From: Streptomyces sp. NBC_01498
GTDB taxonomy: Bacteria; Actinomycetota; Actinomycetes; Streptomycetales; Streptomycetaceae
Reading direction: 5' to 3'
Length of the DNA: 64,000 nucleotides
Assembly (NCBI RefSeq): GCF_036327775.1
Contig: NZ_CP109598.1
Span: 868,001-932,000 of the forward strand
In this document: piece by piece, positions 1 through 64,000 of the stretch
Layout of the letters: the number at the start of each line of letters is the position of its first letter
Numbering within the stretch: the stretch's first letter is position 1
Notes under the pieces: model-generated
Database searches by the model: none
Told to the model about the DNA's origin: nothing
Seen by the model: only the letters and a program-made list of their open reading frames with translations
Made by a program: the position numbers and the translations under genes

Positions 1-80
1 GGAGCTCTGACCGGGCGTCACGCGAGTGACACCTCCTGAGGAGAACTGATCCGACAGAGGTGCCGCGGACGTGCCGCAGA

Positions 81-110
81 AGTGCCCCTTCCCCTGCGGG
101 GAGGGGCACT
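81..110. terminator. stem-loop, probable bidirectional terminator
   Basis: A nine-base arm AGTGCCCCT pairs with AGGGGCACT, and an inner CCCC/GGGG pair extends the stem around a TGC loop with one bulged base. It lies just past the 3' end of the minus-strand polymerase gene. It may also serve a plus-strand gene ending left of the window; frames reaching the left edge all close within the first 40 bases and are too short to identify. There is no T run, as is usual for Streptomyces terminators. Confidence 0.5.
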
Positions 111-182
111 TCGCCGTTCCCGGCGGCCACGCGCGCGTGGGCGCCGGCATCGGCGGCAAGGAGACGGACGTACGGGGACCGC

Positions 183-1226
183 TCACGCCGGGTCGGGCGG
201 CGGCTTCCCCGGCTGCTTACGGGCCCGGCTCGGCTGGACGCGCAGGGGTTCGCCGGGCATCTTCGGGTAGTCCGGCGGGTAGGGCAGGTCGCCGTGGCCG
301 TGGTCGCGCTCGTCCCGCGCGGCCAGCTCCAGCAGGCCCTCCAGGCCGTACGCCTCCGCGTCCATGTCCGCGTGCAGGTCGCCGAGTTCGGCGAAGCGGG
401 CGGGCATCGTCGCGATGTCGAAGTCACGCGGGGAGATGTCGTCCAGTTCGTCCCAGCGCAGCGGCGCGGAGACCGTGGCGTACGGGTTGGGGCGCACCGA
501 GTAGGCCGAGGCGATGGTGCGGTCGCGCGCGGTCTGGTTGTAGTCCACGAAGATCTTCTCGCCGCGCTCCTCCTTCCACCACGCGGTGGTGACCCGGCCC
601 GGCATGCGCCGTTCCAGTTCCCGGCCGACGGCGATGGCGCAGCGCCGTACCTGGGTGAAGGTCCAGCGGGGTTCGATGGCCACGAACACGTGCAGTCCGC
701 GTCCGCCGGAGGTCTTGGGCCTGCCGTTCAGGCCCTGTTCGTCCAGGAGCGCGTGCAGCTCGTGGGCGGCCCGGACCGCGTCCCCGAAGTCGGTGCCGGG
801 CTGCGGGTCCAGGTCGATGCGCAGTTCGTCGGGGTGCTCGGTGTCGTCGCGCCGTACCGGCCAGGGGTGGAAGGTGAGGGTGCCGAGGTTGGCCGCCCAG
901 AGCACGGCGGCGGGTTCGGTGGGGCACATCTCGTCGGCGGTGCGTCCGCTGGGGAAGGCGATCCGGGCGGTGGGGATCCAGTCGGGGAGGTTCTTGGGCA
1001 CCCGCTTCTGGTAGAAGGACTCGCCGGCGATGCCCTCGATCCAGCGTTCCAGGGTGGTCGGCCGGTTCCGCAGGGCGCGGGTGATCCCCTCCCCCACCGC
1101 GATGTAGTACCGGGCGACGTCCAGCTTGGTGAACCCCCGGTCGGGGAAGTAGATCTTGTCCGGGCTGGACAGCCGTACGGTCCGCCCGCCCACCTCCAGC
1201 TCCGTCGCCGCGCCCTTGCTCGCCAT
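183..1226 (-). CDS. ligD: LigD-type NHEJ DNA polymerase/primase domain protein
   Basis: 347 aa. This is the stand-alone polymerase (archaeo-eukaryotic primase) module of bacterial non-homologous end joining, which fills gaps and adds nucleotides at Ku-held broken ends. Family marks visible: an N-terminal stretch with LSSPDKIYFPD and YYIAVGEGITRAL, the repeat-binding segment FYQKRVPKNLPDWI, a DLDPQPGTDF metal-binding motif (two acidic residues), and SGGRGLHVFV near the catalytic core. The C-terminal 50 residues are basic and proline-rich. The ATG start at 1226 gives MASKGAATELEV, which fits family N-termini; the frame stays open far upstream only because of high GC. It is divergent from a DNA ligase gene whose ATG is 75 bp away, so polymerase and ligase activities are on separate polypeptides but share one promoter region. 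No nuclease domain and no ku gene are present in the window. Confidence 0.9.
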   Translation of the reverse strand: MASKGAATELEVGGRTVRLSSPDKIYFPDRGFTKLDVARYYIAVGEGITRALRNRPTTLERWIEGIAGESFYQKRVPKNLPDWIPTARIAFPSGRTADEMCPTEPAAVLWAANLGTLTFHPWPVRRDDTEHPDELRIDLDPQPGTDFGDAVRAAHELHALLDEQGLNGRPKTSGGRGLHVFVAIEPRWTFTQVRRCAIAVGRELERRMPGRVTTAWWKEERGEKIFVDYNQTARDRTIASAYSVRPNPYATVSAPLRWDELDDISPRDFDIATMPARFAELGDLHADMDAEAYGLEGLLELAARDERDHGHGDLPYPPDYPKMPGEPLRVQPSRARKQPGKPPPDPA

Positions 1227-1301
1227 ACGCGTCACGGTAGGCCGGGCTCCCCCGGCCCGCACATCGGGCGGACCGGACGTCCGCCGCGCACAATCGGGGG
1301 C

Positions 1302-2366
1302 ATGGATCTGCCGGTGATGCCTCCGATGAAACCGATGCTGGCCAAGTCCGTGGCGCGTATCCCGCCCGGTATGCAGTACGAGGCCAAGTGGGACGGCTTC
1401 CGTGCCGTCGTGCACCGGGACGGGGACGAGGTGGTGATCGGCAGCCGCAACGGCAAGCCGCTGACCCGGTACTTCCCGGAGCTGGTCACCGCGTTCCTGC
1501 GGGAGCTGCCGGAGCGGTGCGTGGTCGACGGCGAGATCGTGATCGCGTACGAGGGCCGGCTGGACTTCGACCGGCTCAGCGAGCGCATCCATCCGGCGGA
1601 CTCCCGGGTGCGGACGCTGGCCGAGCGGACCCCGGCGAGCTTCGTCGCCTTCGACCTGCTCGCCCTCGGTGACCGGTCGCTGCTGTCCACCGCGCAGTCC
1701 GAGCGCCGGGCCGCCCTGGCCGACGCGCTGGAGGGGGCCGGGGCCCCGGTCCATCTGGCACCGGCGACGACGGACGTGGAGCTGGCGGAGGAGTGGTTCC
1801 GGCGCTACGAGGGTGCCGGGCTGGACGGGGTGGTCGCCAAACCGCTGGATCTGCCGTACCGGCCGGACGTCCGGGTGATGTACAAGATCAAGCACGAGCG
1901 GACGGCTGACGTGGTGGTGGCCGGATATCGCCTCCACAAGAGCGGTCCGGTCGTCGGCTCGCTGCTGCTGGGCCTGCACGACACGGCGGGGACGCTCCAG
2001 CACGTGGGGGTGTGCGCCGCGTTCCCGATGAAGCGCCGGGCGGAGCTGGTGGAGGAGCTGGCACCGCTGCTGATGGAGTCCGCCGAGGGGCACCCGTGGG
2101 CCGCGTGGGCGCGGGAGTCGGCCCACGAGGGCGCCCGGCTGCCGGGGGCGCCGAGCCGCTGGACGGGCAAGAAGGACCTGTCCTGGGTGGCGGTGCGGCC
2201 GGAGCGGGTGTGCGAGGTGGCGTACGACCACATGGAGGGCGACCGGTTCCGCCACACGGCCCAGTTCCGGCGGTGGCGCCCGGACCGGGCGCCCGGGGAC
2301 TGCACGTACGCGCAGTTGGAGGAGCCGGTGCGGTACGACCTGGCGGAGGTGCTCGCCTCCGGCTGA
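1302..2366 (+). CDS. ATP-dependent DNA ligase, LigC/LigD ligase-domain type
   Basis: 354 aa. It seals nicks through a lysyl-AMP intermediate and is expected to act with the adjacent LigD-type polymerase in end joining or base repair. Motif I is YEAKWDGFR with the nucleophile at about Lys29. Motif III is DGEIVI, motif IV is LDGVVAK, and motif V is YKIKHERTADVVV, so the nucleotidyltransferase domain is complete. A C-terminal OB-fold follows and ends with the usual FRRWRPD segment. The ATG at 1302 was chosen because MDLPVMPPMKPMLAKS matches ligase N-termini; a second ATG at 1317 is possible. The length suits a ligase without the other LigD domains. The last codons and the stop are tandemly duplicated downstream (see the repeat at 2344). 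Confidence 0.92.
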   Translation: MDLPVMPPMKPMLAKSVARIPPGMQYEAKWDGFRAVVHRDGDEVVIGSRNGKPLTRYFPELVTAFLRELPERCVVDGEIVIAYEGRLDFDRLSERIHPADSRVRTLAERTPASFVAFDLLALGDRSLLSTAQSERRAALADALEGAGAPVHLAPATTDVELAEEWFRRYEGAGLDGVVAKPLDLPYRPDVRVMYKIKHERTADVVVAGYRLHKSGPVVGSLLLGLHDTAGTLQHVGVCAAFPMKRRAELVEELAPLLMESAEGHPWAAWARESAHEGARLPGAPSRWTGKKDLSWVAVRPERVCEVAYDHMEGDRFRHTAQFRRWRPDRAPGDCTYAQLEEPVRYDLAEVLASG

Positions 2367-2411
2367 CGCGCGGGAGTCGGAGGTGCTCGTCTCCGGTTCA
2401 CGCGCGGCCGG
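2344..2411 (+). repeat. 34-bp tandem duplication of the ligase 3' end
   Basis: The block starting CGGAGGTGCTCG at 2344 contains the last ligase codons, the TGA stop and GACGCGCGGG after it. It recurs from 2378 to about 2411 with a few substitutions; the TGA has become TCA in the second copy. The two units are directly adjacent. The second copy fills the gap before the convergent YchJ-like gene. Confidence 0.7.
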
Positions 2412-2413
2412 GG

Positions 2414-2875
2414 TCAGTCGTCGACGAAGGTGCCCTCGACATAGACCCAGGCTCCGTCGTGGCGCTCGAAGCGGCTCCGCTCGTGCAGTGTTCCCCGCTC
2501 GCCGCGCCGGGTGTAGCGGGCGCGGAAGGTGACGGTGCCGGTGGTGTGGAAGGCGCTGCCGTCCGTGGTGGCCAGGATCTCCAGGCCCGCCCAGCGCATG
2601 GCCGCGTCGAGGTCGACCCGGGAGGGCCGGGTGACGGGGTGCCAGCTGCGTATCAGGTACGGCTCGTCGCCCACCGCGAAGGCGCTGTAGCGGGCGCGCA
2701 TCAGGCGCTCGGCGGTGGGGGCGGCGGCGAGCGCGGAGTGGAACCGGCCGCAGCACTCTCCGTAGGAGGCGGGCAGTCCGCACAGACAGGGCGAGGCGTC
2801 ACGCGAGGCGGGCGGGGTCGCCGACGTGCGCGGGCCGGCGGAGGGGCGCGTGGGGCGTGCGGGGCGTCGGACCAT
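2414..2875 (-). CDS. YchJ/UPF0225-like SEC-C motif protein
   Basis: 153 aa. The N-terminal third carries the SEC-C zinc-binding pattern, here CLCGLPASYGECCGRFH, followed by the YchJ-like motif AERLMRARYSAFAVGDEPYL and the domain core ending in WVYVEGTFVDD. The family is conserved in bacteria but has no settled biochemical role; the cysteine cluster probably binds zinc. The first 25 residues are Arg/Pro-rich and poorly conserved in appearance. ATG at 2875 is taken as the start; a GTG two codons upstream is also possible. It converges with the ligase gene. Confidence 0.8.
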   Translation of the reverse strand: MVRRPARPTRPSAGPRTSATPPASRDASPCLCGLPASYGECCGRFHSALAAAPTAERLMRARYSAFAVGDEPYLIRSWHPVTRPSRVDLDAAMRWAGLEILATTDGSAFHTTGTVTFRARYTRRGERGTLHERSRFERHDGAWVYVEGTFVDD

Positions 2876-3353
2876 CCGCACATTGTGCCCCTCCCGGCGA
2901 CGGGCGCCGTCCGTCCGGCGGCCCCGAAGGCGTCCCGGCGGGCGGCTGTACGGACACCGGTCGGGGTCCGCCCGATTCCCGCGCGCGCCGGGACCGGGAA
3001 GTCGTACGCGGGCGGCGTGCACGGCACGGAGCGGGAGCGTGCCGGGCTGGGCAGGTACGCGCGCCGCACGCACCCCGCGCGGGCGGGGTTCGCGGCGCGT
3101 CCACGGCACACGACAGGGGGCTGGGTCCGAGCGTGCCGGCCCCCGGGAGTCGTACGCGCGCCGTGCACACCCCGCGCGGGCCGCGTACACGGCGCAACGC
3201 CGGAGCGTGCCGTAGAACGCCTCGGCGCCGCCGCGCTCCCCCGAGCGCCGCGGCGCCGAAGCACCTGCCTGTCCGGACCCCCGCAGATCCGGACCGTGTC
3301 GGTTCCGTGTCCCGCCCGGCCGCCGTGGCCGGCGGTCACGGCGGGTGCCCCGG
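2876..3353. repeat. non-coding gap with degenerate ~95-bp direct repeats
   Basis: No convincing gene is seen between the YchJ-like gene and the methyltransferase gene. From about 3000 to 3215 the sequence repeats imperfectly: GTACGCGCGCCG occurs at about 3055 and 3152, each followed by CACCCCGCGCGGG, and AGCGTGCCGG-like blocks occur near 3036, 3130 and 3203. The first copy (about 3004) is more diverged. The remaining 140 bp up to 3353 hold nothing recognisable. Confidence 0.5.
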
Positions 3354-4154
3354 TCAGGGCTTGCGGGCCACGCCCACGTAACCGGGGATGAGCCCGTCGC
3401 CCGGGACGGGTACGACCTCGCCCAGCTCCGGCCGCCACTCGGCGACCAGGGAGACACCGGGCTCGACCAGTTCGAGGCCGTCGAAGAAGCGGGCGACCTC
3501 CTCGCGGGAACGCAGCGCGAGCGGCACGCCCTTGGACTTGTAGAGCTCCGACGCCTTGTCCGAACCGGCCGGGTCGTAGTCGCCCGTGACGTGGGAGACG
3601 ACCACGTAACTGCCGGGCGCCAGCGGTTCCAGCAGCTTGCGGACCAGTTCGTACGCGCCGTCCTCGTCCGGGACGAAGTGCAGCAGCGCGATGAGCGAGA
3701 GGGCCACCGGCTTGTCGAAGTCCAGGATCTTGCCGGCCTGTTCGACGATCCGGTCGGGTTCGCGCGCGTCGGCCTGGATGTACTCGGTGAGGCCCTCGGG
3801 GCTGCTGCGGAGCAGTGCCTCGGCGTGCCGGAGCACGATGGGGTCGTTGTCCGTGTAGACGACGCGGGCCTCCGGGGAGACCTCCTGGGCTATCTGGTGC
3901 AGGTTGGGCTCGGTCGGGATGCCCGTGCCGATGTCGAGGTACTGGTGGATACCGGCGTTGGCGCCGAGCCAGCGGATGGCCCGGTGCATGAACGCGCGGT
4001 TGCACTTGGCCATCTCCCGGCCGAGCGGGTTGAGTTCGAGGAGCTGCCGGGCCATGTCCTCGTCGACCGGATAGTTGTCCTTGCCGCCGAGGAACCAGTC
4101 GTACATCCGGGCGGGATGCGGTCTGCTGGTGTCGATGGGGTCATGCCCGGTCAT
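3354..4154 (-). CDS. SAM-dependent methyltransferase, DUF574 (Methyltransf_19) family
   Basis: 266 aa. The family is abundant in Streptomyces and related actinomycetes and has a Rossmann SAM-binding core; most members have no known substrate. The family signature is at the N-terminus: RPHPARMYDWFLGGKDNYPVD. The glycine-rich SAM loop follows as YLDIGTGIPT, then VVYTDNDPIVL (acidic residue for the SAM ribose) and LLHFVPDEDG. The ATG at 4154 (MTGHDPIDTSRP) was chosen because it places the conserved motif about 20 residues in, as usual; an upstream ATG would add 15 atypical residues. It lies downstream of the DUF397 gene on the same strand with a 244-bp gap, so it probably has its own promoter. 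Confidence 0.88.
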   Translation of the reverse strand: MTGHDPIDTSRPHPARMYDWFLGGKDNYPVDEDMARQLLELNPLGREMAKCNRAFMHRAIRWLGANAGIHQYLDIGTGIPTEPNLHQIAQEVSPEARVVYTDNDPIVLRHAEALLRSSPEGLTEYIQADAREPDRIVEQAGKILDFDKPVALSLIALLHFVPDEDGAYELVRKLLEPLAPGSYVVVSHVTGDYDPAGSDKASELYKSKGVPLALRSREEVARFFDGLELVEPGVSLVAEWRPELGEVVPVPGDGLIPGYVGVARKP

Positions 4155-4398
4155 GCGCACTCCATGAGTTTTCACGTCGCCGGCAAGAACTGCTGGCACG
4201 AACTGAGGACAAGGAACAGGTGAGTTCAGATCCGATCAGGATCGATCGGCTCTTACCAGGCGGGATCCGGCCGATGGAGCGCGGGGTTCACGTCACATCG
4301 CGTCGGGCTCCGTCACCTCGGGTCACGGTGACCCCGTCGGTCGGTTCGACGGGTCGAACAGGTCGGCCGGCCGGATCAGCCCGGTCGGCCCGGCCGGG

Positions 4399-4635
4399 TC
4401 AGGTCAGCAGGAAGTCGGCCTTGCCGGACTTGGCGCCCTGGATGAAGGCGGCGATCTCGCCGGAGGTGTAGATCAGCGCGGGGCCGCCGGGGTCGTTGGA
4501 CTGACGAACGGCGATCCTGCCGTCGGCCAGCTTCATGGCCTCGACGCAGTTGCCGCCGTTGCCACCGCTCCACGGCTTGTGCCAGCCTTCGGCGCCGAGG
4601 TCGGTGGCGGGCATGCCGTTGTATATCGGATCCAT
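4399..4635 (-). CDS. DUF397 domain protein (WhiJ-system small partner)
   Basis: 78 aa. The single DUF397 domain is recognisable from WHKPWSGGNGGNCVEAMKL, then IAVRQSNDPGGPAL and the tail segment GEIAAFIQGAKSGKAD. In Streptomyces such small proteins are encoded beside XRE-family WhiJ-like regulators and are thought to modulate their DNA binding. Its ATG begins on the base next to the regulator's TGA (no gap), so the two are almost certainly translationally coupled. The antisense neighbour across the divergent promoter is an anti-sigma-like ATPase, completing the usual three-gene set. Confidence 0.9.
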   Translation of the reverse strand: MDPIYNGMPATDLGAEGWHKPWSGGNGGNCVEAMKLADGRIAVRQSNDPGGPALIYTSGEIAAFIQGAKSGKADFLLT

Positions 4636-5496
4636 TCACAGCTCCTTGCGGACATCCTTGAGGATCTCCTTCGTGCGTTGTGCAGTCGCGGCCTGAGCCG
4701 CCATGCGGTCCATGACTTCGAGATGGGTCGCCACCTCCGGGCGCGCGTCGAGATAGACGGCGCCGGTCAGGTACTCGCTGTAGATCATGTCGGGCAGTTC
4801 GGGCATGGCGAATCGGAAGAGGACGAACGGCCCGTAGGTCCCCGGGTGGTGCCCGGAGGAGAATTCCGCGATCTGAAGAGTCACATTGGTCATCTCCGCT
4901 GCGTCGATGAGCCGGTCGACCTGCGCGCGCATGATCTCCGGGGTACCGACGGGCCGGCGAAGCACCGTCTCGTCCATGATCACCCACAATCTGGGCGCGT
5001 CCGACCGCGTGAGCAGGGACTGGCGCCGCATCCGCAGCGCCACATGCCGTTCGATGGCCTCCGGCTGGACCTTGCCCACGGCGCCGGCGTGCATGACCGA
5101 CAGGGCGTAGCCCTCCGTCTGGAGCAGTCCCGGCACGAAATGCGGTTCGTACTGCCTGATCAGCGACGCGGCGCCTTCCAGGCTGACGTACATGCTGAAC
5201 CAGTCGGGCAGGATGTCGTGGAACCGCTGCCACCAGCCCGGCTTGTTGGCCTCCTCCGTCAGTTCGACGAAGGCCGCCGCTTCCGCCTCGCCGACCCCGT
5301 AGGCCCGGAGAAGTACTTGCACGTAGGGGACTTTGAGCGTGACCTCGGCGGTTTCCATCCTGCGGACGGTGGCCGCCGCCACCCGGAGAAGCCTCGCGGC
5401 TTCCTCGCGTTTCAGGCCGGCCCTCTCGCGCAGGTCCATCAGCCGCTTGCCGAGTACGACCTGTCCCACGGTCGGGGCAGACCGCGGTTCACTCAC
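4636..5496 (-). CDS. XRE-family transcriptional regulator with DUF5753 domain (WhiJ-like)
   Basis: 286 aa. An N-terminal helix-turn-helix spans about residues 13-70 (LGKRLMDLRERAGLKREEAARLL, then VAAATVRRMETAEV), followed by a DUF5753/Scr1-type ligand or partner domain with EPHFVPGLLQTEGYA, ERHVALRMRRQSLL and LWVIMDETVLRRP. WhiJ relatives tune development and antibiotic production with their DUF397 partner. The GTG start at 5496 is preceded by a good GGGGAGG site seven bases away and gives VSEPRSAPTVGQ; the upstream ATG would add an unconvincing leader. A 23-bp near-perfect palindrome sits 62 bp upstream of the start and may be its own operator. Confidence 0.9.
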   Translation of the reverse strand: MSEPRSAPTVGQVVLGKRLMDLRERAGLKREEAARLLRVAAATVRRMETAEVTLKVPYVQVLLRAYGVGEAEAAAFVELTEEANKPGWWQRFHDILPDWFSMYVSLEGAASLIRQYEPHFVPGLLQTEGYALSVMHAGAVGKVQPEAIERHVALRMRRQSLLTRSDAPRLWVIMDETVLRRPVGTPEIMRAQVDRLIDAAEMTNVTLQIAEFSSGHHPGTYGPFVLFRFAMPELPDMIYSEYLTGAVYLDARPEVATHLEVMDRMAAQAATAQRTKEILKDVRKEL

Positions 5497-5557
5497 TTTG
5501 GAACCTCCCCATGCACGGTTCCCAGCAGTGTGCCATGCCCTTGCCACGAAGAACACG

Positions 5558-5592
5558 GCACTCTGAAAATTTCACAGTGCTACTTGCCAAGT
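5558..5592. promoter_or_regulatory. palindromic candidate operator of the WhiJ-like regulator
   Basis: Positions 5558-5580 form an inverted repeat, GCACTCTGAAA facing TTTCACAGTGC, with one mismatch per arm pair. One base away at 5582-5592 is a second palindrome, ACTTGCCAAGT. Both lie in the divergent region between the regulator (GTG at 5496) and the ATPase gene (GTG at 5697) and are AT-richer than their surroundings. Position and symmetry suit an autoregulatory operator controlling both directions. Confidence 0.5.
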
Positions 5593-5696
5593 GTCCCGCA
5601 CGGGTGGAGAGTGGTTCGGTGAACCAGCTCATGCAGATGTCGTGCTCCCCCGGAGGTCCCGCACGGTGCTGCTCCCCCACCCGTTAGGAATCGGTC

Positions 5697-6164
5697 GTGG
5701 CACCTGGTAACGCGCTCACCCCCCCGCTGATGACCGTGTGCCCTGGCAACGTTGTCCGCCGATACGGCTTCGCACTGCCCGCCCACGCCGAGTCGGTCTG
5801 CCGTGCCAGACGGCTCACCCGGACCCGCCTCGACCGTTGGGGCACCAGGGAAGAGACCGTCGAGACAGCGATCCTGGTCGTGTCCGAGCTGGTCACGAAC
5901 GCGGTGGTGCACGCACCCGGCAACCATGTCATCTGCGAACTGCGCGAAGGAAACGGCCGGCTCCGCATAGCGGTCGAGGACCAGGGCTGCGGCCCCGCGG
6001 GCCCGCAGCTGCGCCGCGCCTCCGACGGCGAGGGCGGCCGGGGGCTGTTCCTGGTGGACGCGATGTGCAGCAGCTGGGGAACGCATGACACGTCCGGTTA
6101 CGGCGCCGGCCGTGTCGTCTGGGCGGAGCTGCCGCACGAGGCGGGTCGGGGCCGACCGTGCTGA
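5697..6164 (+). CDS. ATP-binding (HATPase/RsbW-like) regulatory protein
   Basis: 155 aa. The GHKL ATPase fold is seen as TAILVVSELVTNAVVHA (N box), IAVEDQGCGP (G1 box) and GEGGRGLFLVDAMCSSWG (G2 box). Proteins of this size in Streptomyces resemble anti-sigma factor kinases and often accompany WhiJ-like regulator/DUF397 pairs, as here. It could act as an anti-sigma factor or as a kinase of an unlinked partner; no anti-sigma antagonist is adjacent. The GTG start at 5697 follows a cccgttaggaatcg stretch with a weak site. Its stop overlaps the start of the next gene. Confidence 0.85.
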   Translation: MAPGNALTPPLMTVCPGNVVRRYGFALPAHAESVCRARRLTRTRLDRWGTREETVETAILVVSELVTNAVVHAPGNHVICELREGNGRLRIAVEDQGCGPAGPQLRRASDGEGGRGLFLVDAMCSSWGTHDTSGYGAGRVVWAELPHEAGRGRPC

Positions 6165-6586
6165 TGGGTGCGGTGCGCCGGTTCACCCGTGGGCTGCGCG
6201 ACGAGCGGAGCGGTCTGGCGCGGCTGCCGCTGCCGCCGACCCTGCCGGCCGCGCTCGGCTGTGACGCGGTGGGTGTCCCCGCGCGGCACGGTTTCCGGCT
6301 GATGGGCAGGCTGCCCAGCACCGGTTGTGTCTTCGCGGACACCGAGTGGTGGTGGTGGATCGTGCCCGCCGGCTCGGATCTCGAACTGGACTGGCCCCGG
6401 CCCGCGCGCTACGTCTCCGGGACGCTGGTCCCGGCCGCGCGCCCCCGGCTGATCCACTGGCCGGACGCGCCCACGCCGTACACCCCGCCGATCCCGTTCT
6501 ATCTGATGGTCTGCCAGCTCGCGGGGACGACTCCCGCGTGGGAAGTCGAACCGCGCGGAGAGATCCCGGTACGGCAGCGCGGCTGA
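6164..6586 (+). CDS. uncharacterised protein co-transcribed with the ATPase
   Basis: 140 aa, not recognised as a known domain. The ATG at 6164 overlaps the preceding TGA by one base (TGATG), and an in-frame GTG at 6158 is the alternative start; either way it is coupled to the ATPase gene. It has a basic N-terminus, a run of four tryptophans (EWWWWIVP) near residue 65, and many Pro/Leu residues, but no clear membrane segment. Proteins of this kind are found after RsbW-like genes in Streptomyces. Confidence 0.6.
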   Translation: MGAVRRFTRGLRDERSGLARLPLPPTLPAALGCDAVGVPARHGFRLMGRLPSTGCVFADTEWWWWIVPAGSDLELDWPRPARYVSGTLVPAARPRLIHWPDAPTPYTPPIPFYLMVCQLAGTTPAWEVEPRGEIPVRQRG

Positions 6587-6660
6587 CCCGGCAGGAAGTG
6601 TCCCCCAGGACCCGGTGGTCCCGGCCGGAGCGCATCCCCCTGGGGACAGGCGGGCGTTCC

Positions 6661-6885
6661 TCAGAGGGAGAGCGCGTTCCAGTCCGTCTCGTCGGACGCC
6701 GGCAGCTCCCGGATCCGCTCCGGCGAGGGCGGCGGCCCGTGGTCGGCCGCGACCCGCAGGGCGGAGGCCGCCGTGAGATGCCCGGGGCGCAGCGCCCGTA
6801 CGGGGTCCCCGTCCCCCAGCGGACCCGCCAGGAAACCGGTGGCGAACGCGTCGCCCGCCCCGACCGGTTCGTCAACGATTGCCAC
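6661..6885 (-). pseudogene. C-terminal remnant of a PfkB-family sugar kinase
   Basis: About 75 codons match the end of a PfkB/ribokinase-type kinase such as 2-keto-3-deoxygluconate kinase: VDEPVGAGDAFATGFLAG holds the anion-hole and catalytic-base motif GAGD, followed by the usual C-terminal helix ending NALSL and a stop. The first ~220 residues of the enzyme, with the substrate-binding part, are absent; the similarity stops abruptly around 6885 in the promoter region of the ROK gene. No intact start is evident. A formal ATG at 6918 would give an 85-residue protein that cannot be an active kinase. The deletion probably arose when the present ROK upstream region was joined here. Confidence 0.75.
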
Positions 6886-6975
6886 TCGTCGAATTGAACA
6901 AGTGGCTGGACGGGGCATCGACCTGCCGGGACCGGCGGGTCTCCCCGATACCGATCACATAGGCTCGACCGCACC

Positions 6976-8214
6976 ATGAAGACCAATCCCACATCGCTCG
7001 GTCCCAAGGCCGACAAAGAGACGGTGCGTCGGCACAATCTGAGCCTGGTGCTGCGCGCCGTGCGGGACGAGGGCGAGGCGACCAGGGCCGGTGTGGCGGC
7101 GCGGGTCGGGCTGACCCGGGCCGCGGTGTCCTCCCTGGTCGAGCAGTTGCTGGACAGCGGCTTCCTCTCCGAGTCCGGCAAGACGTTCAGCGGACAGGCC
7201 GGGCGGCCGGGCACCGTACTGAAGGTGACGCGCTCCGGTCCGGCCGGGATCGGCGTCGAGATCAACATCGACTACGTGTCGGTGTGCGTGGTCGACCTGT
7301 CGGGCACCGACCGCGTACGGCTGACCGAACACCTCGACAACCGGGGCGCCGCGCCGGACGAAGTCCTGGCCCGGGGCGCCCGCATCGCGGCGCGCACCCT
7401 CGCCTCGGCCGCCGAGCAGGACCTGTCGCCGGTCGGTGTGCAGCTCGCGCTGCCCGGTCTGGTCTCCGGGGGCACGGTCCGGCAGGCACCGAATCTGGGC
7501 TGGAACCGGGTACCTGCCGAGGAGTTGTTCGCACGGGCCCTCGCCGGGGCGCAGCCCGCCGTACCGCCGCTGCCGGTGCACTCGGAGAACGAGGCCAATC
7601 TCGCGGCCCTCGCCGAGCTGTGGTTCGGCGGCCTGGGGGGAATCCGCAGCTTCCTCTATCTGTCGGGCGAGATCGGTGTCGGCGGGGCGCTGGTACTCGA
7701 CGGCGAACTGCTGCGCGGGGCCAACGGGTTCGCCGGTGAGATCGGCCATGTGGTCGTGGACGCCGACGGGCCGCTGTGCCGGTGCGGCTCCCGGGGCTGC
7801 CTGGAGCAGTACGCGGGCCAGTCGGCGCTCCTGCGGGGCGCCGGGCTCGACGAGAACGCCGGGGTGCCGGGGGTCGCGGAGCTGGAGGCGCTGGCCCGGG
7901 GCGGCGACCCGCGGGCGATCGCCGCGATCGGCGAGGCCGGCCGGATGCTGGGCCGGGTCCTGTCGGGCGCGGTGAACCTCTTCGACCCGGACGCGGTCGT
8001 GCTCGGCGGGATCTACCGGAGCCTGATGCCGTGGCTGTCACCGCCCGCCGACGGCGAGCTGACCGGCCGGGTGGTGTCCGGCCTCTGGCCGCACGACAGT
8101 GGCAGGCTACGCGCGTCCTCCTCGGCGGGAGACGCGGCCCGCGGCGCGGCGGCCCTGGTGGTCCGCGCGGTCCTGGCGGACCCGGTGGCGTACGCGGACC
8201 GCGCGAGCGCGTAG
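6976..8214 (+). CDS. ROK-family transcriptional repressor (probable XylR)
   Basis: 412 aa. An N-terminal winged helix (residues ~15-75: HNLSLVLRAVRDEGEATRAGVAARVGL, then TRAAVSSLVEQLLDSGFL) is joined to a ROK sugar-sensing domain. The ROK zinc motif is CRCGSRGCLEQYAG, preceded by GEIGHVVVD. The ATP-like loop is degenerate, as in regulators that bind sugar but do not phosphorylate it. The gene precedes divergently arranged xylA and xylB, so it most likely represses xylose use and is released by xylose. ATG at 6976 places the HTH near residue 15. The final codons recur about 115 bp downstream of the stop (GCGGACCGCGCGAGCGC at ~8193 and ~8309). Confidence 0.9.
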   Translation: MKTNPTSLGPKADKETVRRHNLSLVLRAVRDEGEATRAGVAARVGLTRAAVSSLVEQLLDSGFLSESGKTFSGQAGRPGTVLKVTRSGPAGIGVEINIDYVSVCVVDLSGTDRVRLTEHLDNRGAAPDEVLARGARIAARTLASAAEQDLSPVGVQLALPGLVSGGTVRQAPNLGWNRVPAEELFARALAGAQPAVPPLPVHSENEANLAALAELWFGGLGGIRSFLYLSGEIGVGGALVLDGELLRGANGFAGEIGHVVVDADGPLCRCGSRGCLEQYAGQSALLRGAGLDENAGVPGVAELEALARGGDPRAIAAIGEAGRMLGRVLSGAVNLFDPDAVVLGGIYRSLMPWLSPPADGELTGRVVSGLWPHDSGRLRASSSAGDAARGAAALVVRAVLADPVAYADRASA

Positions 8215-8826
8215 CGCGCGGGGCGCGGCGGGGGCCGGGTGAGGGCGCAGGGTTACGGCGCGGACCGGGCCGATCCCCGCAGGAGGGGCGGGCCCGGTGG
8301 CGGGCGCGGACCGCGCGAGCGCACCTGGTGCGCCGGGGGCTGGATTACGGCGCGGGCCGGGCTCCACGCGAGCGGCGGGCCCGCGCATACGGCGGGTCGG
8401 CCGGGTGCCTGTGCAGGCTCCGTAGGAGAGGGCAACTCCCGGGCGGGCAAACGGAGTCGGGGTGGTGACCGTCACCGGTGGGCAAGTCCCCGGCGACCCG
8501 CGCAGCCCCGCACGATCGGCCGTCGACGGGGTCAAGCGCGCGTACGCGGGGCGACGCAGGCGCTCGGCGGTCACACCGGCCAACCACAGGTACGCGGCGC
8601 GGGCGCAGGGAGATCCCGTGCTCCCGGCGGTCACGCCGGGACGGGCGCACGTACGCGGGGCGTGCGGGGGTCCGGTGGTCACGTCGGCCAACACACAGGC
8701 ACGCGGTCCGGACGCAAGGAACCCGGCGGCGGTCACGCCGCGACCGGCGCACGTACGCGGGGCGGACCGGCGGCCGGTTCGCCCCGCGTACGCGGCGGTG
8801 TCAGGACACGAGGGTCGGCCGCCGGG
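8215..8826. repeat. non-coding region with ~105-bp degenerate tandem repeats
   Basis: No gene is supported between the ROK gene and xylA. The right half (about 8536-8770) holds about three imperfect copies of a roughly 105-bp unit: GCGCRCGTACGCGGGG begins at 8536, 8645 and 8747, and each unit also carries GGTCAC, a CCGGCCAAC-ACAGG block and TACGCGG. The left half has a looser repeat (TTACGGCGCGGRCCGGGC at ~8250 and ~8342) and a copy of the ROK gene's 3' end. No promoter or terminator is obvious. Confidence 0.6.
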
Positions 8827-9996
8827 TCAGCGGGCGCCCAGGAGGTGGTCCATGGCGAGCTGGTCGAGCTGCTCGAAGGCCATGCCCCGGCTCGCCGCCG
8901 CGGCCACGTCGAAGTCCTCGTACGCGCCCCGGTCGGCCAGCAGACCGGCCACCCCGTCGGCGGCGGTCGGGAGCGCCAGCTCGTCCAGGCGTGCGGCGCG
9001 CAGCGCCTCCTGGACCAGCGGGTCCGCGCGGAACGACGCGGCCCGCTCCTTGAGGATCAGGTAGTTGCGCATGCAGCCCGCGGCGGACGCCCACACCCCG
9101 TCGAAGTCCTCGGTGCGCGGCGGCTTGAAGTCGAAGTGCCGCGAACCGTCCCAGCCCGCCGTCTCCAGCAGGTCCACCAGCCAGAACGCGGCGCGCAGGT
9201 CGCCGGCGCCGAAGCGCAGGTCCTGGTCGTAGCGCGTGCCGTGCTGGCCGTTGAGGTCGATGTGGTAGAGCTTGCCCGCCCACAGGGCCTGCGCGATGGC
9301 GTGCGGGAAGTTCAGCCCGGCCATCTGCTCGTGCCCGGTCTCGGGGTTGACCCCGTACAGCTCGGGCCGCTCCAGGCGCTCGATGAAGGCGAGCGCGTGG
9401 CCGACGGTCGGCAGCAGGATGTCGCCGCGCGGCTCGTTCGGCTTGGGCTCGATGGCGAACTTGATGTCGTAGCCCTGCTCCACGACGTACTGGCCGAGCA
9501 GGTCGAAGCCCTCCTTCATCCGGTCCAGCGCGAGGCGCACGTCCTTCGCCCCGCCGGACTCGGCGCCCTCCCGGCCGCCCCAGGCGACGAACTTCTTGGC
9601 GCCCAGTTCGGCGGCCAGGTCCAGGTTGCGCAGCGTCTTGCGCAGGGCGAAGCGGCGCACGTCGCGGTCGTTCGCGGTGAAGCCGCCATCCTTGAAGACG
9701 GGGTGGGTGAAGAGGTTGGTGGTCACCATCGGCACGACGAGCCCGGTGGCGTCCAGCGCCTGCCGGAAGCGCTTGATGTGCGCCTCGCGCTCGGCGTCGG
9801 ACGACCCGAACGGGATCAGGTCGTCGTCGTGGAAGGTCACTCCGTACGCGCCCAGTTCGGCGAGGTGCTGCACGGACTCGGTGGGGTCGAGCGCCGGGCG
9901 CGTCGCGTCCCCGAAGGGGTCCCTGCCTTGCCAGCCGACCGTCCACAGACCGAAGCTGAACTTGTCCTCGGGGGTGGGAGTGAAGCGTTCCGTCAT
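8827..9996 (-). CDS. xylA: xylose isomerase
   Basis: 389 aa, the usual length of actinobacterial (short, class I) enzymes. It converts D-xylose to D-xylulose and also isomerises glucose. Metal and catalytic motifs are intact: [12 protein letters not shown] (catalytic His), [13 protein letters not shown] (two metal-binding acids), [14 protein letters not shown] (metal His) and [22 protein letters not shown] (Asp ligands and lysine-adjacent segment). The ATG at 9996 gives [22 protein letters not shown], which matches the canonical N-terminus. It is transcribed divergently from xylB with a ~250-bp regulatory gap. Confidence 0.97.
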
Positions 9997-10249
9997 AATC
10001 TCTGGCCGCCTTCGATACCTCAGGTCCGGCAGGTGCAGACCTTTTTGTTTCCTGACATGACTAATAATGCACCTCAGGGTGGGCACGGAAAAGACCCCGC
10101 GTTCGCCGAACAGCGCCCGGAGTCACAAACACCGCCCAGAGCAAGCAAATGACGTCAGGCACTGCCGGATGCACGACAACATCACGTAATTTGTTGGCTT
10201 GCGGTCCAAATGCCGCCGCGAGCCCCGGAAACCAGGAAGAGGTACGAGC
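9997..10249. promoter_or_regulatory. xylA-xylB divergent promoter region, candidate ROK operator
   Basis: This AT-richer gap separates the divergent xylA and xylB starts. GCAAGCAAAT at 10141-10150 is mirrored by ATTTGTTGGCTTGC ending at 10202, an imperfect inverted arrangement suitable for a looping or tandem repressor site. Another AT-rich stretch, CTTTTTGTTTCCTGACATG around 10040-10060, lies upstream of xylA. The xylB ribosome-binding site AGGAAGAGG is just before its GTG. No experimentally known motif was recognised, so the operator is a guess from symmetry and position. Confidence 0.4.
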
Positions 10250-11725
10250 GTGCCGCACAGCCAGGTGGTCATCGGCGTCGACAGCTCCACGCAGTCGACC
10301 AAAGCCGCGTTCACGGACGCGGCGACCGGACGGCTGCTCGCCGTCGGGCGCGCCCCGCACCGGGTGACGGGTGAGGCCGGGGCGCGGGAGACCGACCCCG
10401 AGGTGTGGTGGCAGGCGCTGCGCGAGGCCGTCGCCCAGGGGCTCAAGGAGTCCGGTGTGCCGGCGTCCGCCGTCACCGGCATCGCGGTCGCCGGGCAGCA
10501 GCACGGCCTGGTGGTGCTCGACGCCGCCGGGAAGCCGCTGCGGCCCGCCCTGCTGTGGAACGACACCCGCTCCGCGCCGCAGGCCGCCGCGCTCACGGAG
10601 GCGCTCGGCGGGCCCGGCGCGTGGCTCGCCCGGACGGGTTCGGTGCCCGTCGCGTCGATGACGGCGGCGAAGTGGCAGTGGCTCCGTGAGAACGACCCCG
10701 CCTCCGCCGACGCGGCGGCGGCCGTCCGGCTGCCCCACGACTTCCTCACCGAACGTCTCGCGGGCACGGCCGCGACCGACCCCGGCGACGCCTCCGGCAC
10801 CTGCTGGTACTCCACCGCGACCGGCGCGTACGACCCCGAACTCCTCGCGCTCGTCGGCCTCGACGCGTCGCTGCTGCCCGCCGTCGCCCCGACCGGCGGG
10901 GCGCGCGTCGGCTCGCTCACCGCCGCGGCGGCCGAACAGCTCGGGCTGCCCGCCGGTATCGCGGTGGCCGCCGGGACCGGCGACAACATGAGCGCCGCCG
11001 TCGGTCTCGGCCTCGGCGGGGCCGGGCTGCTGGACCACCCCGTGCTGAGCCTCGGCACGTCGGGCACGGTCTTCGCCGCCACCCGCACCCGGCCCGCGTC
11101 GCCGGCGCTGTCCGGTTTCGCGGCGGCCGACGGCACGTTCCTGCCGCTCGGCTGCACCCTGAACTGCACGCTGGCCGTCGACAAGGTCGCCCAGCTGCTG
11201 GGGCTCGACCGGGAGGACACGGCGCCCGGCGGCGAGGCGGTGCTGCTGCCGTACCTGGACGGCGAGCGCACCCCGGACCTGCCGACCGCCGCCGGTCTGC
11301 TGACGGGCCTGCGGCACGACACGACGCCCCAGCAGTTGCTCGGGGCGGCGTACGAGGGGGCCGCGTACACGGTCCTGCGCGCCCTCGACGAGGTCCTGCG
11401 CGCCTGCGGCCTCGACCCGGCGGACCCGGCGGTGGCGGACCGGCCGCTGCGGCTGGTGGGCGGCGGCGCCCAGGGCCGTACGTGGGTGGAGACCGTACAG
11501 CGGCTGTCGGGGCGGCCGGTGATCGTGCCGGAGAGCGGCGAACTGGTCGCGCTGGGCGCGGCGGCTCTCGCGGCCTCGGCCGCGACCGGAGAGGACCCGG
11601 TGGCGGTCGCCGCGTCCTGGAAGACCGGCGACGGGCCCGAACTCCCGCCCGTCGCACGGGACATGGAGACCTGGGAGCGGATCGGCGGCACGCTGGACCG
11701 GGCGGCGCCGAGCCTGCTCTCGTAA
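10250..11725 (+). CDS. xylB: xylulokinase
   Basis: 491 aa FGGY-family kinase that phosphorylates D-xylulose for the pentose-phosphate pathway. The N-terminal phosphate loop is VIGVDSSTQSTKAAF. The substrate region has GQQHGLVVLD and LLWNDTRS. The C-terminal domain has SLGTSGTVFA, the DGERTPDLP segment, and LVGGGAQGRTWVETVQ near the nucleotide site. The GTG at 10250 was chosen because AGGAAGAGG precedes it and MPHSQVVIGVD begins the fold; the frame upstream is open by chance. Divergent from xylA and presumably under the ROK repressor at 6976. Confidence 0.95.
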   Translation: MPHSQVVIGVDSSTQSTKAAFTDAATGRLLAVGRAPHRVTGEAGARETDPEVWWQALREAVAQGLKESGVPASAVTGIAVAGQQHGLVVLDAAGKPLRPALLWNDTRSAPQAAALTEALGGPGAWLARTGSVPVASMTAAKWQWLRENDPASADAAAAVRLPHDFLTERLAGTAATDPGDASGTCWYSTATGAYDPELLALVGLDASLLPAVAPTGGARVGSLTAAAAEQLGLPAGIAVAAGTGDNMSAAVGLGLGGAGLLDHPVLSLGTSGTVFAATRTRPASPALSGFAAADGTFLPLGCTLNCTLAVDKVAQLLGLDREDTAPGGEAVLLPYLDGERTPDLPTAAGLLTGLRHDTTPQQLLGAAYEGAAYTVLRALDEVLRACGLDPADPAVADRPLRLVGGGAQGRTWVETVQRLSGRPVIVPESGELVALGAAALAASAATGEDPVAVAASWKTGDGPELPPVARDMETWERIGGTLDRAAPSLLS

Positions 11726-12139
11726 CCGCCTTCCGCACGGCGGCTGTTGGGGCGGCGGGGACGGGTGGACCCGGGCGTACGCACACGCCGGGCCCGCGCC
11801 CGGCCGCCCCGGGGCACACCCCCCGAGGCGCCGACGCGTTGACCCGCCCGCCTCTTGACGATCCGTCAGCGGGCCTCGCTCCTCCGGTTCGCGCGGTCCG
11901 TCGCGGCGGAGTCGGGACGCGACACCCCGTGTCCGGCGCACGTACGACGACGCGCTCGCCGGGGCACTGTCCGACGCGGCGAGGACGTGCGGCGGCTGCC
12001 CCTGGTCCGCGGCGAGGCCGACCTCTTCACGGAGCGGCGGAACCCGACCCGCCGAACCGCAGACGCGCGGACCCGGGGTCCGGGCCTCGCCGATACGGCG
12101 CCCCGCCCCCGCCCGCCTCTCGACGATCCGGGCGACCGC
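11726..12139. other. intergenic gap without recognisable gene
   Basis: It lies between the convergent ends of xylB and a LysR gene. Reading frames are open only because of high GC, and none resembles a protein family. A short direct repeat, CGCCCGCCTCTYGACGATCC, occurs near 11848 and 12111. No clear hairpin terminator was identified. Confidence 0.5.
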
Positions 12140-13054
12140 TCAGCCCGTCGTCAGCCCCGACGCCGACTCCGTCAGCGCGTCCAGCACCGGACGGATCAGC
12201 GGGTGGCGGTCCGCGCCCCGGCGGACCGCCGCGAAGACCCGGCGGGTGGCGGGCGGCCCGGACACCGGGCGTACCACCGTGCCCTTCAGTTCCATCCCGC
12301 GCAGCGCGGAGCGCGGTACGAGGGCCACCCCCGCGCCGGCGCCCGCCAGCGCGACCACCGCGCGGAAGTCGTCCGAGGAGTGCGCCAGGCGCGGTTCGAA
12401 GCCCGCCGTCTCGCAGGCCAGCCGCATCACCTCGTGGCACGGGTTGCCCGGGTAGGGGCTGATCCAGTCGCTGTCCGCCAGCTCCGCGAGGGGCACCTCG
12501 GTCGCGTGGCAGAGCCGGTGGCCCTCGGGCAGGACCGCGTCGAAGGGCTCGGCGTACAGCGGGACGCGCGACAGGCGCGGGTCGTCCTCGGTGGGCGCGC
12601 CCCGGTACTCGACGGCCAGCGCGACGTCCGCCCGCCCGTCCAGCAGCAGGGGCAGGCTCGCGTCGCCCTCGGAGTCCCGGACGCGGACCCGGATGCCCGG
12701 GTGCCGCCGGGCCAGCTCCGCGATGGCCGGGGCCAGCACCTCGGCGATCCCGGTGGCGAACGCGGCTACCGTCACCTCACCGGCCGTCCCGCCCGCGTAC
12801 GCCGCCAGCTCCGCCTCGGCCCGTTCGAGCTGGGCGAGCACCTCGTGGGCGTGTGTGAGCAGGATCTCCCCGGCGGCCGTCAGCCGTACGCCCCTGCCGC
12901 TGCGGGTCAGCAGGGTGTGCCCGGTCTCCTGCTCCAGCGCGGCGAGCTGCTGGGAGACGGCGGACGGGGTGAGATACAGGGCCGCCGCCGCGGCGGTCAC
13001 CGTACGGTGGTCCGCCACGGCTCGCAGGACACGCAGCCGCCGGGGGTCGATCAT
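12140..13054 (-). CDS. LysR-family transcriptional regulator
   Basis: 304 aa. The N-terminal winged HTH is typical (LRVLRAVADHRTVTAAAAAL, then YLTPSAVSQQLAALEQETG), followed by the two-lobed LysR effector domain beginning at about residue 90 (GEVTVAAFATGIAEVLAPAI). The ATG at 13054 gives MIDPRRLRVLRAV, the classical start. It is downstream of tdh and kbl on the same strand with a 200-bp gap, so it may control threonine/glycine metabolism, but a LysR regulator is usually divergent from its target and no such arrangement exists here. Its effector is unknown. Confidence 0.88.
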   Translation of the reverse strand: MIDPRRLRVLRAVADHRTVTAAAAALYLTPSAVSQQLAALEQETGHTLLTRSGRGVRLTAAGEILLTHAHEVLAQLERAEAELAAYAGGTAGEVTVAAFATGIAEVLAPAIAELARRHPGIRVRVRDSEGDASLPLLLDGRADVALAVEYRGAPTEDDPRLSRVPLYAEPFDAVLPEGHRLCHATEVPLAELADSDWISPYPGNPCHEVMRLACETAGFEPRLAHSSDDFRAVVALAGAGAGVALVPRSALRGMELKGTVVRPVSGPPATRRVFAAVRRGADRHPLIRPVLDALTESASGLTTG

Positions 13055-13254
13055 CCGCCCATGGTGCCAGGTCACGACGGCTCCGGGCGTGGCGCCCGTC
13101 CCTGGTCACGGCCCCGGCCCGGATGATCCGGCGCCCGCTCCCCGGCCGCGACCCGTCCCCTGCCGCCGACGCCGGGCCCCGGCCGCGGCCCCGAACCCCG
13201 ACGCCGGGCCCCGGCCCCGAACCTGGACGCCCGGCCCCGTCGAGGCCCGCCCGG

Positions 13255-14436
<1,182 letters not shown>

Positions 14437-14532
14437 GCGGGGCTCCCGATCGGAAGTGGGCGGTGCGGGCGAGGGGATGCGCGAGCGGGCCGGGGTCCCC
14501 GGCGGGTCCGGGGCCGGGCCCGGTCGCCGGGG

Positions 14533-15564
14533 TCAGGCCCAGTTGAGGATGACCTTGCCGCCGGTGGCCGTGGCCGCCTCGTCGAAGGCGGCGTCGAAGT
14601 CCTCGTAGCCGTAGCTGCCGGTGATGACGGGCGAGAGGTCGAGACCGCCTTCGAGCAGCACGGTCATCGCGTACCAGGTCTCGTACATCTCCCGGCCGTA
14701 GATGCCCTTCACCGTGATCATCGAGGTCACGATCTTCGCCCAGTCGACGGCGAACTCGGCGGCGGGCAGTCCCAGCATGGCGATCCGGCCGCCGTGCGTC
14801 ATGTTGTCGACCATGTCGCGCATCGCCTCCGGGCGGCCGGACATCTCCAGCCCGATGTCGAAGCCCTCCTTGAGGCCGAGCCGCCGCTGTGCCTCGGCGA
14901 TGCCGGTGCCGGGGGCCGAGACGTCGAGCGCGAGTGTGGCGCCGACCTTGCGGGCGATCGCGAGGCGTTCGGGGCTGACGTCCGTGATGGCGACGCTGCG
15001 GGCGCCGGCGTGCCGGGCGACGGCCGCCGCCATGATGCCGATCGGGCCCGCGCCGGTGATCAGTACGTCCTCGCCGACGAGGGGGAAGGTGAGCGCGGTG
15101 TGCACGGCGTTGCCGAACGGGTCGAAGATGGCCGCGATGTCGAGGTCCACGGGCGAGCGGTGGACCCAGACGTTGGACGCGGGCAGCGCGACGTACTCGG
15201 CGAAGGCACCGTCCCGGCCGACACCGAGGCCGACGGTGCTGCGGCACAGGTGCCTGCGCCCGGCAAGACAGTTGCGACATTTGCCGCAGACCAGATGGCC
15301 TTCGCCGCTGACGAGGTCGCCGACGGCGATGTCCTGGACATCGGCGCCGACGGACGCGACCTCGCCGACGAACTCGTGGCCCAGCACGCGCGGGGCCTGG
15401 ACCGCCTGTTGGGCCCAGCCGTCCCAGGCGCGGATGTGCAGGTCGGTACCGCAGATACCGGTACGAAGCACCTTGATGAGGACGTCTCCGGGGCCGGTCT
15501 CCGGCTCGGGCACGTCGGTGAGCCGGAGCCCCGGCTCTGCCGTCAGTTTCACAAGTGCCTTCAT
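14533..15564 (-). CDS. tdh: L-threonine 3-dehydrogenase
   Basis: 343 aa zinc-dependent medium-chain dehydrogenase that oxidises threonine with NAD to 2-amino-3-oxobutanoate. Catalytic zinc ligands are in GICGTDLHI and GHEFVGEV. The structural zinc loop is [15 protein letters not shown], and the NAD-binding Rossmann motif is [20 protein letters not shown]. The start at 15564 ([13 protein letters not shown]) matches E. coli Tdh. A 274-bp gap separates it from the divergent sigma/CAP fusion gene and must hold both promoters; no specific box was recognised. Confidence 0.95.
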
Positions 15565-15838
15565 CGGGGCGGCTCCAGGTGGTGCGGGTGGTGCGGGGCG
15601 GTTCAGATGATGCTGAGCGACAGCGGCACCAATCTGCCGCCGACGCGACCGCGCGGTCCATCGAGGTTTTCTTAAGCGGGTCGACAGCGGAGCTTCACGC
15701 CGCACAGAATCAGACACACGGCCGGATATGAATTAGCCCACGTGTACGGTGCCAGGTGGGCCGTCCGGGGGGTGGGGCAGCGTTCTTCCCCTTACGATGC
15801 GGTGGCCACCGCCGGCGCACGAGTGGGAGTGAATCAGC

Positions 15839-17407
15839 GTGAGCAGTCCGTTCAAGGCCGCAGTGGTCAAGGCGGCGCAGACCGGGGACGAGCGGGCCAG
15901 GGACCAACTCGGCCGCGAATGCCTGCCGCTGGTCCAGCAGCTCGTCGGCCACGCGCTGTACGGCCACCCCCAGGCGCCCGCCCTGGCGCGGCAGGCGGTG
16001 CGCGACGCCCTCGACGGGCTCGGCACGCTGCGCCGCCCGGCCGACTTCCGTACGTATCTGGTGACCACCGCGGTCGCCCGGATCCGTGAGCACGCCGACT
16101 ACGTGTACGACCCCCTCCTCGCCCGCCCCGACGTCGACTTCGTCGATGTGATGATCAGCCGTCTGGGGCTCACCGGCCAGCACCGGGAGGTCGCCGAGGC
16201 CACCCGCTGGGTCGACCGGGAACACCAGATCCTGGTGCCGCTGTGGTGGCTGGAGGCCGCCGGGGAACTCACCCGGCCCGAGGTCGCCACCGCCCTGGCC
16301 GCCAACTCCGCGCAGGTGGCGGCGCGTGTCGAGCGGCTGGAGTTCGAACTGGACACCGCCCGCCTGGTGGTCCGCGCCCTGGTGGCCGATCCGCCCTGTG
16401 TCCTCCTGGAGCAGTTGGTGGGCGGCTGGGACGGCGGTCCTTCCCCGCTCTGGCGGGAGCGAATAGCCGGGCACATCTACGACTGCACGGTCTGCCCCGG
16501 GCGCGCGACAGGGCTCGAACACGCGGACGTTCTCGTCGCCGGTCTGCCGCTGGTGCCGGTCGGCGACCGGCGGGCCCCGGCCCCGGCGGCCTACGCGTCC
16601 GCGGACGCCGGCGGCGGGGACCGCACGCGGGCCCGGGACGGACGGCGCCGGGAACGGCGGGCGGGACGGCGGCGCGCCATCACCGTGACAGCCGCGGTCG
16701 CCGCGCTGCTCGCCGCCGCCGGCGCCACCCAGTACGTGGCCGGCGACCGCGACGAGGACGAGTCCCGTGCCTCCTCCTCCGCCTCTGTCGAACCGGAGAC
16801 ACTGGAGCCCAAGTCGGCGGCGGACCGGCCGTCGAAGTCCACGAGCCCCTCCCCCTCGCCGAGCGGCGCGAGCCCGTCACCCTCGAAGAGCCCCTCGCCG
16901 TCCAAGAAGGCGTCGGCCAAGCCCACCAAGGCCGCGTCCGCCCCGCGCCCCTCCACCGCCGACCCCGACCCGAAGCCCGATCCCACCCCGCCCGCGGACG
17001 ACCCCCAGCCCGGCGGCGGGGGCGGCGGCTTCGCGGAACAGGTCACCGCCCTGGTCAACTCCGAGCGCGCCGAGGCGGGTTGCGACCCGGTGAGCGCCAA
17101 CGCGCAGCTCCAGACGGCCGCGTCGCGGCACTCCCAGGACATGGCGGCCAGGGACTACTTCGACCACACCAGCCCGGACGGCACCGACCCCGGCGACCGC
17201 ATCACGGCGGCGGGCTACCGGTGGACCACCTACGGCGAGAACATCGCGCGGGGCCAGCAGACCCCCGCGCAGGTGATGGAGGGCTGGATGAACAGCCCCG
17301 GGCACCGCGCCAACATCCTCAACTGCGCGTTCAAGGAGCTCGGTGTGGGCATCCACGACGCCTCCGGCGGACCGTGGTGGACCCAGGCGTTCGGCGCGCG
17401 AAGCTGA
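15839..17407 (+). CDS. sigma-like / zinc-finger / TM / CAP-domain fusion protein
   Basis: 522 aa. The cytoplasmic N-terminal ~195 residues resemble a degenerate sigma-70/ECF fold (QTGDERARDQLGRECLP, later HREVAEATRWVDREHQILVPLWWLEAAGELTRPEVATAL). Next is an anti-sigma-like zinc motif, HIYDCTVC (H212, C216, C219). A basic stretch leads into one transmembrane helix (about 280-300: ITVTAAVAALLAAAGATQYV), then a Ser/Pro/Lys-rich wall-spanning linker of about 90 residues. The extracellular C-terminal ~125 residues are a CAP/SCP domain with HSQDMAARDYFDHTSPDG and GHRANILNCAFKELGVG. So a sigma-like module, a ZAS-like finger and a secreted CAP domain are on one polypeptide. The CAP part may bind lipids or act as a protease; its role is unknown. 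GTG start at 15839. Confidence 0.85.
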   Translation: MSSPFKAAVVKAAQTGDERARDQLGRECLPLVQQLVGHALYGHPQAPALARQAVRDALDGLGTLRRPADFRTYLVTTAVARIREHADYVYDPLLARPDVDFVDVMISRLGLTGQHREVAEATRWVDREHQILVPLWWLEAAGELTRPEVATALAANSAQVAARVERLEFELDTARLVVRALVADPPCVLLEQLVGGWDGGPSPLWRERIAGHIYDCTVCPGRATGLEHADVLVAGLPLVPVGDRRAPAPAAYASADAGGGDRTRARDGRRRERRAGRRRAITVTAAVAALLAAAGATQYVAGDRDEDESRASSSASVEPETLEPKSAADRPSKSTSPSPSPSGASPSPSKSPSPSKKASAKPTKAASAPRPSTADPDPKPDPTPPADDPQPGGGGGGFAEQVTALVNSERAEAGCDPVSANAQLQTAASRHSQDMAARDYFDHTSPDGTDPGDRITAAGYRWTTYGENIARGQQTPAQVMEGWMNSPGHRANILNCAFKELGVGIHDASGGPWWTQAFGARS

Positions 17408-17509
17408 CGGCACCGGTACGAGGGGGCGAGGGGGGCGACGGTCTGACCCCGCACCGCCCCGTACCCTCCGTACCGGACATCCGCCGAACCAGCGCCCGGG
17501 AGGCCGGTC

Positions 17510-18685
17510 ATGATGTGCGCCGAGGAACAGGCCCTGGCCGCCCGGCAGTTACCGGCCGTGCCCTTCTACTGTCCGCTGGCACCGGCCGCACATCCCGGCG
17601 CCGGCGTCCTCAACGACCGCACCGTCGCCTGGATGCTGCGCCAGAACCTCGACACCGACGAGCGGCAGCGCAGCCGGCTGACCCTCTGCGACTTCGGCGG
17701 ACTGACCGCCGCGACCATGCCGTACGGGACGCTCGAACCCCTCACCCTCATGGCCAAGTTCCACGCCGTGCTCTTCTCGCTCGACGACGGCCTGTGCGAC
17801 GAGACCGGCGCCTCGGCGGACCTGATGGCCCAGGAGACCTCCCGTATCCTCCGCGCCGTCGAGGCCCCGGCCGCCCACTCCGGAGCCGACTCCCCGCACA
17901 CCGCCTCGCTGCGCGCCCTGCGGACCGAACTGGAGCGGTACGCCTCTCCCCAGCAGATCCGCCGCTGGACGGAGTCGCTGCGGGTCTACACGTCCGGTCT
18001 GGTGTGGGAGGCGTCCTGGCGCCGGAGCGCCGGGCTGCCCTCGCTCGACGACTACGTCACCCTGTGGATGCGGGCGATAGGGATGGCACCGTCCACGGCG
18101 ATGATCGAGATCGTCGGCGGATTCACCGTACGGGACGAGGAGTTGTCCGACCCGCGCGTCCAGGCGCTCACCGAGACCGCCTGGACACTGGTCGGTTGGG
18201 ACAACGACCTGTACTCCCGCAACAAGGAGCTGCTGCGGGCGGGCGACGACCTCAACCTGATCGACGTGCTCTGCCAGGAGCTGGGCTGCGAGCCGCGCGA
18301 GGCGCAGGTCCGCGCGGTGGCGATGCGGGACCGCGTGATGGTGCTGCACAGTCGGCTCCGCGCGCAGGTACTCGCCGACGCCGGGGACGAACTGCGCGCG
18401 TACGTCGAGGGGTTGGGGCAGTTCGTCCGGGGCCATCTGGACTGGGCCTCGGCCTGCCCCCGCTACTCGGCGGGCGCGGGACCGGCGGCGCGGCCGGGCG
18501 GCTGGTGGAAGCGGCACCCCTCCGACGCCGGTACGGAACCGCTGCCGATCCCGACGATCTCCTGGTGGTGGGAGCAGTTGGACACCACCCGCCGGACGCG
18601 CGGCCCCGCCGCGTCCACGGCGGTGCCCGTCACCGCCCCACGCCCGCGCCGCCGGGAGCCTCTCCCCCACGGCACCGCGCGCTGA
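17510..18685 (+). CDS. class I terpene synthase (cyclase)
   Basis: 391 aa. It should ionise a prenyl diphosphate and cyclise it; product not predictable. The first metal motif is DDGLCDE (residues 92-98), a variant of DDxxD. The second is the NSE triad NDLYSRNKE (232-240), and the conserved Arg-Tyr pair CPRYS is at 318-319. A proline-rich C-terminal tail contains TEPLPIPTISWWWEQL. The ATG at 17510 follows GGGAGG with suitable spacing; an ATG one codon later is equivalent. No cyclic-nucleotide regulator, methyltransferase or P450 is adjacent, so it does not look like a geosmin or 2-methylisoborneol locus. It converges with the lipoprotein gene. Confidence 0.92.
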   Translation: MMCAEEQALAARQLPAVPFYCPLAPAAHPGAGVLNDRTVAWMLRQNLDTDERQRSRLTLCDFGGLTAATMPYGTLEPLTLMAKFHAVLFSLDDGLCDETGASADLMAQETSRILRAVEAPAAHSGADSPHTASLRALRTELERYASPQQIRRWTESLRVYTSGLVWEASWRRSAGLPSLDDYVTLWMRAIGMAPSTAMIEIVGGFTVRDEELSDPRVQALTETAWTLVGWDNDLYSRNKELLRAGDDLNLIDVLCQELGCEPREAQVRAVAMRDRVMVLHSRLRAQVLADAGDELRAYVEGLGQFVRGHLDWASACPRYSAGAGPAARPGGWWKRHPSDAGTEPLPIPTISWWWEQLDTTRRTRGPAASTAVPVTAPRPRRREPLPHGTAR

Positions 18686-18742
18686 GGCCGCCGGAGCCCG
18701 GTACGGGCCGGACGGAGACCGGGCTTCCGGAGCGGACTCACC

Positions 18743-18790
18743 CGAACGGGTGGGCTCACGTGAACGGGTGGGTCTACGCAAACGGGTGGG
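18743..18790 (-). repeat. 18-bp tandem repeat duplicating a gene 3' end
   Basis: Three units of about 18 bp each carry AACGGGTGGG (near 18745, 18763 and 18781). On the minus strand they duplicate the end of the lipoprotein gene (codons for AHPFA), which lies in the last unit and spills past its stop codon. The other two copies fill the short gap before the terpene synthase stop. Confidence 0.65.
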
Positions 18791-19520
18791 CGGCGTCGTC
18801 GGCGCTGACCTGCCAGTGGGTGACGAGCGGCTTGTTCACCGGAAGGCCCTCGGGCTCGGAGAGCGTGAGCAGCCCCGCCTCGCCGCCGTCGTCGGAGACC
18901 GAGACGATGAGCGACTCGAACATCTTGCCGTCGTTGGTGTCGGCGCTGTCGGGCTTGACCGCGAGGTAGGCGGCGGTGGCCCCCTTGAGCGTGATCTGCT
19001 CGCCGACCCCCTGATCGGCGTTGCTCGCCACGGTGTCGGGGTCGGAGCCGAACATGACCTGCTGGGGCGGACCTTGGAGGAAGCAGGTGACACCGGACTT
19101 GGCCTTGGCGGTGACGAGGTAGTAGCCGTGGCCCTCGGAGAACGTCTCGACCGTGAAGTTCAGGTCGCCGTTGTCGCACTTCTTGGCGTAGTGGTCCTGC
19201 TTGGCGCCGTCGACGTCGTTGTTCTTGCCGTTGCCCTTGTTCTTGCCGTTGCCCTTGTCCTTGCCGGCCGAGCCGCTGTCGTCCCCGTAGTACTCGTCCT
19301 TCGCCCCGTCGACGTCGTTGTCCTTGCCGCCGGTGCCGGTGCCCCGCTCCTTGGCGTCCGACCCGCTGCCCGCCTCCTTGCCCGCCGACGACGAACCGGC
19401 GTCGGCACCGTTCTCCTCCGGGCCGCACGCGGTGAGCGCGGCTGTGACGGCGACCAGGGCGACGGCGGTGAGGGCGAGGCGGCCGGAGCGTGCTGAACGG
19501 GTGGCAAGGCGCGAACTCAT
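18774..19520 (-). CDS. secreted lipoprotein, DUF4232-like
   Basis: 248 aa. A signal peptide (MSSRLATRSARSGRLALTAV...) ends in the lipobox LTAC with the lipidated cysteine at residue 32. A low-complexity Gly/Asp/Lys/Asn-rich linker with internal duplications follows (NDVDGAK occurs twice; GNGKN twice), and then a folded domain of about 130 residues from CDNGDLNFTVETF with cysteines at both ends, resembling DUF4232 domains of actinobacterial lipoproteins. The function is unknown. ATG 19520 has GGAGAG upstream; an ATG four codons earlier is possible. It faces the terpene synthase gene end-on. Confidence 0.8.
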   Translation of the reverse strand: MSSRLATRSARSGRLALTAVALVAVTAALTACGPEENGADAGSSSAGKEAGSGSDAKERGTGTGGKDNDVDGAKDEYYGDDSGSAGKDKGNGKNKGNGKNNDVDGAKQDHYAKKCDNGDLNFTVETFSEGHGYYLVTAKAKSGVTCFLQGPPQQVMFGSDPDTVASNADQGVGEQITLKGATAAYLAVKPDSADTNDGKMFESLIVSVSDDGGEAGLLTLSEPEGLPVNKPLVTHWQVSADDAAHPFA

Positions 19521-19769
19521 CGGGCTCTCCATCGACTTGGGGTCCTGCTCTGACCTGCTGACCTCGCCAAAGTTAGAGTCGCGTCGTCCTGAAACGATCG
19601 CGTGAATGTTCGGGTTCTGTCCCGCCGCGCCGTCGCCGTGCCACAGCGACGGACAGCCACCCCGTCGGTCGCCGACAGCCGGATTCCATGAAGGGGCGTC
19701 GGCCCGGTGCCCCTTCCGGGCGCCGTTTCGTTCAAGACGGGCGGGGGCCGGACCGCGCAGACTCGTCCC

Positions 19770-20696
19770 ATGCATCTCACCCACACCCCTGACCTCGACG
19801 CCGCCGCCGCTTTCCTGACCACCCACGGGCGGCTGCTGGACCGGCGGCGCTTCGACCTGCTGCGCGGGAGCGGCACCCCCGCCGCCGTCGTCACGGCGCT
19901 GGACGGCTACCGGAACAGCGACGGCGGCTACGGGTGGGCCCTGGAGCCGGACCTGCGGTCCGCCGTGAGCCAGCCGGTCGGCGCGCTGCCCGCGTTCGAG
20001 GTGTTCGAGGAGTGCGGCCCCGCCGTGTTCGCGCGGGCGGCCCAGTTGTGCGACTGGCTGGAGTCGGTCACCCGCCCGGACGGGGGCCTGCCGTTCGCGC
20101 TGCCGACGACCGGCCCCGACGCGGCCGGGTCGGCGCCCTTCTGGACCGGGGCCGACCCGGACGTCTCCTCGCTCCAGATGACCTCGCAGCTCGCGGCGGC
20201 GGCGCACCGGGTGGGCCGTCACGACCCGGACGTCCGCGACCACCCGTGGCTCGCGCGGGCCGTCGGCTTCTGCCGGGACCGGGTCACCGCTCTCGTGGAC
20301 CCGCCGGAGGTGATGGTGCTGCGGTTCCTCCTTGACTTCCTCGACACCGTCCACGACAGCCACCCGTGGGCCCCCGCCGAGCTGGCGCGGTACGCCGCGT
20401 TCCTGCCCCGTAACGGCGCCCCGATGACCGTCGAGGGAGGCGCCGAGGGTGAGGCACTGCGGCTGCTGGACTTCTCGCCCCGGCCCGGCCGGCCGCTGCG
20501 GGCACTCCTCGACGGCGCGGCGATCGACGCCGAACTCGACCGGCTCGCGGCCGGCCAGCGCGAGGACGGCGGCTGGACCGTCGACTGGACGGCGTACTCC
20601 GCCGCGGCGGCCGTGGAGTGGCGCGGGTACGCCACGGTCCGGGCCCTGACGATCCTGGGCGCCCACGGCATGCCGCTCGTCGTACGGGAGCGCTGA
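19770..20696 (+). CDS. alpha/alpha-toroid (prenyltransferase/squalene-cyclase repeat) protein
   Basis: 308 aa. Two motifs resemble the QW-type repeats of terpene cyclases and prenyltransferases: GYRNSDGGYGWALEPDLR near residue 48 and GQREDGGWTVDW near residue 270, with evenly spaced helices between. The DxDD catalytic motif of class II cyclases is not seen, so it is probably a fold relative with another, unknown, role. The ATG at 19770 is preferred over an upstream ATG that adds 21 atypical residues. It is divergent from the lipoprotein gene with a 249-bp gap. Confidence 0.65.
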   Translation: MHLTHTPDLDAAAAFLTTHGRLLDRRRFDLLRGSGTPAAVVTALDGYRNSDGGYGWALEPDLRSAVSQPVGALPAFEVFEECGPAVFARAAQLCDWLESVTRPDGGLPFALPTTGPDAAGSAPFWTGADPDVSSLQMTSQLAAAAHRVGRHDPDVRDHPWLARAVGFCRDRVTALVDPPEVMVLRFLLDFLDTVHDSHPWAPAELARYAAFLPRNGAPMTVEGGAEGEALRLLDFSPRPGRPLRALLDGAAIDAELDRLAAGQREDGGWTVDWTAYSAAAAVEWRGYATVRALTILGAHGMPLVVRER

Positions 20697-20835
20697 ACGC
20701 CGGACCCCCGTCCCGGCGGCCGGAGGAATGGTCCGGTGCGGCGGGACGGGGATGTCTCCGGGCCTCGGGACGGGGATACCTCCGGTCGGCTCAGGCAGCC
20801 GTGCGGGGGGCCGGGTCCGTTCCTACGGTGACTGA

Positions 20836-22212
20836 ATGGTCATCAGATTGCTCCCGCGTCCTCCGTTCGCCGGTTCGGTGGCCCTGACCACCGGACTGAC
20901 CGGGCTCCTGGCCCTCCTCCCGGTGGCGGCGCCGACCACCCCCACGGCCACGGCCGCCACCCTCGTGTCGCCCGCCACGGCCTCGGACGTGGCGGCGGGC
21001 TCACGGACCGGCCCCGGCAGAGAGCTCACACGCCCGCCGGACCCTTCCCTGCTGTACCGGCCCGGCACCCAGGTGCGCGCGGCGTCCGGGGCGCCCGCGC
21101 CGCCCCGGGACGTCTCCGCCCTCTCCTGGGTGGTCGCCGACGCGGACACGGGCGCGGTCCTGGCGGCCCACAACGCCCACCGGGCGCTGCCGCCCGCCAG
21201 CACGCTCAAGACCCTCTTCGCGGTCACCGTCCTGCCCCGGGTCCCCGCCGACGCGCGGCACAGCGTCACCGAGACGGACCTGGCGGGGATCGGTTCCGGC
21301 AGCAGCATGGTCGGTGTCGCGCCCGGTGAGACGTACGACGTGCCCGATCTGTGGCGCGGTGTGTTCCTCAACTCGGGCAACGACGCGGTGCGGGTGCTGG
21401 CCGGGATGAACGGGGGCTGGGAGTCGACGATCCGTCAGATGCGCTCCACCGCGCGGATGTTGGGCGCGTACGACACCCATGTGGTGTCCCCGGACGGTTA
21501 TGACGCGCCGGGCCAGGTGTCGTCGGCGTACGACCTGGCGGTGTTCGGCCGCGCCGGGCTGCGGATGCCCGCCTTCGCGGAGTACTGCGCGACCGTCGAC
21601 GCCCGGTTCCCGGGCCGGGACGGCTCGACGTTCGGCATCCGGAACACCAACAAGCTGCTGACGGGGGCCGACGGCGTACGGCGCTATCCGGGGCTGATCG
21701 GCGTCAAGAACGGCTACACCACCCAGGCGGGCAACACGCTTGTCGTCGCGGCCCGGCGCGGGGACCGCACGCTGCTGGCGACGGTGATGAACCCGACGTC
21801 CGGAATCCCGCAGGCGGTCTACGAGGAGGCACGCACCCTGCTGGACTGGGGCTTCGAGGCCGCGCCCGCCGTGACTCCGGTGGGGTCGCTGGAACCGCCC
21901 CGCCCCCCGGCTCCGCCGCGCCGCGCGACCGAGGCGGAGGAACCGGGCCCGGTCGCACGTGCCGGGCGGGCGGCGACTCCGGGGGCGGCCCCGGGGCGGC
22001 CCGGTCCGGGGGCGGAACCCGCGCGGGCGACGGAAGCGGCCTCGGTCACGGTGCGCGCCGAGCCCGCCCCCGGGCCCTCGGCGTCCTTGCTGCCCGCCGT
22101 ACTCGCCGGGACCGCCTGTCTCGTGGCGTCGGCGGTCCTCCTCGTACGCCGCGCGGCCCGCCGCCGCCGGGACGCGTCGGCGGACCCGTGGCGGCTGCAC
22201 CCGCTGCCGTGA
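20836..22212 (+). CDS. D-alanyl-D-alanine carboxypeptidase (PBP5-like, membrane-anchored)
   Basis: 458 aa. A low-molecular-weight penicillin-binding protein that trims the terminal D-Ala of peptidoglycan stem peptides outside the membrane. A signal peptide covers about residues 1-41. The peptidase S11 motifs are STLK (122-125, Ser122 nucleophile), SGN (180-182) and KNG (291-293) in place of the usual KTG. After residue ~345 comes a Pro/Ala/Glu-rich linker, then a transmembrane helix (LLPAVLAGTACLVASAVLLV) with a basic cytoplasmic tail, anchoring the domain outside. ATG at 20836. Confidence 0.92.
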   Translation: MVIRLLPRPPFAGSVALTTGLTGLLALLPVAAPTTPTATAATLVSPATASDVAAGSRTGPGRELTRPPDPSLLYRPGTQVRAASGAPAPPRDVSALSWVVADADTGAVLAAHNAHRALPPASTLKTLFAVTVLPRVPADARHSVTETDLAGIGSGSSMVGVAPGETYDVPDLWRGVFLNSGNDAVRVLAGMNGGWESTIRQMRSTARMLGAYDTHVVSPDGYDAPGQVSSAYDLAVFGRAGLRMPAFAEYCATVDARFPGRDGSTFGIRNTNKLLTGADGVRRYPGLIGVKNGYTTQAGNTLVVAARRGDRTLLATVMNPTSGIPQAVYEEARTLLDWGFEAAPAVTPVGSLEPPRPPAPPRRATEAEEPGPVARAGRAATPGAAPGRPGPGAEPARATEAASVTVRAEPAPGPSASLLPAVLAGTACLVASAVLLVRRAARRRRDASADPWRLHPLP

Positions 22213-22318
22213 GCAGCGGCGGCGCCTGGGGTCCGGCGGAGAACCGGCGGACATCCGGCCGCCGACCCGCTCGAAAACCGCACGACAGGCGGGGGCCGGG
22301 CACCTAGGGTCCGCAGAC

Positions 22319-22834
22319 ATGGCACCTTCACTCGAACGTCCCCCCTTGCGGGCCGACGAACGCACCGCGCTCCTCGGCTGGCTGAACCTTCAGCGGGAGA
22401 TCCTGCGCTGGAAATGTGACGGCCTGAGCGAGGAGGACGCGCACCGCGCCGTCGTCCCCACCTCGCCGGCGATGACGATGGCCGGGCTGCTCAGCCATAT
22501 GCGGTGGGTGGAGCACTGCTGGCTGGAGGTGCTGTTCCTCGGCGGCGACCAGACCTCGAACCCGTCCTTCGACGAGACGGACGAGGACGCCGACTGGCGG
22601 GCCGAGGGCGTCCCGCTGACGCGGTTGCTCGCGGAGTACGAGGCCCAGTGCGCCCGCAGCGACGAGATCGTGGCCGACGCGTCCCTGGACGACGTCGGCC
22701 GCCACCCCGACTACCGCTCCGGCGGCGCCAACCTCCGCTGGATGCTCATCCATCTGGTCGAGGAGACCGGCCGTCACGCGGGCCACGCGGACATCGTGCG
22801 GGAACTGCTCGACGGGACGAAGGGCTACTCCTAG
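22319..22834 (+). CDS. DinB/DUF664 family protein
   Basis: 171 aa four-helix-bundle protein. Conserved metal-ligand histidines are in LLSHMRWVEHCWL and in HLVEETGRHAGHADIVRELLDG, typical of the DUF664 branch of the DinB superfamily, which includes mycothiol- or bacillithiol-dependent transferases. It is a plausible mycothiol S-transferase for detoxification. ATG at 22319. It is transcribed towards a LAL-type gene and separated from it by a terminator hairpin. Confidence 0.85.
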   Translation: MAPSLERPPLRADERTALLGWLNLQREILRWKCDGLSEEDAHRAVVPTSPAMTMAGLLSHMRWVEHCWLEVLFLGGDQTSNPSFDETDEDADWRAEGVPLTRLLAEYEAQCARSDEIVADASLDDVGRHPDYRSGGANLRWMLIHLVEETGRHAGHADIVRELLDGTKGYS

Positions 22835-22914
22835 GGCCCCGCCCGGCGGCCGGCCCGGCACGGACATGGCCTCCCGGACCCGGTGAGGATCCGCCGGAGG
22901 GGGACCGACGGAAT

Positions 22915-22944
22915 CGCCGGACAGGGCCCGGGTCCTGTCCGGCG
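22915..22944. terminator. perfect inverted repeat, bidirectional terminator
   Basis: CGCCGGACAGG (22915-22925) pairs perfectly with CCTGTCCGGCG (22934-22944) around an 8-base loop. It lies between the convergent DinB and LAL genes, where a shared rho-independent terminator is expected. GAGGATCCGCCGGA occurs on both sides of it, near 22885 and 23073, as a direct repeat. Confidence 0.75.
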
Positions 22945-23093
22945 GGTCTTCGCGCATCGGCCCGGGGGCGACCGGCGCGGTGCGTCGCCACGCGCGGGAT
23001 CATGCGCGTACCGGGTGTACCCGCACGACCCGGGCAACGACGGGCGGTGCCGTGCCAGGCGTTCCGGGCCCGCGAGGATCCGCCGGACCGGGT

Positions 23094-25754
23094 CTAGCGC
23101 CAGTCCCCGGCGTCCCCCGCCGCGGAGACGCCTTCCCGGGCGAGGCGGGCCCGTTCCGCGAGGCCGTCCGCGCCGCATTCGAGGGCGAGCGCGCGGCCCC
23201 GTACGAGGTCGGCGGCCGACCGGGCGGCGATGCCGTACTCGACGCGGGCGACGGCCAGTTCGTACATGCAGGGGGACTCTTCGAGGTGGGTGACGGCCTC
23301 CGCGAGCAGGTTCGCGGCGGCCGGTCCGTCGGTCAGGGACGCCGAGCAGCAGAGCGCGACCCCGATCGCGGTGCGGGTGCCGAAGCGCTCGGCGCGGTCG
23401 CGGGCGTACGCGGCGAGTTCGGCGGCGCGTACGGGATCCACGTCGCGCAGCGCCCGCGCCAGGTCGAGGGCCCAGCCCGCCATGATGCCGTTGTGCCGGC
23501 CCCGTACGGTCAACGCCCGCCCCGTTGCCTCCAGTTCGGCGACCGCCTCCTCCGTACGGCCGAGGGCCAGCAGCAGCCGGCCCCGGACGGAGCGGGCGTC
23601 CGGGATGGCGATGGACGAGGCGTACGGCGGGGCGAAGGCGTAGCGTCCGGCCGCCTCCCGTGCCTCGTCGACCCGGCCGCGCGCGAGCAGGGTGTCGACC
23701 AGCATGCAGATGCCGTTCCAGTGAATCGGCAGGCGGTCGCCGACCCGGTCGGCCAGGCGCAGGCTCTCCCGCAGGTATGTCTCCGCCTCGGCGAGGCGCC
23801 CGCGCCGGCGGTGGGCATAGCCGACGAGCGTGTGGGCGAAGGCGAGATGGCCGCCGGACCAGCCGGAGATCTCGAAGGCGCGCATGCCTTCGTCGAACAG
23901 CCGCTCGGCGTGGTCGAGTTGGTCGGCGAACGCGAGGGAGAGCGCGAGCAGGGCGGGTGGTTCGAAACCCCAGGACGTGCCGGTCCAGCCGGTGCCGGGG
24001 GCGAGCGCCCCGTCGATCAGGGCGCTGTGGGCGATCCGGACGATCTCCTCGGCGCTCTCGCCGCGTGCCGTGGCGTCGAAGGCGCGCAGCATGAGCAGGA
24101 CGCGTTCGGTGTTGTCGCGGCCGGTGAGTCCGGCGGCGGTCACGGCGAGCCGGTGGGAACGCTGCCGGCCGTCGTCCTCGTTGTCCTGCACGCCCTCCCA
24201 CAGGAAGTGCGCGGTCTTCAGGCGCATCTGCGCGGGTCCCGGCGGGGTGCGGGCGGCCTCGGCGGCGACGACGTCGGCCGCCTCGGAGGTCTGGTCGTTG
24301 TGTGTCAGTGCCTGGGAGAGACGGAAGACGGCGTCGACGCGTGTGGTGTCGTCGAGGAGCCGTGTGTCGATGGCGTCGCGCAGATGGCGGACGGTGGTCG
24401 CGGGGGACGACAGCAGCGTGGCGCAGCCCAGTTCGTACAGCACCTGGGCGCGTACCGGGGGCAACGGCGGTTCGGTCAGGGCGCGTTCGAGGCAGCGGCG
24501 GGCGGCGTCGGGGGCGCCGACGGCGAGGTGTTCGGCGGCGGCCTCGCGCAACTGCGCGACGAGTTCGGAGTCGTTGTCGGGGTGGACCTGGAGCAGGTGC
24601 CGGGCGGCGAGGGCGGCGCCCCGGCCGCTGCGGGTGACGAGCCAGGCGGCGCGGCCGTGGAAGGCGGTCCGGGTGGCGCCGGGGATGGCGCGGTAGACGG
24701 CGGTCGCGATGAGGGGGTGGACGAATTCCAGCGGGTCGGTGCCGACGAGGATGCGGGCCGCCCTGAGCCGTTCGGCGCAGTGTGCGGCCTCGTCGGGGCC
24801 CATCCCGGCGAGGGCGACGACGAGTTCGAGGGAGATGTCGGTGCCGAGTATCGCGGCCGCCCAGGCGAAGCGGGTCGTGGTGGTGCCCAGTTCCTCCAGT
24901 CGGGTGATCAGTCCGGTGCCGCGTGTCGTGGCGCCGAGCGCGCTGAGGGTGTCGGCCGACGTGGCGACGGGGTCGAGGGCCTCGTCCCGTGCCTTGGCGA
25001 GGAGTTCGACGGTCTCGTAGGCGTTGCCGCCGGTGACTTCCCACACCTCGCGGCAGAACGGGTCGTCGGCGTGGTCGCCGAGGGCGGCGCGGGCGAGCCG
25101 GGCGGTGGCCTCGGAGGTGAGGGCCTTCAGGGTGACGACCAGCCGGGCGCTGTCGCCGACGGCCCGCAGGAGGTGCGCGCACTCGCCGATGGCCTCCTCG
25201 CTGCGGTACGCGACGACGACGAGGATCGGCGGGCCGCCCCGGCGCCGGGCGAAGGACGCCAGCCAGGCGAGGGACTCCAGGTCCGACCAGTGCGCGTCGT
25301 CCACGAGCACGACGAGCGGGGGCCGGTCCTCGGCGAGCCTGCGGAAGAGGGCCTCCAGGCCGTCCCGTACGCCCTGCGGGTCGGCGGGGTGGTCCCGGGG
25401 CGGCGCCACGCCGAGGGCGGGGCCGACGATGTCGTACCCGTCACCGAGCAGGGCCCGTACGCCGGGGCCGCGCTCGGCCAGCGCGGGCCGCAGCAGCTGC
25501 CGTACGACGTGGAACGGCACGGATGTCACGGTCTCGCCGCCGCGCGCCGACCAGACCGTGCAGCGCCCGGCCGCCATGCGCCGGACCTCGGAGAGCAGCG
25601 CGGTCTTGCCGAGGCCGGCCGCGCCCCGGTAGACGAGGAGGCTGCCGCAGGGCGTGTCCCCGAAGAGTCCTTCGACGGCGTGCGCGGCGGCGGCGATCTC
25701 CGGCTCGCGTTCGAGGAGGCGGAGGCCGGCCGGGTCCTCCGACGGGGGCGCCAT
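23094..25754 (-). CDS. LAL-type AAA ATPase regulator lacking the LuxR HTH
   Basis: 886 aa. The N-terminal ATPase has Walker A GAAGLGKT (residues 44-51) and Walker B VVLVDDAHW (about 148-156), followed by the winged connector with EFVHPLIATAVYRAIP and then a long tetratricopeptide-like helical region to the C-terminus. This is the build of large ATP-binding LuxR (LAL) regulators. However, the protein ends at ERARLAREGVSAAGDAGDWR, where the LuxR helix-turn-helix would normally begin, and no remnant of that domain is seen in the 260 bp downstream. It may signal without binding DNA itself, or be truncated. ATG at 25754. Confidence 0.82.
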   Translation of the reverse strand: MAPPSEDPAGLRLLEREPEIAAAAHAVEGLFGDTPCGSLLVYRGAAGLGKTALLSEVRRMAAGRCTVWSARGGETVTSVPFHVVRQLLRPALAERGPGVRALLGDGYDIVGPALGVAPPRDHPADPQGVRDGLEALFRRLAEDRPPLVVLVDDAHWSDLESLAWLASFARRRGGPPILVVVAYRSEEAIGECAHLLRAVGDSARLVVTLKALTSEATARLARAALGDHADDPFCREVWEVTGGNAYETVELLAKARDEALDPVATSADTLSALGATTRGTGLITRLEELGTTTTRFAWAAAILGTDISLELVVALAGMGPDEAAHCAERLRAARILVGTDPLEFVHPLIATAVYRAIPGATRTAFHGRAAWLVTRSGRGAALAARHLLQVHPDNDSELVAQLREAAAEHLAVGAPDAARRCLERALTEPPLPPVRAQVLYELGCATLLSSPATTVRHLRDAIDTRLLDDTTRVDAVFRLSQALTHNDQTSEAADVVAAEAARTPPGPAQMRLKTAHFLWEGVQDNEDDGRQRSHRLAVTAAGLTGRDNTERVLLMLRAFDATARGESAEEIVRIAHSALIDGALAPGTGWTGTSWGFEPPALLALSLAFADQLDHAERLFDEGMRAFEISGWSGGHLAFAHTLVGYAHRRRGRLAEAETYLRESLRLADRVGDRLPIHWNGICMLVDTLLARGRVDEAREAAGRYAFAPPYASSIAIPDARSVRGRLLLALGRTEEAVAELEATGRALTVRGRHNGIMAGWALDLARALRDVDPVRAAELAAYARDRAERFGTRTAIGVALCCSASLTDGPAAANLLAEAVTHLEESPCMYELAVARVEYGIAARSAADLVRGRALALECGADGLAERARLAREGVSAAGDAGDWR

Positions 25755-25902
25755 GACCCTCCTTGGCTGAACGGGTGTGCAGGTCGGACCACGACCCTAG
25801 TCCTCCGGTACCGGGACGGGGCAGGGATCCGCACGGATCTGGACGAATTCGGCCGGTGCTGATCGATCGCGGATACGCGCCGGGTGTCTCTATGGTCACA
25901 GC

Positions 25903-26919
25903 ATGCGAGAAGAATCCACGGAGGGCGCGACGCCGCTGGTCTGGAAGGGCGTCGACTACGACACGGGAACCAACTACTCGGGCGGCGCCGCGCCCCCACC
26001 GCCGTACCCCGACGACGTGGTGCGAAGTCATATGGCCCTGATCCGCGACGAGTTGCACGCGAACTCGGTCACGGTGCTGGGCACCGACATCGACCGGCTG
26101 GCGGCGTACGCGGGCTTCGCCGCGGAGGCGGGGCTGCATGTCTGGTTGCAGCCCCGCCTCATCGAGGGCGACCCGGAGGCGACGGTGGCGCAGCTGGGGG
26201 CGGCGGCCGAGGCGGCGGAGCGGCTGAGGCAGCGTCACGGGGAGGTCGATCTGAACGTGGGGTGCGAGCTGACGATCTTCGGGTCGGGCATGGTGCCCGG
26301 CGACACCTTCGTCGAACGCTCGGCGAAGCTGGCGCTCCCGGAGTGGTGGCCCCGGCTGCCGGAGTTCAGCGAGCGGCTGGACGTGCTCCTGGCGCGCGCG
26401 GTGGAGGTGGCACGCGCGCGGTTCGGCGGCCGGCTGACGTACGGCGGGGCGCTGTGGGAGCGGGTGGACTGGTCGGGCTTCGACTTCGTCGGCCAGAACT
26501 ACTACCGGATGGCGTACAACTCCGAGCACTATGTGGACGGTCTGCGCGCCCATCTGGACCACGGAAAGCCTCTTCTGATCACCGAGTTCGGCTGCTGCAC
26601 CTTCGAGGGCGCGGCGGCGGCCGGCCCGACGGGCTACGACATCGTCGACCGGTCGGCGGACCCGCCGGTCCTGAACGGCGACTACGTCCGCTCGGAGCGT
26701 GAACAGGCCGACTGCCTCACGGAGTTGCTCGACCTGTACGAGACGCACGGCGTCCACGGCGCGTACGTCTACGAGTTCGCCGCCGCGAAGCCGTACTCCC
26801 CCGTCCCGGCACGCGACTTGGACATGGCGAGCTTCGGTCTGCTGAAGTCGGTCGACGGCGGCTGGGAGCCGAAGGAGTCGTTCCGCGCGGTGGCGGAGCG
26901 GTACGGGGCGCGTTCCTAG
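25903..26919 (+). CDS. glycosidase-like TIM-barrel protein, function unknown
   Basis: 338 aa. Features suggest a clan GH-A-like barrel: an N-terminal strand LVWKGVDYDTGTNYSGG, a possible acid/base in NVGCELTIFGSG, DFVGQNYYRMAYNS, and a possible nucleophile in LLITEFGCCTFEGA near residue 225, with YVYEFAAAKPYSP afterwards. It has no signal peptide, so the substrate would be intracellular. Homologues are usually left unnamed, and some have been labelled abortive-infection proteins; that label is not supported by anything seen here. ATG at 25903, 148 bp from the divergent LAL gene. Its TAG stop lies inside a 78-bp inverted-repeat element. Confidence 0.6.
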   Translation: MREESTEGATPLVWKGVDYDTGTNYSGGAAPPPPYPDDVVRSHMALIRDELHANSVTVLGTDIDRLAAYAGFAAEAGLHVWLQPRLIEGDPEATVAQLGAAAEAAERLRQRHGEVDLNVGCELTIFGSGMVPGDTFVERSAKLALPEWWPRLPEFSERLDVLLARAVEVARARFGGRLTYGGALWERVDWSGFDFVGQNYYRMAYNSEHYVDGLRAHLDHGKPLLITEFGCCTFEGAAAAGPTGYDIVDRSADPPVLNGDYVRSEREQADCLTELLDLYETHGVHGAYVYEFAAAKPYSPVPARDLDMASFGLLKSVDGGWEPKESFRAVAERYGARS

Positions 26920-26993
26920 GCCGTGTCCGACGCATACTGCCTGGCGTGCGTCGCCCTGAGGGCGGACGACACCGTGTGTCACACACGGCCTAG
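26916..26993. mobile_element. 78-bp inverted-repeat element (MITE-like or double terminator)
   Basis: The element begins CTAGGCCGTGT (26916-26926) and ends ACACGGCCTAG (26983-26993), a perfect 11-bp terminal inverted repeat. Inside are two more hairpins: GCCCTGAGGGC near 26953 and CCGTGTGTCACACACGG at 26973-26989. The terminal CTAG occurs at both edges and supplies the TAG stop of each flanking convergent gene. It could be a miniature element with a CTAG target duplication or simply a compact bidirectional terminator; it carries no coding sequence. Confidence 0.45.
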
Positions 26994-28312
26994 CGCCGCC
27001 CGCCGCCGTCGTCCGGCGCGCCGCCTCGCAGCGAGGAGAGGACGAGACGGCCGTAGCGGGTGGTGAGCGCGCCGGCCGTCGCGGCGACCGACAGGGCGAG
27101 GGCGACGAGCAGATGGGAGACCGACTCGTCGCCCAGCACCTGAAGGACCCCGAGCGCCGTACCGAGCGGCAGCCCGAGGATGGTGAGAACTCCCAGCGCG
27201 CCGCTGATCTGCTGGCTCTCCAGGGTCTGGGTGAGCCGGCTGTAGTCGGCGGCCTCGGCGAGGATCTCGGCGAACCTCTCGGGCAGCCGGTGCTGGTGCT
27301 GGAAGGCGCGCAGCAGTCCGTTGGCGGGGCCGTGGGCGGTGAGGTGCTGACGCCAGTAGGTGCTGCGGAAGCGGGCGATGTTCTTCTCCAGCGCGGTCAC
27401 CCGGCGGGTCAGCCGTTCGGAGTCGAAGACCTCGGACAGTTCCTCGGTCAACTCGTCGATGTGGTCGCGCTGGAGCGACCCGAGCAGCAGCGCGTCGAGG
27501 TACACGGTGCGCGCGTGCAGCGCCCCGAACTCGTAGAAGTCCCCGTCCCCGCCGTCCACCCGGTGCCCGAGGAACGCGGCCCCGTGCCGCAGCACGAGCG
27601 CGCTCCAGTCGGCCGAGACGCGCACGACGGAGGAGTCGTGGTGGGGCGCGCTCTCGGGGGCGACCGGAAAGTCCACGGGCGCGGACCGGGAGGCGAGCTG
27701 CCACAGCCAGCGATCGGCCCCGTCCGGCAGCACCGCCCCGGGTCCGGCCCGCAGCGCGGGCGTGTGCTCGGCACCGGGGGTCAGGAAGGCGACGGTGTAG
27801 GGGCGGGCGAGGGCGAAGGTGCCCGCGTGGTCCCGTACGTCGGCGAGGCCGTCGAGGAGCGCCGCGGGGTCGAGCGGGCCGGTGAGGGGGTCGGGTCCGG
27901 CGGTGGGGCGGTGGCCGATGGCCCGCAGGAGCGGAAGGAGGGGCCCGACGGGGGTGAAGTGCATGACGAGGAGCGCGTGTTGGGCGTTCCCCGGGGTGGT
28001 GGCGGTGCGGGCGGTGGCGGTGCGCAGGATCTCCATGGCGACGAGGCGCAGCCCCTCGTGGGTAACGGCGAACGGCCGGTGCCAGCGGCAGGGCCGCTCC
28101 GGCGTCCCGTAGAGGACCCGGGCACAGGCCGGGGCGAAGTATCCGGACCGGGTGGCGGTGTCTGTGCGGCGGGTGCCGAGTGCGAACGGGTACGGGCCCG
28201 CGGCCCAGCCGGAGCGGGCGTCGGGTGTGCGGCGCAGCCGGACCGGGAGGACGACGGTGAGGGTCTGGCGTGCGCCGGTGACGGCTTCGAGGGGGAGGTC
28301 GGAGGCGCTCAT
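26990..28312 (-). CDS. uncharacterised protein with two C-terminal TM helices
   Basis: 440 aa, not recognised. The long N-terminal part looks soluble; a helical, probably coiled-coil stretch (about 290-370, TEELSEVFDSERLTRRVTALEKNI) precedes two hydrophobic segments, ISGALGVLTILGLPLGTALGVL and HLLVALALSVAATAGALTT, and a short basic tail. That layout (soluble domain, long helix, two TM helices at the end) recalls CorA-type channels, but the GMN signature is absent. The stop codon lies in the inverted-repeat element shared with the gene across. ATG at 28312, divergent from the next membrane protein. Confidence 0.6.
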   Translation of the reverse strand: MSASDLPLEAVTGARQTLTVVLPVRLRRTPDARSGWAAGPYPFALGTRRTDTATRSGYFAPACARVLYGTPERPCRWHRPFAVTHEGLRLVAMEILRTATARTATTPGNAQHALLVMHFTPVGPLLPLLRAIGHRPTAGPDPLTGPLDPAALLDGLADVRDHAGTFALARPYTVAFLTPGAEHTPALRAGPGAVLPDGADRWLWQLASRSAPVDFPVAPESAPHHDSSVVRVSADWSALVLRHGAAFLGHRVDGGDGDFYEFGALHARTVYLDALLLGSLQRDHIDELTEELSEVFDSERLTRRVTALEKNIARFRSTYWRQHLTAHGPANGLLRAFQHQHRLPERFAEILAEAADYSRLTQTLESQQISGALGVLTILGLPLGTALGVLQVLGDESVSHLLVALALSVAATAGALTTRYGRLVLSSLRGGAPDDGGGRR

Positions 28313-28389
28313 CGCAGGATCACACCATGAACGCCCGCCGCCCGTAACGGTGTTGACACCCCCGCGGCCCCCGCGTCAGAGTCGCCGCG

Positions 28390-29889
28390 ATGGAGATCAA
28401 CACGCTGACCGCGGCCGAGCGGCGTCTGTGGGATGCCTTTCCGACGGGCGAGCCCGTGAACTTCGGTGACGCCGGTGACGCGGACGCCGGTCCCGACGAG
28501 GGTGCGCGGTGGGGGCCGCGGCGGAGTGTGCGGGCCGAGGTCGTGCGGGCCGTGCTGCTCGGTGGGGAGCGGCCGGACGGGGAGGTGGCCGCGCTGCGGA
28601 TGATCGGGGCGCGGATCACCGGTGCGCTCAACCTGCGGTACGGGAACGCCGATTGCCCGGTCAGTCTCATCGGCTGCTTCTTCGACGAGGTGCCCAATCT
28701 GTACGGGGCGCAGGTCCGGCAGCTCAATCTCAGCGGGTCCGTGCTGCCCGGACTGAACGCGGCCACACTGCGGGTCGACGGTGTCCTGCGGATGACCGAC
28801 TGCCTCGTCCGGGGGCCGGTCCGGCTCGGGGGTGTTCAGATCGCCGGGGCGGTGTTCCTGGACCGGGCGCGGTTCACCGGGGCGGCTTCCGGGCCCGCCG
28901 ACGGCGGCGCCCCGGCGCCGGAGGCGCTCCTCGCGCTCAACCACGCCTCCGTCGGCGACGACCTCTGGGCGCCCGGACTGCGGGTCGACGGAGGGCTGCG
29001 GCTCGACGGGGGCTCCGTCCGGGGGAGCGTCAATCTGGACGACGCCGTCCTGACCGCCCCCGGCGGCACCGCCCTGGACGCGGAGACGCTCACCGTCGGG
29101 GCCGACCTGCGCGGGATGCGGCTGCGGGTGCGGGGGCGGTTCAATCTGCGCGGCGCCCGGATACCCGGTCAACTGAACCTCGCCCACGCCCGGTTGTCGG
29201 AGCCCGGCGGCGTGGCGCTGCGCGCCAGCAGCTGTGTGATCGGCGAACTCTGGCTGCGCCGGGCGGCGCCCGTCGAGGGAGCGGTCAATCTGCGCCGCTC
29301 CCAGGTCGAACTGCTCCATGTGGCACCGGACATCTGGCCGGACAACGTCCGGCTCGACGGGCTGACCTACGGGACGCTCGCCCCGCACGAGCCCGCCGAA
29401 CGGCGGCTGGCCGTTCTCGAACGGGACGGCGACGGCTATGTGCCGTACTCGTACGAGCAGTTGGCCGCCTCGTACCGGAGGATCGGCGACGACGCGGCGG
29501 CCCGGACCGTACAGCTCGCCAAGCAGCGGCGGCAGCGCCGGGGACTCGCCCGGTACGCGCGGCTCTGGGGGCACGTCCAGGACCTCACCGTCGGATACGG
29601 CTTCCGGCCCATGCGCGCCGTGACCTGGATGCTGTCGCTGCTGACGGTGGCCTCGGTCGCGTACGGCCTGCGCCCGCCGCGCCCGCTGAAGGCGGACGAG
29701 GCCCCCGATTTCAATCCGGTCTTCTACAGCCTCGATCTGCTGCTGCCGATCATCGACTTCGGCCAGGAGCGGGCGTTCACCCCGGAGGGCGGCGGGCTCC
29801 AGTGGCTCGCGTACGTCCTGATCATCACCGGCTGGATCCTGGCCACGACCGTCGCCGCCGGTGTGACGCGCGCCGTCAGCCGGCAGTGA
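28390..29889 (+). CDS. membrane protein with pentapeptide/beta-helix-like repeats
   Basis: 499 aa. Residues ~60-320 are built from regular short repeats such as GALNLRYGNADCPVSLIGC, GGLRLDGGSVRGSVNLDDA and RFNLRGARIPGQLNLAHAR, typical of a right-handed beta-helix (pentapeptide or bactofilin-like). A helical linker (YVPYSYEQLAASYRRIGDDAA) leads to two or three C-terminal transmembrane segments (AVTWMLSLLTVASVAYGL; LAYVLIITGWILATTVAAGV). Streptomyces homologues are sometimes called membrane-associated oxidoreductases, without visible cofactor motifs here. It is divergent from the uncharacterised TM protein with a 77-bp gap, so the two may be co-regulated. Confidence 0.7.
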   Translation: MEINTLTAAERRLWDAFPTGEPVNFGDAGDADAGPDEGARWGPRRSVRAEVVRAVLLGGERPDGEVAALRMIGARITGALNLRYGNADCPVSLIGCFFDEVPNLYGAQVRQLNLSGSVLPGLNAATLRVDGVLRMTDCLVRGPVRLGGVQIAGAVFLDRARFTGAASGPADGGAPAPEALLALNHASVGDDLWAPGLRVDGGLRLDGGSVRGSVNLDDAVLTAPGGTALDAETLTVGADLRGMRLRVRGRFNLRGARIPGQLNLAHARLSEPGGVALRASSCVIGELWLRRAAPVEGAVNLRRSQVELLHVAPDIWPDNVRLDGLTYGTLAPHEPAERRLAVLERDGDGYVPYSYEQLAASYRRIGDDAAARTVQLAKQRRQRRGLARYARLWGHVQDLTVGYGFRPMRAVTWMLSLLTVASVAYGLRPPRPLKADEAPDFNPVFYSLDLLLPIIDFGQERAFTPEGGGLQWLAYVLIITGWILATTVAAGVTRAVSRQ

Positions 29890-29917
29890 GCCGGCCCCGG
29901 GCGGGGCGGGCTGTTGA

Positions 29918-31273
<1,356 letters not shown>

Positions 31274-31493
31274 CGCCGTGCCGCCACCGACGCCGGCCGC
31301 CGGGAAGCCGTCGAATCCGTGGCCGGAACAGGTCAATTCACCGCCACCGTTGCGCGATCCCTCGCCGAGGGGGCCGACCGGTGGTATCTACAACGTGGCC
31401 GCCACACTCCCCCCGCCCCTCCCCCCACGCGCAGACCCCCACGGACGCACCTCGCGCACCCCCATCCCCGGCGGCCCGTCGGAAGGATCCGTT

Positions 31494-32288
31494 GTGCGAA
31501 ACAACGCCCCACGCCGCGCGCAAGCCCTCCTCGGTTTCGTGCTGTTCGCCCTCACGGCGGCACTCATGGCCCTCTTCCAGTCCCCCGCCGCCGCCGCGCC
31601 CGCCGAGTCCAACGGCGGGGTCCGGATCATGCCGCTCGGCGACTCGATCACCGACGGGTTCAACGTGCCCGGCGGCTACCGCGTCAACCTCTGGCAGCAC
31701 CTCGCCTCGGGCGGCTACGCGGTCGACTTCGTCGGCTCGCAGTTCAACGGCCCGCCCGAGCTGGGCGACCACGACCACCAGGGTCACTCCGGCTGGCGCA
31801 TCGACCAGCTCCGTTCGAACATCGACGGCTGGCTGGCCGCCAGTGACCCGCGCACGATCATGCTCCAGATCGGTACGAACGACGTCAACCAGAACTACGA
31901 CGTGGCGAACGCCCCGGCCCGGCTGTCCGGCCTCATCGACCGTATCCTCCAACAGAAGCCGCAGGTCCAGCTGTTCGTCGCGACCATCACCCCGGAGTCC
32001 AGCCCCGACCTCGAAGCCCGCGTCAGGACGTTCAACGCGGCGCTGCCCGGCATCGTCAACAGCAAGGGTCCGCAGGTTCATCTGGTCGACATGTACAGCG
32101 CGCTGACGGTCGCCGACCTGGCCGACGGCGTCCACCCCAACGCCGGCGGCTACGCCAAGATGGCGGGCGTCTGGTACAACGCCCTGCGCTCGGTGCCCGC
32201 CAGCCTCGTGCCGCTCGCGGCCCCCGCCCAGGACACGCCCGACGACGAGCGCTCCTCCGCCCCCGCCGAACTGGCGACCGCTTCCTGA
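31494..32288 (+). CDS. secreted SGNH/GDSL hydrolase
   Basis: 264 aa. A Sec signal peptide (residues ~1-35, FVLFALTAALMALFQSPAAAA) precedes a compact SGNH esterase domain. Block I is IMPLGDSITDGFNVPGG with the nucleophilic serine, block III is IGTNDVNQNYD, and block V is DLADGVHPNAGGYAKMA with the Asp/His pair. Likely acts on acetylated polysaccharides or lipids outside the cell. GTG at 31494 with GGAAGGA before it. A Pro/Ala/Asp-rich tail of about 35 residues ends the protein. Confidence 0.88.
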   Translation: MRNNAPRRAQALLGFVLFALTAALMALFQSPAAAAPAESNGGVRIMPLGDSITDGFNVPGGYRVNLWQHLASGGYAVDFVGSQFNGPPELGDHDHQGHSGWRIDQLRSNIDGWLAASDPRTIMLQIGTNDVNQNYDVANAPARLSGLIDRILQQKPQVQLFVATITPESSPDLEARVRTFNAALPGIVNSKGPQVHLVDMYSALTVADLADGVHPNAGGYAKMAGVWYNALRSVPASLVPLAAPAQDTPDDERSSAPAELATAS

Positions 32289-32412
32289 CGATCGGCACCG
32301 CACACACGAACGATCATGATGTCGCCGGGCGCGCCGGATTCGGCCGCCCGGCGTTGTCATACCCCCGTGGAATCATGTCGACCGACCGATGCGGTGGACC
32401 ACGAGGGGTGTC

Positions 32413-34770
32413 ATGAGCGACGGAGCGGGGCCCGGGAGCAGGCCGGTGCCGGTGGGGGCCGGTGCGCGGGCCGTGCTCGGCCGGGCCGACCGGCTGCTCG
32501 CCGCCGCGCGTCGCGTGACCGCCGACCACGCGGATGTGCGGCGCGCCGTCCTGGACGCCGTCACCCCGCTGCGCGACGCGCTGGTCCGCCGTGAGCTGGC
32601 GGACATCCCCGTGTCGCGCCTCGCCGATGTCACCGAGGGCAGGCTGCGGCTGGGCACGCTGGAGACGGCCGGGTACGGCGACGTCGCGAAGGTGCTGGAC
32701 GCGACGGCGTACGACCTGCGCCGTATCCCCGGAATCGGGGCGCAGAGCGCCGGTCACGCCATCGCCGCCGCCCGCCAGCTCGCGGAGGCGATGGAGGAAC
32801 ACGTCGCGGTCCGGCTGGACGCCGACGACACCGACGACCCGCGGGCCACGGCCCTGGTCGTCGCGCTGCACCGGGTGGTGAACGCCGGGCCGGACATCCC
32901 GCGCGCCGTCGTCGCGGCGAAGCGGATCGAGACCGCGCTCGCCCCGCTGCTGCCCCCGGCGCGCCCGGCCGGCGACCGGCTGCGCATGCTGCTCTCCGGA
33001 AAGCGGCGCAGACAACAGGCCCAGCGGGCGCTCCGATCGGTGGACGCCTTCCTGGCCGACGCCGCCGGACGTGAGGTCCCGCTGCTCCTGACCCAGGCGG
33101 CCACGGATCTGCTGCGGCCGGCCGTCCCGGCGGACGAGGCGTGGCTGGACTTCCATGTCCGGGCCGCCGACTATCTGGTGCTCCTCGCCGAGTTCTCCGA
33201 CCTCTCGCCGGACGCCGACGCCGCCGAGGGTTTCCTGCCGGGCGACGTCTCCGAACGGGTGCGCGGGCAGCGGCTGGACGACACCCACCGCAGGGTGTCG
33301 CTGCGCGGCTATCAGGCGTTCGGTGCCCGGTTCGCGCTGGCCCAGCGCCGGGTGATCCTGGGTGACGAGATGGGGCTGGGCAAGACCATCCAGGCCATCG
33401 CCGCCCTCGCGCACCTCAGGGCCGAGGGCCGTACGCACTTCCTGGTGGTCTGCCCGGCCAGTGTCGTCATCAACTGGATCCGGGAGATCGAGTCCCGCAG
33501 CACCCTGCGCGCGTACCGGGTGCACGGCCAGGACCGGTCGGTGGCCCTGGGGCAGTGGACGCGGCACGGGGACGTCGCGGTGACCACGTACGACATCCTC
33601 GGCTCGCTCAACGTTCCCGCCGGGGTGACGGTCGGCATGCTGGTGGTGGACGAGGCGCACTATGTGAAGAATCCCGAGACGCGGCGCTCGCGGACCGTCC
33701 GGGCCTGGGCCGGGCGTACGGACCATGTGCTGTACCTGACGGGGACGCCCATGGAGAACCGGGTGGAGGAGTTCCGCAGTCTGGTCGGCCATCTCCAGCC
33801 GGGCCTGCTGCCCGGGATACGGGACGGGGCCGCGTCCCTCGGGTCCGAGGCGTTCCGCCGGGCGGTGGCGCCCGCGTATCTGCGCCGTAACCAGCAGGAT
33901 GTCCTGACGGAGCTGCCCGAGCTGCAACAGACCGACGAGTGGGAGGAGTTCAGCCCGGCGGGGCGCGCCGCGTACCGGCAGGCGGTCGCCGCGGGGAACT
34001 TCATGGCCATGCGCCGGGCCGCGTACGCCGATCCCGCCACGTCGGCCAAGCTCCGGAGGCTGCGCGAACTGGTGGCCGAGGCCGCGTCGAACGGGCTGAA
34101 GGTCGTCGTCTTCTCCTTCTTCCGCGATGTGCTGACGGCCGCGGAGGAGGCCCTGGGCGCGGGGCCGGGCTCCGCGCGTCCGTCCCCCGTGGCTCCGGCG
34201 TCCGGGGTCTCCGGCGCGCCCGTCGCACTCGGCCCGCCCGCCGTGTCCGGGGCGACCACCGTGTTCGGCCCGCTCACCGGCCGGGTGCCCGCCGCCCGGC
34301 GGCAGGAATGGGTGGACGGATTCGCGGGCGCGTCCGGGCACGCGGTCCTGCTCAGCCAGATCCAGTCGGGCGGCACGGGGCTCAATCTCCAGGCGGCGTC
34401 CGTGGTCATCCTGTGCGAGCCGCAGGTCAAGCCCACGCTGGAGGCGCAGGCCGTGGCGCGCGCCCACCGCATGGGGCAGATACGTCATGTGCGGGTCCAC
34501 CGGCTGCTGACCGCCGACAGTGTCGACCAGCGCCTGCTGGACCTGCTGGGGGCGAAGCAGCGGTTGTTCGACGCGTACGCCCGGCACAGCGACGTCGCGG
34601 AGTCCACGCCGGACGCGGTCGACATCTCGGAGCAGTCGCTGGCCCGGCAGATCGTCGCGGAGGAGCAGGAGCGCATGGCGCTCGGACCGGGCCCCGCGTC
34701 CGGGGCGAGCCCATCGCCGACCGCCGCGTCCGCGTCCGCGTCCGGAAAGCGCACCGGCCACTCCGGCTGA
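32413..34770 (+). CDS. SNF2-family DEAD/DEAH helicase-like ATPase
   Basis: 785 aa. An N-terminal region of about 300 residues contains a helix-hairpin-helix-like segment (LRRIPGIGAQSAGHAIAAAR) that may bind DNA. Next come the SNF2 motor lobes: motif I DEMGLGKTIQAIAA, motif II VVDEAHYVKN, motif III YLTGTPMENR, and motif VI-like QAVARAHRMGQIRHVRVHRL. An Ala/Pro/Ser/Val-rich stretch (about 590-630) interrupts the second lobe, which is unusual. It probably remodels protein-DNA complexes; no partner nuclease or methylase is adjacent. The ATG at 32413 follows GAGGGG; another ATG eight codons upstream is less likely. Confidence 0.9.
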   Translation: MSDGAGPGSRPVPVGAGARAVLGRADRLLAAARRVTADHADVRRAVLDAVTPLRDALVRRELADIPVSRLADVTEGRLRLGTLETAGYGDVAKVLDATAYDLRRIPGIGAQSAGHAIAAARQLAEAMEEHVAVRLDADDTDDPRATALVVALHRVVNAGPDIPRAVVAAKRIETALAPLLPPARPAGDRLRMLLSGKRRRQQAQRALRSVDAFLADAAGREVPLLLTQAATDLLRPAVPADEAWLDFHVRAADYLVLLAEFSDLSPDADAAEGFLPGDVSERVRGQRLDDTHRRVSLRGYQAFGARFALAQRRVILGDEMGLGKTIQAIAALAHLRAEGRTHFLVVCPASVVINWIREIESRSTLRAYRVHGQDRSVALGQWTRHGDVAVTTYDILGSLNVPAGVTVGMLVVDEAHYVKNPETRRSRTVRAWAGRTDHVLYLTGTPMENRVEEFRSLVGHLQPGLLPGIRDGAASLGSEAFRRAVAPAYLRRNQQDVLTELPELQQTDEWEEFSPAGRAAYRQAVAAGNFMAMRRAAYADPATSAKLRRLRELVAEAASNGLKVVVFSFFRDVLTAAEEALGAGPGSARPSPVAPASGVSGAPVALGPPAVSGATTVFGPLTGRVPAARRQEWVDGFAGASGHAVLLSQIQSGGTGLNLQAASVVILCEPQVKPTLEAQAVARAHRMGQIRHVRVHRLLTADSVDQRLLDLLGAKQRLFDAYARHSDVAESTPDAVDISEQSLARQIVAEEQERMALGPGPASGASPSPTAASASASGKRTGHSG

Positions 34771-34841
34771 CCCGCCGGTACGTCAGGAACCACCGCCGGG
34801 GCGTACGGGCCGACCCGCCGCGCCTGTCAGGCCCCCGGCCA

Positions 34842-34903
34842 CCCGCCGCGCACGACCAGTACCCCCGCCGTGACCGGTGGGGGTACTGGTCGTGCGCGGC
34901 GGG
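34842..34903 (+). terminator. 25-bp perfect stem-loop terminator
   Basis: CCCGCCGCGCACGACCAG and the following TACCCCC (34842-34866) pair without mismatch with the complementary arm at 34879-34903 around a 12-base loop. It is the strongest hairpin in the window and lies 70 bp after the helicase stop. It should end helicase transcription before the secreted glucanase gene. Confidence 0.8.
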
Positions 34904-34951
34904 GACGGTCGACAGCCCCGGGCCCCTCCCGTGTTACCTCTGCGAAAACCG

Positions 34952-35038
34952 TTGACAAGTACGTGACACGATTGCAACCTGAGAATCGCAAAAAAGTAAA
35001 CAAGTGACTCAATTTCTTGAGGCTCTTTTCGCAACTTC
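34952..35038 (+). promoter_or_regulatory. AT-rich promoter region of the secreted glucanase
   Basis: TTGACA at 34952-34957 matches a sigma-70-type -35 box, within the most AT-rich stretch of the window (GCAAAAAAGTAAACAAGTG near 34988-35006). A small palindrome CTCAATTTCTTGAG is at 35008-35021. No clean -10 box is seen at the ideal distance. The AT richness and palindrome suggest a regulated promoter for the gene at 35087. Confidence 0.45.
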
Positions 35039-35086
35039 ATGGCAGCGCCCCGCCTGCCCCCTCGTTCCAACCGAACAGAGGACCAT

Positions 35087-38000
35087 ATGAGACGGAAGCA
35101 GCTCAGACCCACACAGCTCAGCTGGCGGCTGATCACCGGCATGCTCATGGCCGGCCTGATAGCCGTCGGGCTCACCCCCCTCTCGGCCGGCGCGGCCGAG
35201 CGCCCCAACCAGTCGCTCGGCAAGAGCGTGTCGGCCAGCGGGTCCGAGGGGGCCCACCCCGCGTCCCACGTCAACGACGGCGATCAGGCGTCGTACTGGG
35301 AAGGGCCGAACAACGCGTTCCCCCAGACCCTCCGGATCGACCTCGGCCAGAACGTCGCCGTCGACCAGGTGGTGCTCAAGCTCCCGACCACCTGGGAGGC
35401 CCGCACCCAGGCCCTGAGCGTCCAGGGCAGCACCGACGGCAGCACCTGGAACACCCTGTCCGCCTCGCAGGGACGGCAGTTCAACCCGTCCTCGGGGAAC
35501 ACGGTCACCATCGACTTCCCCTCCAGCAGCGTCCGTCACGTACGGCTGAACATCACCGGCAACACGGGCTGGCCGGCGGCGCAGATCTCCGAGTTCGGGA
35601 TCTACGGCCCCGCGGGCGAACCGGGCGGCGGGGACCCCGACCCCGGTGACGACGGCACCGACCTGGCGCGTGGCAAGGCCATCGAGGCGTCCTCGACGAT
35701 CCACACCTTCGTCGCCGCCAACGCCAACGACGGCAGCCTGAACTCCTACTGGGAGTCCACCGGTCACCCGTCGACCCTGACGGTCAAGCTCGGGGCCGAG
35801 GCCGACCTGACCTCCGTGGTGGTCAAGCTCAACCCCGACAGCGCGTGGGGCCCGCGCACGCAGAACATCCAGGTGCTCGGCCGCGCCCAGGGCACGACGG
35901 CCTTCACCTCCCTCAAGGCGCGCGCGGACTACTCCTTCAACCCGGCGACGAACCAGAACGCGGTACGTATCCCCGTCACCGGACGCGTCGCCGACCTGCG
36001 GCTCCAGATCTTCTCCAACACCGGGGCGCAGGGCGGCCAGGTCGCCGAACTCCAGGTCATCGGGAAGCCCGCGCCCAACCCGGACCTCACCGTCACCGCG
36101 CTCTCGTGGTCGCCCGCCTCCCCGGTGGAGACCGACGCGACGACCGTGAGCGCGACGGTGCGCAACATCGGCACGGCCGCGTCCCCGGCGACGACGGTCA
36201 ACGTCAGCATCGGCAGCACGGTCGCCGGAAGCGCCGCCGTGGGCGCGCTCGCGGCGGGTGCCTCCGCGACCGTCCAGGTCGCCGCCGGAAAGCGTGCCGA
36301 GGGCACGTACCGGGTGACCGGGGTGGTGGACCCGACCGACACCGTCGTCGAGCAGGACAACGACAACAACAGCTTCACCGCGACCGGTTCACTGGTCGTG
36401 GGTCAGGCTCCCGGACCCGACCTCCAGGTGCTGAGCGTGAGTTCGACACCGCAGAACCCGGCCGTCGGCGCACAGGTCCAGTTCAGCGTGGCGGTGCAGA
36501 ACCGCGGAACCACGGCGAGCGGTGCCACCACGGTCACCCGTGTCGCGGTGGGCGGTACGACGCTCAACACCAACACCCCGTCGATCGCGGCCGGGGCGAC
36601 GGCGAACGTGAGCGTCAGCGGCAGTTGGACCGCCACCAGCGGTGGCGCCACCATCGTGGCCACCGCCGACGCGACCAACGTCGTGACGGAGACCAACGAG
36701 ACCAACAACGCGTTCTCCCGCTCGATCGTGGTCGGGCGCGGCGCGGCGGTCCCGTACGTCGAGTACGAGGCGGAGGCGGGCCGGTACACCGGCACGCTGG
36801 TGGAGGCCGACGCCGTACGCACCTTCGGGCACACCAACTTCGGCTCCGAGTCCTCGGGCCGCAAGTCCGTACGGCTCACCGGACAGGGCCAGTTCGTGGA
36901 GTTCACCTCCACCAACCCGGCCAACTCGATCGTGGTGCGCAACTCGATCCCCGACGCCCCGGGCGGCGGCGGCACCGAGGCCACGATCAGCCTGTACGCC
37001 AACAACACCTTCGTGAAGAAGCTCACCCTCTCCTCGAAGCACAGCTGGCTGTACGGCAACACGGACGGCCCCGAGGCCCTGACGAACACGCCCCAGGCGG
37101 ACGCCCGCAGGCTGTTCGACGAGGCCAACTCGCTGCTGTCCACGACGTATCCGGCGGGCACCACGTTCAAGCTCCAGCGCGACGCCGGTGACAACGCGTC
37201 GTTCTACTACATCGACCTGGTCGACCTGGAGCAGGTCGCGCCCCCGGCGTCCAAGCCCGCCGAGTGCACCTCGATCACGGACTACGGCGCGGTGCCGGGC
37301 GACGGGATCGACGACACGACCGCCATCCAGGCGGCGGTCACCGCCGACCAGAACGGCACCATCGAGTGCGTCTGGATCCCGGCGGGCCAGTGGCGTCAGG
37401 AGAAGAAGATCCTGACCGACGACCCGCTGAACCAGGGGCAGTTCAACCAGATCGGCATCAAGAACGTCACCATCCGCGGCGCGGGCATGTGGCACTCCCA
37501 GCTCTACACGCTGACCGAGCCGCAGAACGCGGGCGGCATCAACCACCCGCACGAGGGCAACTTCGGCTTCGACATCGACGACAACACCAAGATCTCGGAC
37601 ATCGCCATCTTCGGCTCGGGCAGGATCCGGGGCGGCGACGGCAACGCCGAGGGCGGGGTGGGCCTCAACGGCCGCTTCGGCAAGAACACCAAGATCACCA
37701 ACGTGTGGATCGAGCACGCCAACGTGGGTGCCTGGGTCGGCCGCGACTACGACAACATCCCGTCCCTCTGGGGTCCCGGCGAGGGCCTCGAATTCACCGG
37801 CATGCGGGTTCGCAACACGTACGCCGACGGCATCAACTTCACCAACGGCACCCGCAATTCGAAGGTGTTCAACTCCTCGTTCCGCACCACCGGGGACGAC
37901 TCACTGGCGGTCTGGGCCAACCGGTACGTCAAGGACCAGTCGGTGGACGTCGCGCACGACAACTCGTTCACCAACAACACCATCCAACTGCCCTGGCGCG

Positions 38001-38527
38001 CGACAGGCATCGCGGTCTACGGCGGCTACGGCAACAAGATCGAGAACAACATCGTCTCCGACACGGCGAACTACCCGGGCATCATGCTGGCGACCGACCA
38101 CGACCCGCTGCCCTTCTCGGGTCAGACCCTGATCGCCAACAACGCCCTGCACCGCACGGGCGGTGCCTTCTGGAACGAGGACCAGGAGTTCGGTGCCATC
38201 ACCCTGTTCGCGGCCAGCCGGGACATCACGGGCGTGACGATCAGGGACACCGACATCTACGACTCGACCTACGACGGCATCCAGTTCAAGACCGGCGGCG
38301 GCACGATGCCGGGCGTCGTGATCAGCAACGTCAAGATCGACAAGTCCAACAACGGCGCCGGCATCCTGGCCATGAGCGGTGCCCGGGGCAGCGCGACCCT
38401 GTCCGGCGTGACGATCACGAACTCGGCGGACGGTCACGTCGTGACCCAGCCGGGCTCCCAGTTCGTGATCACGGGCGCCCCGGCGGCCCGCCTGCCGGGC
38501 AAGCTGACGGGCGGTGGCCGACGCTGA
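35087..38527 (+). CDS. secreted modular GH87-type alpha-1,3-glucanase (mycodextranase)
   Basis: 1146 aa with a Sec signal peptide cut near residue 37 (LTPLSAGAA). Domains in order: two F5/8-type discoidin (carbohydrate-binding) domains (~38-180, with SASGSEGAHPASHVNDGD; ~198-340), two CARDB Ig-like domains (~345-450 and ~455-560), a CBM35/6-like domain (~575-735, YVEYEAEAGRYTGTL), then a right-handed parallel beta-helix catalytic domain from ~740 (SITDYGAVPGDGIDDTTAIQAAV). The catalytic acids probably sit in YADGINF and RTTGDDSLAVW (about residue 932-940), as in family GH87. It would degrade alpha-1,3-glucan of fungal walls or mutan. ATG at 35087 with AGAGGA before it. Confidence 0.85.
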   Translation: MRRKQLRPTQLSWRLITGMLMAGLIAVGLTPLSAGAAERPNQSLGKSVSASGSEGAHPASHVNDGDQASYWEGPNNAFPQTLRIDLGQNVAVDQVVLKLPTTWEARTQALSVQGSTDGSTWNTLSASQGRQFNPSSGNTVTIDFPSSSVRHVRLNITGNTGWPAAQISEFGIYGPAGEPGGGDPDPGDDGTDLARGKAIEASSTIHTFVAANANDGSLNSYWESTGHPSTLTVKLGAEADLTSVVVKLNPDSAWGPRTQNIQVLGRAQGTTAFTSLKARADYSFNPATNQNAVRIPVTGRVADLRLQIFSNTGAQGGQVAELQVIGKPAPNPDLTVTALSWSPASPVETDATTVSATVRNIGTAASPATTVNVSIGSTVAGSAAVGALAAGASATVQVAAGKRAEGTYRVTGVVDPTDTVVEQDNDNNSFTATGSLVVGQAPGPDLQVLSVSSTPQNPAVGAQVQFSVAVQNRGTTASGATTVTRVAVGGTTLNTNTPSIAAGATANVSVSGSWTATSGGATIVATADATNVVTETNETNNAFSRSIVVGRGAAVPYVEYEAEAGRYTGTLVEADAVRTFGHTNFGSESSGRKSVRLTGQGQFVEFTSTNPANSIVVRNSIPDAPGGGGTEATISLYANNTFVKKLTLSSKHSWLYGNTDGPEALTNTPQADARRLFDEANSLLSTTYPAGTTFKLQRDAGDNASFYYIDLVDLEQVAPPASKPAECTSITDYGAVPGDGIDDTTAIQAAVTADQNGTIECVWIPAGQWRQEKKILTDDPLNQGQFNQIGIKNVTIRGAGMWHSQLYTLTEPQNAGGINHPHEGNFGFDIDDNTKISDIAIFGSGRIRGGDGNAEGGVGLNGRFGKNTKITNVWIEHANVGAWVGRDYDNIPSLWGPGEGLEFTGMRVRNTYADGINFTNGTRNSKVFNSSFRTTGDDSLAVWANRYVKDQSVDVAHDNSFTNNTIQLPWRATGIAVYGGYGNKIENNIVSDTANYPGIMLATDHDPLPFSGQTLIANNALHRTGGAFWNEDQEFGAITLFAASRDITGVTIRDTDIYDSTYDGIQFKTGGGTMPGVVISNVKIDKSNNGAGILAMSGARGSATLSGVTITNSADGHVVTQPGSQFVITGAPAARLPGKLTGGGRR

Positions 38528-38548
38528 CGACACCGTAGGCACGAAGGC

Positions 38549-38637
38549 GCGGACCGGGAACGACGTTTCCGGTCCGCACCCGTTCCCGAGAAGAGCGGGT
38601 CCCGGTGCGGGAGTTCCGCTCTCGCACCGGGACCCGC
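38549..38637 (+). terminator. tandem stem-loop terminators after the glucanase gene
   Basis: The first hairpin pairs GCGGACCGG (38549) with CCGGTCCGC (ending 38577). The second pairs GCGGGTCCCGGTGCG (38595-38609) with CGCACCGGGACCCGC (38623-38637), 15 bp without mismatch. They begin about 20 bp after the stop codon. Bases 38638-38809, up to the convergent next gene, hold nothing recognisable. Confidence 0.75.
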
Positions 38638-38809
38638 CCACGTCCGCCACGTACGGACGCGCCGCCGAACGCGCCGCGTGTCAGCCGAGCTTGGCGAGCC
38701 GCGCGTCGACCGTTTCCTTCGGCTGTTCCGCAGCGCCGCTCAGGGACATCGGGTGGAACGACACCAGGGTGCTGCCCTTGCGCGCGACTCCGCCGTGGCG
38801 CGGCGCGGC

Positions 38810-40564
38810 TCAGACGCGGTGCACCGTGTGCAGCGTCCGGGCGTAGGTGCCCGTGCCGTCCAGGAGGGAGGCGCCGCCGAGGTCGGCCATGGTGGGCCCG
38901 TTGACGGTCTTGCGGCTGGAGAGAAAACGGCGCCTGCCGGCCGCGTCCTCGCCCAGGTGGATGCCGACGTGATCGACGGTGACCGTCGAAGTGTCGTCCC
39001 CCGAATCGGCGTTGAACAGCACCAGGTCGCCGGGCTGGAGCAGTGCGGCGACGGGCGGACCGGCGCCGTCGGTCCGGTCGACGCGCACGCCCGGCGTGTG
39101 GTCGGCCATGTGCCGGGACTGGCGCGGAATGCGCAGCCCGGAGGTGTCCTGGCCGGCGGCCAGCGGCACGCCCATGTGGTGGCCGTACACCATGCGCGTG
39201 TAGCCCGAGCAGTCGAGATTGCCGAGCTGCCCGCTCGACGGGCCGGTGTGGGCGCCGTCGTCGAAGGTCCAGCCGATTCCCATGTACTCGTGGAAGTCGG
39301 CTCCTTCCACCCGGAATCCCCGGGGATCCGGATAGCCGTACCCGGCCTCGCCCAGCACCCGCCTGCCCTGCGCCGGCCCCGCCCCGGCCGTCACCGTCGG
39401 CGCTCCGGCGAGGAACATCGCGGCGTACGCGAGCACGTCCGGGGCCGTGGACCCGGCCCAGCCGCGTACGGTCCCGTCCACCTCGTCGGTCCATGTGCCG
39501 TCGAACGGTTGGGGCAGCACCCGTACCCAGTCGGCGTGGGTGACACTCGGCGGGACGTCCCAGGTCGCGGCGTCGACCTGGAAGCGGCCGACGGTGAGCC
39601 TGATCGGCAGATTGGCGCACCCGCTGTTGGCCAGGGCGCGCAGGCCCACCCGGCCCTTCGTGAAGGTGGAGTCGGCGATGTCGACGGCCCACGCGGACGG
39701 CTCCGCCGACGCCGAACGCCACGCCTTGGCCCGGATACGGGAGCCCTCTCGCCGCACCCGGACCGTCCAGTCGGTGCCCGCGGGCACGCCCGTGGCGAGG
39801 GTCTGGGGCGTGGCCAACTGGGTCACCGTGTCGGCGACTTCCTTCTCGACGCGCAGTTCGACCGCGCCCGTGGTGAGGAAGGACAGCCGGGCCCGGTAAC
39901 TGTTGCGGGTGTCCTGGTAGCCGAAGGCCAGCGCGTACGAACACGCCTGACCGGTGGGCACCTTGTCGAATCTCGCCACGGAACGCACGTCGACGTCGGC
40001 GATCTCGTCGTCCCGCAGACTCGCGTGACGGCTGGCGTTGTCGGTGCTGAGGGTGATGACGCCGGTCCCCGGCAGCACCGAGAAGTCGGCGTCGACCGGT
40101 CCGAGGGTGGACCAGGTGCCGCCGCCCGGGGAGGCGCCCCAGTACTGCCGCTGCGAGACCGGCAGGGACAGGTCGGGCAGCGTGCGCGCGAAGTCGTCCG
40201 CGAAGGGCCGCTTGTTCTCGGCGAACGTACGCCGCGGGCCCGGCAGTACGACGGTCCGCGCGCCGTGGGTCAGCAGCGCGACGCGCGCGCCGCCGGAGGT
40301 GACCTCGGTACGGGCGGGGGTCCCCGGCAGGACGGTCGCGGTGAGCGGGGTGTTGAGGGTTACCGGCGTGAAGTAGGACGCGTCCAGCGGGGGCAGCGTC
40401 ACGGAGAAGGGCGTCGGGGCGAGACCGGTCGAACCGGCGAACGGCCGCACGGACACTGCCGGGCCGGCGGCCCGCGCGGGCGTGGCGACCAGACCGCCGA
40501 GGGGGACGGAGGCGGCGGAAGCGGCGAGCGTGGCCAGCAGACCGCGCCGGGAAGTGGGAGCCAT
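38810..40564 (-). CDS. Tat-exported NlpC/P60-family protein with LamG-like domain
   Basis: 584 aa. The N-terminus is a twin-arginine signal (TSRRGLLATLAASAASVPLGGLVATPARA). A concanavalin/LamG-like beta-sandwich occupies about residues 125-300 (DFSVLPGTGVITLSTDNAS, VGLRALANSG). The C-terminal ~200 residues are NlpC/P60-like: the cysteine is in GNLDCSGYTRMVYGHHMGVPL and the histidine in VDHVGIHLG. Such peptidases cut cell-wall peptides or related amides; the pairing with a sugar-binding module suggests a wall- or glycan-associated substrate. It is convergent with the glucanase gene. ATG at 40564. Confidence 0.8.
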   Translation of the reverse strand: MAPTSRRGLLATLAASAASVPLGGLVATPARAAGPAVSVRPFAGSTGLAPTPFSVTLPPLDASYFTPVTLNTPLTATVLPGTPARTEVTSGGARVALLTHGARTVVLPGPRRTFAENKRPFADDFARTLPDLSLPVSQRQYWGASPGGGTWSTLGPVDADFSVLPGTGVITLSTDNASRHASLRDDEIADVDVRSVARFDKVPTGQACSYALAFGYQDTRNSYRARLSFLTTGAVELRVEKEVADTVTQLATPQTLATGVPAGTDWTVRVRREGSRIRAKAWRSASAEPSAWAVDIADSTFTKGRVGLRALANSGCANLPIRLTVGRFQVDAATWDVPPSVTHADWVRVLPQPFDGTWTDEVDGTVRGWAGSTAPDVLAYAAMFLAGAPTVTAGAGPAQGRRVLGEAGYGYPDPRGFRVEGADFHEYMGIGWTFDDGAHTGPSSGQLGNLDCSGYTRMVYGHHMGVPLAAGQDTSGLRIPRQSRHMADHTPGVRVDRTDGAGPPVAALLQPGDLVLFNADSGDDTSTVTVDHVGIHLGEDAAGRRRFLSSRKTVNGPTMADLGGASLLDGTGTYARTLHTVHRV

Positions 40565-40712
40565 GGGCACATGATCCCCTCCGGACCACCATGACGGACC
40601 ACCATGACGGGCGACCTCACGCCGGCCGGCCCGGCGTCGGCGCGGCGGGAACCGGGCCCGCTCCTCACCCACCGGCACGTCCCACGCCTCCGGTGCTGAT
40701 AGCTTCGCGCCC

Positions 40713-40997
40713 GTGATCGTGTATCCGCTGTGGCACGTCGGCCACCAGAACGAAGCCGGTGACGACGGTGCGACCGTGCACGTCGACGAGAGCGGGGTGT
40801 TCTGCGACGAGTCGGACGGCGACGACGTGAAGCTGCTCGGTATCTACTCGACGCGTGAACGGGCAGAGGAGCGTGTGCGTCAGGCTCGACTGCTCCCGGG
40901 CTTCCGTGACGAACCGGAGTGCTTCTATTTCGACACCTGCGAGCTGGACGAGGACAGTTGGACCGAGGGCTTCGTCCGAGTTCCGCAGGGCGAGTAG
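40713..40997 (+). CDS. small acidic protein, DUF7336-like
   Basis: 94 aa. The segment PLWHVGHQNE, then DVKLLGIYSTRERAEERVRQARLLPGFRDEPECFYFDTCELDEDSWTEGF, matches small proteins (LIGVYSSxxxAE...PGF...Y.LDEDHWTEGF) with no known function, seen singly in many bacteria. No signal or TM segment. The GTG at 40713 starts the fold (MIVYPLWHVGH). Confidence 0.7.
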   Translation: MIVYPLWHVGHQNEAGDDGATVHVDESGVFCDESDGDDVKLLGIYSTRERAEERVRQARLLPGFRDEPECFYFDTCELDEDSWTEGFVRVPQGE

Positions 40998-41070
40998 ACC
41001 CGTGGGATGGCGACTCGCACAGGCGAACCGGATCGTGGACGGACCGCGGCCGCGAAACGAGGAGTGAGAG

Positions 41071-41394
41071 ATGGAACGTTACGCCGCCGTGGTCAGGCTG
41101 CGCCCGGAGAAAGAAGCCGAGTACCGCGCTCTGCACGCCGCCGCCTGGCCCGGCGTCCTGGCAGCCCTCAAGCGCGCCAACATCGGCAACTACTCGATCT
41201 TCCTGCGCGACGGACTGCTGTTCAGCTACCTCGAATACACCGGAGACGACTACGCCACCGACACCGCGGCGATCGCCAACGACCCGACCACACAGCGGTG
41301 GTGGGCACTCACCGACCCCTGCCAGCAGCCGCTGGACACCGCGACCGACGGCCAACTCTGGGCGGGCGCCGAGGAGATCTTCCACCTCGACTGA
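41071..41394 (+). CDS. rhaM: L-rhamnose mutarotase
   Basis: 107 aa dimeric alpha/beta barrel-like protein that interconverts L-rhamnose anomers. Family marks: RYAAVVRLRPEKEAEYRALHAAAWPGVL (Tyr and His of the sugar site), NYSIFLRDGLLFSYLEY, the tryptophan pair RWWALTDPCQQPL, and the ending AEEIFHLD. Other rhamnose genes are not nearby, so it may belong to a scattered regulon. It follows the small acidic gene by 73 bp and could be co-transcribed. Confidence 0.9.
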   Translation: MERYAAVVRLRPEKEAEYRALHAAAWPGVLAALKRANIGNYSIFLRDGLLFSYLEYTGDDYATDTAAIANDPTTQRWWALTDPCQQPLDTATDGQLWAGAEEIFHLD

Positions 41395-41461
41395 TCCGGC
41401 GCCCCGGTGGCGCGCCGGGCTCCCGTGCCGCACACCCTTTCCCTCACACCTGGAACGGACC

Positions 41462-41835
41462 GTGCGCACCGACGCGCGTCACCACCTCGCCAGGCTGAAC
41501 GACTGCCCGCCGGAGCAGGCCCTCCACCAGGCGGTGGCCCTGCGCGACCGCCTGACGACGCGCTTCCTCAGACTGCGCGAGCGGGAACTGCCCAAGTTGA
41601 GCGCACCCGGAAGGGCCTACGTCGCAGACCTCGCCCACGCGATCCGCTCCAACCTCGACCGGGCTCGAACTCCGCCCGCTACACCGCGGTGACCCCCCGC
41701 ACCCAACTCCCACCGACGAACCCCTCCCCCACCTCCCTGGCACTCACCGACCACCCCGGCGACCCCAGCACCGAACCCCTGGCCTGCCCCTCCGTCGCCT
41801 GGTGGTGGCGACAACTGCACACGCCAATGGGCTGA
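41462..41835 (+). pseudogene. terpene synthase C-terminal remnant with a frameshift
   Basis: Two reading frames together match the C-terminal third of the terpene synthase at 17510. The first frame (from GTG 41462) reads CPPEQALHQAVALRDRL...VADLAHAIRSNLDRA, aligning with CEPREAQVRAVAMRDRV...VEGLGQFVRGHLDWA. Around 41660-41670 the reading shifts, and the other frame continues NSARYTAVT (the Arg-Tyr pair, CPRYS in the paralogue) and STEPLACPSVAWWWRQL (TEPLPIPTISWWWEQL in the paralogue) to a stop at 41835. The metal-binding parts (DDxxD, NSE) are missing, so it cannot be active. Confidence 0.7.
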
Positions 41836-41901
41836 ACCGGTCAGACATCGCCGGCGGTCCCCGTCGACGGGCCCCCGCCGAACAAGATCCCAGACACACG
41901 A

Positions 41902-41939
41902 AGAACTCCCAGCCCGGACGAATCCGTGCTGGGAGTTCT
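41902..41939 (-). terminator. stem-loop terminator for tRNA-Leu
   Basis: AGAACTCCCAGC (41902-41913) pairs perfectly with GCTGGGAGTTCT (41928-41939) around a 14-base loop. It starts 38 bp beyond the 3' end of the minus-strand tRNA-Leu gene and so probably ends its transcript. It may also serve plus-strand transcription from the rhaM side. Confidence 0.65.
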
Positions 41940-41976
41940 GTGAAGCCAACCCAGGTAATTCCGTGTGAATTACCCG

Positions 41977-42064
41977 TGGTGTCCGAGGGGGGACTTGAAC
42001 CCCCACGCCCGATAAAGGGCACTAGCACCTCAAGCTAGCGCGTCTGCCATTCCGCCACCCGGAC
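41977..42064 (-). tRNA. tRNA-Leu (GAG)
   Basis: Read on the minus strand, GTCCGGGTGGCGGAATGGCA starts the molecule. The acceptor pairs GTCCGGG with CTCGGAC, the discriminator is A, and a CCA end is encoded. The anticodon arm is CTAGC-TTGAGGT-GCTAG, giving anticodon GAG (codons CUC and CUU). A long variable arm (GTGCCCTTTATCGGGC) marks a class II tRNA, and the T arm is GGGGGTTCAAGTCCCCC. No integrase or attachment-site duplication is seen beside it. Confidence 0.97.
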
Positions 42065-42178
42065 GAGTGGTCGAACCTCGGCGTTTCCGCCGGGCGACAG
42101 AGTGAACGATACCAGGGCCCGAGGGTGCTCCTCACCCGTATATCCCGTGGTCCGGGGCATGGGCGGGCGGTCTCGGAG

Positions 42179-42589
42179 TTACGCCTCGGGCTCCTGGGAG
42201 ATGCGGACCGTGTTGCCCGAGGGGTCGCGGAACGCGCAGTCGCGCGGGCCCCAGGGCTGGTCGATCGGTTCCTGGAGGACCTCGGCGCCCGCCGTGCGGA
42301 CCTTCTCGAAGGTCGCGTCGACGTCGTCGGTGCGGAAGACGACCTGGGTGAGGACGCCCTTGGTGAGCAGTTCCTGGATGGCGTCCCCGTCGGCCTGGGA
42401 GCGGCCGGCGTGCGGCTGGGAGAGGACGAGTTCCAGGCCGGGCTGGGTCGGGCTGCCGAGGGTGATCCAGCGGAATTCGCCCGAGGCGACGTCGTTGCGG
42501 ACTTCGAGGCCGAGCGCGTCCCGGTAGAAGGTGAGCGCCTCGTCGGGGTCGTTGACGGTGATGTGCGAGTACTGGAGTGCGATGGTCAT
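42179..42589 (-). CDS. VOC-family (glyoxalase/bleomycin-resistance-like) protein
   Basis: 136 aa, two babba units. Motifs: YSHITVNDPDEALTFYRDALGLEV at the N-terminus (metal His), LELVLSQPHAG, TQVVFRTDDVDATFEKVRTAGAEVLQEP and FRDPSGNTVRISQ with the C-terminal metal ligand region. Substrate unknown; such proteins are dioxygenase-, glyoxalase- or resistance-like. It is the next gene after a short AraC regulator with 10 bp between them, a common pair in actinomycetes, and is probably controlled by it. ATG at 42589 (MTIALQYSH). Confidence 0.85.
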   Translation of the reverse strand: MTIALQYSHITVNDPDEALTFYRDALGLEVRNDVASGEFRWITLGSPTQPGLELVLSQPHAGRSQADGDAIQELLTKGVLTQVVFRTDDVDATFEKVRTAGAEVLQEPIDQPWGPRDCAFRDPSGNTVRISQEPEA

Positions 42590-42599
42590 GCCGTCCACG

Positions 42600-43058
42600 C
42601 TAGGCGGCGGCCCCGGGGCCCGCTTCTCGGATCCTGCTCGCTTGCCGGGGCGGGGCCGGGGCGCCGCGGGCCGGGCGGGTGAGGATCTTCGAGATGCAGG
42701 GAGGCATCGCGGTGACGGCGCCGTGCTCGCGGGCGGCGTACGCGCTCGGGGTCTGCCCCACGATCTCGGTGAAGCGGGAGCTGAACGACCCGAGCGACGT
42801 ACAGCCCACCGACATGCACGCGTCGGTGACGCTCGTGCCCGCGCGCAGCAGGGCCATCGCCCGCTCGATGCGGCGGGTCATGAGGTAGCTGTACGGCGTC
42901 TCGCCGTACGCCGCCCGGAACCGCCGGGAGAAGTGCGCCGGTGACATCAGCGCGTGCCGCGCCATCGTGGGCACGTCCAGCGGGCGCGCGTACTCACGAT
43001 CGATGAGATCGCGCGCCCGGCGCAGGTGCGCGAGGTTGGCGAGCTCGTTCGCGTCCAT
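42600..43058 (-). CDS. AraC-family regulator, HTH domain only
   Basis: 152 aa. It consists of the double helix-turn-helix of AraC/XylS proteins: RARDLIDREYARPLDVPTMARHALMSPAHFSRRFRAAYGETPYSYL and then RAMALLRAGTSVTDACMSVGCTSLGSFSSRFTEIVGQTPSAY. No sensor domain is present, so it acts as a small regulator of the following VOC gene. A Pro/Ala/Arg-rich tail ends the protein. The ATG at 43058 (MDANELANLAHL) is standard for this subgroup. Confidence 0.88.
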   Translation of the reverse strand: MDANELANLAHLRRARDLIDREYARPLDVPTMARHALMSPAHFSRRFRAAYGETPYSYLMTRRIERAMALLRAGTSVTDACMSVGCTSLGSFSSRFTEIVGQTPSAYAAREHGAVTAMPPCISKILTRPARGAPAPPRQASRIREAGPGAAA

Positions 43059-43171
43059 GCCGCCGAGGCTACACCTGGCCGCTGACAACCCACCTGACCT
43101 GCGGGGAATCGGCTGAGGAGGGGTTCGTACGGCCTCAGCCGATTCCGGTTCAGGACCGGGCCCGCCGGGCG

Positions 43172-43216
43172 GTCACGGCATCAGGCGTCACGGCATCAGG
43201 TGGTCACGGCATCAGG
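43172..43216 (-). repeat. 15-16-bp tandem repeat duplicating the aldehyde dehydrogenase 3' end
   Basis: GTCACGGCATCAGG starts at 43172, 43187 and 43203. The third copy spans the stop codon and last codons (HLMP) of the minus-strand aldehyde dehydrogenase gene; the first two lie beyond its stop. It is another case of a gene 3' end copied into the downstream gap. Confidence 0.7.
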
Positions 43217-44745
43217 TGGTAGTCGGGGAAGTTCCCCGGCGGCCGTTCGCCGTCCGGGCCGTCGGTGACCGCCTTGACCAGCAGGTCGCCGCCGACGAAC
43301 GCGCCCCGCCAGGACGAGCCGAAGCCGCCGAACAGTTCGTCGCGGTCACCGCGTGAGCGCGGCCGGCCGTGGCCGACCTTGAACGCGCGGATCTGCGGGG
43401 CCAGCCGGGCGTACGTCCGGGGGTCGTCGGTCGCGAGGGTGGCGACCAGCGCCCCGTTGGAGGCGTTCATCGCGGCGAGGAGTTCCGCCTCGGTGTCGAC
43501 CAGGACGATCGTGTCGACCGGGCCGAAGGGCTCCGCGTGGTGCAGCGGCGAGGACGGGGGCGGGTTGAGCAGGGTGACGGGCGCCAGATAGGCGGAGGTG
43601 TCCTGGCCGGGCAGGAAGCGCCCGTCCGCGAGTGATCCGTGGTGCAGCGGGACCGCGCCCCGGTCGATGGCCTCGGTCACCTGGTCGTCCAGTTCCTTGG
43701 CCTTGGCCGCGTTGATGAGCGGTCCGAAATCCAGCTCGGGCAGCGGGTCGTCGGGGTGCTCGACGGTCAGCGGGTGGCCGATCCGGATGGACCGTACGGC
43801 GGGCAGATAGGCCCCGAGGAAGTCGGAGAACAGCGAGCGCTGGACAACAAAGCGGGGATAGGCGGTGCAGCGCTGCTTGCCGTAGTCGAACAGCTTGGGG
43901 ATGACGGCGGTGAGCGCGTCCCAGTCGCTGTGGTTCCAGACGCCCCAGGTGTTGAGTCCCTCCTGTTCGAGGATGTGGCGCTTGCCGAGGTCGGCCACGG
44001 TGGTGGCGATCCGCGCGCCGGTGTCGCGGCCTCCGACGAAGGAGACGCAGCCGATCTCCGGGGAGCGGACGAGCGCCTCGGACAGCTCTCCGCCGCTGCC
44101 GCTGACCAGGGTGAGCGGCAGTCCCTCGCGGGCGGCGAGGGCGGAGGCCAGGGTGAGGCAGGCGACGCCGCCGTCGGTGGGCGCTTTGGCGATCACCGCG
44201 TTGCCGGCCAGCGCCTGCACGAGCATGGCGTGGACCAGGACGGACATCGGGTAGTTCCAGCTGGCGATGTTGGAAACCGGGCCGGGCAGCGGGTGGCGGC
44301 CCGCCAGCATGGGCTCGATGCCGTCCACGTACCAGCGCACGCCGTCGATCGCGCGGTCGACGTCGGCCTGGGCGAGCCGCCAGGGCTTGCCGATCTCCCA
44401 GACGAGGAGGAGGGCGAGCAGTTCGCGGTGTTCGGTGAGGGCGTCGAGGGTGGCGCCGACACGGGCGCGGCGCTCGGCGAGCGGGACGTGCCGCCAGGCG
44501 CGGTGCTGGTCGAGCGAGGCGCGTACGGCCTGCTGCGCGGCCTCGGCGTCGAGCCGGGGCGGTCCGGCGACGGGGCTTCCGTCGACCGGGCTGGTGGCGG
44601 GGAGGGTACGGCCACCGGTCTGCCAGGACCCCGACCACAGGTTGAGGACGTGGTCGTCCCGGAAGGCTTCGGGCGCGACGGCGAGGCACTGCCGCCAGGC
44701 GTCGGACCAGGCGGTGCCCGGCTTGAGGATGAGGGTGGGTGCCAT
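43204..44745 (-). CDS. aldehyde dehydrogenase family protein
   Basis: 513 aa NAD(P)-dependent dehydrogenase of the ALDH superfamily. The nucleotide-binding segment SNIASWNYPMSVLVHAMLVQALAGNAVIAKAP is followed by SFVGGRDTGARIA, the general-base glutamate in LEQEGLNTW, and the catalytic cysteine in YGKQRCTAYPRFV. The sequence around both catalytic residues is atypical (LEQEGLNTW rather than ELGG.N), so it may belong to a divergent subgroup with an unknown substrate. ATG at 44745. It is separated from its neighbours by repeats on both sides. Confidence 0.85.
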   Translation of the reverse strand: MAPTLILKPGTAWSDAWRQCLAVAPEAFRDDHVLNLWSGSWQTGGRTLPATSPVDGSPVAGPPRLDAEAAQQAVRASLDQHRAWRHVPLAERRARVGATLDALTEHRELLALLLVWEIGKPWRLAQADVDRAIDGVRWYVDGIEPMLAGRHPLPGPVSNIASWNYPMSVLVHAMLVQALAGNAVIAKAPTDGGVACLTLASALAAREGLPLTLVSGSGGELSEALVRSPEIGCVSFVGGRDTGARIATTVADLGKRHILEQEGLNTWGVWNHSDWDALTAVIPKLFDYGKQRCTAYPRFVVQRSLFSDFLGAYLPAVRSIRIGHPLTVEHPDDPLPELDFGPLINAAKAKELDDQVTEAIDRGAVPLHHGSLADGRFLPGQDTSAYLAPVTLLNPPPSSPLHHAEPFGPVDTIVLVDTEAELLAAMNASNGALVATLATDDPRTYARLAPQIRAFKVGHGRPRSRGDRDELFGGFGSSWRGAFVGGDLLVKAVTDGPDGERPPGNFPDYHLMP

Positions 44746-45988
44746 GGTGATCTCCGCTCGAAAGGGGGCGGGAGGTGCGTGGCGCGCGAAACGCGTGAGC
44801 GCGTGAGCGCGTGGTCGCGTGGTCGCGTGGTCGCCGGACGGGATGCACGGGTCGTCCGGATCGGGATGTTCGGTCGGGCGTCCGGTCGGGGTTGGGATCG
44901 GGTGCTCGGATCGGACGTCCCGGATCGGGGCGTGTGACGTCGGGATGGGTGACGCCGGGGTGCTCGGGTCGGGGTTGGTGACGTCGGGGTGTTCGATCGG
45001 ATGGTTGACGCCGGGGCGGATGGTGCGGGGCGTGGAGGTCGGACAGGGCGGATCGGTCGTGCCGTACAGGTGGTACGGGTGATACCGGGTCCGGTCGAGT
45101 CGGTCAGGTCGACCGGGTGGTGCCGTGCCCGGTCGAGCGCGGTGCCCGGCTGTCGTCGGGGCGTCCGGCGACGGGATCGCCTGCCGGGTGTGCGGTGTGG
45201 CTTTGCCGTCCGGTGCGGGTCGCGTACCGGACGGTCGAGCGGTCGAGCCCTAACCGGCACCACCGGGCCGTGCAGGACGGGGTGCCGTCCCTGAGTCCGG
45301 TCCGGACCGCGTACCGGACAGTCGAACGGTCGAGCCCTACCCGGCACCACCGGGCCGTACAGGACAGGGTGCCGTCCCTGAGTCCGGTCCGGACCGCGTA
45401 CCGGACAGTCGAACGGTCGAGCCCTACCCGGCACCACCAGGCCGTACAGGACAGGGTGCCGTCCCTGAGTCCGGTCCGGACCGCGTACCGGACAGTCGAA
45501 CGGTCGAGCCCTACCCGGCACCACCAGGCCGTACAGGACAGGGTGCCGTCCCTGAGTCCGGTCCGGACCGCGTACCGGACAGTCGAACGGTCGAGCCCTA
45601 CCCGGCACCACCAGGCCGTACAGGACAGGGTGCCGTCCCTGAGTCCGGTCCGGACCGCGTACCGGACAGTCGAACGGTCGAGCCCTACCCGGCACCACCA
45701 GGCCGTACAGGACAGGGTGCCGTCCCTGAGTCCGGTCCGGACCGCGTACCGGACAGTCGAACGGTCGAGCCCTGCTCCGCACCGCCAGGCCGTACAGGAC
45801 GGGGTGCCGTCCGGTGCCGCGTGGGCCGGGTGTTCCGGGGGGGGTTCGAACCCGGGCCCCGTTCGGGGGCCGGGTACGGAAATTCTTCGCCCGGCCCCGG
45901 CCGGGTGCGGTCATCGACACGCGTGGCGCCCCGTCGGCGACCGGGCGCCGGGGCGTTCCCCGGTCCGGTCACCGCGGGGCGGGCGGGG
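44746..45988. repeat. non-coding region with 87-bp minisatellite (about seven copies)
   Basis: From 45212 to about 45820 an 87-bp unit repeats head to tail; GGTCCGGACCGCGTACCGGA begins at 45299, 45386, 45473, 45560, 45647 and 45734, after one diverged copy from 45212. Copies 2-5 look identical or differ at one base. Each unit holds the palindrome CGGTCCGGACCG and a small CAGGGTGCCGTCCCTG hairpin. Because 87 is divisible by three, several frames stay open across it on both strands, but none has a credible start or ribosome-binding site. The left part (44746-45211) shows looser repeats and no gene. Confidence 0.8.
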
Positions 45989-46876
45989 TCAGGCGCCGAC
46001 GGCGATCCGGTCGAGGACCAGGCGTGCCGTCTCCGAGGGCGTCGAGCCGACCCGTACCCCCGCCGCTTCGAGCGCCTGCTTCTTCGCCTCGGCCGTGCCC
46101 GACGAGCCGGAGACGATGGCCCCCGCGTGGCCCATCGTCTTGCCCTCGGGCGCGGTGAAGCCGGCGATGTAGCCGATCACCGGCTTGGTCACGTGCGAGG
46201 CGATGTACGCCGCCGCCCGCTCCTCCGCGTCGCCGCCGATCTCGCCGATGAGCACGATGAGTTCGGTGTCCGGGTCGGCCTCGAAGGCGGCCAGGGCGTC
46301 GATGTGCGTGGTGCCGACGACGGGATCGCCGCCGATGCCGACCGCCGACGAGAAGCCGATCTCGCGCAGCTCGTACATGAGCTGGTAGGTCAGCGTCCCC
46401 GACTTGGAGACCAGCCCGATCCGGCCGGGCTTGGTCGCGATGTCCGCCGGGATGATGCCGGCGTTGGACTGGCCGGGGCTGATCAGCCCGGGACAGTTGG
46501 GTCCGATGATGCGGGTGGAGCTGCCGCGCGCGTGCGCCTGGAAGGCGACCGCGTCGTGCACGGGGATGCCCTCGGTGATGACGACGGCGAGGCCGATGCC
46601 CGCGTCGACGGCCTCGGTGACCGCCGCCTTCGCGAACGGCGGCGGCACGAAGACGACGGTGACGTCCGCGCCGGTCGCCGCGATGCCGTCGGCGACGGAG
46701 CCGAAGACGGGGACGGCCCGGCCGTCGAAGTCGACGCTCTTGCCGGCCTTGCGCGGGTTGACCCCGCCGACGACGTTCGTGCCGGCCTCCAGCATCCGGC
46801 GGGTGTGCTTCATGCCCTCGGCGCCGGTCATGCCCTGGACGAGGACCTTGCTCTCCTTGGTCAGGAAAATCGCCAT
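45989..46876 (-). CDS. sucD: succinate-CoA ligase alpha subunit
   Basis: 295 aa CoA-binding subunit. It forms succinate and a nucleoside triphosphate from succinyl-CoA with SucC. The N-terminal CoA domain has [31 protein letters not shown]; the phosphohistidine is in [21 protein letters not shown]. It follows sucC by 64 bp on the same strand. It is next to the decarboxylase/CoA-transferase operon rather than to TCA-cycle genes, so it is probably a second, pathway-specific copy. Confidence 0.93.
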
Positions 46877-46940
46877 GGTCTGTGTCTCCTCTTCCGGTGG
46901 ATCTTCGGTGGATCTTCCGGTGGTCCTGCGTTGACCGGCC

Positions 46941-48074
46941 TTATCCGGCGTTGGCGAGGACGGCGGCCTGGCGCGCGGCGCCGTCCATCGTCGTGACCTG
47001 TTCCACGAGGGGATGTGCGCGGGTGTCGAGGATGGCGCGGCCCCGGGCGGCGTTGTTGCCGTCGAGACGTACCACCAGCGGTTTGGTCAGCCGGACGGAT
47101 TCCAGGGCCTGCACGATGCCGTCGGCGACGGCGTCGCAGGCGGTGATCCCGCCGAAGACGTTGACGAACACGGACTTCACGTCGGGGTCGGAGAGGATGA
47201 CGGACAGCCCGTCCGCCATGACCTGGGCGGAGGCGCCGCCGCCGATGTCCAGGAAGTTGGCGGGGCGGGCGCCGCAGCCGGCGACGACGTCGAGGGTCGA
47301 CATGACGAGCCCGGCGCCGTTGCCGATGATGCCGACCTCGCCGTCCAGTTTCACGTAGTTGAGGCCCTTGGCTGCGGCGGCGGCCTCCAGCGGGTCGGCG
47401 CCCGGGTCCTCCTGGTCGTCGCCCCAACGGCTCTGGCGGAAGCGGGCGTTGTCGTCCAGGGTGACCTTGCCGTCGAGTGCCAGGATGCGCCCGTCCGTGG
47501 TCCTGACGAGCGGGTTGACCTCGACCAGCAGGGCGTCCTCGCGGATCAGTACCTGCCAGAGCGCTTCGAGTACGGGGGCGGCCTCGGGCGGCAGCGAGGC
47601 CGCCACGGCGATCTCCATCGCCTTCGCCGCCGTGACGCCCTCGGCCGGGTCGACGGGAATCCGGGCGACGGCCTCGGGGCGGGTCTCGGCCACTTCCTCG
47701 ATCTCCATGCCGCCCTCGGCCGACGCGATCGCGAGGAACGTGCCCGCGGCCCGGTCGAGCACGTAACTGACGTAGAACTCGCTCTCGATGTCGACCGGTT
47801 GGGCCAGCATCACCGTGCGGACGGTGTGGCCCTTGATGTCCATCCCGAGTATCTGACGAGCGGTCAGTTCCGCCGCGGCCGGGTCGGCCGCGAACTTCAC
47901 CCCGCCGGCCTTGCCCCGGCCTCCGGTCTTCACCTGTGCCTTGACGACGACCCGGCCGCCGAGCCGGTCGGCCGCGAACGCGGCCTCCCGGGCGAACTCG
48001 ACGGTCTCGGCCTCCGGCACGGCGATGCCGTACTCCGCGAACAGGTCTCGGGCTTGGTGCTCGTACAGATCCAT
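46941..48074 (-). CDS. sucC: succinate-CoA ligase beta subunit
   Basis: 377 aa ATP-grasp subunit. The N-terminal segment [44 protein letters not shown] (nucleotide loop), [30 protein letters not shown] (metal site) and [21 protein letters not shown] are all conserved. ATG at 48074 starts the classical N-terminus. It is divergent from the ThDP decarboxylase with a 179-bp gap holding a perfect inverted repeat. Confidence 0.93.
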
Positions 48075-48154
48075 GCCGGCTCCCGCTTCAAGAAAACGAA
48101 TGAAAGTGCCGCGCCCCCTGGACACCACCCCACTGGATGGGGGATAACAAGTTT

Positions 48155-48178
48155 CATACAGTATTCGTCGACTGTATG
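48155..48178. promoter_or_regulatory. inverted-repeat operator between sucC and the decarboxylase operon
   Basis: CATACAGT (48155-48162) and ACTGTATG (48171-48178) form a perfect palindrome with an 8-base spacer in an AT-rich stretch (GTTTCATACAG before, GCAATCC after). It sits about 80 bp from each divergent start, so one regulator could control both operons. GntR-type repressors of CoA-related pathways use sites of this style; no regulator gene is adjacent. Confidence 0.6.
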
Positions 48179-48253
48179 CAATCCATCGCGGGAGCACCGG
48201 GAAGCACCCCCAAGAGCCCTCCCGGCTCCTCTACGAAGGGACAGGACAACCTC

Positions 48254-49936
48254 ATGCCCGACGACAGCCAGGAACTCATCTCCGGTGGTCATCTGGTCGC
48301 CAAGGCCCTCAAGGCAGAAGGTGTCGAGGTCATCTACACCCTCTGTGGCGGCCACATCATCGACATCTACGACGGCTGCGTCGACGAGGGCATCGAAGTC
48401 GTCGACGTACGTCACGAGCAGGTCGCCGCGCACGCCGCCGACGGCTACGCGCGCATCACCGGCAAGCCCGGGTGCGCCGTCGTCACCGCCGGACCGGGCA
48501 CGACCGACGCCGTCACCGGTGTCGCCAACGCGTTCCGCGCCGAGTCACCCATGCTGCTGATCGGCGGTCAGGGCGCGCTCACCCAGCACAAGATGGGGTC
48601 GCTCCAGGACCTGCCGCACGTGGACATGATGACGCCGATCACCAAGTTCGCGGCGACCGTCCCGGACACGGCGCGCGCCGCCGACATGGTCTCCATGGCG
48701 TTCCGCGAGTGCTACCACGGCGCTCCCGGACCGTCGTTCCTGGAGATTCCGCGTGACGTCCTCGACGCCAAGGTGCCGGCCGACAAGGCGCGCGTGCCCA
48801 ACCAGGGCCAGTACCGCGCCTCGACCCGTTCGGCCGGCGACCCCGCGGCCATCGAGAAGCTCGCCGATCTCATCGTGCACGCCGAGAAGCCGGCGATCCT
48901 GCTCGGCAGCCAGGTGTGGACGACACGGGCCACGGACGACGCCATCGAGCTGGTGCGGACGCTGAACGTCCCCGCCTACATGAACGGCGCGGGCCGTGGC
49001 ACGCTGCCGCCCGGCGACCCGCACCACTTCCAGCTCTCGCGCCGCTACGCCTTCACCAACGCCGACCTCATCATCATCGTCGGCACCCCCTTCGACTTCC
49101 GGATGGGGTACGGCAAGCGGCTCTCGCCCGACGCGACGGTCGTGCAGATCGACCTCGACTACCGGACCGTCGGCAAGAACCGGGACATCGACCTCGGCAT
49201 CGTCGGCGACGCCGGCCTGATCCTGAAGTCGGTCACCGAGGCGGCCAGTGGCCGGATCAACGGCGGCTCCGCCAAGCGCAAGGCATGGCTGGACGAGTTG
49301 CGCGCCGCCGAGCAGACGGCGATCGAGAAGCGGCTGCCGAGCCTGCGTAAGGACAGCTCGCCGATCCACCCGTACCGCCTGGTGAGCGAGATCAACGACT
49401 TCCTGACCGAGGACTCGATCTACATCGGCGACGGCGGCGACATCGTCACCTTCTCCGGGCAGGTCGTCCAGCCCAAGTCGCCGGGTCACTGGATGGACCC
49501 GGGCCCGCTCGGCACGCTCGGTGTCGGTGTCCCCTTCGTCCTCGCGGCGAAGCAGGCCCGGCCCGACAAGGAGGTCGTGGCGCTGTTCGGCGACGGCGCC
49601 TTCTCGCTGACCGGCTGGGACTTCGAGACGCTCGTCCGCTACAACCTGCCGTTCGTCGGGATCGTCGGCAACAACTCGTCGATGAACCAGATCCGTTACG
49701 GCCAGAAGGCCAAGTACGGCGACGAGCGGGAGCGGATCGGCAACACCCTCGGCGACGTCCACTACGACAAGTTCGCCCAGATGCTGGGCGGTTACGGCGA
49801 AGAGGTCCGGGACCCGGCCGACATCGCGCCCGCGCTCCAGCGGGCCCGCGAGTCCGGGCTGCCCTCGCTGATCAACGTCTGGGTCGACCCCGACGCGTAC
49901 GCCCCCGGAACCATGAACCAGACCATGTACAAGTAA
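48254..49936 (+). CDS. ThDP-dependent decarboxylase, oxalyl-CoA decarboxylase-like
   Basis: 560 aa. The ThDP-activating glutamate is in [16 protein letters not shown] (Glu55), and the cofactor-binding motif is [20 protein letters not shown] to GNNSS (about 443-473). The fold is that of acetolactate synthase/oxalyl-CoA decarboxylase. The signature around the Oxalobacter active-site Tyr-Glu pair (GDYEEMDQ) is not preserved (SLQDLPHVD here), so the substrate is inferred from context only: a formyl-CoA transferase follows 12 bp later. Alternatives are a 2-hydroxyacyl-CoA lyase or a 2-oxoacid decarboxylase. ATG at 48254. Confidence 0.8.
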
Positions 49937-49947
49937 GGGAGGCCATG

Positions 49948-51222
49948 ATGACCCAGGCTCTCGAAGCCCCGGAGAACTCCCCCGACACCCTCGGCAACCA
50001 GGCACTGTCCGGCGTCCGTGTCCTCGACATGACGCATGTGCAGTCCGGCCCCTCGGCCACCCAGATCCTCGCCTGGCTCGGTGCCGACGTGGTGAAGGTG
50101 GAGGCGCCGACGGGCGACATCACCCGCAAGCAGCTGCGCGACATCCCCGATGTCGACTCGCTGTACTTCACGATGCTCAACTGCAACAAGCGCAGCGTCA
50201 CGCTCAACACCAAGACCGAGCGCGGCAAGGAACTGCTGACCGAACTGATCCGCCGCTCCGACGTCATGGTGGAGAACTTCGGCCCCGGCGCCGTCGACCG
50301 GATGGGGTTCACCTGGGAGAAGATCCAGGAGATCAACCCGGAGATCGTCTACGCCTCCATCAAGGGCTTCGGCGAGGGCCCGTACACCAACTTCAAGGCG
50401 TACGAGGTCGTCGCCCAGGCGATGGGCGGCTCGATGTCGACCACCGGCTTCGAGGACGGCCCGCCGATGGCGACCGGCTCGCAGATCGGCGACTCCGGCA
50501 CCGGTATGCACGCGGTGGCCGCCATCCTGGCCGCGCTCTTCCAGCGGACCGCCACCGGGCGCGGGCAGCGCGTGAACGTCGCGATGCAGCACGCCGTGCT
50601 CAACCTCTGCCGGGTCAAGCTCCGCGACCAACAGCGCCTGGCGAACGGGCCGTTGGCCGAGTACCCGAACGAGGACTTCGGCGACGAGGTGCCCCGCTCC
50701 GGCAACGCGAGCGGCGGCGGGCAGCCCGGCTGGGCGGTCAAGTGCGCGCCGGGCGGGCCCAACGACTACGTCTACGTGATCGTGCAGCCCGTCGGCTGGA
50801 AACCCATCAGCGCGCTGATCGGGCGGCCCGAACTGACCGACGACCCCGACTGGGCGACCCCCGAGGCCCGCCTCACCAAGCTGGGCAAGATGTTCCAGCT
50901 GATCGAGGAGTGGACCGCGACCCTCCCCAAGTGGGAGGTGCTGGAGAAGCTCAACGCGCACAACATCCCGTGCGGGCCGATCCTCTCCACCAAGGAGATC
51001 ATCGAGGACCCGTCCCTCGCGGCGAACGACATGGTCGTCAAGGTCGCGCACCCGCAGCGCGGTTCGTTCACCACGGTCGGAAGCCCGCTGAAGCTCTCCG
51101 ACTCCCCCGTGCGCATCACCTCCTCACCGCTGCTCGGCGAGCACAACGCCGACGTGTACGTCGGCGAGCTGGGGCTCGGCCCCGAGGAGCTGCGCCTGCT
51201 GAAGACGAACGGAGTCATCTAG
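49948..51222 (+). CDS. frc: formyl-CoA:oxalate CoA-transferase-like (CaiB/BaiF) protein
   Basis: 424 aa family III CoA-transferase. N-terminal [31 protein letters not shown] is close to Oxalobacter Frc. The catalytic aspartate is Asp182 in [10 protein letters not shown], and the mobile glycine loop appears as [12 protein letters not shown], a mark of true formyl-CoA transferases. It should load CoA onto oxalate, feeding the preceding decarboxylase, and take it from formyl-CoA. The ATG at 49948 has GGGAGG five bases upstream; the ATG at 49945 is too close. Its TAG overlaps the next gene's GTG by one base. Confidence 0.85.
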
Positions 51223-53369
51223 TGGCGGACAGCCATCAGTTCACGCCCGACAAGGACGCCGTCGCGGCGATCGTCGAGGACGCGCTGGCCCAGGGGCGCA
51301 CCTCGCTGACGGCGCCCGAGGGCAAGGCGGTCACCGACGCGTACGGCATCCCGACGCCCGGTGAGTCGCTCGCGGAGTCGGCCGACGACGCCGTGGCCGT
51401 GGCGGCACGGCTCGGCTTCCCGGTGGCGATGAAGATCGTGTCGCCGGAGATCCTGCACAAGACGGACGCGGGCGGTGTGCGCATCGGCGTCAACTCGGTG
51501 GCCGAGGTGCGCTCCGCGTTCACGACGATCGTCTCCAACGCGCGGAAGTACGACGCGAACGCCACGATCCTCGGCGTACAGGTGCAGCAGATGGTGCCCG
51601 CGGGCACCGAGATCCTGATCGGCACCGTCACCGACCCCACCTTCGGCAAGGTCGTGGCCTTCGGGCTCGGCGGTGTCCTGGTGGAGGTGCTGAAGGACGT
51701 CACCTTCCGGCTCGCGCCGGCCACCAAGGACGACGCGCTGTCGATGCTGGACGGCATCCGGGCCGCCGAGATCCTGCGGGGCGTACGGGGCGGGGCGGCG
51801 GTCGACCGGGACGCGCTCGCCGATCTCGTGGTGCGGGTCTCGCAGTTGGCCGCCGACTTCCCCAACATCGCGGAGGTGGACCTCAATCCGGTCTTCGCCT
51901 CCGAGAACGGGGTCATGGCGGCGGACGTCCGCATCCTGCTCACCGACGAGATACCGCCGGCCCGGACCACGTACGGGCGCGAGGAGATCCTGACCTCGAT
52001 GCGGCGGCTGATGGAGCCCCGCTCGGTGGCGGTCATCGGTGCCTCCAACGAGGAGGGCAAGATCGGCAATTCGGTCATGCGGAACCTGATCGACGGAGGT
52101 TTCGCGGGCGAGATCTTCCCGGTCAACCCCAAGGCCGATGACATTCTCGGCCGCAAGGCGTACAAGAGCGTGGTGGATGTTCCCGGTGAGCCGGACGTGG
52201 CGATTTTCGCGATCCCCGCGAAGTTCGTCGCCGGCGCCCTCGAAGAGGTCGGACGCAAGAACATCCCCAACGCCGTGCTGATCCCGTCCGGTTTCGCGGA
52301 GACCGGTGAGCACGAGCTCCAGCAGAAGATCGTGACGATCGCCGAGGAGAACGGGATCCGGCTGCTCGGCCCGAACATCTACGGCTACTACTCCACCTGG
52401 CAGGACCTCTGCGCGACGTTCTGCACCCCGTACGACGTCAAGGGCGGCGTGGCGCTGACCTCGCAGTCCGGCGGCATCGGGATGGCGATCCTCGGCTTCG
52501 CGCGGACCACCAGGACGGGTGTGTCGGCCATCGTCGGGCTCGGCAACAAGTCGGACCTCGACGAGGACGACCTGCTGACCTGGTTCGGTGAGGACGACAA
52601 CACCGACTGCATCGCGATGCACCTGGAGGACCTCAAGGACGGCCGGGCCTTCGTGGAGGCGGCGCGGGCGACCGTACCGAAGAAGCCGGTGGTGGTCCTC
52701 AAGGCCGGGCGTACGGCGGCCGGCGCGAAGGCGGCGGGCTCGCACACCGGGGCCCTGGCGGGCGACGACGCGGTGTACGAGGACATCCTGCGGCAGTCCG
52801 GTGTCATCAGGGCGCCGGGGCTGAGCGAGATGCTGGAGTACGCGCGGGGGCTGCCCGTGCTGCCGACCCCCAAGGGCGACAACGTGGTGATCATCACGGG
52901 CGCCGGCGGGTCGGGGGTGCTGCTGTCCGACGCGATCGTCGACAACGGCCTGTCGCTGATGGAGATCCCGCCGGACCTGGACGAGGCGTTCCGCGCCTTC
53001 ATCCCGCCCTTCGGGGCGGCGGGCAACCCGGTGGACATCACCGGCGGCGAACCGCCGTCGACGTACGAGGCCACGATCCGGCTCGGTCTTGAGGACCCCC
53101 GGATCCACTCGCTGGTCCTCGGCTACTGGCACACGATCGTCACCCCGCCGATGGTCTTCGCGGAGCTGACGGCGCGAGTGGTGGCCGAGTTCCGGGAGCG
53201 CGGCATCGAGAAGCCGGTGGTGGCGTCCCTGGCGGGCGACGTGGAGGTGGAGGAAGCGTGCCAGTACCTCTACGAGCGGGGCGTCGTGGCGTACCCGTAC
53301 ACCACGGAGAGGCCCGTCGAAGTGCTCGGCGCGAAATATCGCTGGGCGCGGGCGGCGGGGCTGCTGTGA
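51222..53369 (+). CDS. ADP-forming acyl-CoA synthetase (fused ATP-grasp/CoA ligase)
   Basis: 715 aa. Residues ~1-230 are an ATP-grasp (beta) module: FPVAMKIVSPEILHKTDAGGVRIGV, then ADFPNIAEVDLNPVFA. Residues ~255-715 are the CoA-binding/ligase (alpha) part: SVAVIGASNEEGKIGNSVMRNL, LTSQSGGIGMAI, and a phosphohistidine in GSHTGALAGDDAVYEDI. This order (beta first) differs from the commoner alpha-beta acetate-CoA ligases. It may recover ATP from an acyl-CoA product of the operon, or activate a free acid. GTG at 51222, translationally coupled to frc. Confidence 0.88.
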   Translation: MADSHQFTPDKDAVAAIVEDALAQGRTSLTAPEGKAVTDAYGIPTPGESLAESADDAVAVAARLGFPVAMKIVSPEILHKTDAGGVRIGVNSVAEVRSAFTTIVSNARKYDANATILGVQVQQMVPAGTEILIGTVTDPTFGKVVAFGLGGVLVEVLKDVTFRLAPATKDDALSMLDGIRAAEILRGVRGGAAVDRDALADLVVRVSQLAADFPNIAEVDLNPVFASENGVMAADVRILLTDEIPPARTTYGREEILTSMRRLMEPRSVAVIGASNEEGKIGNSVMRNLIDGGFAGEIFPVNPKADDILGRKAYKSVVDVPGEPDVAIFAIPAKFVAGALEEVGRKNIPNAVLIPSGFAETGEHELQQKIVTIAEENGIRLLGPNIYGYYSTWQDLCATFCTPYDVKGGVALTSQSGGIGMAILGFARTTRTGVSAIVGLGNKSDLDEDDLLTWFGEDDNTDCIAMHLEDLKDGRAFVEAARATVPKKPVVVLKAGRTAAGAKAAGSHTGALAGDDAVYEDILRQSGVIRAPGLSEMLEYARGLPVLPTPKGDNVVIITGAGGSGVLLSDAIVDNGLSLMEIPPDLDEAFRAFIPPFGAAGNPVDITGGEPPSTYEATIRLGLEDPRIHSLVLGYWHTIVTPPMVFAELTARVVAEFRERGIEKPVVASLAGDVEVEEACQYLYERGVVAYPYTTERPVEVLGAKYRWARAAGLL

Positions 53370-53401
53370 GGAGCGGTCCGCGGCCGAACACCGGCCGGGC
53401 G

Positions 53402-53475
53402 TCCGGGGGTTGTCCCCCGGAGCGACACCGTCCGCCGGGCGCGGGCGGCGGGGCCGCCGCGAGCATCTGCTCGCG
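53402..53475 (+). terminator. two small hairpins before the transporter gene
   Basis: TCCGGGGG/CCCCCGGA (53402-53421) and CGCGAGCA/TGCTCGCG (53458-53475) are perfect stems in the 276-bp gap between the acyl-CoA synthetase and the transporter gene. They may attenuate or end transcription of the upstream three-gene operon. The rest of the gap shows no gene. Confidence 0.5.
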
Positions 53476-53645
53476 GGCGAGTACCGGCCCCGCCACGACC
53501 GGTACGGAGTTATGGGGAGGCGGCCGATGAGCTGACGGCTCGACCCAGGGGGCCTGTGGATACCGCTCATCGCAGGCCCCCCGCACGAAGAGAACGGACA
53601 GGGGGCGCTGGCCTGACTTCTTCGACGCAAGGGGTTCGATCGACA

Positions 53646-55034
53646 ATGGCGACAACTGACATCTCCGCTTCTGTCCCCTACCAGGAGGTGGCGGACCGGA
53701 ACGGCCGTATCTACCGGATCGGGCAGTCCGACCGGCAGATCATGGGCCGGCCGCGCTGGACGATGGTGCTCTTCCCGTGGATCGGGATGATGGGCATCAG
53801 CTCATCGGAGTACGCGTTCACCGCGGCGGAGGACACGCTCCACACGGCGCACGCGTGGAGCAGCGGGCACATCTTCTGGCTGATGGGTGTCTGGATCTTC
53901 TTCCAGGCGGCCGTGGCCTTCCCCGCGGGGCAGCTCCGTGAGAGCGGCAAGCTGCCCGCCCGCTACGCGATGATGCTCGGCGCGCTCGGCACGCTGCTGG
54001 GCTATCTGTCCCTGGCCTACGCGCCGCACGTGATCGTGGCGTACATCGGCTTCGGAATGTTCAGCGGTATCGGCGCGGGTCTGGTCTACGCGACCTGCGT
54101 CAACATGGTCGGCAAGTGGTATCCGGAGCGCAAGGGAGGCAAGACCGGCCTCGTCAACGGCGGTTTCGCCTACGGCTCGGTGCCCTTCGTCTTCCTCTTC
54201 ACCTCGTACATGGATCTGAGCAACTACCAGGGCGTCCTGGTCATGGTGGGCGTCATCTGCTGCGCGATGGTGGCGATCTCGGGCTGGTTCTTCAAGGACC
54301 CGCCGAAGTTCTGGTGGCCCGAGGGCGCGGACCCGCTGAAGGTCTCGGACGACCCGAGGATCCGTCGCGCGCTGGAGAAGAACCCGCCGGCCGTCCGGCA
54401 GTACACCCCGAAGGAAGCGGCGCGCGTCCCGGTCCTGTGGATGATGTGGTTCTGTCTGCTCTGCACGGCGGGCATCAACATCTTCGGTATCGCGATGCAG
54501 GTGCCGTTCGGCAAGGAGATGGGCTTCGCGGGCGGGATCGTGGCCACGGCGATGTCGCTGAAGGCCATCGTGAACGGCACGGGACGCGGTGTCATCGGCT
54601 GGATCTCCGACAAGTACGGACGGCGTCAGACGCTGATCTTCGTCTGTGTGGTCCTGGGCATGTCGCAGTTCGGTGTGCTGCTCTCCGGATCCGCGGGCAG
54701 CATGCCGCTGTTCCTGGTCTGCTCGATGATCTCCGGCTTCGGCGGCGGCGCTATCTTCCCGCTGTTCGCGGCCATGACGGCGGACTACTTCGGGGAGAAC
54801 AACAACGCGTCCAACTACGGCATGGTCTACAGCTCCAAGCTCATCTCCGGTCTCGTCGGTGCCGGTGTGGGTGGTGTCGTGGTGGCCAACTGGGGCTACG
54901 AGACCGCGTTCGTCATCGCGGGCGGTGTCGGACTGTTCTCGGCCTGCCTCGCCATCTTCCTGAAGGCCCCCGGCAGGCCCGACATCAGGAAGATCCAGGC
55001 CAATCCGAACCCGATCGGCCGGGAGGACGCCTGA
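53646..55034 (+). CDS. OFA-family MFS transporter (oxalate/formate antiporter-like)
   Basis: 462 aa with about 12 transmembrane helices. Family marks include WTMVLFPWIGMMGISSSEYAFTAAEDTL at the N-terminus, FGMFSGIGAGLVYATCVNMVGKWYPERKGGKTGLVNGGFAYG, and the duplicated half with GRGVIGWISDKYGRRQTLIF and IFPLFAAMTADYFGENNNASNYGMVYS. The OxlT-like build and its place after the decarboxylase and CoA transferase suggest oxalate import or oxalate/formate exchange. The ATG at 53646 fits the family start; an upstream ATG would add 30 unlikely residues. Confidence 0.88.
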   Translation: MATTDISASVPYQEVADRNGRIYRIGQSDRQIMGRPRWTMVLFPWIGMMGISSSEYAFTAAEDTLHTAHAWSSGHIFWLMGVWIFFQAAVAFPAGQLRESGKLPARYAMMLGALGTLLGYLSLAYAPHVIVAYIGFGMFSGIGAGLVYATCVNMVGKWYPERKGGKTGLVNGGFAYGSVPFVFLFTSYMDLSNYQGVLVMVGVICCAMVAISGWFFKDPPKFWWPEGADPLKVSDDPRIRRALEKNPPAVRQYTPKEAARVPVLWMMWFCLLCTAGINIFGIAMQVPFGKEMGFAGGIVATAMSLKAIVNGTGRGVIGWISDKYGRRQTLIFVCVVLGMSQFGVLLSGSAGSMPLFLVCSMISGFGGGAIFPLFAAMTADYFGENNNASNYGMVYSSKLISGLVGAGVGGVVVANWGYETAFVIAGGVGLFSACLAIFLKAPGRPDIRKIQANPNPIGREDA

Positions 55035-55074
55035 GCGGTCCCCGCTGACGGGATCGTGAAGCGCCACATACGAC

Positions 55075-55113
55075 GCCCCCTGTACGGCTCCGGAAAGGAG
55101 TCGTACAGGGGGC
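55075..55113. terminator. strong bidirectional terminator
   Basis: GCCCCCTGTACGGCTCC (55075-55091) pairs with GGAGTCGTACAGGGGGC (55097-55113) around GGAAA, with a single G-T pair. It lies between the convergent transporter gene and the end of the Ebo operon, so it should stop both. Confidence 0.85.
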
Positions 55114-55162
55114 CTCGGCCGTACGTCCCGGCGTGACGCGCCGGGACGGGCGACCCGGGTCG

Positions 55163-56230
55163 TCAGCGGCGCTTCTGGCGCAGCGAGTGCAGGTGGTCGG
55201 CGGACTTCTGCGCGAACAGGAAGGAGTCGACCGGGTTGTCGTGCTCCGCCTGCCAGTGGTGGTCCCGGCGGCCGTTGTGGGTCTTGTTCACGGCGGAGAT
55301 GAACGTCTTGTAGTCGATGTCGCCGTCGCCGACGTCGACCATGTCGTAACCGTCGCGCGCCTCCTCGTTCTTCACGCCGTCCTTGACGTGGAAGAGCGGG
55401 TAGCGGTCGGGCTGCTTGAGGACGTAGCGCAGCGGGTCGAGGGGCGCGGGCCGGCCGTCACCGGTCTGGCTGAAGCGGTGCTTGGCGGCGAAGGCCCAGT
55501 AGATGTCCATCTCCAGGTAGACCAGCTTGGGGTCGGTCTCCGCGAGCAGCACGTCGTAGAGGCGGACGCCCGGCTGGTCGCTGGCGAAGGAGAACTCCTC
55601 GGCGTGGTTGTGCTGGTAGAACTTCATGCCGCGCCTGCGGGCGGCGGCGCCGTAGGTGTTGAAGTCCTCGGCGGCGCGCTTCCATCCGTCGACGGTGTCG
55701 CCGTAGCGCCAGGGGCCGGAGGCGGTGCCGATGTGGTCGAGGCCCAGCGCCTGGGCGTCGTCCAGCACCTTGTCCAGGTTCTGGGCGAAGCTGTACGCGG
55801 CGGGGTTGTTGTCGTCGTAGTAGTTGACGTGGCTGCCGATGGGGCGCAGGCCGTGGTCGCGGGCGAGCTTGCGCAGCTGCGGGAGGGTGAGGGCGCCGGC
55901 GCTGCCCTGGGTGTAGCCCGCGTACTCGATCTCGTCGTAGCCGAAGCGCTCCAGTTCCTCGAAGACCTTGGCGAAGCCGAGCGTGTTGACCTTGTCCCGG
56001 AGGGAGTAGAGCTGGATGCCGAGGTGGCCCGGGGTGAGGACCGGCTCGGTGCGCCCGTGTCCGTGGCCGTGTCCGTGGCCGTGACCCCGGCCGTGGTCGC
56101 CCGCGGCGGCGGGGGTGGCCGCCGCGAGGCCGAGGACGGCCGCGGCTCCGGTGCCCGCGGCCACGCCCAGCATGTTGCGCCGGCTGAGTGTGGCGGCGAG
56201 CTCGGGGTCGACTGACTTCTTGCGGCTCAT
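55163..56230 (-). CDS. Tat-exported sugar-phosphate isomerase/epimerase-like TIM barrel
   Basis: 355 aa. A twin-arginine signal (LSRRNMLGVAAGTGAAAVLGLAAATPAAA) is followed by an unusual Gly-His run (GRGHGHGHGHGHGR), likely able to bind metal. The rest is an AP-endonuclease/xylose-isomerase-like barrel: LGIQLYSLRDKV, FGYDEIEYAGY, GSHVNYYDDN, KFYQHNHAEEFSF, VYLEMDIYWAFAA, FHVKDGVK and QAEHDNPVDSF carry the expected His/Glu/Asp metal ligands. It ends the operon 17 bp after the phosphodiesterase gene and is probably periplasm/wall-facing. Substrate unknown. ATG at 56230. Confidence 0.82.
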   Translation of the reverse strand: MSRKKSVDPELAATLSRRNMLGVAAGTGAAAVLGLAAATPAAAGDHGRGHGHGHGHGHGRTEPVLTPGHLGIQLYSLRDKVNTLGFAKVFEELERFGYDEIEYAGYTQGSAGALTLPQLRKLARDHGLRPIGSHVNYYDDNNPAAYSFAQNLDKVLDDAQALGLDHIGTASGPWRYGDTVDGWKRAAEDFNTYGAAARRRGMKFYQHNHAEEFSFASDQPGVRLYDVLLAETDPKLVYLEMDIYWAFAAKHRFSQTGDGRPAPLDPLRYVLKQPDRYPLFHVKDGVKNEEARDGYDMVDVGDGDIDYKTFISAVNKTHNGRRDHHWQAEHDNPVDSFLFAQKSADHLHSLRQKRR

Positions 56231-56247
56231 GCGTGGAACTCCTTAGT

Positions 56248-57669
56248 TCAGTGCAGTCCGGCGAGAGTGAGGAGCAGGGACTTCACGTCGGTGGCCCGGG
56301 TCCGGCCCGCGACGGCTTCGGGGGTGGAGCAGACGATGAGCGGACCTTCGTCGTCGCTCGTGGGGAGGCGGCCGTGGCTGCCGCGGATGGGTGAGGGGTC
56401 CAGGGGGACCACGGCGAGGCGGTAGCGCATGCCGAGCTTCTTGCGGGCGATGGCCTTGGCCGCCTTGACCTTCACGTACGGATCCTGGGGGTCCATGAAC
56501 AGCTCGACGGGGTCGTAGCCCGGCTTGCGGTGGATCTCGACCAGCTGGGCGAAGTCGGGCGCCCTGGCGTCGTCGAGCCAGTAGTAGTACGTGAACCAGG
56601 CGTCGGGTTCGGCGACGGCGACCAGTTCGCCGGAGCGCGGGTGGTCCAGGCCGTGGTTCTTCTTGCCCTCGTCGTCCAGGATCTCCTCGATGCCCGCGAG
56701 GTCCTTCAGCGCCTCGCGGGTCGCGTCCAGGTCCTCCGGGCGGCGCACGTAGATGTGGGCGATCTGGTGGTCGGAGACGGCGAAGGCGCGGGAGGCCATC
56801 GGGTCCAGGTACTCCATGCCGTCCTGGGTGTGGACCTCCAGCAGTCCGGCGCGGCGCAGGGCCCGGTTGATGTCGACGGGCCGGGAGACGTTGGTGATGC
56901 CGTACTCGGAGAGGGCGACGACGGTGCGGCCCTCGGCGCGCGCGTCGTCCAGCAACGGGCCCATGGCCGCGTCGAGTTCGCGGGCCGCCCGGTGCGAGCG
57001 GGGGTCGTCGGGGCCGAAGCGCTGGAGGTCGTAGTCCAGGTGCGGGAGGTAGCACAGGGCGAGGTCGGGGCGGCGGGTGTCGATGATGTGGCGGGTGGCG
57101 TCGATGATCCACTGCGAGGAGACGAGGTCGGCGCCGGGGCCCCAGAAGTGGAAGAGGGGGAACGTGCCGAGTTTGTCGTGCAGTTCGTCGTGCAGGGCGG
57201 GCGGCCGGGTGTAGCAGTCGGGTTCCTTGCGGCCGTCGGCGTAGTACACGGGGCGGGGGGTGACGGTCCAGTCGGTGTCCGCGCCCATGGCGTACCACCA
57301 GCAGATGTTGGCGACGGTGTAGCCGGGGTGGAGGCGCCGGGCGGCGTCCCAGAGTTTGTCGCCGGAGACCAGTCCGTTGTGCTGGCGCCACAGCAGGACG
57401 TCGCCGAGTTCCCGGAAGTACCAGCCGTTGCCGACGATGCCGTGCTCGGAGGGCAGGGTGCCGGTGAGGAAGGTGGACTGCGCGCTGCACGTGACGGCGG
57501 GCAGCACGGTGGTCAGCGGGGCGTGCGAGCCGTCCGCCGCCAGCTTCTTGAGATTCGGCATGTGGGCCAGGAGCTGGGGGGTGAGGCCGACGACGTCCAG
57601 GACCAGCAGGGGTGTGGGGCGGGTGGTGTCCGGCGCGGCGGACTGCTCGGGGGTGGGGTCGGCGGTCAT
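56248..57669 (-). CDS. alkaline-phosphatase-superfamily phosphodiesterase (EboF-like)
   Basis: 473 aa, related to nucleotide pyrophosphatases/phosphodiesterases. The first metal Asp is in LLVLDVVGLTPQLL, and the nucleophilic Thr is probably in LPAVTCSAQSTFLTGTLPSEHGI. Further ligands are in YLPHLDYDLQRFGPDD, LSEYGITNV and FAVSDHQIAHIYVR. No signal peptide, so it is cytoplasmic unless carried by a partner. Its ATG overlaps the preceding gene's stop (ATGA), indicating coupling. By position and family it corresponds to EboF of ebo clusters; the substrate is unknown, perhaps a phosphodiester of the cluster product. Confidence 0.85.
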   Translation of the reverse strand: MTADPTPEQSAAPDTTRPTPLLVLDVVGLTPQLLAHMPNLKKLAADGSHAPLTTVLPAVTCSAQSTFLTGTLPSEHGIVGNGWYFRELGDVLLWRQHNGLVSGDKLWDAARRLHPGYTVANICWWYAMGADTDWTVTPRPVYYADGRKEPDCYTRPPALHDELHDKLGTFPLFHFWGPGADLVSSQWIIDATRHIIDTRRPDLALCYLPHLDYDLQRFGPDDPRSHRAARELDAAMGPLLDDARAEGRTVVALSEYGITNVSRPVDINRALRRAGLLEVHTQDGMEYLDPMASRAFAVSDHQIAHIYVRRPEDLDATREALKDLAGIEEILDDEGKKNHGLDHPRSGELVAVAEPDAWFTYYYWLDDARAPDFAQLVEIHRKPGYDPVELFMDPQDPYVKVKAAKAIARKKLGMRYRLAVVPLDPSPIRGSHGRLPTSDDEGPLIVCSTPEAVAGRTRATDVKSLLLTLAGLH

Positions 57670-58835
57670 GGCAGCTCCTTGAGGCCCAGGTCGACCAGGA
57701 GGTCGCGGGCCAGCGTCAGTTCGGCGGCGATGCCCTCGGCGAGCCGGCCGCGTGAGCGGGGCCGCAGCTCGGGCGGGAGCGCCTGCCAGGTGTACGTCTC
57801 GACCTCCAGGTGGCGGGTCAGCGGCACGGGGCCGCCGACGAGCCGGGCCAGGGTGTCCTGGAGTACCGGGAGGGTGGAGGTCAGGGGCGGGGCGGGCGGG
57901 GCGTGCAGCGGTACGTGGAAGTGCGAGCGCCAGGGGGCGCCGTCGGGCAGTGTCTCGCCGGCCAGGGCCTCTTCGAGGTCGTCGGTGCCGCGCAGGCCCG
58001 CCGCCGTGCGGGTGCGGGTCTGGTGCAGGAAGCGCGGCTCGGCGAACGCGGCGAGCGCCTCGCGCACCTCGGGCAGATGCGGGTGTTCGGCGTGCAGGGC
58101 GGCGGACAGCTGGGCCTTGGGGATGGTGACGCCGGCCTCGGTGAGGGCCTTGAGGGCGGTGGCCGGGTCCTCGAAGGAGGTGGCGAGGTGGCAGGTGTCG
58201 ACGCAGATGCCGACGCGGGCGCTGGCGACGTCGGTGAGCGGGCCGATCGCGTCGGCGGTGGTCTCGACGGTGCAGCCGGGCTCGGGTTCCAGTGCGATCC
58301 GGATGGATTTGCCGGTCAGTTCCTCCAGCGCGTCGAGCCGTTCGGCGAGGGTGGTGAGGGCGGCGTGCGCGGTGCGGGCCGCGGCGTCGTCGAAGGCGGT
58401 GCGCCAGGCGAGCGGGAGGGTGGAGACGGAGCCCTCGGTGACGTCGTCGGGGAGCAGCGCGGCGAGCAGGCGGGCGAGGTCGGTGGTGTGTTCCAGGCGT
58501 TCGGGGTCGGCCCAGTCCGGTTTGTAGACGCGGTACTTGACCTCCTCGGCGCCGAAGCCCTCGTAGGGGAAGCCGTTGAGGGTGACGACCTCCAGCCCGC
58601 GTCGGTCCAACTCGCTTTTCAGACCGCGCAGTTGGGCGGGGTCGTTGATCAGGGAGCGGGCGGCGTCGCGGGCCAGCCAGAGGCCGATGCCGAGCCGGTC
58701 GCGGCTCAGGCGTTTGCGTACCGGCTCGCAGTGGTCGCGCAGTTGGGCCAGGACGCCTTCGAGGGTCTCGGCGGGGTGGACGTTGGTGCAGTAGGAGAGG
58801 TGGACGGTGGAGCCGTCGGGGTGGCGGAAGCGCAC
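57666..58835 (-). CDS. eboE: metabolite traffic protein EboE
   Basis: 389 aa TIM-barrel protein of the xylose-isomerase/AP-endonuclease superfamily. Features typical of EboE: the N-terminal HLSYCTNVHPAETLEGVLAQL, LGIGLWLARDAA, VVTLNGFPYEGFGAEEVKYRVYKPDW, IRIALEPEPGCTVETT, VGICVDTCHLATSFEDP and FLHQTRTRTAAGLRGTDDLEEAL, with HFHVPLHAPP near the end. The Glu, Asp and His residues suit a metal site. In ebo gene clusters it helps move or process a metabolite, as shown for cyanobacterial scytonemin; its exact reaction is not known. GTG start at 58835, three bases after the TatD gene's stop. Confidence 0.9.
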   Translation of the reverse strand: MRFRHPDGSTVHLSYCTNVHPAETLEGVLAQLRDHCEPVRKRLSRDRLGIGLWLARDAARSLINDPAQLRGLKSELDRRGLEVVTLNGFPYEGFGAEEVKYRVYKPDWADPERLEHTTDLARLLAALLPDDVTEGSVSTLPLAWRTAFDDAAARTAHAALTTLAERLDALEELTGKSIRIALEPEPGCTVETTADAIGPLTDVASARVGICVDTCHLATSFEDPATALKALTEAGVTIPKAQLSAALHAEHPHLPEVREALAAFAEPRFLHQTRTRTAAGLRGTDDLEEALAGETLPDGAPWRSHFHVPLHAPPAPPLTSTLPVLQDTLARLVGGPVPLTRHLEVETYTWQALPPELRPRSRGRLAEGIAAELTLARDLLVDLGLKELP

Positions 58836-58838
58836 GGG

Positions 58839-59687
58839 TCACTCACCGCCGCGGAGGATGGAGTTCCCCTCGTGCAGGGCTTCCGGTGCGGGGACGTCGA
58901 GCTGGAGTCTGCCGCTGAGGCCGTAGAACGCGACGGGGTTGCGCCACAGGACCTTGTCGACGTCGTCGTCGGAGAAGCCGGCGGCGAGCATCGCGTCGGC
59001 GACCTTGCGGGTCTTCAGCGGGTCGCTCTTGCCCCAGTCGGCGGCGGAGTTGACGAGGACGCGGTCGGTGCCGTGGGAGCGCAGGACGGCGACCATCCGG
59101 TCCTCGTCCATCTTGGTGTCGGGGTAGATGGAGAAGCCGAGCCAGCTGCCGCTGTCCGCGGCGTCCTTGACGGTCGTCTCGTTGAGGTGGTCGAGCAGCA
59201 CGTGCTCGGGGTCGAGGTTCGACTCGCGGACGACGTCGATGGTCCGGCGCAGTCCGGTCAGTTTGTCGCGGTGCGGGGTGTGGACCATGGCGGGCAGCGC
59301 GTACTCGGCGGCGAGCTGGAGCTGGGCGGCGAGCGCGACGTCCTCGGCGGGGGTCATGGAGTCGTAGCCGATCTCGCCGACGGCGACGACGCCGTCCTTG
59401 ACGAGATAGCGCGGCAGTTCGTCCAGGACGGGGGTGCACCTCGGGTCGTTCGCCTCCTTGGGGTTGAGGGCGAGCGTGCAGTGGTGCGCGATGCCGTACT
59501 GCGCGGCGCGGAACGGCTCCCAGCCGAGCAGCGCGTCGAAGTAGTCGTAGAAGCTCTCGGGCGAGGTGCGGGGCTGGCCGAGCCAGAAGGACGGCTCGAC
59601 GAGCGCACGGACTCCGGAGGCGTACATGGCCTGGTAGTCGTCCGTGGTGCGGGAGGTCATGTGGATGTGGGGGTCGAAGATACGCAT
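58839..59687 (-). CDS. TatD-like metal-dependent hydrolase (EboB-like)
   Basis: 282 aa amidohydrolase-type barrel. The metal motif HIH is in IFDPHIHMTSRTT. Other ligands are likely in VAVGEIGYDSMTP (Glu), MVHTPHRDK (His), VLLDHLNETT (His) and VLVNSAADWGKSDPL (Asp). It fits the EboB/TatD-family member of ebo clusters. The start ATG overlaps the EboA stop by one base (TGATG). Its hydrolytic substrate is unknown. Confidence 0.87.
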   Translation of the reverse strand: MRIFDPHIHMTSRTTDDYQAMYASGVRALVEPSFWLGQPRTSPESFYDYFDALLGWEPFRAAQYGIAHHCTLALNPKEANDPRCTPVLDELPRYLVKDGVVAVGEIGYDSMTPAEDVALAAQLQLAAEYALPAMVHTPHRDKLTGLRRTIDVVRESNLDPEHVLLDHLNETTVKDAADSGSWLGFSIYPDTKMDEDRMVAVLRSHGTDRVLVNSAADWGKSDPLKTRKVADAMLAAGFSDDDVDKVLWRNPVAFYGLSGRLQLDVPAPEALHEGNSILRGGE

Positions 59688-60283
59688 CAGGACTCCTCGC
59701 CGGTCATGTTCATTACGCGGTGCAGGTCGTCGGGGACCGACCGGCCCGCCGCGGTGCGCTCGGACGCGTAGTCGGCGAGCATCCGGGCGAGTTCCAGGTC
59801 GCCGCGGGCGCGCCGTTCGGCGTCCGCGACGGCGGCGACGGGCACGCCGGTGAAGAGGCACTTGAGTACGGCGTGCCGCCAGGCGTGCGGGTCGAGATGG
59901 CCGGCGGCGTACGGGCCGACGGCCGCCTCGACCAGGGTGGTGTCGTTGGTGCGCAGCGCGTCCTCGATCAGGGGCAGGGCCCCGGGGCCGGGGACGCGGT
60001 CCGGCAGGGCGAGGAGGACGGCGCGGCGTTCGGCGGCGGCGCCCCGCTGGTAGAGGCGGGTGAGGGTGGCGACGTCGGCGGCGGCGTGCCGGAGCAGCAG
60101 GGCCCGGACGGCGTCGGCGTTCTGTTGGCCGACGTGCCGGCCGGCGGCGGCGAAGCGCAGCTCCCACGTCGGTGCGGCAACGTTGTCGGGTGCCCCGGCC
60201 GCTTCCGCCGCCTCGGCGAGCGCCTGGTCGAGCCAGGCGACGGCCTTGGCGTCGAGCCGGCTGTCGATCTCCTCGCGGTTCAT
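59687..60283 (-). CDS. eboA: EboA domain protein
   Basis: 198 aa, almost all helical. Conserved EboA-type segments include WELRFAAAGRHVGQQ, LTRLYQRGAAAERRAVLLALP, ALRTNDTTLVEAAVGPYAAGHLDPHAWRHAVLKCLFTGVPV and LARMLADYASERTAAGRSVPDDL. No catalytic motif or signal peptide is seen; EboA proteins are of unknown function and occur almost only in ebo operons. The ATG overlaps the preceding stop by four bases (ATGA). Confidence 0.9.
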   Translation of the reverse strand: MNREEIDSRLDAKAVAWLDQALAEAAEAAGAPDNVAAPTWELRFAAAGRHVGQQNADAVRALLLRHAAADVATLTRLYQRGAAAERRAVLLALPDRVPGPGALPLIEDALRTNDTTLVEAAVGPYAAGHLDPHAWRHAVLKCLFTGVPVAAVADAERRARGDLELARMLADYASERTAAGRSVPDDLHRVMNMTGEES

Positions 60284-61125
60284 GCCGATGCTCCCTTCGA
60301 GCGCAGGAATTCCAGGGAGGTGCGGGCCATCTCGGGGCCGGCGTGCGAGTGCCGGGGCAGCTCCACGACGGTGAGGCCCTGGTAGCCGGTGGCGTCGAGC
60401 GCGGCCAGCACGGGCGGGAAGTCGATCTCGCCGTCCCCGAACGGCAGATGCTCGTGGACGCCGCGCCGCATGTCCTCGATCTGTACGTGCCGCAGCCAGG
60501 GCCCGGCGTCGCGTACGCAGTCCTCGGGCGGGGCGGGCTCCAGGCACTGGCAGTGGCCGATGTCCAGGGTGAGGCCGAGGGGTTCGGGGTCGCCGAGGAG
60601 GGTGCGGAGGTGGTGGAAGCCGGCGATGTCGGCGAGGAGATGGCCGGGTTCGGGCTCGATGGCGACGGGGACACCGGCTGCCTGTGCGGCCTCGATCACC
60701 GGGGTGATCGATTCCTCCAGCCGTTTCCAGGCGGTGTCGGGGTCGGTGCCGTCGGGGGTGATGCCGCTGAAGCAGTGCACGGCGTGCGCGCCGAGGTCGG
60801 CGGCGACCCGGACGGCGGTGACGAGCAGTCCGGTGCGGGCGGCGCGGGCCTCGGGGTCGGCGTCGAGCAGGGTGGGTCCGTGCTTGCGGCGGGGGTCGAG
60901 GACGTAGCGGGCGCCGGTCTCGACGGTGACGGACAGGCCGAGTCCGGCGAGCCGCGCGCCCACCTTCGCGGTGCGGGCGGCGAGTTCGGGGGCCGTCGGG
61001 TCGAGGTGCATGTGGTCGAGGGTCAGTCCGACGCCGTCGTACCCGAGGTCGGCGAGCAGCCCGAGGGCGTCGTCCAGCCGCAGGTCGGTGAGCCCGTTGG
61101 TGCCGTATCCGTAGCGGAGGGTCAT
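60280..61125 (-). CDS. sugar-phosphate isomerase/epimerase-like TIM barrel
   Basis: 281 aa cytoplasmic barrel of the AP-endonuclease-2/xylose-isomerase-like superfamily. Metal residues are likely in VTVETGARYVLDP (Glu), AIEPEPGHLLAD (Glu), LTLDIGHCQCLEP (Asp, His), HVQIEDMRRGVHEH (Glu, His) and VVELPRHSH (Glu). It has the barrel type seen in inositol and ketose isomerases, which is notable beside an inositol-phosphate synthase in the same operon. The ATG overlaps the UbiA stop (ATGA). Substrate unknown. Confidence 0.85.
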   Translation of the reverse strand: MTLRYGYGTNGLTDLRLDDALGLLADLGYDGVGLTLDHMHLDPTAPELAARTAKVGARLAGLGLSVTVETGARYVLDPRRKHGPTLLDADPEARAARTGLLVTAVRVAADLGAHAVHCFSGITPDGTDPDTAWKRLEESITPVIEAAQAAGVPVAIEPEPGHLLADIAGFHHLRTLLGDPEPLGLTLDIGHCQCLEPAPPEDCVRDAGPWLRHVQIEDMRRGVHEHLPFGDGEIDFPPVLAALDATGYQGLTVVELPRHSHAGPEMARTSLEFLRSKGASA

Positions 61126-63008
61126 GTCACACTCACCTTTTTCGCGAACTTCCTGGCCAGCGGGACGAGTCCGATGACGGCGAGGCCGAGCCCGGGGGCG
61201 CCGCCGCGCGCGGCGAGGGCGGCCTGGAACGGGATCATGGCCCGGATTCCGCCGCCGACGGAGCGCTGGGTGAGCTGCGGGGACGGGTTGAGGGCGGCGT
61301 GCAGGTAGGGCCGTCCGGCGGTGGTGACGTACACGGCGGCGAGGCCGGCGGTCACCAGCGCGGCGGCGTCCGCCGTACGGGGGCGCCCGACGAGCCCGCC
61401 GAGGACCCCGGTGAGGGCGAGCGCGGCGAGCGGGGCGGCGGTGGACCCGCCGTACACCTCGCGCCGGGAGACGGCGGTGACGGCGACGGTGTGCGCGCCG
61501 AGGAGGGCTGCGGGGACGAGGGCGCGGCGGGTGCCCCCGGCCGCCGGGAGCGTGCCGCCGGGCCGTGCGGCGGACCGGCGGGCCGCGTGGGCCGCGTGGG
61601 CGGCCGAACCGGCGGCGAGGGCGGTCAGTGCCTCCCACGGGCCGGTTCCCGGGGCGGGCGGGACCGCGCGGCCCGCGGTGTGCGTCCGGTGGAGCCCGGC
61701 GAGCAGTCGGGCGAGCGGTCCCGCCGCCGCGGCCGGGGTCCGGTGCGAGGAACCGGGGAACCACGCGGGGAGCGCCGACGGGAGGCGGCCGGGCGGGGGC
61801 CCCGCACGGCGGTCGGCCGACAGACCGGCGGCCCAGGCGGACAGCAGGGCCGGCAGTCCGGCCCCGGTGACGGCCGGGTCGCCCGGCCGCGCGGCGGCGT
61901 GCACCGTACGGCCGTGGCGTCCCGGACCGGCGCGGTGGGAGGCCAGCGGCTCCGCCGGACCGAGCGGCGCGGAACGGCCGTTGGGGGACGAGGCGTCGGC
62001 CCAGGCCGACAGCAGGGCGAGCAGCCCGGACGACCGGTCGGCCGGACGGGCGGGGGCACCGGCCGGACCGGCACAGTCGAGGAGTTCCGGGGCGCCGGGC
62101 GCCGGGAGGCCGGTGGCCGCGACCGCCCGGCCGACCTGCGCGCACGCCTCGGTCCAGGCCGACAGCCCGGCGGGGGACGGCGCGGCGTCCGTGCGGAACG
62201 GGGGCGGGCACGGGGTGGAGCCGGTCCCGTGCGCGGGGCCGGCGGGCCGTGAGGCCAGCGGCTCGGTCGGTCCGCAGACCGCCGTGCGTGCCTGGGCGGA
62301 CGATCCGCCCGCCCAGGCCGGCAGCCGGCCGGACAGACCGGTGGGGGCCCCCGTCGGGGCCGGCGGCTGCGGGGAGCGGCCGAGCAGCTTGAGCACGGGG
62401 GCGGCCCACCGGGTCGCCGAAGATTCCGGCCGGGTGCTCCCCGGTGCCGGACCCGCCGCCGTACGGTCCGGCGCACCGCCGGTCCGGGGCAGCGGGCGGG
62501 ACGCCGGGTTCCGCGCCGGACCGGTCTCCCGGGTCCCGGCGGACGCGGCGCGGGAGGCCGCCGTCGTCGTCGCGGCGGCGCCCAGGAGTACGTCCAGCGC
62601 GCGGGCGGCGCCCATCGCCACCGGGCCCGCCGCCGTGTGCTTGAGCTTGAGGTCGTACGCCCAGACCGCGACCGTCAGGGCGCCGGTCAGGGCCAGGGCG
62701 GGGCGCCCGGCGCGGGACGCGAGGAAGAGGCCGGCGGCCGTGAGGCCGCCCGCCGCCGTGAGCGCCGCGTTCGGGCTGATACGGCCCGAGGGGATCGGGC
62801 GGTGCGGGCGCTCCCGGGCGTCCTCCTCGCGGTCGGCCCAGTCGTTGAGCGCCATCCCCGCCTCGTACAGGCACAGGGAGGCGCCGACGGCGAGCGCGGT
62901 GCCGCGATTGGGCCGGACCCCGGCGGACGCCGCGCCGGCCAGGGCGTCGCCCGGCACGGTGAACAGCGCGGAGACCCGCAGGAGTTCGGCCCAGGCGCGC
63001 AAGGTCAC
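61122..63008 (-). CDS. UbiA-family prenyltransferase (EboC-like) with large repetitive insertion
   Basis: 628 aa; ordinary relatives are near 290-300. The first half has FTVPGDALAGAASAG, the magnesium motif NDWADREEDARERPHRPIPS (N56, D57, D60, D63) and helices up to ALDVLLGAAAT (about residue 146). The family pattern resumes near residue 492 with ALLGAHTVAVTAVSRREVYGG and ends with more helices. Between them is a ~340-residue Pro/Ala/Gly-rich insert with internal repeats (GPTEPLASRPAGP and GPAEPLASHRAGP; LLSAWADASS and LLSAWAAGLS). The GTG start overlaps the synthase stop (GTGA). It should attach a prenyl group to a small polar or aromatic acceptor; whether the insert permits activity is open. 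Confidence 0.82.
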   Translation of the reverse strand: MTLRAWAELLRVSALFTVPGDALAGAASAGVRPNRGTALAVGASLCLYEAGMALNDWADREEDARERPHRPIPSGRISPNAALTAAGGLTAAGLFLASRAGRPALALTGALTVAVWAYDLKLKHTAAGPVAMGAARALDVLLGAAATTTAASRAASAGTRETGPARNPASRPLPRTGGAPDRTAAGPAPGSTRPESSATRWAAPVLKLLGRSPQPPAPTGAPTGLSGRLPAWAGGSSAQARTAVCGPTEPLASRPAGPAHGTGSTPCPPPFRTDAAPSPAGLSAWTEACAQVGRAVAATGLPAPGAPELLDCAGPAGAPARPADRSSGLLALLSAWADASSPNGRSAPLGPAEPLASHRAGPGRHGRTVHAAARPGDPAVTGAGLPALLSAWAAGLSADRRAGPPPGRLPSALPAWFPGSSHRTPAAAAGPLARLLAGLHRTHTAGRAVPPAPGTGPWEALTALAAGSAAHAAHAARRSAARPGGTLPAAGGTRRALVPAALLGAHTVAVTAVSRREVYGGSTAAPLAALALTGVLGGLVGRPRTADAAALVTAGLAAVYVTTAGRPYLHAALNPSPQLTQRSVGGGIRAMIPFQAALAARGGAPGLGLAVIGLVPLARKFAKKVSVT

Positions 63009-64000
63009 TTGCTCTCCTTCAGGCGGTCGGCGAAGGCGAGGAGCGCGTCGAACTGCTCCGCCAGGGCGGCGGGGCCGCCGTCCGGGTCCTTGAAGTAGAA
63101 GCCCAGCTCGGGGAGCGGGCCACTCAGTCCGGCCTCGTGGGCACGGGAGACGAGGCGGGCCAGGTCCAGGACGAGGGGCGCGGCGAGCGCCGAGTCGCAG
63201 CCCTGCCAGATGGTCTGGAGGATCATGCGGGAGCCGAGGAACCCGTCGAAGGCGATGTGGTCCCAGGCGGTCTTCCACTCGCCGAGGGCGGGCACGTCGT
63301 CGATGTGCACCTCGCCCTCCGGGGCGATCCCGAGGGTGTCGGCGAGGACGCGTTCCTTGCCGGCGTTCTTGGCGGCGGCCGCCGCCGGGTCGGCCAGCGC
63401 CGCTCCGTCCCCGCCGCCCAGCAGGTTGGTGCCCGACCAGGCGCGTACGTGCAGGGCGCGCTGGACGAACATCGGGGCGAGCACGGAACGGAGCAGCGTC
63501 TGGCCTGTCTTGCCGTCACGGCCCGCGTGGGGAAGTCCGCTCGCCTCGACGGCGTCCGCGAGGGCCGCGCTGCGCAGCCCGGTCGACGGGGTGAAGTTCA
63601 CGTAGGAGCAGCCGGCCTTGAGGGCGGCTGCCGCGTAGAGGGAGCTGGCCGGCAGCCGGGGGTCGTCCGCGGCGGGCTCGGGCTCGGTGGAGGAGACGTT
63701 GACGACGACCGCGCGGTCGACGCCGGTGCGGCGGACGAAGGCGGTGATGTCGTCGGCGAAGGCGGCGATCAGTTCGTCGTCGTCGCGGTTGTCGCCGGGC
63801 ATCGGTCCGCCGAGGCGGATCTCGGCGTCGGCGGCTTCGAGGTCGGCGGCGACGGCGTTGGGCAGGCCGTGCGGCAGGACGCCGGCCGCGGTGAGTGCCT
63901 CGGCCCGCTTGGGCAGGGGGCAGCTCGCGGTGTCGTGGCCGCCGAAGACCAGTGCGGACAGGGCCGGGAGTCCGGACTCCGCGAAGGGCGGGGTCTCGGC
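63005..64000 (-). CDS. inositol-3-phosphate synthase (5' end beyond the window)
   Basis: At least 331 residues; the frame is open to the right edge, so the N-terminus is missing. Recognised by LSALVFGGHDTASCPLPKRAEAL, VDRAVVVNVSSTEPE, SSLYAAAALKAGCSYVNFTPSTGLRS, HAGRDGKTGQTLLRSVLAPMF, and GTNLLGGGDGAALADPAAAAAK, then DHIAFDGFLGSRMILQTIWQGCDSALAAPLVLDLARLV. The enzyme makes 1D-myo-inositol 3-phosphate from glucose 6-phosphate using bound NAD. The usual housekeeping copy is not in such operons, so this is probably a second, pathway-specific one. It is the first visible gene of the minus-strand Ebo operon. Confidence 0.9.
   Translation of the reverse strand, partial: AETPPFAESGLPALSALVFGGHDTASCPLPKRAEALTAAGVLPHGLPNAVAADLEAADAEIRLGGPMPGDNRDDDELIAAFADDITAFVRRTGVDRAVVVNVSSTEPEPAADDPRLPASSLYAAAALKAGCSYVNFTPSTGLRSAALADAVEASGLPHAGRDGKTGQTLLRSVLAPMFVQRALHVRAWSGTNLLGGGDGAALADPAAAAAKNAGKERVLADTLGIAPEGEVHIDDVPALGEWKTAWDHIAFDGFLGSRMILQTIWQGCDSALAAPLVLDLARLVSRAHEAGLSGPLPELGFYFKDPDGGPAALAEQFDALLAFADRLKESK

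Follow-up and report, generated by a model that had tools for sequence, protein, structure and literature searches.

The eight-gene operon at the right-hand end of the window (the whole stretch of 64,000 nucleotides that was analysed) is a variant of the ebo operon and not a member of the ABCDEF type. Comparison between genomes supports a conserved unit of Ino-UbiA-TIM1-EboA-EboB-EboE-EboF, in which an archaeal-type inositol-phosphate synthase (Ino) and a TIM barrel (TIM1) appear to stand in the place of the cyclase EboD. We tentatively propose, with a probability of about 0.45, that this is the Ino-type variant of an ebo metabolite-traffic operon, making a prenylated cyclitol that helps partner pathways. 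The eight genes lie on the minus strand at 55163-64132, with the lead gene extending 132 bp beyond the window end, and are arranged from the lead gene as follows:

63005-64132, minus strand: Ino, putative archaeal-type myo-inositol-1-phosphate synthase, 375 aa, of which 331 aa are inside the window
61122-63008, minus strand: UbiA prenyltransferase of the SCO3242 family, EboC counterpart, 628 aa (NF045897)
60280-61125, minus strand: TIM1, AP_endonuc_2-like TIM barrel of the keto-sugar epimerase/isomerase/dehydratase type, 281 aa (relatives by sequence)
59687-60283, minus strand: EboA, 198 aa (NF035938)
58839-59687, minus strand: EboB, TatD-like metallo-hydrolase, 282 aa (identity to genes of EboD-type operons)
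57666-58835, minus strand: EboE, TIM barrel, 389 aa (NF035939)
56248-57669, minus strand: EboF, type I phosphodiesterase/nucleotide pyrophosphatase family, 473 aa (PF01663)
55163-56230, minus strand: AP_endonuc_2 TIM barrel with a twin-arginine (Tat) type signal, 355 aa (PF01261)

From Ino to the Tat-type barrel, the open reading frames are joined by overlaps of 4, 4, 4 and 1 nt, a gap of 3, an overlap of 4 and a gap of 17 bp. The Pfam families matched in the operon are Inos-1-P_synth, NAD_binding_5, Phosphodiest and AP_endonuc_2. Frames, joints and families thus bear out the original prediction of an ebo-type operon led by an inositol-phosphate synthase. A promoter scan gave no match beyond chance for the promoter types scanned. 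EboA scores 154.2 bits against the domain model NF035938 (cut-off 50) and 66.8 bits against the full-length EboA_family model NF035937, under its cut-off of 320; its AlphaFold2 model (pLDDT 96.6) is entirely helical, and the protein is predicted to be a HEAT-like helical solenoid. EboE reaches 433.5 bits against NF035939 (cut-off 250), and the longer frame that contains EboF matches PF01663 with an E value of 4.2e-69. No curated NCBIfam model is matched over cut-off by EboB or EboF; EboB shares 57.5% and 54.4% identity with the TatD-family genes of the EboD-type operons of Azospirillum and Mycetohabitans, respectively, and EboF is 56% identical to its counterpart in Azospirillum. The Tat-type barrel, with the signal letters SRRNMLG, is found at >55% identity in 46 of 74 loci (from the best 80 of 576), and on sequence comparison is an accessory gene outside the conserved core.

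The ABCDEF-type ebo operon of eustigmatophyte plastids, Bacteroidota and Cyanobacteria (Yurchenko 2016) likewise clusters EboA, EboB, EboE and EboF with a UbiA-superfamily protein. Compared to that operon, the one described here lacks EboD, has an archaeal-type Ino and an additional TIM barrel, and possesses a UbiA that is over the cut-off for the SCO3242 family and not for the EboC equivalog. To call the pathway undescribed, as the original prediction did, is too strong, for EboA, EboE and UbiA match named NCBI families, and the accessible part of Yurchenko 2016 (PMC5133447) mentions isomerase-EboA fusions in Actinobacteria. The claim that no known actinomycete product is explained by this gene set also needs softening: the accessible part of PMC3610822 lists two homologous genes in the CDA cluster of S. 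coelicolor, SCO3242, a putative transferase, and SCO3243, a myo-inositol phosphate synthase. The former gives its name to the family matched by the UbiA of the window and the latter is homologous to Ino; unlike the present operon, they belong to a lipopeptide antibiotic cluster. A word-based literature search, with subscription papers mostly beyond its reach, found no paper linking Ino to ebo genes, an absence that is unproven.

The predicted co-occurrence of Ino and ebo genes across Streptomyces holds. Among 121 Streptomyces genomes, ebo-type Ino and EboB are both present in 81, one only in 3 and 3, and neither in 34 (Fisher p 4e-23, uncorrected for relatedness), and EboD is at none of the ebo loci read. 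In 69 of the 81 genomes the two genes are paired on one contig, 2.4-4.6 kb apart; the other 12 are unpaired by position, in most of them with Ino and EboB listed on different contigs. Sixty-seven loci have at least 5.5 kb upstream of EboB, of which 66 carry Ino, 65 UbiA, 66 TIM1 and 67 EboA; these loci come from 80 fetched (the best 80 of 576) that lean to near relatives, keep one locus with Ino and TIM1 and no UbiA match, and count twice one contig represented by its two ends. TIM1 is present in the same 66 loci as Ino, and a separate Ino operon without ebo genes also carries a TIM1 relative. The Ino-headed order extends to five actinobacterial families, that of Streptomyces and four others, with relatives in one Gemmatimonadota genome and on three haloarchaeal plasmids. 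Across 246 genomes of the phylum, Ino matches at E <= 2.7e-87 and ebo-linked EboB fall in one identical set of 11 genomes; the best remaining Ino is at 2.5e-49. Exceptions exist: three Streptomyces genomes (G262, G313 and G297, the last a draft) and the Streptomyces locus L101, with an FAD oxidoreductase upstream, keep EboB without an ebo-type Ino, so that the ebo module may also work without an Ino of its own.

Several lines of comparison indicate that Ino is exchanged for EboD. The finding of an EboD gene immediately to the right had been named as refuting the Ino-headed reading; there is none among the genes read right of the window, and the genome-wide matches to the DHQ-synthase family are at 6.25 Mb and, weakly and below cut-off, at 0.81 Mb, away from the operon at 0.92-0.93 Mb. 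Among the matches listed, 48 plasmid records with EboE comprise 29 with Ino, 15 with EboD, none with both and 4 with neither, where the EboD class means at least 44% identity, classes were assigned by eye from the best 60 of 95 and 40 of 41 records, and many of the Streptomyces NBC plasmids are near copies of each other. The records with neither cyclase are two in which EboB, EboE and EboF are accompanied by just a fragment of EboA, one with a lone EboE, and one of S. fungicidicus whose locus is at the record end. The EboD-type operons read belong to Proteobacteria, Deinococcota, Bacteroidota and Cyanobacteria; in that of Ketogulonicigenium, a sugar phosphate isomerase-like gene adjoins EboB. 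A search for EboD elsewhere in Actinomycetota matched Azospirillum EboD in 229 of 246 genomes at 1e-10, but the matches listed are at the level of AroB, with at most 42% identity and a best E value of 2e-43, compared to 44-60% identity and 3e-100 or better for 15 other EboD plasmid records. The matches of Streptomyces clavuligerus are named sedoheptulose 7-phosphate cyclase (36%).

Phylogenies of the shared genes bear on whether EboC was inherited along with the cyclase. In the EboB tree, the Ino-type operon of Gemmatirosa sits beside the EboD-type operons, with Deinococcus (support 100). The EboF tree groups it with the EboD types of Azospirillum and Mycetohabitans at a support of only 62, and in the EboC tree it falls outside a clade formed by the EboD types of Proteobacteria and Deinococcus (support 100), with Aureibacter apart on a long branch. 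A single EboD clade is rejected for EboB (p-AU 1e-62) and EboF (0.013) and stays acceptable for EboC (0.63, Aureibacter dropped); the opposing placement of Gemmatirosa among the EboD types likewise escapes rejection for EboC (0.16), and for EboB it is rejected as well (0.008), all from likelihood tests on FastTree-constrained, roughly optimised topologies with one Gemmatimonadota genome. Resting on that single genome and these trees, at least two exchanges of the ebo cyclase are supported, and co-inheritance of EboC with the cyclase is suggested only.

In the proposed pathway, Ino would cyclise glucose 6-phosphate to a cyclitol phosphate, which TIM1 would epimerise or dehydrate and UbiA would join to a prenyl diphosphate within the membrane; EboB, EboE and EboF would trim and dephosphorylate, with EboA as a scaffold. 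The prenylated cyclitol would act as a membrane carrier or cofactor by which partner pathways pass small molecules to extracytoplasmic enzymes. This role is carried over by analogy from one EboD-type cyanobacterium, Nostoc punctiforme. According to the accessible part of Klicki 2018 (PMC6282210), its ebo genes are needed for scytonemin, mutants accumulate the monomer confined to the cytoplasm, and the genes are proposed to serve the passage of the monomer to the periplasm. The EboA, EboB, EboE, EboF and UbiA of Nostoc are homologous to those described here; unlike the present operon, the cluster is of the EboD type (PMC5133447, accessible part) and tied to scytonemin.

The surroundings of the operon vary with the locus. 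Next right of the window is a single protein combining ThuA, GSDH, CBM6, PKD and 3-keto-disaccharide-hydrolase domains, followed by an AP_endonuc_2 barrel, a Gfo/Idh oxidoreductase and a sugar-binding protein, and beyond these by a putative ABC transporter permease and ATPase, read from sequence, and a ROK protein. Homologues of the ThuA/GSDH protein are found in 60 of 65 loci (from the best 80 of 576) and also in four separately read loci (L104, L107, L108, L213), and this protein together with the Tat-exported barrel are the likely partners at this locus. Other Ino-type operons adjoin an NRPS or a type II PKS, and one lies beside a ScyD/ScyE-type gene and a multicopper oxidase. An alternative, put forward in the original prediction, is a stand-alone pathway in which inositol phosphate is isomerised by the barrels, prenylated by UbiA and itself exported. 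The same enzyme set would serve, the accessible part of PMC5133447 (Yurchenko 2016) proposes that ebo operons in general make an isoprenoid-cyclitol compound, and a 4-nt overlap joins EboF to a polyprenyl synthetase in one relative (L104). It is nevertheless a poorer fit, because the shared core adjoins unrelated pathways, from NRPS, type II PKS and ScyD/ScyE with multicopper oxidase to a sugar transporter with ThuA/GSDH, which suits a helper better, and because PMC6282210, in its accessible part, ties ebo to traffic of another metabolite; moreover, the conserved core holds no exporter gene. We regard the stand-alone pathway as unlikely.

UbiA is the counterpart of EboC, with 355.5 bits against NF045897 (SCO3242 prenyltransferase, cut-off 260) and 137.5 bits, under the cut-off of 250, against the EboC equivalog NF035940. 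Its residues from about 142 to 457 are a low-complexity insert (two loci with frame readings of 0 and 153 aa were set aside from the list of EboC lengths). The first Asp-rich motif, NDxxDxxxD, is present in UbiA and its relatives. The canonical second motif of UbiA proteins is of the DxxD or DxxxD type; at that place UbiA has S-R-R-E, and 18 aligned EboC-type proteins have S-R-x-E or else different residues, with no Asp pair. Because the canonical second motif is missing, the use of a prenyl diphosphate is uncertain. The Ubi-297/EboC proteins of Maribacter, Zobellia and Algoriphagus (Amiri Moghaddam 2022) are likewise UbiA proteins of ebo operons with DxxDxxxD; unlike the present operon, their ebo set is described with EboD, and the acceptor in vitro is an aromatic quinoline. 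In the accessible part of PMC9235831, EboC homologues farnesylate 8-hydroxyquinoline-2-carboxylic acid in vitro, the reported substrates are aromatic with quinolines preferred, phenols and catechols gave no product, and cyclitols are not named among the substrates.

Such aromatic substrates would suit a membrane redox carrier, in which oxidation by Gfo/Idh and dehydration by IolE-like barrels turn the cyclitol into a polyhydroxybenzene, and the UbiA-prenylated, quinol-like molecule serves exported beta-propeller oxidoreductases. GSDH-type or other beta-propeller-like neighbours are indeed frequent: besides the homologues of the ThuA/GSDH protein given above, GSDH in L106 and L168, a sugar dehydrogenase annotated as PQQ-dependent in L174, a PQQ dehydrogenase in L175, the ScyD/ScyE-type gene in L170, and in L166 and L200 a DUF7133 protein, which we take to be a beta-propeller. 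However, none was seen in the stretch read at twelve loci (L101, L105, L109, L164, L165, L167, L169, L176, L201, L210, L211, L212), and GSDH adjacency within one genus is weak evidence because this genome holds 12 GSDH-family genes. TIM1 and the neighbouring AP_endonuc_2 barrel do resemble myo-inosose dehydratase IolE, but with weak scores far under cut-off. To our knowledge, no redox activity is known for the operon, and the unprenylated phenols and catechols also count against such a carrier, which we consider distinctly improbable.

The prenylated-cyclitol reading depends on the product of Ino, which carries both Pfam domains (PF01658 and PF07994) and matches the Archaeoglobus fulgidus Ino1 structure 1u1i with an E value of 6.9e-57 over residues 13-365 of 375. 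The two proteins share the fold family, a similar length and seven residues that we take to be catalytic, two of them altered in mutant PDB entries; compared to Ino as lead gene of an ebo-type operon, the archaeal protein is presumably a stand-alone enzyme. All seven residues (N255, D261, K274, K278, K306, D332, K367; Af numbering) are kept in the operon Ino and in each of the 35 aligned Ino proteins, an alignment that left out one locus (L207). Ino scores 28.9 bits against the mycothiol INO1 model TIGR03450, under its cut-off of 638. On these grounds, it is an archaeal-type inositol-phosphate synthase, predicted to convert glucose 6-phosphate to inositol 1-phosphate. There is little probability that Ino forms another ring, for instance the five-membered cyclitol phosphate of 6k96, a named synthase of that compound which is presumably the aristeromycin enzyme Ari2: 6k96 is among the solved relatives of Ino, but its match of 5.1e-8 is far weaker than that of the Archaeoglobus MIPS.

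Ino was also weighed as the sole, separately transcribed housekeeping copy, and is neither: a second, housekeeping copy lies at 3.64 Mb, and the operon copy overlaps the ebo genes by 4 nt. Two Ino genes occur in 11 of 11 ebo genomes and one in 8 genomes without ebo. L150 and L153 gave no match to the housekeeping query and were set aside where that query was used; the second Ino of these two genomes is nearer the archaeal kind. That Ino merely raises the ordinary inositol supply from an incidental position is the least probable reading: in its favour, all seven residues are those of true inositol-phosphate synthases, but against it stand the housekeeping copy, the co-occurrence and fixed first place of Ino across families, the exchange for EboD elsewhere, and S. 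macrolidinus, where Ino and TIM1 are both missing and UbiA, EboA, EboB, EboE and EboF are kept.

The ebo product has been a question since 2016, and the cyclitol guess rested only on the family of EboD. MIPS and the sugar-phosphate-cyclase family turn a sugar phosphate into a closed polyol ring, as EboD would by its family membership; a different ring-closing enzyme in its place, never together with it in the sample, gives independent support for the cyclitol step. As a long shot, the Ino-type and EboD-type operons might be two solutions for one unrecognised lipid class: a prenylated carrier derived from a cyclitol and perhaps made quinol-like by dehydration. In bacteria, haloarchaea and some algal plastids it would link the cytoplasm with exported oxidoreductases and with steps of export, and it would have been rebuilt at least twice by swapping the ring-forming enzyme. 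Ino gives an easier entry, with a standard MIPS assay, labelled inositol and Streptomyces laboratory strains open to mutation. The operons beside antibiotic and polyketide clusters, together with the CDA homologues, could explain antibiotic-cluster genes to which no role has been assigned.

Eight genes on the minus strand make up the operon at 55163-64132:

63005-64132, minus strand, Ino, archaeal-type myo-inositol-1-phosphate synthase, running 132 bp beyond the window end
61122-63008, minus strand, UbiA, prenyltransferase of the SCO3242 family (curated model over cut-off)
60280-61125, minus strand, TIM1, AP_endonuc_2-like TIM barrel
59687-60283, minus strand, EboA, with an EboA domain (curated model over cut-off)
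58839-59687, minus strand, EboB
57666-58835, minus strand, EboE (curated model over cut-off)
56248-57669, minus strand, EboF
55163-56230, minus strand, Tat-type TIM barrel

From Ino to the Tat-type barrel, the joints are overlaps of 4, 4, 4 and 1 nt, a gap of 3 bp, an overlap of 4 nt and a gap of 17 bp, and the reading frames bear out the tightly joined eight-gene arrangement of the original prediction. Two defining features of the ABCDEF-type ebo operon are lacking, namely the sugar-phosphate cyclase EboD and an equivalog of the prenyltransferase EboC, whose model matches the window UbiA below the cut-off. The operon is therefore filed as a variant of this type, and it likely works in the same way as the ebo operon.

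Sequence comparison assigns the operon Ino to the archaeal type. Archaeoglobus Ino1 matches it at 6.9e-57 over residues 13-365, 1gr0, which we take to be the Mycobacterium enzyme, matches at 1.5e-5, and its score against the mycothiol INO1 model falls well short of the cut-off. The equivalents of Af N255, D261, K274, K278, K306, D332 and K367 are kept in the operon Ino and in all 35 aligned Ino proteins. A second Ino gene lies at 3.64 Mb of the genome, which removes the objection that the operon copy might be the sole housekeeping one.

Upstream of Ino, a 133-bp gap is followed by a same-strand gene for a large ThuA/GSDH/CBM6/PKD/3-keto-disaccharide-hydrolase protein. This gap (10134-10266 of L003, the window locus extended to the right) contains an inverted repeat, perfect over 13 bp and with a 4-base loop, that resembles a terminator but has no T run; the stretch folds with a z of -2.7. 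Given this 13-bp stem, Ino may well be the start of its own transcript. Beyond the ThuA gene lie genes for an AP_endonuc_2 barrel, a Gfo/Idh oxidoreductase and a sugar-binding protein, along with an ABC permease and ATPase, read as such from their sequences, and a ROK protein. None of these genes to the right is EboD, and the DHQ-synthase family matches of the whole genome are at 6.25 Mb and, below threshold, at 0.81 Mb; the predicted operon without EboD thus holds.

An EboB search of genome contigs found 576 relatives; the 80 best of them, nearly all from Streptomyces, were kept as loci. Among the 67 of these best 80 with at least 5.5 kb upstream, EboA occurs in 67, Ino and TIM1 in 66 each, and UbiA in 65; EboE and EboF occur in every one of the 74 that extend at least 5.5 kb downstream, and a close Tat-type barrel in 46 of them. 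Further out, at least 9.5 kb upstream (65 of the best 80 loci), the ThuA protein is found in 60, the AP_endonuc_2 gene in 56 and the Gfo gene in 51. EboB was detected in 12 of 246 genomes drawn evenly across the phylum. One of them (G186) has an EboB of 29% identity, the other ebo genes being absent from the 9.6-kb contig read, and the other 11, from families f1, f3, f6, f16 and f31, share the order Ino-UbiA-TIM1-EboA-EboB-EboE-EboF. Among the 246, an Ino match of 2.7e-87 or stronger is confined to these 11 (the next-ranked match stands at 2.5e-49), and all 11 possess two Ino genes, against one in each of the eight non-ebo genomes tested. As anticipated, Ino accompanies the ebo genes across 121 Streptomyces genomes: EboB and the ebo-type Ino occur together in 81, against 6 with one only, either EboB (G262, G313 and the draft G297) or Ino (G257, G326 and G360, each in hundreds of contigs), and 34 have neither (Fisher p = 4e-23, which overstates independence as the genomes are related). 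The two genes are paired on one contig, 2.4-4.6 kb apart, in 69 of the 81. Streptomyces G128 has a second ebo copy without Ino (L101:5777-14633). An FAD oxidoreductase lies upstream of this copy, and beyond its EboF, on the downstream side, is a 428-aa gene that, read from sequence alone, is a probable P450. Elsewhere, two EboB genes 2.9 kb apart share one contig (G309:C78:11616-15382), 84% and 79% identical to the window EboB.

On plasmids, EboE was found in 48 records. Among the matches listed, Ino occurs in 28 of the 32 actinobacterial records and in Gemmatirosa, EboD in the other 15 (Proteobacteria, Deinococcus and Aureibacter), both together in none of the 48 and neither in four. The arrangement was read in 23 plasmid loci, three of which (Runella, Roseomonas and Halomarina) have Ino without ebo genes; the Gloeothece locus has EboD and EboB only. 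Another of the 23, on the Streptomyces plasmid of NBC_01244 (L197:9995-11173), has a lone EboE with a type II polyketide cluster. In locus L176, a similarly annotated cluster adjoins a full Ino-type operon. Three haloarchaeal plasmids (Halobaculum, Natronococcus and Halocatena) combine TatD-like, two TIM1-like, UbiA, Ino and EboF-like genes; EboA and EboE were not found in these three. In two of the three there is, in addition, a sugar dehydrogenase of GSDH or PQQ type, together with an extra TIM barrel and an ABC transporter, gene company of the same kind as in the window. At L173:11998-14463, a haloarchaeal Ino near the ebo-type haloarchaeal ones adjoins a glycosyltransferase, with no ebo genes in the stretch.

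Ring closure of a linear sugar phosphate to a polyol is the reaction of Ino and, judged by its family, of EboD. As both are ring-forming and nearly every record holds one or the other, we read the Ino-type operon as the putative outcome of a cyclase exchange, Ino for EboD. The EboB and EboF trees do not separate the Ino and EboD types, and this intermixing, which depends on one Gemmatirosa plasmid, would need at least two exchanges.

Ino and TIM1 may jointly perform the work of EboD, because TIM1 accompanies Ino across loci, losses and a second operon type. The two genes occupy the same 66 of 67 loci, and no TIM1 turned up when the EboD operons of Azospirillum, Mycetohabitans, Salipiger and Deinococcus were compared. 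In S. macrolidinus (L090:8362-9905), Ino and TIM1 are missing on both sides of UbiA, with UbiA, EboA, EboB, EboE and EboF kept, and the sole other Ino match of the genome is housekeeping-like (26%). The second operon type (L202-L207 of family f18, and L172 on a Roseomonas plasmid) comprises a TIM1 relative, an archaeal-type Ino and a Gfo/Idh-like gene; ebo genes were not detected there. L203 has a confirmed YcaO and L172 an annotated one, and L172 additionally carries a methyltransferase and an MBL-fold gene. Against a strict link, the second copy in G128 has TIM1 without Ino.

The window UbiA possesses the first Asp-rich motif and has S-R-R-E at the place of the second, for which the canonical motif of UbiA proteins is the standard of comparison. 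A long Ala/Pro/Gly-rich insert (residues ~142-457) lies between two conserved stretches. At 628 aa, the window protein is the longest in the loci measured, its relatives spanning 282 aa (insert absent) to 515 aa. A prenyl donor is supported by a polyprenyl synthetase gene that overlaps EboF by 4 nt in family f6 (L104:13559-14626). In vitro, homologues of EboC transfer a farnesyl group to 8-hydroxyquinoline-2-carboxylic acid (PMC9235831); these data argue for prenyl transfer and lend no support to a plain polyol acceptor.

The ebo operon and its guessed cyclitol product, as well as isomerase-EboA fusions in Actinobacteria, are already described in PMC5133447, and EboC-type proteins of ebo sets, Saccharomonospora included, in PMC9235831. 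The NCBI family names and the CDA pair SCO3242/SCO3243 were likewise known. In the literature searched, we did not find Ino as an alternative cyclase, the Ino/EboD exclusion, the haloarchaeal and Gemmatimonadota relatives or the Ino-TIM1 link.

In Nostoc, each ebo deletion abolishes scytonemin and leads to accumulation of its monomer (PMC6282210). In S. coelicolor, the CDA cluster SCO3210-SCO3249 is listed with SCO3242 as a putative transferase and SCO3243 as a myo-inositol phosphate synthase (PMC3610822), while the inositol-biosynthesis enzyme InoA of this species is given as SCO3899 (PMC7581861). Depending on the locus, Ino-type operons neighbour an NRPS, a type II PKS, ScyD/ScyE with a multicopper oxidase or, in the window, a sugar transporter with the ThuA/GSDH protein. 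The ScyD/ScyE-family gene lies immediately upstream of the operon in L170 (8626-9825), a Streptomyces setting distant from the cyanobacterial scytonemin context. The other members of the SCO3242/SCO3243 gene set presumably match as well. Because the company of the Ino-type operon changes among all these settings, CDA included, a portable helper accounts for it better than a single end product.
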